Virus record (IMG/VR): IMGVR_UViG_3300023109_000152
Location: 1-22,863 of that record
Strand: one strand, 5' to 3'
DNA: 22,863 bases
From: a virus
The translations under genes were made by a program, and so were the position numbers. Every line of letters starts with the position of its first letter. Position 1 is the stretch's first letter. Shown here piece after piece: positions 1 to 22,863 of the stretch. The notes beneath the pieces were generated by a model. The model saw only the letters and a program-made list of their open reading frames with translations, made no database searches and was not told where the DNA came from.

Positions 1-1
1 A

Positions 2-1318
2 AATAACGTATATGTAAACTACAACTTACAAGCTGGTTCTTCATTAAGAGCACCAATTATTTATGATTCAAATAATACTGGTTATTATTTTGATGGTGCA
101 TCTGCACACTCTACGAGATTCGAAGGTGTGAGTAATAGAACAATGGCTTACATAGGTCAGCCGGGTCATACAAGAAACTCTGGTGAATATTATAGAGCTA
201 GACCTCGTCAAACTAGTGATACTAACTATTGGACTGGTGCAATGGGATGGGGTAGACAAGATATGAACGTTGTTTCAACTTGGGGTTCTGGTTTTATTGA
301 TTCTTGGAGTAATCCAGCTAACCAACCATCGGGTACATCTCACTGGGTTGGGATGCAAGCATTCCACTATCGTAGTTCGAACACTGGTGGTTACGGATGG
401 CAGATGGTTGGTGGACCTATTTCTAACTTGAGATTCAGAAGTTCTTGGAGTGGATGGAGAAGTTGGAGAACTATTCCTGTTCTTGATGAGAACAATGGTA
501 ATGGTGGTTCAATGTACGCTGGTAGATATTACGATTCAAATAGTACTGGATATTATGTAGACCCTGCATCATCATCTCAATTTAGTTCTCTATATGCAAA
601 CAATTGGTTTAGAGCACAAAGTTCTACTGGTTTCTACTTCCAAGATAGAGGATGTGGTATGAGATCTGTAAGAGATGAAGGTGGACAGTATGGTACTGTT
701 GCAACTTATGGTTCGGATGTAGGTGGATACGAAGGATGGTCTATCGGTGGTAGAGTAGTGTTTATGCACGATATGAGTTCTGCTAATGGTATTTACAATG
801 ATGTGAATAACGAATGGCATATGCTTAACTATCTAAATGATAGAGTAAGATTATACTATAATGGTGGTGAAAAAATAAGAACTGAATCATATGGTGCATA
901 TATTATTGGTTCACTAAGAGCATCAAGTGATATAATCGCTTACTATTCTGATATGAGATTGAAGGATAAGGAAGGTGATATTGAAAACGCTCTTGATAAG
1001 ATTGGTAAACTAAATGGTTTCTATTATAGAAACAATAAAGAAGCCAATATGATTGGGTATGAGGGAACTGAACTACAAATAGGTTTATCAGCTCAGGATG
1101 TTAAATCAGTATTACCTGAAATCGTACATCCAGCACCTCTTGCACAATCATTAGGGTATGATTATATGACAATTCAATATGATAGAGTTGTACCACTTCT
1201 TGTAAATGCAGTTAATGAACAAAAAGAAATAGTTGATTCTCAAAAAGAAGAAATCGAATATTTAAAATCAGAACTTTTAGAAATGAAAGAGATGATGAAA
1301 GAATTATTAAACAAATAA
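2..1318 (+). CDS. Tail fibre protein with C-terminal S74 self-cleaving chaperone domain (5' partial)
   Basis: The reading frame is open from base 2, so the gene starts upstream of the window; the GTG at 128 is only an internal codon. The visible part is rich in Gly, Ser, Tyr and Trp, as in fibrous adhesins, and carries two copies of a YDSNxTGYYxDxAS repeat. The C-terminus is a peptidase_S74 (endosialidase-type intramolecular chaperone) domain. It contains the SDMRLK motif (Ser codon at 947-949, Lys five residues later), matching the Ser/Lys dyad of this family, where cleavage falls between Ser and Asp. That would release about 122 residues. Further S74 features are IGLSAQDVKSVLPE and YDRVVPLLVNAVNE, followed by a heptad-like Glu/Lys/Leu helix that probably trimerises. 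The family helps fibres trimerise and is then cut off. The role is host recognition at the tail tip. The family call is firm; the receptor is unknown. Confidence 0.88.
   Translation, partial: NNVYVNYNLQAGSSLRAPIIYDSNNTGYYFDGASAHSTRFEGVSNRTMAYIGQPGHTRNSGEYYRARPRQTSDTNYWTGAMGWGRQDMNVVSTWGSGFIDSWSNPANQPSGTSHWVGMQAFHYRSSNTGGYGWQMVGGPISNLRFRSSWSGWRSWRTIPVLDENNGNGGSMYAGRYYDSNSTGYYVDPASSSQFSSLYANNWFRAQSSTGFYFQDRGCGMRSVRDEGGQYGTVATYGSDVGGYEGWSIGGRVVFMHDMSSANGIYNDVNNEWHMLNYLNDRVRLYYNGGEKIRTESYGAYIIGSLRASSDIIAYYSDMRLKDKEGDIENALDKIGKLNGFYYRNNKEANMIGYEGTELQIGLSAQDVKSVLPEIVHPAPLAQSLGYDYMTIQYDRVVPLLVNAVNEQKEIVDSQKEEIEYLKSELLEMKEMMKELLNK
62..103 (+). repeat. Tail-fibre 14-residue repeat, copy 1
   Basis: This 42-nt block encodes YDSNNTGYYFDGAS. 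A second copy with the same spacing of Tyr, Asp, Gly and Tyr-Tyr lies at 530-571. Motifs of this shape mark boundaries between small beta domains in phage fibres. More copies may lie upstream of the window. Confidence 0.7.
530..571 (+). repeat. Tail-fibre 14-residue repeat, copy 2
   Basis: This block encodes YDSNSTGYYVDPAS, identical to copy 1 at 11 of 14 positions and 468 nt downstream of it. It precedes the segment leading to the S74 domain. Confidence 0.7.
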
Positions 1319-1322
1319 TAAA

Positions 1323-1565
1323 ATGGCAATAGAAAAAGAAATAGTTTTAAACAAATTAGAAATTAATGTCAATACACCACATATTGAGGTTGTTAAAAGA
1401 GTTTCATTTGTAGAAGCAGGTGAAGAAATTAGTAGAACTCATACCGATTTCTTATACACATTCGAAAATGAAGAACATCTTTTTGCAAGTGAATCGGTTT
1501 TTATTCAAGGTATATGGAACGATGTATCATCTAGTTGGATAGAAACAACAGGTAGTATCGAATAA
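1323..1565 (+). CDS. Small conserved phage protein of unknown function
   Basis: An 80-residue protein starting at ATG four bases after the fibre stop codon, so almost certainly co-transcribed with the fibre. It has no Cys, no signal peptide and no membrane segment. The central part (HIEVVKRVSFVEAGEEISRT) resembles small proteins that follow tail fibre genes in marine T4-like phages, but I cannot name a function. A role as a fibre-associated or virion protein is suggested only by position. Confidence 0.7.
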   Translation: MAIEKEIVLNKLEINVNTPHIEVVKRVSFVEAGEEISRTHTDFLYTFENEEHLFASESVFIQGIWNDVSSSWIETTGSIE

Positions 1566-1587
1566 TATTTGTGTTTAACTAAATTTG

Positions 1588-1600
1588 GTTATATTTATAG
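1588..1600 (+). promoter_or_regulatory. Candidate late promoter motif (GTTATATTTATAG)
   Basis: The ATATTTATAG core (1591-1600) lies about 60 nt before the ATG at 1660, in a 94-nt gap. The same core recurs before at least six other genes in this window. The 12 bases GTTATATTTATA are also found before the sheath gene at 2073-2084. Confidence 0.5.
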
Positions 1601-1629
1601 GTGTTAGTTTTCCGTTTGGAGAACAACCT

Positions 1630-1647
1630 ATATACTTATATATACAA
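1630..1647 (+). repeat. 18-nt leader repeat, copy 1
   Basis: ATATACTTATATATACAA here is identical to 5041-5058. Both copies lie 12-16 nt upstream of a start codon (1660 and 5075). It could be a promoter element or a translation-leader element. Confidence 0.55.
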
Positions 1648-1659
1648 AAGACAATAAAA

Positions 1660-2052
1660 ATGGCAGTAACTTATTCTTGGGGAATAACCCAAATGACTAA
1701 AAAAACAGTAGGTGAGCATGAAAATGTTGTACTACATGCACGTTGGGAACTTATAGGGACTGAAGGTACTACTGGTACTGAGGGTAGATTTATAGGGGCA
1801 ACACCAATAGACTTTGATTCTGGTTCAGTTGATGAATTTGTAGCTTTCGGAGAACTAACTGAAGAGTTAGTAATCGGTTGGGTATCATCATCAGTAACAC
1901 ATCCAACAAATGGATATTGGCACCATATCTCAGAACAAATTCAAAAAGGTATCGATGAAGTAGATGATGCGGTTGAAGAAGTTCAAGAAGATGGTTTACC
2001 TTGGTCAACAGGTTCAGTAACACCAACACCAGTAGATGGTGGTGGCGAATAA
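1660..2052 (+). CDS. Conserved T4-like phage protein starting MAVTYSW, probable virion protein
   Basis: A 130-residue acidic protein. The frame could be opened at a TTG at 1585, but the ATG at 1660 is preferred: it is preceded by an A-rich leader, begins with the ATGGCA shared by many genes here, and lies downstream of the promoter-like elements. The N-terminus MAVTYSWGITQM and the later segment ELTEELVIGWVSSSV match a small family common in marine T4-like phages near tail genes. The C-terminus is Val/Glu/Asp-rich and ends in Thr/Pro/Gly. The function is not known to me; a structural or fibre-accessory role is inferred from context. Confidence 0.75.
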   Translation: MAVTYSWGITQMTKKTVGEHENVVLHARWELIGTEGTTGTEGRFIGATPIDFDSGSVDEFVAFGELTEELVIGWVSSSVTHPTNGYWHHISEQIQKGIDEVDDAVEEVQEDGLPWSTGSVTPTPVDGGGE

Positions 2053-2068
2053 TTAATGGTTTCAACGT

Positions 2069-2099
2069 TTTAGTTATATTTATATTTGTAATAACTAAA
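2069..2099 (+). promoter_or_regulatory. Composite promoter before the sheath gene, inside an inverted repeat
   Basis: ATATTTATA (2076-2084) overlaps TATATTTG (2081-2088), the Bacteroidota -7 consensus. The element is framed by a perfect 9-bp inverted repeat, TTTAGTTAT (2069-2077) and ATAACTAAA (2091-2099). No well-placed TTTGG -33 box is seen; AATGG at 2055-2059 is the closest. The sheath start codon follows 27 nt later, with a GGAG ribosome-binding site at 2117-2120. Confidence 0.5.
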
Positions 2100-2125
2100 T
2101 TGTTTATTTAATAAACGGAGATAAT

Positions 2126-4420
2126 ATGGCAGAAAGAATTGTATCACCTGGAGTATTTACGAGAGAAAATGACCTTTCGTTCTTAGCACAAGGGGTTGGA
2201 GAAATAGGAGCAGCGTTCATTGGACCTTTCAAACAAGGTACGGCGTTTGTTCCGACAGTAGTTCGAACTCAAAGTGAGTTTGAAGATAAATTTGGTACAC
2301 CTGATGGTACTTACTATACAGAGTATGCAGTGCAGAACTATTTAAGGGAAGCAGGAAGTGCAACTATTGTTAGAGTAGCAGGTGTAGATGGTTATAGTCA
2401 AGTAGCACCTATTGGTATTGCAGTAACTGGTTCAGCTGGATTAAAATTAATTTCAACACTTCACTCAACACATAATGGTGATGAAGAAGTTGGATTTGGT
2501 GGATTTAGTGTAGCTGATGGAAGTGCAACAGGTTCATTTGTTGTTAGTGGTAGTGGAATTGGAGAAATATCTTCTTCTTTAGACTCAACTGATAATAACG
2601 ATGTAACTGATGTATTCGGTTCTAATCCAAGAGGTTCGAAAGATGCATATACATATTCTTACTTTAAGAACGCATATGATGGAATAACTTCTAAAAATGA
2701 AGTTCAAGCAGTTGTATTACCAACTCAAAACTTTTCTTATGATGCTAGTACAGCAGTAACACCATATGTAAAATCACAATTAATCTCCGGTGAAAGATAT
2801 GACCTATTTAAGTTCTATACTTTAGGACATGGTAATGGTGAAAATAAAAGATTTAAGATTTCCATATCTGGTGTTAAGGCAGCAGGTGAAGATGGAGGAA
2901 CTGATTACTCAGTATTTAGTGTAACTGTTCGTTCTTATAATGATACTGATAAGAGAAAAGTAGTATTGGAATCTTTCAATAATGTAAACTTAGATCCAGG
3001 CTCAGCAAATTATATTGCTAGAGTAATTGGTGATAGATGGAGTACTATTGATTCAAATGGTAAGATTACCGAAAATGGTGATTGGATAAACAACTCTAAG
3101 TATATTAGAGTAAAAGTAGGAGAGCAAGGTTCATATCCTGTATCTGCTGCACCATTCGGACATGGAGCTTATTCTAACCCAATTAAAGCAACTGTTGAAA
3201 CTATTGTTCCTTCAGTTGTATTACAAACTGGTTCGATAGCTAACACAACTGGTAACCCACAATATTATGCTGGATTTGATTTTGAATCAATCGGTATAAA
3301 AGATGATAACGCTAACTATATGAAACCTCTACCTGAAAGTGTAGGAGTTGGTTCAAACGTAGTATTTGGATTTGATGGAAATGTAAGTGGAGTTGGTTTA
3401 ACATTAGAAATGACTGGTTCGGCAACTGAGGATATGATTAAGAGACAATTCTCTTTAGGTTTCCAAGGTGGATTTGATGGAATGAGCCCGAATAGAGAAA
3501 TCGCTTTAGGTTCTTCAATTTCAACTGGAAATTCGCAAGGATTTGATTTAACTGATTCAACTAAGTTTGGTTCTAAAGCATACGCTAAAGCTGTGAACGC
3601 AGTTTCAAACGCTGATGAGTATGATATTAATATGGTAGTAACGCCGGGTATTGTAAGAAGATTACACCCAGCAGTTACAACTGATGTATTAGATATGGTA
3701 GAAGCTAGACAAGATTGTTTCTATATTTCTGATTTAACTGGAGTAAACGATACAATATCGCAAGTAACTACTCAGGCTAACGCAATTGATTCAAACTATA
3801 TAGGTTCTTATTACCCTTGGGTTAAGACTGTAGATTCAAATACAAACAAACTAATCTCAGTTCCACCTTCAGTATTACTACCCGCAGTATATGCAGCAAA
3901 TGACGCTATTGCAGCTGAATGGTTCGCACCTGCTGGTTTGAATAGAGGAGGTATTATAGGAGCAGTTAGTGTACTAAATAGATTAACACACTCTGAAAGA
4001 GATACTTTATATGAAAACAAAGTAAATCCAATCGCTTCTTTCCCTGGACAAGGTATTGTAGCATTCGGACAGAAAACGTTGCAAGATAAAGCATCAGCAC
4101 TTGATAGAATTAATGTTAGAAGATTATTAATCAACGTTAAGAAGTTTGTAGCATCTACATCTAGATTCTTAGTATTTGAACAAAATACGGCTCAGACAAG
4201 AGGTAGATTCATTAATACTGTACAACCTTATTTAGAAGGAATACAACAAAGACAAGGATTGTACGCATTTAAAGTAGTTATGGATGAATCTAACAACGGA
4301 CCTGATGTGGTTGATAGAAACATACTTGCTGGACAGATATTCTTACAACCGGCTAAGACAGCTGAATTCATTGTAATTGATTTCAACATCTTACCAACTG
4401 GAGCATCGTTCTCAGCATAA
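2126..4420 (+). CDS. 18: Tail sheath protein (T4 gp18-like)
   Basis: A 764-residue protein, longer than T4 gp18 (about 660). The N-terminus (SPGVFTRENDLSFLAQG, then GAAFIGPFKQGTAFVPT and SEFEDKFG) is the typical gp18 start. The C-terminal part (RGRFINTVQPYLEGIQQRQG, FKVVMDESNN, ILAGQIFLQPAKTAEFIVID) is the conserved sheath core that connects neighbouring subunits. It forms the contractile outer cylinder of the tail. The start codon has one of the few clear Shine-Dalgarno sequences in the window (GGAG, 5-nt spacer), which fits high expression. The extra length probably lies in the variable surface domains in the middle of the protein. The tube gene follows directly, as in T4. Confidence 0.96.
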   Translation: MAERIVSPGVFTRENDLSFLAQGVGEIGAAFIGPFKQGTAFVPTVVRTQSEFEDKFGTPDGTYYTEYAVQNYLREAGSATIVRVAGVDGYSQVAPIGIAVTGSAGLKLISTLHSTHNGDEEVGFGGFSVADGSATGSFVVSGSGIGEISSSLDSTDNNDVTDVFGSNPRGSKDAYTYSYFKNAYDGITSKNEVQAVVLPTQNFSYDASTAVTPYVKSQLISGERYDLFKFYTLGHGNGENKRFKISISGVKAAGEDGGTDYSVFSVTVRSYNDTDKRKVVLESFNNVNLDPGSANYIARVIGDRWSTIDSNGKITENGDWINNSKYIRVKVGEQGSYPVSAAPFGHGAYSNPIKATVETIVPSVVLQTGSIANTTGNPQYYAGFDFESIGIKDDNANYMKPLPESVGVGSNVVFGFDGNVSGVGLTLEMTGSATEDMIKRQFSLGFQGGFDGMSPNREIALGSSISTGNSQGFDLTDSTKFGSKAYAKAVNAVSNADEYDINMVVTPGIVRRLHPAVTTDVLDMVEARQDCFYISDLTGVNDTISQVTTQANAIDSNYIGSYYPWVKTVDSNTNKLISVPPSVLLPAVYAANDAIAAEWFAPAGLNRGGIIGAVSVLNRLTHSERDTLYENKVNPIASFPGQGIVAFGQKTLQDKASALDRINVRRLLINVKKFVASTSRFLVFEQNTAQTRGRFINTVQPYLEGIQQRQGLYAFKVVMDESNNGPDVVDRNILAGQIFLQPAKTAEFIVIDFNILPTGASFSA

Positions 4421-4439
4421 ACAAAAAAAATGAATAACT

Positions 4440-4459
4440 AATATTTATTAGTATAAAAG
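4440..4459 (+). promoter_or_regulatory. Candidate late promoter before the tail tube gene
   Basis: AATATTTAT (4440-4448) is followed directly by TAGTATAAAAG (4449-4459). The same two blocks, separated by two extra bases, occur at 6062-6083 before another gene. It lies 13 nt before the tube start codon. Confidence 0.5.
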
Positions 4460-4472
4460 GGAAAATAAAAAA

Positions 4473-4961
4473 ATGGCAGAAGTATTAGAATTTAACGAAA
4501 TGATGTTCACCAACTTCGAACCGAAGATGAAGAACAGGTATATAATGGAGATTGATGGAATTCAATCATACCTTATAAAAGCTGCAAGTAGACCTTCGAT
4601 AAACTTTGAGACGGTGAAATTAGACCACATCAACACTTATAGAAAACTACAAGGTAAGGGAGAATGGCAAGACATTACAATAACAATGTATGACCCAATC
4701 GTACCTTCAGGCGCTCAACAAGTGATGGAATGGGTTCGTTTAGGATATGAATCGTTAACAGGTAGAAAAGGATATGCAGATTTCTATAAAAAAGATATAG
4801 ATTTCTATATGTTAGGACCTGTTGGTGATAAAATCGAACAATGGAAGTTGAAAGGTGCATTTATTACATCTGCAAACTTTAACGATTTATCATTTGATTC
4901 TAATGACCCAGCTGATATCGAATTAACCCTTTCTTACGATTACGCAATATTGGAATTTTAA
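4473..4961 (+). CDS. 19: Tail tube protein (T4 gp19-like)
   Basis: A 162-residue protein, the usual size for gp19. The segments FEPKMKNRYIMEIDGI near the N-terminus, KAASRPSINFETVKLDHIN, and DITITMYDPIVPSGAQQVMEWV match T4-like tube subunits. The end, ADIELTLSYDYAILEF, is also typical. It polymerises into the inner tube inside the sheath, through which DNA passes. It sits directly after the sheath gene and is followed by an intrinsic terminator, so sheath and tube form a two-gene unit. Confidence 0.95.
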   Translation: MAEVLEFNEMMFTNFEPKMKNRYIMEIDGIQSYLIKAASRPSINFETVKLDHINTYRKLQGKGEWQDITITMYDPIVPSGAQQVMEWVRLGYESLTGRKGYADFYKKDIDFYMLGPVGDKIEQWKLKGAFITSANFNDLSFDSNDPADIELTLSYDYAILEF

Positions 4962-4989
4962 GATATTATTTACTACTATCTATATTTTG

Positions 4990-5018
4990 AAAAGGTTCTC
5001 TTAGTGAGAACCTTTTTT
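4990..5018 (+). terminator. Rho-independent terminator after the tail tube gene
   Basis: A perfect 11-bp stem, AAAAGGTTCTC (4990-5000) with GAGAACCTTTT (5006-5016), has a 5-nt loop (TTAGT) and a T run to 5018. It begins 29 nt after the tube stop codon. Confidence 0.9.
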
Positions 5019-5040
5019 ATTTTATAACTTTTTGTTTTCG

Positions 5041-5058
5041 ATATACTTATATATACAA
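5041..5058 (+). repeat. 18-nt leader repeat, copy 2
   Basis: Identical to 1630-1647. It lies between the terminator and the start codon at 5075, which makes a promoter or leader role more likely, since transcription must restart here. Confidence 0.55.
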
Positions 5059-5074
5059 CTAATAAAGGTTAAAT

Positions 5075-5848
5075 ATGAGCGAAAATAAATTTGAATTCCC
5101 AACTGAGGTAATTGATTTACCATCTAAAGGTTTGGGATACCCAGAAGGACATCCCCTAAAAAAAGGAAATATTGAAATTAAGTATATGACTGCAAGAGAA
5201 GAAGATATTCTTGCATCTCAATCCTTAATTAGAAAGGGTGTAGTATTAGATAAGTTGTTTGAATCAGTAGTTGTAGAACCAAATGTTAATATCAATGATA
5301 TTTTTATTGGAGATAAGAACGCTATTCTATTAGCAACTAGAGTATTAGGTTATGGTGCAGAATACAAAGTAGAGATAACTGACCCATCTACATTAGAAGA
5401 GCAAGAAGTAATTATTGACTTATCTAAAGTAAAAACCAAAGATTTTAATGAGGAATTACTAAATTCTGAAAATCTTTATAAATTTAAATTACCAAGAAGT
5501 GGAACTGAATTAGAGTTTAAACTTTTAACACATGGTGATGAATTAGAAATTACAAAAGAAAACCAAGCACTGGCTAGATTATATAAAGGAAAGGGAGATT
5601 CTACATTTGATGTAACCACTCGTTTAAAGTATATGATTCAATCAGTAGATGGTAATAAAGATAGAGGGTATATTACTAAGTGGGTACAAAACTCATTCTT
5701 AGCATTAGATACTAAAGCATTTAGAAAATACGTTAAGGAAATCAGTCCAGATATGGATTTAAAGTTTAACTTCACTTCGGAGTTAACGGGTGAGGAGGAG
5801 GCACTCGATATTCCCTTTGGGGCCGGGTTTTTTTACCCTGCCGAGTAA
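5075..5848 (+). CDS. 26: T4 gp26-type baseplate/tail assembly protein, probable chaperone
   Basis: A 257-residue protein of the T4_baseplate (gp26-like) family. The N-terminus LPSKGLGYPEGHPLKKG, then IEIKYMTAREEDILASQSLI and GDKNAILLATRVLGYGAEY, is the family signature. In T4, gp26 is a baseplate hub assembly factor. Here it sits between the sheath/tube pair and the tape measure gene, the place that tail assembly chaperones (lambda gpG/gpGT, Mu gp41/42) occupy in other phages. Its end, GAGFFYPAE, overlaps a second frame at a run of seven T bases, so a longer frameshifted product is likely. Family call is firm; the chaperone role is inference. Confidence 0.85.
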   Translation: MSENKFEFPTEVIDLPSKGLGYPEGHPLKKGNIEIKYMTAREEDILASQSLIRKGVVLDKLFESVVVEPNVNINDIFIGDKNAILLATRVLGYGAEYKVEITDPSTLEEQEVIIDLSKVKTKDFNEELLNSENLYKFKLPRSGTELEFKLLTHGDELEITKENQALARLYKGKGDSTFDVTTRLKYMIQSVDGNKDRGYITKWVQNSFLALDTKAFRKYVKEISPDMDLKFNFTSELTGEEEALDIPFGAGFFYPAE

Positions 5849-6041
5849 CTACTCAATTCAACTTCATGACCAAATTTGGGAAATGGTTAACTTCGGTAAT
5901 GGTTTTACTTGGAGAGATGTTTACTTCATGCCAATACAATGGAGAAAGTTCTATTTCAAGAAGTTGATAGATTTAAAGAAAAAAGAATCAGACCAAATGA
6001 AAAAGGCTGAAAGACAATCAAAAGTAAGGGTTAGAAAATAA
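5790..6041 (+). CDS. 51: gp51-like C-terminal frame, probably expressed by ribosomal frameshift from the gp26-type gene
   Basis: This frame is +1 (equivalently -2) relative to the upstream gene. The open part can be read from a GTG at 5790, but the first ATG is at 5883, inside the conserved region. Homology-like content starts before that ATG (YSIQLHDQIWEMVNFG), continues with FTWRDVYFMPIQWRKFYFKK, and ends in a Lys/Glu-rich helix. This resembles the small gp51-like proteins that follow gp26 in marine T4-like phages. The absence of an upstream ATG and the T7 slip site at 5828-5834 suggest it is made as a fusion, entering the frame near base 5835. An independent short protein from 5883 is the alternative. 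Confidence 0.7.
   Translation: MRRRHSIFPLGPGFFTLPSNYSIQLHDQIWEMVNFGNGFTWRDVYFMPIQWRKFYFKKLIDLKKKESDQMKKAERQSKVRVRK
5821..5842 (+). promoter_or_regulatory. Predicted +1/-2 frameshift site: T7 run in a GC-rich hairpin loop
   Basis: In the 5075 frame the codons are GGG TTT TTT TAC. A Phe tRNA on TTT 5831-5833 can re-pair on TTT 5832-5834 (+1); a -2 slip is also possible. Either leads into the 5790-6041 frame. GGCCGGG (5821-5827) can pair with CCCTGCC (5836-5842) with one mismatch, placing the T run in an 8-nt loop. GAGGAGGAGG lies about 27 nt upstream (5792-5801). Confidence 0.6.
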
Positions 6042-6057
6042 TCCTTACTTTTTTTTT
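6021..6057 (+). terminator. Rho-independent terminator overlapping the end of the gp51-like frame
   Basis: A perfect 9-bp stem, AAAGTAAGG (6021-6029) with CCTTACTTT (6043-6051), has a 13-nt loop and a nine-T tract (6049-6057). The left arm lies inside the last codons of the coding frame. Confidence 0.8.
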
Positions 6058-6061
6058 ATCC

Positions 6062-6083
6062 AATATTTATAATAGTATAAAAG
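6062..6083 (+). promoter_or_regulatory. Candidate late promoter before the 6100 gene and tape measure unit
   Basis: AATATTTAT (6062-6070), two bases, then TAGTATAAAAG (6073-6083). Nearly the same composite as at 4440-4459. It follows directly after a terminator, so a new transcript for the 6100-13340 genes could begin here. Confidence 0.55.
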
Positions 6084-6099
6084 TATAAACACATTACTC

Positions 6100-6309
6100 A
6101 TGGGAAAAAACAAAACAAACGAAGGTTTATTTGGAGCAGCAAAGAAGTTTTCAGATGCATTCTTTGATGGTTTATCTAAAAACGCATCTAATAGAATGAT
6201 TCAAAAAGCTAGAAAGGCTGGATTACCAAAAGATGCTATCGATGTAATGAATAATATCCAAAAAGAAAAAGATTATTTAGATTCATTACTTAAAAAATAT
6301 GAGAATTAA
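6100..6309 (+). CDS. Small basic protein of unknown function upstream of the tape measure
   Basis: A 69-residue Lys- and Asn-rich protein, predicted mostly helical (LFGAAKKFSDAFFDGLSKNA, then NRMIQKARKAGLPKDAIDVM, then a Lys/Glu/Leu helix). It has no signal peptide. It is the first gene after a terminator and promoter-like element, and it is followed 16 nt later by the tape measure gene. I do not recognise the family. A tail assembly or scaffolding role is suggested by place only. Confidence 0.65.
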   Translation: MGKNKTNEGLFGAAKKFSDAFFDGLSKNASNRMIQKARKAGLPKDAIDVMNNIQKEKDYLDSLLKKYEN

Positions 6310-6325
6310 TATTTGTTAAACAAAA

Positions 6326-8602
6326 ATGGCAGATAATACTGAGTTAAAGACTAGACTTCAATTACTGAATGAAATTGAGGATAAAAATAACCGAATTGAA
6401 GCGGCCATAAAAAACTCTGCCTTAAATCAAGATTTATTAAACAGATATACAGATTTACAAAAATCTAAAAACAAAGAACTTATATCTCAATTAAAAATTG
6501 TAAACAAAACACGTTTAGAAGGATTATCACAAGCCGAATCTTCATTATCTTCAATAGGTTCAATGTACGATAATATTACTAATTTAGAAAAAGATAGAAT
6601 ACTTAACACTCTTAAAGTTGGAGATTTAACAGATACCCAATTAAAGGCATTTGATGAAATGGCATCTATAAACCAAAAGATATCTCAATTAGGTAGAGAT
6701 GATATTGCACAAAGAGCTTTATTGGTAGATGAATATAAGGAACAAGCAAAATTAGCAGGAGATTTAAATGATGAAGGAAAAGCTGTACTAGCTAACCTTA
6801 CTCAGCAAAATACGTTAGCATTAGAACATAGTTCTTTAACTAAAAAACAAAAAGAATTTCTTCAAAAACAACTTAATGTTTATGAAGGTATAAAAGATAC
6901 AATCGGTGGGATATTAGAAACTGCATCATTACTTACATCAACTGTTGGTGGGGTATTGGGTAGTGCACTTATTGGAGCTGGTGTAGCCGGAAAAAAATTA
7001 TTAGATACATCATATCAATTAGGTGGTTCACTTTTAGATACATCTAATATATCAACAACATTATTTGGAACTGTATTCGAAGATGCAGTCGGAACTACTA
7101 AATCTCTTTCAAAAGAATTTGGTGGATTAAGTGATGTATCTTTAACAACTCAATTCAGAACAAATGTAATAGCTAAGAATTTAGGTATAGGTGCATCTGA
7201 AGCAGCAGCCCTAACAGGTCAATTTGCTCGTTTAAATGATGGTTCTGCCTCAACTGCACAAAATTTAATACAACAAACTAAAAACTTAGCACAACAAAAT
7301 GGATTAGTTCCAGCTGATGTAATGGCTGATGTGGCTAATTCAGCAGAAGCGTTTGCACTATTTGGAAAAGATGGTGGTACTAACATTGCTGAAGCTGCAG
7401 TTGCTGCTGGTAAGTTGGGTGTTTCAATGTCTCAAATTAGTGGTATCGCTGATAACCTTTTAGATTTCGAATCATCTATTAATGCAGAACTTCAGTTAGG
7501 TGCTATGTTAGGTAAAAATATCAATTTAGATAGAGCCAGAGCATTAGCATATGAAGGTGACTTAGGTGGTATGGTTAGAGAAACATTATCATCATTAGGT
7601 GGTATTGAAGAATTCAATAAAATGGATGTATTCCAAAAAAGAGAAGTTGCCAAGTTATTAGGTGTATCTGCTGATGAATTCCAAAAGATGGCAGCCAACG
7701 CTGATAAATTAGGTAAAAATGGAGAAGTAATACCAACTCAATACGAAGCAACCTTAAACACTATGAAGGCGTTTGGTTCACAAATCTTTAGTGGGATTCA
7801 AGGATTAGGTAGTATGGCTGTTGCTGCTGGACAAATGGGTTTCAGCTTAAAAGATGGTTTATCATCTATGAAAGGAATGGGTGGTTTAGGTGGAAAGATT
7901 GGAAAAATATTTAGTAAAGGAGCTCCAACTATGGATGGTCCACTAACTAAGGCTGGTAAACCTGATATGAGATTTAACTCTAATAAAGGGTTAGGAAAAA
8001 TGTCTAAAGGTGGAGGAATGGGTGGAATGATGAAAGGTATGGGTGCCGGAATGAAAGGTATGGCTAAAGGCTTCGCTGCATTTGCTAATCCAGCAACTCT
8101 ATTAGGACTAGCAGCAATTACTGCAGGAATTATAGGTATTGGGTATGCATTAAGAATAGCTGCACCTGGAATTGAATCACTTGGTAAAGCAATTGGTTCT
8201 ATTGTAGAATCGATAGGTAATGCAGTAAAAACAATTATAGGTGGATTGGGTGATTTCTTTATGAAAGTAGCATCAGTAGCAACTCCAGAACTTGCATTAT
8301 CTGTTTTAGGATTAGCTGGTGGGTTTTATGCCTTGACTGGTTCATTGGCAGCATTTGCAATTGCTGGAATAGCCGCAATACCTGCTATGTTAGCAGTTAG
8401 TGCTTTTGGAGCAGCAAGTGGACTTTTAGATTTAGGTGGAGATAGTGGTAGTAGTGGGGATTCTGATTTAATAAATGAAATTAAAGGATTAAGAGATGAT
8501 TTAATTAGTGGTAAAGTTGGAGTTTATTTAGATGGAAAAAAAGTAGCTGCTTCGGTTGCTAGAGTTTCAAACGCTAATTCATTTAACTTATATAGTAATT
8601 AA
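6326..8602 (+). CDS. Tail tape measure protein
   Basis: A 758-residue protein with the usual build of a tape measure protein. The first 200 or so residues are charged and helical (coiled-coil-like). The middle is Ala/Gly-rich. A Met/Gly/Lys-rich low-complexity block sits at about residues 559-582. Two hydrophobic segments follow, at about 583-612 and 655-705. The end (GLRDDLISGKVGVYLDGKKV, then ASVARVSN) is typical of tape measure C-termini. It fills the tube during assembly, sets tail length and leaves with the DNA. At about 1.5 angstrom per residue it would give a tail near 110 nm, an estimate only. It follows the chaperone-like pair and precedes the baseplate genes, the normal order. Confidence 0.88.
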   Translation: MADNTELKTRLQLLNEIEDKNNRIEAAIKNSALNQDLLNRYTDLQKSKNKELISQLKIVNKTRLEGLSQAESSLSSIGSMYDNITNLEKDRILNTLKVGDLTDTQLKAFDEMASINQKISQLGRDDIAQRALLVDEYKEQAKLAGDLNDEGKAVLANLTQQNTLALEHSSLTKKQKEFLQKQLNVYEGIKDTIGGILETASLLTSTVGGVLGSALIGAGVAGKKLLDTSYQLGGSLLDTSNISTTLFGTVFEDAVGTTKSLSKEFGGLSDVSLTTQFRTNVIAKNLGIGASEAAALTGQFARLNDGSASTAQNLIQQTKNLAQQNGLVPADVMADVANSAEAFALFGKDGGTNIAEAAVAAGKLGVSMSQISGIADNLLDFESSINAELQLGAMLGKNINLDRARALAYEGDLGGMVRETLSSLGGIEEFNKMDVFQKREVAKLLGVSADEFQKMAANADKLGKNGEVIPTQYEATLNTMKAFGSQIFSGIQGLGSMAVAAGQMGFSLKDGLSSMKGMGGLGGKIGKIFSKGAPTMDGPLTKAGKPDMRFNSNKGLGKMSKGGGMGGMMKGMGAGMKGMAKGFAAFANPATLLGLAAITAGIIGIGYALRIAAPGIESLGKAIGSIVESIGNAVKTIIGGLGDFFMKVASVATPELALSVLGLAGGFYALTGSLAAFAIAGIAAIPAMLAVSAFGAASGLLDLGGDSGSSGDSDLINEIKGLRDDLISGKVGVYLDGKKVAASVARVSNANSFNLYSN

Positions 8603-8605
8603 ATT

Positions 8606-10432
8606 ATGCCAACATTAGAACAATTATTTAAAAATAGACAACTTCCCTCACAAGGTGGAAAGACTGCAGAAGAGGCATACGATATTAGAAATTCAAAAGA
8701 TATTCGTATTTCAGCAGCAGACCCTTTTGTGAATACAGTTGGTATGTCTTTAGCTAGATTATCCAGAAAAACAATAGGTGCTAAAGGAAGTGAAACTTTA
8801 TTAGAAGAAGAATTAACAGGTGCTAGAATTATTAGAACGGCATCAATGCCATTTATATATGGTAGTGAATTACCAAGATTAACACTTAGGAGTACTACAC
8901 TTTTGGATACAATGAGAGAAGCTTCACTCAAAGGTACTGGAGAAGCTGGAACCGTAGGTGGTGGTGGATTATTAGGTGGTCTTATCAAAAAAGGTAGAGA
9001 TGCGGTACTTAATAGTAAATTCTTAGGAATTCCACAAACAATAATACCAACCAAAGTAGTAACTGATGAAAGGATTAAGAAAATTTTAAAAAGCGGTGAA
9101 ATTCAAAAAAATTATCTACAAACTTTAAAAGATGTAAAAGATGATGGTACTGGGAAACCATTAGGTCAATTTCTAAAAGGACTTGGTGGTGGTAATATAA
9201 AAGATATAGGAAAACAAGCATTAGGTAGTGCAATAAAATTAGGAAAAGATAAGTTAAGAGGGGCATTATTTGGAGGAGCTGGTACAACTGGATTCAATGG
9301 AGCATCATTAGCAGGCCTTAAAAATACAACAACAAATTATGGTAGTATTAATAATGCTACTGGTGTAACAATTGGAAATGCTGATAAAAATGGTATAATA
9401 GATGTAAAGGGTTTAATGTATTCTAAAACATTTAATTTAAAATTACCACCAAAGGTAGAAATACCAATGTGGGGTATTGATTTAGATGGAGTTAACTCAA
9501 AGGGTACAGATACAAGAGTTGGTTTAGATAACAATAAACAAAATGACCCAAATCCTAACAAACTTGATTTTGTTGATATATCCGATGAAGGTGGTTTAGG
9601 TGGAAGATACTCAAAAGCTCTAAAAGACTTAGATACACCAAATAAGATATTATTCAGTTCAAATCCTGATAGAAAGGGTAAATCATTTGCAAGTAAGATT
9701 AAAACACCAATAACAAAGGATGATTTTATAGAAAAACGAAGAGGGATGACTCAGATATTTGATGTGGTTAATTCTCAAAATGTTTACGAAGGTGAAAGTA
9801 AAATCTTAGGTCCAAATGATAATTTAGATGATAAAGATTTTGTAACACTTAAATTTACATCTCTTGGTACAGTAAACGGAAAACTACGTTCAGCAAATTT
9901 CAGAGCAACCATAAGTGGATTATCAGAAACATTCTCCCCATCTTGGGATAGTGCTAAGTTTATCGGAAGTCCATTTAGTTATTATACATATGGTGGAATT
10001 GAAAGAAGTGTAACTTTTAATTTTAAAGTTTATTCTATGAATGCATTGGAACATAAGATTGGTTGGGATAAATTAAATTTCTTATCAGGATTGGTTTATC
10101 CAGCTGATTATTATGGAAACTCTGCCGTAAAAGCACCTATAATTAAATTTACATTAGGTGATATGTATGACAAGAAAGCAAGTTTTATTGAATCACTATC
10201 ATATAGTATTGATGATAATACCCCTTGGAATATAACTAATAAAGAAAAAACAGTATTATCTAACATATTTGGAACTGCAACTGGTACACCTGAATCAGCT
10301 GAGATAGATATGAAAGGATATCGATTACCTACAATCGTTGATGTTTCAATAACTATAAAGTTTATTGAAAATAGAAAGGAAACTGGTACGGAAGCTGGTA
10401 GAAGTTTTTATAAATTTACACCACAAAGTTAA
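8606..10432 (+). CDS. Baseplate protein, possible tail tube initiator (gp48/gp54-like)
   Basis: A 608-residue protein beginning 3 nt after the tape measure stop codon. The N-terminal 110 residues are followed by a long Gly/Lys-rich linker with low-complexity stretches (about 110-260). The C-terminal third, from about residue 410, is a compact domain: FRATISGLSETFSPSWDSAK, IGSPFSYYTYGGIERSVTFN, LNFLSGLVYPADYYG, ESLSYSIDDNTPWNI. That pattern is familiar from baseplate proteins of contractile phages that cap or initiate the tube; I cannot decide between a gp48-, gp54- or other baseplate role. It is followed by the gp53/LysM-like gene, which supports the baseplate assignment. Confidence 0.7.
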   Translation: MPTLEQLFKNRQLPSQGGKTAEEAYDIRNSKDIRISAADPFVNTVGMSLARLSRKTIGAKGSETLLEEELTGARIIRTASMPFIYGSELPRLTLRSTTLLDTMREASLKGTGEAGTVGGGGLLGGLIKKGRDAVLNSKFLGIPQTIIPTKVVTDERIKKILKSGEIQKNYLQTLKDVKDDGTGKPLGQFLKGLGGGNIKDIGKQALGSAIKLGKDKLRGALFGGAGTTGFNGASLAGLKNTTTNYGSINNATGVTIGNADKNGIIDVKGLMYSKTFNLKLPPKVEIPMWGIDLDGVNSKGTDTRVGLDNNKQNDPNPNKLDFVDISDEGGLGGRYSKALKDLDTPNKILFSSNPDRKGKSFASKIKTPITKDDFIEKRRGMTQIFDVVNSQNVYEGESKILGPNDNLDDKDFVTLKFTSLGTVNGKLRSANFRATISGLSETFSPSWDSAKFIGSPFSYYTYGGIERSVTFNFKVYSMNALEHKIGWDKLNFLSGLVYPADYYGNSAVKAPIIKFTLGDMYDKKASFIESLSYSIDDNTPWNITNKEKTVLSNIFGTATGTPESAEIDMKGYRLPTIVDVSITIKFIENRKETGTEAGRSFYKFTPQS

Positions 10433-10438
10433 TAAATT

Positions 10439-10729
10439 ATGGCAAGTAGATATCAAAATAATGAAAGCAAAAAAGTAAATGATGGAAGAACAGTATATCG
10501 TTCAAAGATATATCCTGAGATTCCATTAAGAGATGGTGATATTTATGTGGCTAGTGAAACTGGTGATAGATTAGATACACTTGCTTATCAATATTATGAT
10601 GATTCATCTCTTTGGTGGATTATAGCATCTGCTAATAATATACACAATGCCCCATTCGGTTTGAAAGATGGAACAATTTTAAGAATACCTCAGAATTTTA
10701 TAGAAATAAACAACAATTTTACAAAATAA
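10439..10729 (+). CDS. 53: gp53/LysM-like baseplate protein
   Basis: A 96-residue protein. After a basic N-terminus, it carries TGDRLDTLAYQYYDDSSLWWIIASANNI, read as a LysM-like fold: a short helix, the SLWW motif and ANNI. The end (GLKDGTILRIPQNF) is the usual second half, where a tail protein X or gp53-type domain closes. T4 gp53 is a baseplate wedge subunit; tail protein X homologues join hub and tube. It sits 6 nt after the previous gene and 3 nt before the hub-like gene. Domain type is firm; which of the two roles it fills is not settled. Confidence 0.78.
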   Translation: MASRYQNNESKKVNDGRTVYRSKIYPEIPLRDGDIYVASETGDRLDTLAYQYYDDSSLWWIIASANNIHNAPFGLKDGTILRIPQNFIEINNNFTK

Positions 10730-10732
10730 GTT

Positions 10733-12985
10733 ATGTCATCATTTCCAAATTTTTCAAATTTCCAGCAATTTGTTAGGACTGCATTAAATAACAGAAAAGG
10801 AAAGCCTGAGAAAATATCTAAGTTGAATCCTTTTGTTAGATTAGTTTCTGGTGGTACAAAAGATGGTTCGGTTGGGTTAGTTTTAGATTCAAATCCTAAT
10901 ACTAAATTATTTCAAGCAGCAGGAACTACATATGGTTCTTCTACAACATCTGGGGTAATTGGAAAAACTTGGTCTGGTGGTTCTGTTAATGCAGGAACTG
11001 GTCAAGGTTATAGACCTTCTCCTATCGTAACATCTTTGGAAGTTGATGAGGCCTCTGGTGCATTATCAAGAAAGGCAACATTTTCCATAACTTGTTTTAC
11101 TAAAGAGCAAATGGAAACCATATCTCAATATTTTTTAGAACCTGGTTTTTCTATTTTTATTGAATGGGGATGGAATACAGCTGCTGGTGTTGGTGGTATT
11201 GTAAACCCAATATCGGCATCTGCAATTGCAAAATATCAATCTTCAAGTAATAGAAATGAAAAAAGAAAAAAATCTGGTGGTGAATATGATAATTATTTGG
11301 GATTTATAACTGGTGGTTCCGTTGCTATGGATGGTGATAAATGGATTATTACTACAAATTGTACTGGATATACTGAATTACCTACTTATTTATTAACTAC
11401 TGAAACAGGAGAACAAAAAGATGGTGATATTGGTGTAATTACTACCGCAGAACCATTTGGGTTAAATTATATAGGTGAATCTAAATTTCTATCAGACCAA
11501 CGATTTATGACAATGTTTAATCAATTGCCACAAACAAGACAAACATTGGCAGTAAAAAATTTAAGAACTAAATTTTCAGCTGATAATTCATATCTTATAA
11601 ATTTTGATGAAGAAGTACAAGAAGAGTTAAATGATGAAACGGATGGATTTACTTTATTTGGTATAAATCTTAAAAAAGGAAAAATGACTGTTGGTGGAAA
11701 TAAAGTTAAATTTCCTGCAGGCACTAAAATTACAAGTTCTGAAAGATTTATAAGATTTGATGGTTTAATGGATATTATTTATGAAATAGGAATTGCTGGA
11801 TACGAATTACCAGATGGTAAAGTGATAAAATTTGAATTAGATTATAAAGATACACTATGTTCATCTTTTGAACAAATATATAGTACTGATTCATCCAAAT
11901 TATTTATACCAAATTCAAAAACTCCTAAATTTAATATATCTGCTATTACAGCAGGTAGTGGTAAACCACTAACTACAGCTGAATTAATTAATCCTGCGGA
12001 TTCAACAGTTAATAATGAAGTAGGTGGTGGTGGAAGCAATGGTAAAATAAGATTTCCAGAAAAGAATAAAAGAACATTTACAGCTACTAATGGAACCAAA
12101 ATTACAAAAGAATCAGGGCAAGCTGGGTATTTAAAAAATCTATATGTAAATTTTGATTTTGCAAAAAAAATATTAGAAACTAAAAAATTCTATTTAAAAG
12201 ATGCTATATACCAAATTCTTAATGGTATGTCATCTGCTGTGAATGGTATGTGGAATTTTCAAATAGAAGAAACAGAATGTAAACAATCGGATGGTAGTTC
12301 TCTAAATACTCTTAAAATATGGGAAACTAATTTGATTACTGATGGTATTCAAACCCCAAACTATAAATTTCAAATGATTGGAGAAAAATCCATATTTATT
12401 GATGCATCTTTTGATTTGGATATTAGTGGGGCTAAAATGAATCAAGTTATAGGTTCAAAATTAGCATCTGACAGAAAATTAAATACAGATAATGCCCCAT
12501 TGTTATTCCAAGGAGGATTAACTGATAAGTTGGGAATAAAAATAAAAGTTAAAAATGTAGATAATACAACAGGCTCTACAACTACCGACAAAGACCAGCA
12601 AGATTTGGCAGAAACAAATTTAAATATTATGTTAGGTAAGTCTCATTTTTATCCAAAAGTGAATTTACAGGATAGCTCAAATTATAGTCAAGATTTATTC
12701 GAACTTTGTTATTTAGGTGCGTTTCATGATTCAAATATATTTAGTGCTTTTAAAAGTGGTAATGATGAATTAAAAAAGAAAGAAAAGGCTTCACCACTTA
12801 TGCCCATTAATTTTTCATTTACTATACATGGTATTAGTGGTATTAGGAGGGGTGATATGTTTAAAGTAAATGGAATACCAACAATTTACGAAAATGGGTT
12901 TTTTCAAGTTCTTTCAGTAAAACATACGTTAGAAGGTATGAGTTGGAAAACCGAAGTAACTGGAGGATATAGAAACAATAAGTAA
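10733..12985 (+). CDS. Probable baseplate hub protein (gp27/gpD-like)
   Basis: A 750-residue protein. Around residues 100-150 it has PSPIVTSLEVDEASGALSRK and SQYFLEPGFSIFIEWGW, a beta-barrel-like segment found in hub proteins that contact the tube. The middle is a long variable region with Gly/Ser-rich linkers. The C-terminus (FTIHGISGIRRGDMFKVNGI, then YENGFFQVLSVKHTLEGMSW and TEVTGGYR) is the typical end of phage hub proteins related to T4 gp27 and gpD. It lies between the gp53-like gene and a small conserved gene with 1-3 nt gaps. The coding sequence is more AT-rich than the sheath gene. The hub call is moderately secure; no lysozyme domain is seen. Confidence 0.68.
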   Translation: MSSFPNFSNFQQFVRTALNNRKGKPEKISKLNPFVRLVSGGTKDGSVGLVLDSNPNTKLFQAAGTTYGSSTTSGVIGKTWSGGSVNAGTGQGYRPSPIVTSLEVDEASGALSRKATFSITCFTKEQMETISQYFLEPGFSIFIEWGWNTAAGVGGIVNPISASAIAKYQSSSNRNEKRKKSGGEYDNYLGFITGGSVAMDGDKWIITTNCTGYTELPTYLLTTETGEQKDGDIGVITTAEPFGLNYIGESKFLSDQRFMTMFNQLPQTRQTLAVKNLRTKFSADNSYLINFDEEVQEELNDETDGFTLFGINLKKGKMTVGGNKVKFPAGTKITSSERFIRFDGLMDIIYEIGIAGYELPDGKVIKFELDYKDTLCSSFEQIYSTDSSKLFIPNSKTPKFNISAITAGSGKPLTTAELINPADSTVNNEVGGGGSNGKIRFPEKNKRTFTATNGTKITKESGQAGYLKNLYVNFDFAKKILETKKFYLKDAIYQILNGMSSAVNGMWNFQIEETECKQSDGSSLNTLKIWETNLITDGIQTPNYKFQMIGEKSIFIDASFDLDISGAKMNQVIGSKLASDRKLNTDNAPLLFQGGLTDKLGIKIKVKNVDNTTGSTTTDKDQQDLAETNLNIMLGKSHFYPKVNLQDSSNYSQDLFELCYLGAFHDSNIFSAFKSGNDELKKKEKASPLMPINFSFTIHGISGIRRGDMFKVNGIPTIYENGFFQVLSVKHTLEGMSWKTEVTGGYRNNK

Positions 12986-12986
12986 T

Positions 12987-13340
12987 ATGAATATAGATAG
13001 ATATAAACAAATAGCTGGGTCTGATACTGATTTTAAAAAAATAAATATTGTATCTTTTATACCATCTCCAGAAAAAGAAGATTTTAAAAGGGGTTATATA
13101 ACACGCTACTTTTTGATAAAATCTAATGATTCTAATGGTATCATATATGAAATAAGAAAAAAATCAACATCAAAATTTTCAAACAACCCATTTTATTTGA
13201 CTGTATCTTTGGATTGGAGAATAACTGGAGACCCTATCGATATTAAGAAATCCAATATAGCATCTTTACGAATAGCATCTAAGACTATTCCTAAGATTTC
13301 ATTATACTTACCAAATCTTTTACAATTTCATAAGAAATAA
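12987..13340 (+). CDS. Conserved phage protein of the baseplate cluster, function unknown
   Basis: A 117-residue protein starting one base after the hub-like gene's stop codon. The core EDFKRGYITRYFLIKSNDSN, then GIIYEI and SLDWRITGDP, is a pattern seen in small proteins of other marine T4-like phages. It has no signal peptide or membrane segment. Its place at the end of the tightly packed tail operon points to a baseplate or tail role. The product has no function I can name. Confidence 0.7.
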   Translation: MNIDRYKQIAGSDTDFKKINIVSFIPSPEKEDFKRGYITRYFLIKSNDSNGIIYEIRKKSTSKFSNNPFYLTVSLDWRITGDPIDIKKSNIASLRIASKTIPKISLYLPNLLQFHKK

Positions 13341-13372
13341 TTTGGTTATTCCAATTATTTTTCTTATATTTG
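13341..13372 (+). promoter_or_regulatory. Bacteroidota-type promoter for the DNA polymerase gene
   Basis: TTTGG (13341-13345), exactly 19 nt, then TATATTTG (13365-13372). This is a full match to the Bacteroidota TTTG / TAnnTTTG consensus. The ATG at 13377 starts only five bases after the -7 box, so the transcript would be leaderless or nearly so. Confidence 0.8.
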
Positions 13373-13376
13373 TTAG

Positions 13377-14645
13377 ATGGTTGTAGTAGAATCTAATAAA
13401 GAGATAGAACATTTCATGCAAATGTGGGAGAATAATCCTTCCATAGTTGTACCGATATGGTGTGATTTGGAAAAACATCCAATGAACAATAACCTTGCGT
13501 TCTTATTCGTAAGGGTGGAAAAAACTGACTTTATTCTCATATACAATCATATTGATGGGAAATCTCATCATTTAGACCTCTCAACCTCCACACAACCAAA
13601 ATGGGTATGGAATAAGAAGGGTTTACTACAAACTGATACAAATATACAAAATATTTTTGATATATCCAATTATAACTTCTTTGAAGGTGGTAAAATTATA
13701 CCCGATGAGGTACAAAATCAATCATTTATATCACATTATACCCGAATGGGTATACGAGAGAATTTAGGAAAGATAGCACCTTTGATGAAATGGAGTGAGT
13801 ATCTTAAATCATTTATAAGTAAGTTTAATCTTCCTACTCCTTCTAAAAGTTGGATTGATGATACGATGATTCCCCTTCTCTCAGATATAGAACGTTTTGG
13901 GGTTCGGGTCGATGAGAAAAAATTTATTGATAGGTATCCTCAAGCTACTAAACATCTTAAAGATAACATTCTTTATACCGAATACAACCCATACACCATT
14001 ACATCCCGTCCATCTAATAGGTTTGGTGGAATCAATTTCTCAGCTTTGAATAAGAAAGATGGAACGAGAGAAGTATTTATCCCAAAAGAGAATCACATAT
14101 TCCTTCAAATGGATTATGATGCATATCACCCCCGTATCATTGGTAAGTTGATTAAATACGATTTACCCGATACATCGGTACACCAATGGTTAGCTGACCA
14201 ATACGAAGTTGAGTATGGTGAGGGTAAAGGAATTACATTCCAATTACTATATGGTGGTATACCTGAGGAGTTTGACTCTATTCCTTATTATAAGAAGGTT
14301 AGAGAGTTTATTGAGAAATTATGGAGTAAGAGTAGTGAAGTGGGATATCTTCAAACACAACATAGGAGAATCCCTCTGAGTAGTATAGAAGGATTGAATC
14401 CGCAGAAGTTATTTAATTATTTACTACAAGCGACTGAAACTGAGTTAAATATGGGTATAATGAAAAAAGTTGTAGAGTTTATTAAAGAAACAAAAATTGA
14501 ACTTACTCTTTATACTTATGATTCATTCTTATTTAGTTATCCATCTGATACTCCTAAAGAACATGCTCTAAAACTGAAAGAGATAGTAGAATCGTTTGGG
14601 TTTCCTATAAACGCTGATTGGGGAACGGATTACTCAAAAATTTAA
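13377..14645 (+). CDS. Compact family A DNA polymerase
   Basis: A 422-residue protein. Motif A is DYDAYHPR at residues 246-253, with catalytic Asp246 and the conserved Arg253. Motif B has K284, F288, Y292 and G293 in the K-xxx-F-xxx-YG spacing. Motif C is YDS with Asp382. Upstream are the entry signature ERFGVRVD (ending at 179) and TSRPSN (209-214), equivalent to TGRLSS of Pol I. Only about 30 residues separate these two, where Pol I has a thumb of roughly 100, so the thumb seems almost absent. The N-terminal 150 residues (PIWCDLEKHP, FILIYNH) may be a worn exonuclease-like fold. It likely replicates phage DNA, and lies between tail genes behind its own host-type promoter. The motif A Glu (steric gate) is His251. 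Confidence 0.85.
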   Translation: MVVVESNKEIEHFMQMWENNPSIVVPIWCDLEKHPMNNNLAFLFVRVEKTDFILIYNHIDGKSHHLDLSTSTQPKWVWNKKGLLQTDTNIQNIFDISNYNFFEGGKIIPDEVQNQSFISHYTRMGIRENLGKIAPLMKWSEYLKSFISKFNLPTPSKSWIDDTMIPLLSDIERFGVRVDEKKFIDRYPQATKHLKDNILYTEYNPYTITSRPSNRFGGINFSALNKKDGTREVFIPKENHIFLQMDYDAYHPRIIGKLIKYDLPDTSVHQWLADQYEVEYGEGKGITFQLLYGGIPEEFDSIPYYKKVREFIEKLWSKSSEVGYLQTQHRRIPLSSIEGLNPQKLFNYLLQATETELNMGIMKKVVEFIKETKIELTLYTYDSFLFSYPSDTPKEHALKLKEIVESFGFPINADWGTDYSKI

Positions 14646-14655
14646 TATTTATAGG
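14644..14655 (+). promoter_or_regulatory. Candidate late promoter motif (AATATTTATAGG)
   Basis: It overlaps the polymerase stop codon and lies 19 nt before the ATG at 14675. The AATATTTATAGG core matches the motif at 16626-16636 almost fully. It suggests that the downstream gene is transcribed apart from the polymerase. Confidence 0.55.
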
Positions 14656-14674
14656 ATATAGGAAGAATTACACT

Positions 14675-16603
14675 ATGGAGAAAAACGAATTAATCAAAGA
14701 ATTACTATCTGAGTTATCTTATCGTTCTAACGAAGGATACCCTATGTTAGATAATAGAGAACAAATATCTATTCTAGCTGAGATATTGGATGAGTGGGGA
14801 TATACCGAAATCAAAAACGAATTAATTGAAAATCTTTTAGAAGTAGATAAAGAAACATTTACTGCTACAAAGAAAGATACAGGTGAAACATCGGTATTCA
14901 AAACAAAAGATAGTAGAGATTCGGCTATTGAAAAGGGAACTCATGCCAAGAAAGAAGATTCTGGAGAAAATGATTCTAAAGAAAAACCAAAAACAGCTGT
15001 AAGTCCAGGTACTCCTTCTGGTGATTCTTATAATGATTCACTATCTGATAATGACCCAGCTAAAATTAAAAAACCTAAAAAAGAATCTAAAGGAAACGGA
15101 TATACTGGTTCTAAGAATAAAACACTAACAAAAGTAAATCCTATCGAATCTAAAAATTATCAAATGGAATTAGAACCAAATGATGATGTTTTTGAAGAAA
15201 AAAATAAAAATAATGCAAATCCAACTCCACCTGAACCATTAAAATTAGATGGATTTATTAAAAATCCAAAATTTCCAAAAAGGTATGTTAAGGTTTTAGA
15301 ACGAATGGTAAATTCCAAAATAACATCTGAAACAGCTAAATGGACACACTTCTCTGATATTGAAGGGGGAGCTGGTAAGATATCAGCACAAGCTGGTGAA
15401 CTTATGACTATGATGGGTTCAACAATGAGTGATGATGAGTGGAATAAATTTTCGGAAGCACTACTTAACTATGAAACGGAATTAAAAAATAATCACAAAG
15501 ATGTTTTTATGAAGAAAAACAAAAAAGGTGGTTATGTTGATAATCCAGGTTCTCGTATTATAGATAAGAGTTGGATAAAGGCAGCTACTCAAAGTAGAAA
15601 AGCAATCAATGATAGATTAGAAAAACAATATGGTGAGGGAACTACAATTGTAGCTAGTTCATGGGATGCTGAAGGTGAAGCTGAATCTATGGGAATACAA
15701 GATTACAAAAAAAATAAAGGTTTTTCAACTGATATGTATCTTAGAGTTAGAAAACCAAATGGTGAAGAAGTATTAGATGAAATTTCACTTAAAAAATCTA
15801 AAGATGTAAATTTCCTAAACTCTGGAGCTGGTCAATTTAAAGATTGGTTAGGGGATGATTTACCAGATGAGATAAATCAAAGTGTTTACAAAGAAAATCA
15901 GAGAGAAAGTATATCAACTACTGGTGAAGGTATAAAATCTGATATAGAATCTTTATTAAAAGATAATCCCGAAAAAGCTAAAGAATTACAAAAGGTATTC
16001 AAAGCCAAAGGTTTAGATTTTAATAAAGCATTGGATAACTTACAAAATGGTAAGGGTGATTATAGAAAAAGTTCATCCGTTGTTATGGCATCAATAAAAG
16101 CTGTTGCTGATTGGCCGAGTTGGGGTAAGAGAAATGATAAAGGACCTAATACAACTGGTAATATGATAGCCCAACAATATCTAAGAGAAGCATCAGAAAA
16201 ACAAACTAAATTTATAGAAGCATCTATAAAATCACTTTCTGAGAATCCTAAGATGAAAGAAGGAATGATGACATCTATAAGAGAAGAGTTTCCACTAAAA
16301 GCAGTATCTGAAGGTGAAGAAACTATGGCAATAGGTGATATGTCATTAGATAAAGATACGATGATAGAAATATTTGGAACATCTAACTATGATAATATAA
16401 AAGAGAAATTAGTTTCAGAACCAGGACCACCACCATTTTTAGGGTATCGAGCTGATATAGGAGGTGATGTAATTCCAATAGCAGAAGTTAGTGTAAGGGA
16501 AGATGGAGTAGGATATGGAGGTCAGATTAAATTTGAAATGAAATTAGATAAACGATTTGCTAAAAGATTGAATGATGCAACTTCTAAAGTTTATTCCAAA
16601 TAA
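14675..16603 (+). CDS. Large protein of unknown function with possible PD-(D/E)XK-like core
   Basis: A 642-residue protein. The ATG at 14675 is preferred over the ATG at 14618, which lies inside the polymerase gene and upstream of the candidate promoter. Residues 1-55 are helical and acidic (MEKNELIKELLSELSYRSNE). About 65-190 is a Lys/Ser/Asp-rich, probably disordered linker. A folded part from about 195 to the end includes FSTDMYLRV (Asp353) and, after a short hairpin, DEISLKKSK (Glu369, Lys373) then GAGQFKDWL. This strand-hairpin-strand with Asp and ISLK resembles PD-(D/E)XK nuclease-like folds in some phage proteins, but the match is by eye. A virion or head-associated role is possible given the late-type motif. 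Confidence 0.7.
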   Translation: MEKNELIKELLSELSYRSNEGYPMLDNREQISILAEILDEWGYTEIKNELIENLLEVDKETFTATKKDTGETSVFKTKDSRDSAIEKGTHAKKEDSGENDSKEKPKTAVSPGTPSGDSYNDSLSDNDPAKIKKPKKESKGNGYTGSKNKTLTKVNPIESKNYQMELEPNDDVFEEKNKNNANPTPPEPLKLDGFIKNPKFPKRYVKVLERMVNSKITSETAKWTHFSDIEGGAGKISAQAGELMTMMGSTMSDDEWNKFSEALLNYETELKNNHKDVFMKKNKKGGYVDNPGSRIIDKSWIKAATQSRKAINDRLEKQYGEGTTIVASSWDAEGEAESMGIQDYKKNKGFSTDMYLRVRKPNGEEVLDEISLKKSKDVNFLNSGAGQFKDWLGDDLPDEINQSVYKENQRESISTTGEGIKSDIESLLKDNPEKAKELQKVFKAKGLDFNKALDNLQNGKGDYRKSSSVVMASIKAVADWPSWGKRNDKGPNTTGNMIAQQYLREASEKQTKFIEASIKSLSENPKMKEGMMTSIREEFPLKAVSEGEETMAIGDMSLDKDTMIEIFGTSNYDNIKEKLVSEPGPPPFLGYRADIGGDVIPIAEVSVREDGVGYGGQIKFEMKLDKRFAKRLNDATSKVYSK

Positions 16604-16625
16604 AACATCCCAAATTAATTATTTG

Positions 16626-16636
16626 ATATTTATAGG
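16626..16636 (+). promoter_or_regulatory. Candidate late promoter motif (ATATTTATAGG)
   Basis: It lies in the 59-nt gap after the 642-residue gene and 26 nt before the ATG at 16663. Short AATTA and TAATT arms (16617-16621, 16637-16641) flank it. No other promoter-like element is visible up to the halogenase. Confidence 0.55.
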
Positions 16637-16662
16637 TAATTGATTAACAGAGAAACAAATTT

Positions 16663-17064
16663 ATGAAAACACAACTATTGTGTACATTTACTTCTAAGGA
16701 TACTTTACAAAAGACTCTACAAGATATTAGAGAGACTTATGTGATAGTATATAACTATATCTACATACTTCAAAACAAGGCAAATTTGGATGAATTGTAT
16801 GTTACCTATAACATCAATACGGAGTTTAAACCTCCGCATCCTTTAGAAGATACTATACTAATACACAGAAAAAAAGAGTCAAATACCTTATATACCATCA
16901 ACGCACTAAACCAATTAGTCAGAGAAGAAAATGGTGGTGTATTAGATAAAACATTTATCATTGATTGGCAAAAATTTAGAAATTCAATAATACTTACAAA
17001 TACTGAGGGTACTAAGCGTATTCAAACTCGTATCTTTGAGGTTATCGAATTTAATCAAAAATAA
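16663..17064 (+). CDS. Conserved marine T4-like phage protein of unknown function
   Basis: A 133-residue protein. The start (MKTQLLCTFTSKDTLQKTL), the middle (YNYIYILQNKANLDELYVTY) and HRKKESNTLYTINALN are features of a widely conserved hypothetical protein in marine T4-like phages. The second half (KTFIIDWQKFRNSIILTN) is equally typical. Two Tyr-rich strands suggest a small alpha/beta fold. It has no signal peptide. It is the first gene after a late-type motif and precedes the L,D-transpeptidase-like gene by 10 nt. Conservation points to a core phage function, but I know of none assigned. Confidence 0.78.
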   Translation: MKTQLLCTFTSKDTLQKTLQDIRETYVIVYNYIYILQNKANLDELYVTYNINTEFKPPHPLEDTILIHRKKESNTLYTINALNQLVREENGGVLDKTFIIDWQKFRNSIILTNTEGTKRIQTRIFEVIEFNQK

Positions 17065-17074
17065 AAAATAAGAA

Positions 17075-17686
17075 ATGGCAAAATTCACAAGAGAACAAAT
17101 CGAAGAAGCATTAAATTGTAATGGGTATAAATACTTTACAAGTGATAAGGGATATGATGTTAACATCGTTGGTATTAGAAATTCCGATACATATGGTGAA
17201 GTAACAAATAAATTTGATGATACTCTTACAATATCTTATAAAGATTTGGAAGGAAAGTGGATTTATAATGAATATAAAGCAACAACTGATCCTGGTTCTC
17301 ATTGGGAAAAGAACTTATTGAATAAAGATGGTGTTGCAATTCTAAAGCCAGGTCAATATAGAGGTTCACACAAACTTGGATTACACCAAGGTAAATATGA
17401 GGCACTAAGACAGAAATCACCTGTTAAAGTTTATAGAGATAATAACAAAGATGGTAAATATGATATGATTGAAGAGAATGTACATGAAGGTATATTTGGA
17501 ATCAACATTCATAAGGCTGGAAAGTTTGTAAATGGTTCAACACAGATTGATAAATGGTCTGCTGGTTGTCAAGTATTCTCTAAGGAATCGGATTTCAACG
17601 AATTTATGGAAATTTGTAGAAAGGCTAGAGATATATGGGGAAACTCTTTCACATATACGTTGATAGAATCCAACGATATTTCGTAA
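17075..17686 (+). CDS. L,D-transpeptidase (YkuD)-like protein with EF-hand-like loop, probable cell-wall enzyme
   Basis: A 203-residue protein. His146 (GINIHKAG) and, 15 residues on, Ser162-Ala-Gly-Cys165 reproduce the His ... S-x-G-C catalytic arrangement of L,D-transpeptidase-like folds, with Ala in place of the usual His. Between residues 122 and 133 lies DNNKDGKYDMIE, which fits all key positions of a 12-residue EF-hand calcium loop. There is no signal peptide. In phages such proteins are thought to act on peptidoglycan, either as a virion lysin or in lysis; no holin-like gene was found next to it. The preceding segment (LKPGQYRGSHKLGLHQGKYE) supplies the fold's early strands. Family call rests on the motif pair. 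Confidence 0.68.
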   Translation: MAKFTREQIEEALNCNGYKYFTSDKGYDVNIVGIRNSDTYGEVTNKFDDTLTISYKDLEGKWIYNEYKATTDPGSHWEKNLLNKDGVAILKPGQYRGSHKLGLHQGKYEALRQKSPVKVYRDNNKDGKYDMIEENVHEGIFGINIHKAGKFVNGSTQIDKWSAGCQVFSKESDFNEFMEICRKARDIWGNSFTYTLIESNDIS

Positions 17687-17701
17687 AAAAAATAAAAAGT
17701 T

Positions 17702-18250
17702 ATGACAATCACCTTATCAGGACAAATTGCCGCAGGAAATATAGGTAGTGAATTTGGAAGAACATATTCATCATATATGTCTATGTGGGATGCTAGAAAT
17801 GGTAGATATGGTTCTATCAACAATCAATCCGCCAGAAATCCTAGAAATAATATTTCTAAAACAAACAGTGGGTACGCATTTTCAGATTGGTATGGATATA
17901 GGCATAATGCAAGACAAGCTTCAATAGGATTGAAGCAACGAGAAAGTAGGGCAGATGCTGATACTAGAGCTTGGGAATTTAGATATGATGGAACTGCTTT
18001 AGCTCAAAATTGGCAATGGGGAACTACAAGTATAAGGAATTGGTTTTATGTTCCATTTGGTAATAGAATAGATGTTTATTTTGATAATAGTATAAGTTGG
18101 GGTTCTAGTTGGACAACAGCTGATAGACGAATATATTCAAATCAAAGAGGATATTTATTAAACGTTTCCGAACCTGCAAGAACTTATAGAAATTATAGTG
18201 GTTTATATGTTCAATCATCAGAACAAATTACTATTTTCAATAACAGTTAA
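17702..18250 (+). CDS. Adhesin-like virion protein
   Basis: A 182-residue protein rich in Tyr, Trp, Ser, Arg and Asn, without Cys. The start (ITLSGQIAAGNIGSEFGRTY) and NSGYAFSDWYGY match a pattern found at the ends of phage tail fibres and tip proteins, where a short beta repeat leads to a small folded head. The rest alternates aromatic and polar residues, as in beta-rich adhesins. It has no signal peptide. It sits after the cell-wall enzyme gene and before two small paralogues. A receptor-binding or decoration role is an inference from composition and position. Confidence 0.68.
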   Translation: MTITLSGQIAAGNIGSEFGRTYSSYMSMWDARNGRYGSINNQSARNPRNNISKTNSGYAFSDWYGYRHNARQASIGLKQRESRADADTRAWEFRYDGTALAQNWQWGTTSIRNWFYVPFGNRIDVYFDNSISWGSSWTTADRRIYSNQRGYLLNVSEPARTYRNYSGLYVQSSEQITIFNNS

Positions 18251-18261
18251 AAAAAGTTATT

Positions 18262-18501
18262 ATGGCAAATTATTATTTTAAAGATAGAGATTCTTATTTT
18301 AAATTAGTAGATGAAACACATGAAATAATTTGTGTAACTACTAATTTTACAAATAAATGTATAGCAATAACCTTTGATGAAACTGGTGGGTATGATAATA
18401 TGAGAGATGCATTTACTGATGGTGCTGCTGATGTTATATCCGAAGAACTCTTTGAGGTAAAAAGAGATGAAGTAAAAGATTATATAAATGAAAATCTATA
18501 A
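18262..18501 (+). CDS. Small acidic protein, paralogue of the next gene
   Basis: A 79-residue acidic protein. It begins N-Y-Y-F-K and has DSYFKLVD near the N-terminus and VISEELFEVKRDEVKDYINE at the C-terminus. The next gene (18504) has the same frame: DNYFKFID at the start and IISESLWEEKKTELKSYI at the end. They are therefore likely tandem duplicates. The function is unknown. Position after an adhesin-like gene suggests a virion accessory role. Confidence 0.7.
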   Translation: MANYYFKDRDSYFKLVDETHEIICVTTNFTNKCIAITFDETGGYDNMRDAFTDGAADVISEELFEVKRDEVKDYINENL

Positions 18502-18503
18502 AA

Positions 18504-18803
18504 ATGGGTAATTGGTTTGTAAAATCTTTTGATAACTACTTTAAGTTTATAGATGATGATTCATCTATGATTGTACTAACATCAGCTAGTTTGGATGGAA
18601 GTGGGAGTGATATGGTTATTTCATTCAATCATTTATCAGAAAGTTTACCTAAATACGAAGGTATCAGAGATTCTCTTATATCATCATCATTCTTTACATC
18701 ATCATATACAGGTTCATCGGAGCCAGTACCACAAATTATTAGTGAATCCCTTTGGGAAGAAAAGAAAACAGAATTAAAAAGTTACATAATAAATAGTTTA
18801 TAA
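18504..18803 (+). CDS. Small acidic protein, paralogue of the previous gene
   Basis: A 99-residue protein starting two bases after the previous stop codon. It is longer than its paralogue by an insert of Ser-rich sequence (SSSFFTSSYTGSSEPVP, about residues 60-77). The N-terminal YFK and the C-terminal amphipathic helix are shared. The start codon of the halogenase follows its stop codon without a gap, so translation of the two may be coupled. No function recognised. Confidence 0.7.
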   Translation: MGNWFVKSFDNYFKFIDDDSSMIVLTSASLDGSGSDMVISFNHLSESLPKYEGIRDSLISSSFFTSSYTGSSEPVPQIISESLWEEKKTELKSYIINSL

Positions 18804-20336
18804 ATGAAAATAGTTATAGCGGGTGGAGGAACTGCTGGTTGGTTATCAGCATTATTCCTAGCCAAACAAAATTTACACAGAGATATTCCAGCTTACGATG
18901 TTACTCTTATAGAGAGTGATGATATTCCAATTATAGGAGCTGGTGAAGGTTCAACTGGAGTACTACAAAAAGTACTTCTATCTACTTTAAGAGAATTGGA
19001 AGGATTTGGAGAACAAGAGTTTTTTGAAAATTGCAATACAACATTTAAATTAGGAATCGATTGTATTGATTGGAATGGGGTAGGTGATAGATTCTTTGCA
19101 TCCTTATCAGGAACACAAACTTCAGAATGGCCATTGGATAGAGATTTTACGATTTGTTCAAAATACGGAAACTCTGCAGAATCTAGTCCTAACAAATATC
19201 TTTGGGAAAAAAATCTAACACCATTTTTAAAAACTCAAAATAACGATAGCTACGAAACTGGATATGCATATCACTTTGATGCACATAAAGTGGGTGAGTG
19301 GTTTAAGAAGATTGCATTGGAAAATGGAATCAAATTACAAAAAGGTACAATAACCGATACTAAGTTAAATTCAAAAAATGGTGAATTGGATAAAGTAATA
19401 CTTTCCGATGGAACTGAAATAGAATCTGATTTTTGGATTGATTGTACTGGATTCAATAGAGTACTGAGTAAATCAGTTGGTTCAGAATGGGTTTCATATT
19501 CAGAATATCTACCAATCAACTCAGCATTAGTTTATTCACACCAATATGAAGAAGGTGAAGAAATATCACCTGCAACAACTGCATGGGCAATGCCAAATGG
19601 TTGGATGTGGCAAATTCCAACTCAAGAAAGATTAGGATGTGGATATTGTTATTCTGATAAGTTTGTATCTGAGGAACAAGCTCTGAAAGAACTACAAGAA
19701 GTTACTGGTAGAAAGATAACACCTCTTAGAACTATTAAGTTCGATAGTGGTAGGTTGAAAGAAGTTTGGAAAAAGAATGTACTTTCAATAGGATTATCAT
19801 CTTCCTTCTTAGAACCATTAGAAGCAACATCAATACATTCATCCATAATTCAGTTAGTACAACTAACACAACATCACTTATCACCTTACAAAGAGGATAT
19901 GATGAGAGAATCAAACATCAAAGCAAATAACGAACACTTTAATATGATGTTAGATGAATTCAGAGCTTTGATTCAAATACACTATATTACAAAAAGAGAT
20001 GATACTCCATTTTGGAAATATGTACATAATGATTTAAAGAGAGACCCATTAGTTGAAAGAATTTTAGAGATATGTGAATATAGAGTTCCAAACGCTAATG
20101 ATTTCCCACATTACAATGGTTCAGCTGGTTGGGGTGTGTTTAATTGGATATTGGGTGGAAATGACTTAATCAGTAAAGATGCATTAGATAAATCCCTAAA
20201 TACTCATAATTTTGAAAAATCATCTGAACAAATTTACAAACATATGGTAAAACAATACACATTTGATAGTAAGCAACACTTTCCACATACTAAATTTATC
20301 AATTGGACAAAAGATTTTTCAAAAAAAGAAAAATAA
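18804..20336 (+). CDS. prnA: Flavin-dependent tryptophan halogenase (PrnA-like)
   Basis: A 510-residue protein with the full signature of FAD-dependent halogenases. GGGTAGW (residues 7-13) is the FAD-binding turn. IGAGEGST follows. Lys82 in FKLGIDCIDW is in the place of the catalytic Lys of PrnA (Lys79). WMWQIP (267-272) is the WxWxIP motif that sets halogenases apart from monooxygenases. Glu340 in EPLEATSI matches the catalytic Glu of PrnA (Glu346). It would chlorinate or brominate tryptophan or another indole using FADH2 supplied by the host. Similar genes occur in T4-like cyanophages, where the purpose is unsettled. The start follows the previous stop codon directly. The substrate cannot be told from sequence. 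Confidence 0.93.
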   Translation: MKIVIAGGGTAGWLSALFLAKQNLHRDIPAYDVTLIESDDIPIIGAGEGSTGVLQKVLLSTLRELEGFGEQEFFENCNTTFKLGIDCIDWNGVGDRFFASLSGTQTSEWPLDRDFTICSKYGNSAESSPNKYLWEKNLTPFLKTQNNDSYETGYAYHFDAHKVGEWFKKIALENGIKLQKGTITDTKLNSKNGELDKVILSDGTEIESDFWIDCTGFNRVLSKSVGSEWVSYSEYLPINSALVYSHQYEEGEEISPATTAWAMPNGWMWQIPTQERLGCGYCYSDKFVSEEQALKELQEVTGRKITPLRTIKFDSGRLKEVWKKNVLSIGLSSSFLEPLEATSIHSSIIQLVQLTQHHLSPYKEDMMRESNIKANNEHFNMMLDEFRALIQIHYITKRDDTPFWKYVHNDLKRDPLVERILEICEYRVPNANDFPHYNGSAGWGVFNWILGGNDLISKDALDKSLNTHNFEKSSEQIYKHMVKQYTFDSKQHFPHTKFINWTKDFSKKEK

Positions 20337-20337
20337 A

Positions 20338-20369
20338 TTAGGATAATTCAAATTAATTTCTTATATTTG
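20338..20369 (+). promoter_or_regulatory. Bacteroidota-type promoter, first of two in tandem
   Basis: TTAGG (20338-20342; one mismatch to TTTGG), 19 nt, then TATATTTG (20362-20369). It overlaps the halogenase stop codon (20334-20336) closely. The sequence after the -7 box, TATTAACAAATG, is nearly repeated after the second promoter. Confidence 0.7.
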
Positions 20370-20378
20370 TATTAACAA

Positions 20379-20468
20379 ATGAGAGAAACTAAGCGATTCA
20401 AAAATAATTTAGAAAACATTTGGAATTGTGAAAAACTTTTCGTATATTTGTATAACAAATGGAGATAG
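20379..20468 (+). CDS. Possible 29-residue peptide behind the first promoter
   Basis: The ATG lies nine bases after the -7 box and the frame runs for 29 codons through the second promoter. The peptide is basic with a hydrophobic, aromatic C-terminal half (CEKLFVYLYNKWR). Such a short frame can occur by chance; it is listed because its start is placed as in the 13377 gene and in the next small frame. Confidence 0.25.
   Translation: MRETKRFKNNLENIWNCEKLFVYLYNKWR
20419..20450 (+). promoter_or_regulatory. Bacteroidota-type promoter, second of two in tandem
   Basis: TTTGG (20419-20423), exactly 19 nt, then TATATTTG (20443-20450). It is a full consensus match, identical in both boxes and spacing to the polymerase promoter at 13341-13372. 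It should drive the gp32-like and recombinase genes. Confidence 0.82.
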
Positions 20469-20545
20469 ACCCTCTTAAAACTGGGTTTCTTGATATTTAT
20501 ATAAGGTGTAGGAAAGACACTAAAATAAAACCATTAAATAAATAA
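20459..20545 (+). CDS. Possible 28-residue peptide behind the second promoter
   Basis: The ATG lies eight bases after the -7 box of the second promoter, within the conserved AACAAATGGAGA. The frame ends 20 nt before the gp32-like start codon. The residues coded by the late-type motif (DIYIR) fall inside it, so coding may be incidental. It could be an upstream leader peptide. Confidence 0.22.
   Translation: MEIDPLKTGFLDIYIRCRKDTKIKPLNK
20492..20506 (+). promoter_or_regulatory. Candidate late promoter motif (GATATTTATATAAGG)
   Basis: Same ATATTTATA core as before the structural genes, about 60 nt before the gp32-like ATG at 20566. Together with the two host-type promoters, it would let the replication genes be read both early and late. 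Confidence 0.45.
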
Positions 20546-20565
20546 ACCTTTAAAATTTAAAAATT

Positions 20566-21381
20566 ATGGCACTAGATTTAAGCGCAATCAGAGGTAGACT
20601 GAACAAACTACAAAACACTTCAAACAGAACATCTAATCTATGGAAACCAACACCTGGTAAACACCAAGTGAGAGTAGTTCCTTATAAGTTTTCTCCTGAG
20701 AATCCTTTTATTGAATTATTTTTCCATTACAACATCAACAACAAAACGTATTTGTCTCCTTCTTCTTTTGGAAGACCAGACCCTATCGTTGAGTTCGCTG
20801 AAAAGTTGAAGAGAATGGGTGATAAAGAAGATTGGAAAGCAGCTAAGAAGATGGAACCGAAATTAAGAACTTTTGTACCTGTACTTGTAAGAGGAGAGGA
20901 ATCAGAAGGAGTTAAGTTTTGGGGATTCGGAAAAACTGTCTACCAAGAAATACTAGGTTACATTGCTGATCCTGATTATGGAGATATTACTGACCCTACT
21001 AATGGTAGAGATATTACTATCGAATATACATCAGCTGAAGATGCGGGAACTTCTTATCCTGTAACTACTATCCGTGTTAAACCTAATACTACTCCATTAG
21101 GAAAAGATGATACGGCAAATCAAAACTTTATTGAAACTCAAACTAATATTACTGATATCTATTCAGAATTATCTTACGATGAGTTAAAATCAGTATTAGA
21201 AGGTTGGTTAAACCCAACTGCAGATGAAGCTAATGAGAGTGTATCTCAACAAACACTTTCAACACCTTCAACTAAAGCAGCACCTGCTCCAGTAGCAGCA
21301 CCTGCGGCAGCTGTAAGTACTGAAGAGAAAAAGAAAATGGATGATGTCGCATCAGCATTTGATGATTTGTTTAACGGATAA
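20566..21381 (+). CDS. 32: Single-stranded DNA-binding protein (T4 gp32-like)
   Basis: A 271-residue protein. The start (MALDLSAIRGRLNKLQN) and WKPTPGKHQVRVVPYKFSPE, with FIELFFHYNINNKTYLSP, are the gp32-like N-terminal and OB-fold core of marine T4-like phages. A flexible Ala/Pro-rich linker (about 236-252) leads to an acidic tail, DDVASAFDDLF, the part that in T4 gp32 contacts replication and recombination partners. There is no Cys in the whole protein, so the zinc-binding loop of T4 gp32 is absent. It coats single strands during replication and recombination. It heads a unit with the recombinase gene, 10 nt downstream, as partners of strand exchange. Confidence 0.92.
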   Translation: MALDLSAIRGRLNKLQNTSNRTSNLWKPTPGKHQVRVVPYKFSPENPFIELFFHYNINNKTYLSPSSFGRPDPIVEFAEKLKRMGDKEDWKAAKKMEPKLRTFVPVLVRGEESEGVKFWGFGKTVYQEILGYIADPDYGDITDPTNGRDITIEYTSAEDAGTSYPVTTIRVKPNTTPLGKDDTANQNFIETQTNITDIYSELSYDELKSVLEGWLNPTADEANESVSQQTLSTPSTKAAPAPVAAPAAAVSTEEKKKMDDVASAFDDLFNG

Positions 21382-21391
21382 TATATAATAA

Positions 21392-22510
21392 ATGGCAAAA
21401 AAAGAAATGGATTTAGCAGCAGAACTAGCTTCTGAACTAAACAAATATAGTAAAGACCAGAAGGTTGCCTTCTTTTTAGGAGAAGATGATGCACCCACAA
21501 ATGTGGATGGATGGATATCAACTGGTTGTGCTATGTTAGATGTAGCCATTTCGAATCGCCCTTATGGTGGACTTCCTGTTGGAAGGATTACTGAAGTAAC
21601 TGGTTTAGAACAAAGTGGAAAATCATTAGTATCTGCTCACCTCCTTGCTGAAACACAAAGGCAAGGTGGTGTTGCGGTTCTAATAGATACTGAAACTGCG
21701 GTAAGTAGAGAGTTCTTAGAAGCAATTGGTGTAGATGTAGCAAAACTACTTTATGTATCAGCTGATTCAGTAGAACAAATTTTCGAATTTACCGAAACAA
21801 TCATTGAAAAGGTAAGAACCACACAAAAAGATAAGTTAGTAACAATCGTAGTAGATTCCGTTGCAGCAGCTTCAACTAAAAAAGAGTTAGCAGCTGATTA
21901 TGATAAGGATGGATACGCTACTGATAAAGCTATTATTATCTCAAAGGCGATGAGAAAGATTACCAATCTAATTGGTAGGCAAAAAATCACATTAGTATTT
22001 ACTAATCAACTTAGACAGAAGATGAATGCTATGTTTGGTGACCCTTGGACTACTTCTGGAGGAAAAGCTCTTGCGTTTCACGCATCGGTTAGACTTCGTT
22101 TGAAGAATATGGGACAAATCAAACAAAAAGTAAATGGTACTGATAAAACCATTGGTATGAAAGTTAGATGTCAGGTTATCAAAAACCGAATGGGACCACC
22201 ATTAAGGTCTGCTGATTTTGAAATATTCTTTGATAGAGGAATTGATAACTTTGGTTCTTGGTTAGGTGTAATGAAGGAAAATAAATTATTAAAGCAAGCT
22301 GGAGCTTGGTACACTTACATTGATACTGATACTGGAGAAGAAATTAAATTCCAATCCAAAGATTTTATTGATATGATGGAAACTAAGGATGAGTTAAAAG
22401 AACAAATCTATAAAAAGATTTGTGAAGAAACTATCTTACAATACAAATCAGATTCTAAGGATATAGAAGCACATGAATTAGATACAGCAGGTGCAGAAGT
22501 AGTAGATTAA
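21392..22510 (+). CDS. uvsX: RecA/UvsX-family recombinase
   Basis: A 372-residue protein. Walker A is GLEQSGKS at residues 71-78. Walker B is VTIVVDSVAA. The L2 region (TNQLRQKMNAMFGDPWTTSG, then GKALAFHASVRLRL) is very close to bacterial RecA, closer to my eye than to T4 UvsX. The C-terminus ends in an acidic stretch (AHELDTAGAEVVD). It forms filaments on single-stranded DNA and pairs it with duplex DNA, in recombination-dependent replication and repair. It pairs with the gp32-like gene upstream. Called uvsX for its role in T4-like phages; recA-like would describe the sequence as well. Confidence 0.93.
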   Translation: MAKKEMDLAAELASELNKYSKDQKVAFFLGEDDAPTNVDGWISTGCAMLDVAISNRPYGGLPVGRITEVTGLEQSGKSLVSAHLLAETQRQGGVAVLIDTETAVSREFLEAIGVDVAKLLYVSADSVEQIFEFTETIIEKVRTTQKDKLVTIVVDSVAAASTKKELAADYDKDGYATDKAIIISKAMRKITNLIGRQKITLVFTNQLRQKMNAMFGDPWTTSGGKALAFHASVRLRLKNMGQIKQKVNGTDKTIGMKVRCQVIKNRMGPPLRSADFEIFFDRGIDNFGSWLGVMKENKLLKQAGAWYTYIDTDTGEEIKFQSKDFIDMMETKDELKEQIYKKICEETILQYKSDSKDIEAHELDTAGAEVVD

Positions 22511-22525
22511 AATAAATAATAAGTT

Positions 22526-22765
22526 ATGAGCAAATTAAAAGAAATGTTAAAGACATCTGCTTCGGCAGATAAGGCAAAAGCCCTTCTTACATTGGAGTTG
22601 TTAGAGAAACATCCCGCAGGAATCGGAGACCATTCAACTGGTGATTTCTATGAGAATGCAGAATCGGCACTTCAAATGTTAGTTGATGCAGATGATAGAT
22701 TAGAAGCAATTGAAAAGTATTTCGGTGAATCTAATAATATTAACTACACAACTACAACTACATAA
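22526..22765 (+). CDS. Small conserved protein of the recombination cluster
   Basis: A 79-residue, helical, acidic protein. LLTLELLEKHPAGIGDHSTG, then ALQMLVDADDRLEAIEKYFG, is a pattern conserved in small proteins beside replication genes of marine T4-like phages. The stop codon overlaps the next start (TAATG), so the two are translationally linked. The last residues are a run of Thr codons. No function is assigned that I know of. Confidence 0.72.
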   Translation: MSKLKEMLKTSASADKAKALLTLELLEKHPAGIGDHSTGDFYENAESALQMLVDADDRLEAIEKYFGESNNINYTTTTT

Positions 22766-22863
22766 TGAAAGGACTCTACAAAGATATCCTCAGCGAAGTA
22801 AGTGAGGAACATAAGACTAATCATCTTCGTGAAAGGAATAGTAGGGTTATGATTATTGATGGA
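22765..22863 (+). CDS. Start of a replication gene, possibly a 5'-3' exonuclease (T4 RNase H-like) (3' partial)
   Basis: Only 33 residues are inside the window. They read as a helical lead-in (MKGLYKDILSEVSEEHK) followed by RERNSRVMIIDG. The last segment, a basic stretch leading to a hydrophobic strand ending in Asp-Gly, is how the T4 RNase H / FEN-type nucleases begin, where this Asp binds a metal ion. Other enzymes start in this way too. The start overlaps the previous stop codon by one base. Confidence 0.5.
   Translation, partial: MKGLYKDILSEVSEEHKTNHLRERNSRVMIIDG

Follow-up and report, generated by a model that had tools for sequence, protein, structure and literature searches.

A predicted +1 frameshift links a gp26-type protein to a C-terminal domain in putative tail assembly chaperone genes of T4-related phages

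Results and Discussion

A gp26-type gene ends at a run of T beside a second reading frame

The window analyzed here is the whole 22,863-nucleotide stretch of viral DNA under study. Positions 5075–5848 on its + strand encode a gp26-type protein of 257 residues, a putative short tail assembly chaperone that we refer to as TAC-N. The protein matches the Pfam family T4_baseplate (PF12322; 8e-8, 32.6 bits, exceeding the curated cutoff of 24.5) and the baseplate hub family phrog_150 (2e-11), and its AF2 model (pLDDT 90) resembles predicted "baseplate hub" structures, such as that of Bacillus phage SP-15 (TM 0.81). The 3' end of the gene reads TTT GGG GCC GGG TTT TTT TAC CCT GCC GAG TAA. As an earlier note on this DNA had described, the gene ends in GGG TTT TTT TAC, with seven T bases at 5828–5834 that form the candidate slip site TTT TTT T. 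The run is preceded by a GGG codon (5825–5827), whose third base is not T, and the TAA stop codon of the short form lies 12 nt past it at 5846–5848.

A second open reading frame (5790–6041) lies in the +1 frame, equally the −2 frame, relative to the gp26-type gene and reads FFTLPSNYSIQLHDQIWEMVNFGNGFTW... The part after the run (5835–6041, + strand) comprises 68 codons and a TAA stop at 6039–6041; positions 5835–6038 encode TLPSNYSIQLHDQIWEMVNFGNGFTWRDVYFMPIQWRKFYFKKLIDLKKKESDQMKKAERQSKVRVRK, a putative C-terminal domain (TAC-C). Its first ATG after the run, at 5883, corresponds to residue 17 of the 68-residue domain, and the start-like codons further upstream in this frame (GTG at 5790 and TTG at 5817) are not conserved. 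When the two proteins were modeled apart with AF2, the 68-residue domain formed three helices (residues 6–19, 26–31 and 34–61) with a pLDDT of 85. Translation of 5075–6041 (+ strand) with one forward slip at 5828–5834 gives a predicted fusion of 321 residues (TAC-NC).

Upstream of the gp26-type gene are a tail sheath gene (2126–4420, identified with Pfam and PHROG) and, on the + strand, a tail tube protein gene (4473–4961; PF06841, 5.5e-9; phrog_4542, 4.6e-30). Downstream on the same strand, positions 6326–8602 encode a 758-residue protein that is probably the tape measure protein, given its BLASTP match (4e-15) to the protein annotated as tape measure in Flavobacterium phage immuto. The pair had been said to sit just upstream of the tape measure gene, which is correct for its general placement, but one 69-aa ORF without a Pfam or PHROG match (6100–6309, + strand) intervenes. 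Microcystis phage Mel-JY01 carries a similar-sized ORF at the equivalent position, a likeness of size and place. Because the gp26-type gene lies between the tube and tape measure genes, it occupies the place of lambda G and T.

The +1 frame is maintained as a protein-coding sequence in relatives

Relatives of the gp26-type gene were gathered from viral contigs, phage genomes and metagenome-assembled genomes (MAGs), yielding 207 distinct proteins in 70 clusters at 75% identity. An earlier subset of 124 distinct relatives was used for the 60-codon openness and substitution counts. In the enlarged set, the +1 frame is open for 40 codons or more in 197 of the 199 loci with complete downstream sequence; this count, like the others given here, was taken over related sequences and is descriptive rather than a probability. 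The frame relation is thus kept across the related loci, an alignment check that the earlier note had called for. Among the first 124 loci, the +1 frame stays open for 60 codons or more beyond the run in all 120 that are complete, compared with 4/122 for the −1 frame and 0/124 for the gene's own frame, and the openness of the +1 frame is far above chance.

Substitutions within the domain follow the same frame. Differences between related pairs fall at the first, second and third positions of +1 codons 5176, 2838 and 14079 times, respectively, and 11279 codon changes are synonymous compared with 6122 nonsynonymous changes. This third-position and synonymous bias indicates that the +1 frame is under purifying selection as a protein. 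The proposal that a conserved-looking shifted frame begins before the ATG at 5883 is therefore borne out by the open +1 frame and the synonymous substitutions. Within the shifted-frame domain taken by itself, no stretch was sufficiently conserved to serve for searching viral contigs. RM378 and phages of Gram-positive bacteria have the same frame relation, but the resemblance of their domains is remote.

The putative slip site is UUU followed by a pyrimidine, and its variants favor a +1 shift

In every relative with an open +1 frame (202/202), the gene contains a UUU codon in frame with U or C as the next base. Phe is written there as TTT far more often than as TTC (244 to 2 over the two Phe codons of the site), compared with 956 to 446 elsewhere in the same genes. 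The commonest sites are UUU UUU UAC and UUU UUU UGG; UUU CUU UGG (30), UUC UUU UGG (11) and UUU CUA UGG (4) also occur, along with single cases of UUC UUU UAC, UUU CUA UUC, UUC UUU CGU (phage GXN1), UUU UUU CAC and UUU UUU AGU. Many relatives have no T run beyond three or four bases (TTTCTTTGG, TTTCTATGG, TTCTTTTGG), with the frame relation unchanged.

We tabulated the re-pairing of tRNA-Phe at these sites. One base forward, tRNA-Phe re-pairs at every site tested, whereas two bases back it does so only at some and fails at UUC UUU U, UUU CUA, UUU CUU and UUC UUU C. The shift into this frame had been proposed as either +1 or −2. A shift to that frame is supported, and the variants that permit forward but not backward re-pairing (TTC TTT T, TTT CTA and TTC TTT C among them) favor +1. 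A −2 shift, as proposed for phage Mu, would add one extra Phe to the fusion. On the T7 run itself it would be feasible, since tRNA-Phe in the P site at the second UUU also re-pairs two bases back, and −2 shifting in the Mu tail genes is known (PMC5009743). Yet the four site types that bar such re-pairing retain the same frame relation; this argument reaches only the sites other than T7, and we regard a −2 shift as unlikely.

Elements that might stimulate a +1 shift were sought around the run. Shine-Dalgarno-like motifs within 20 nt upstream are present in 10/124 loci and are not conserved. The Shine-Dalgarno-like AGGAGGAGG in the window, approximately 27 nt upstream, was rejected as a stimulator because it is too distant and because such motifs lie near the run in just those few loci. 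A hairpin in the window, GGC.GGGT-T6-ACCC.GCC (−12.1 kcal/mol), was also rejected as the mechanism, as its GGGT arm is missing from relatives in which TCG, GAC or AAC precedes the run. Downstream RNA structure gave no consistent signal, with mean z-scores from −0.2 to −0.8. With neither a conserved stimulatory structure nor a conserved Shine-Dalgarno-like element, the slip could be of low efficiency, and the locus would represent a compact +1 site that can be tested with reporters in bacteria.

The Tyr codon after the run (5834–5836 in the window) is TAC in nearly all loci, compared with 789 TAT and 244 TAC elsewhere in these genes. This preference may reflect dual coding, as the same bases contribute ACC in the new frame.

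T is avoided before the T7 run, and cyanophage-type homologues show the opposite pattern

In none of 151 distinct relatives is the T7 run preceded by T; G, C or A takes that position, although codon usage for the same residues would lead one to expect T in approximately 81. After clustering at 75% identity, T is found in 0/57 cases (approximately 30 expected). A preceding T does occur where the run is broken (GGT TTC TTT). Placed before an intact T7 run, T would turn it into the tandem −1 slip site U UUU UUU.

The same flank bears on RNA polymerase slippage, which would generate transcripts missing one U and so deliver the identical product by ordinary translation. Seven T bases fall within the conceivable range for slippage, but an eighth T would aid it and is never found before the run, and the frame relation is the same in the many relatives whose runs stop at three or four T. 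We therefore consider polymerase slippage highly improbable.

In cyanophage-type loci, exemplified by S-PM2, P-SSM5 and their relatives, a gp26 gene is accompanied by a short "gp51". They share with the window the gene family, the place in the gene and a companion that is out of frame at a polyT site. The companion, however, is in the −1 frame at NNT TTT TTC with a start codon nearby, whereas that of the window is in the +1 frame. The NNT TTT TTC site is present in 70/70 loci, and the −1 frame is open for at least 45 codons in 67/67, compared with 0/69 for the +1 frame. Frameshifting is likely in these loci as well, although it is less forced because in all 70 the −1 frame contains a start codon near its beginning. 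Set against the +1 counts, these data show that, at one place of one gene family, both the frame of the companion and the flank of the site are reversed between the two groups. In the huge phage L086 (LR756511.1), the gp26-type gene extends beyond its usual end (RRRRKTETVEETNSNSGDI) and the −1 frame contains a domain-like ORF; L086 was rejected as a member of the +1 group because the +1 arrangement is absent there.

Start codons are often missing, and two loci have lost the site and the open frame together

The downstream domain could instead be a separate short protein, made from an internal start (GTG 5790, TTG 5817, CTG 5838 or ATG 5883) or by reinitiation past the stop codon. Such start-like codons are present in the window, and the early −1-frame start codons of the cyanophage-type loci would allow the same there. 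However, 52/202 loci lack any ATG, GTG or TTG in the +1 stretch that runs from the previous stop codon to codon 11 of the domain, and in many loci a +1-frame stop lies immediately 5' of the run (e.g. GTA GAC TTT and ATA AAC TTT). Initiation at ATG 5883 would also forfeit most of the conserved first helix.

A related locus of precisely this separate kind, with an ATG-started companion gene, had been named as a finding that would refute frameshifting. Two such loci were found, L350 (TTC TTG TAT) and L355 (TTC CTT TGG), and they are the only two complete loci without UUU and a pyrimidine and also the only two in which the +1 frame is closed. Their companion domain has its own ATG, two or five bases past the stop codon, and is 51–55% identical to that of a fused relative (E below 1e-18). 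The joint loss of site and open frame provides a natural control that supports the role of the slip site. In a separate gene, neither the frame relation nor the UUU and pyrimidine would have to stay constant, and the loci that use an ATG have lost both; we thus find a separate protein very unlikely in the window, while L350 and L355 suggest that the domain may be able to work as one. In both loci, the ATG-started gene (from position 1923 on in each) gains a new N-terminal segment of approximately 23 residues.

Homopolymers are prone to sequencing and assembly error, but the chance that the frame break is such an error, or marks a pseudogene, is negligible: the relation recurs in more than 200 distinct sequences, spanning many metagenomes, the isolates immuto, Mel-JY01, SP-15 and LIS04, and MAGs, and including sites without a long run.

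The C-terminal domain may be related to the tail of T4 gp51

T4 gp26 and gp51 both match PF12322 (9e-64 and 4e-52, respectively), with gp51 carrying an extra C-terminal tail. In hhalign comparisons, the cyanophage −1 domain (the short "gp51") aligns with the T4 gp51 tail (Prob 97.8, E 1.1e-12), and phrog_634 matches both. The +1 domain aligns in register with the cyanophage −1 domain (Prob 61.8, E 7.6e-5) and scores Prob 1.6 against the T4 tail directly. By these comparisons, the +1 domain would correspond to the T4 gp51 tail and the short cyanophage "gp51", with a moderate link to the cyanophage domain and a weak one to the T4 tail. The proposed union of gp26 and gp51 is supported in this form, with the domain as a putative counterpart of the C-terminal tail of T4 gp51 rather than of the whole protein. 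Most simply, T4 would divide between two genes what a single gene yields in these phages.

Searches of the PDB for a chaperone fold of the N-domain returned nothing significant (HK97 gp13, 2ob9: prob 0.33, E 1.8), and a fold search with the 68-aa domain likewise found nothing significant. A PDB sequence search with the gp26-type profile retrieved only engineered repeat proteins, which we judged spurious.

A model for the locus and its relation to known systems

The locus is very probably a lambda gpG/gpGT-like tail assembly chaperone pair made by +1 frameshifting in a T4-related contractile-tailed phage. The programmed frameshift and the parallel with lambda gpG/gpGT, both predicted earlier, are supported by the frame relation, the UUU and pyrimidine, and the two site-loss loci. 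We infer that most ribosomes would follow the gp26-type frame to the stop codon at 5846 to produce the 257-aa short chaperone. A minority would slip forward by one base with peptidyl-tRNA-Phe on UUU within 5828–5834, because tRNA-Phe can re-pair with the overlapping UUU. These ribosomes would continue with ACC CTG CCG ... and so add the helical domain at the C terminus of the 321-aa fusion. On the lambda analogy, both products would bind the tape measure protein through their common body, and the minor one would use its tail domain to recruit tail tube subunits. The chaperone function presumed for the pair draws on its family, its position and the same analogy.

In lambda, short and −1-frameshift-extended tail assembly chaperones are known as gpG and gpGT (Levin 1993; Xu, Hendrix, Duda; PMC5009743). 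As in lambda, two products, one short and one extended, would come from one message between the tail tube and tape measure genes; unlike lambda, which uses −1, the window indicates +1, and its N-domain belongs to the T4 gp26 family. A recoding review describes tail-gene frameshifting as conserved "except T4" (PMC5009743). T4-like chaperones were identified by Vladimirov, Gautam and Davidson (Virology 566:9, 2022), as cited in PMC10885494, which paraphrases that work as finding, in some T4-like phages, a short gene together with a longer, fused one. PMC12846349 cites the same work for polyT slip sites in T4-like phages, described as −1. The window shares with T4-like gp26/gp51 the PF12322 N-domain and the short and long versions, the long one with a C-terminal tail, but T4 has two separate genes where the window has a single gene and a shifted second frame.

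A parallel for direction is the predicted +1 frameshift at TTT-CGC in myovirus tail chaperones of the HF1-group haloviruses (PMC7230728) and HSTV-2 (PMC5009743). UUU and a pyrimidine, a predicted +1 shift and a putative myovirus tail chaperone are common to these viruses and the window; the hosts of these viruses are archaeal. Influenza A PA-X, according to the title of reference 27 in PMC7230728, arises by +1 frameshifting at UCC UUU CGU. There too the Phe codon UUU slips forward before C without an evident stimulator, and the GXN1 site UUC UUU CGU resembles both this site and that of the HF1 haloviruses; the gene is that of an unrelated eukaryotic virus, and the comparison applies to the decoding event alone. 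RF2 (prfB)-type +1 shifting, with its stop codon in the A site and a Shine-Dalgarno-like stimulator close upstream, differs from these loci, where UUU UUU is mostly followed by UAC or UGG rather than a stop and Shine-Dalgarno-like motifs are rare. Xu et al. are said to have described a −2 frameshift in the Mu tail genes in 2004. Such a shift reaches the same alternative frame, but Mu-type re-pairing of the P-site tRNA two bases back fails at four site types here, and +1 fits the sites.

T4-like chaperones and polyT slip sites have been reported already. In the literature consulted, where Vladimirov et al. 2022 was represented by the papers that cite it, we saw nothing on a +1 direction, on the flank rule or on site-loss controls; all three appear to be new. 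T4, once listed as an exception, now falls within a family where frameshifting is widespread. In annotations of phages of this kind, the second product is absent or mis-started (e.g. immuto and SP-15).

On balance, we favor the view that one homologous chaperone family has switched shift direction and that the flanks set it: a −1 site has U ahead of the run and C at the end of it, while a +1 site lacks the leading U and has UUU followed by a pyrimidine. There would have been two exits from frameshifting, a T4 26/51 duplication with an in-frame long form and the separate ATG-started domain of L350 and L355. This natural series (+1, −1, two genes and separate domain) lends itself to studying the evolution of shift direction and the control of the short-to-long chaperone ratio.

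Hosts and other genes of the window

DNA-level comparison with phage records found no near relative of the window. Among genome contigs, gp26-type relatives turned up in several Flavobacteria MAGs, which makes Bacteroidota plausible as hosts of such phages. Elsewhere in the window, positions 128–1318 encode a tail fibre-like protein whose C-terminal part is a peptidase S74 intramolecular chaperone domain (PF13884, 4e-11). Directly after the baseplate genes, a 422-aa ORF (13377–14645) weakly matches family A DNA polymerase (PF00476, under the curated cutoff). A 661-aa ORF without a Pfam match (14618–16603) lies between this polymerase-like fragment and small ORFs. Also in the tail and replication neighbourhood is a gene for an FAD-dependent tryptophan halogenase (18804–20336; PF04820, 5e-97), possibly an auxiliary metabolic gene.
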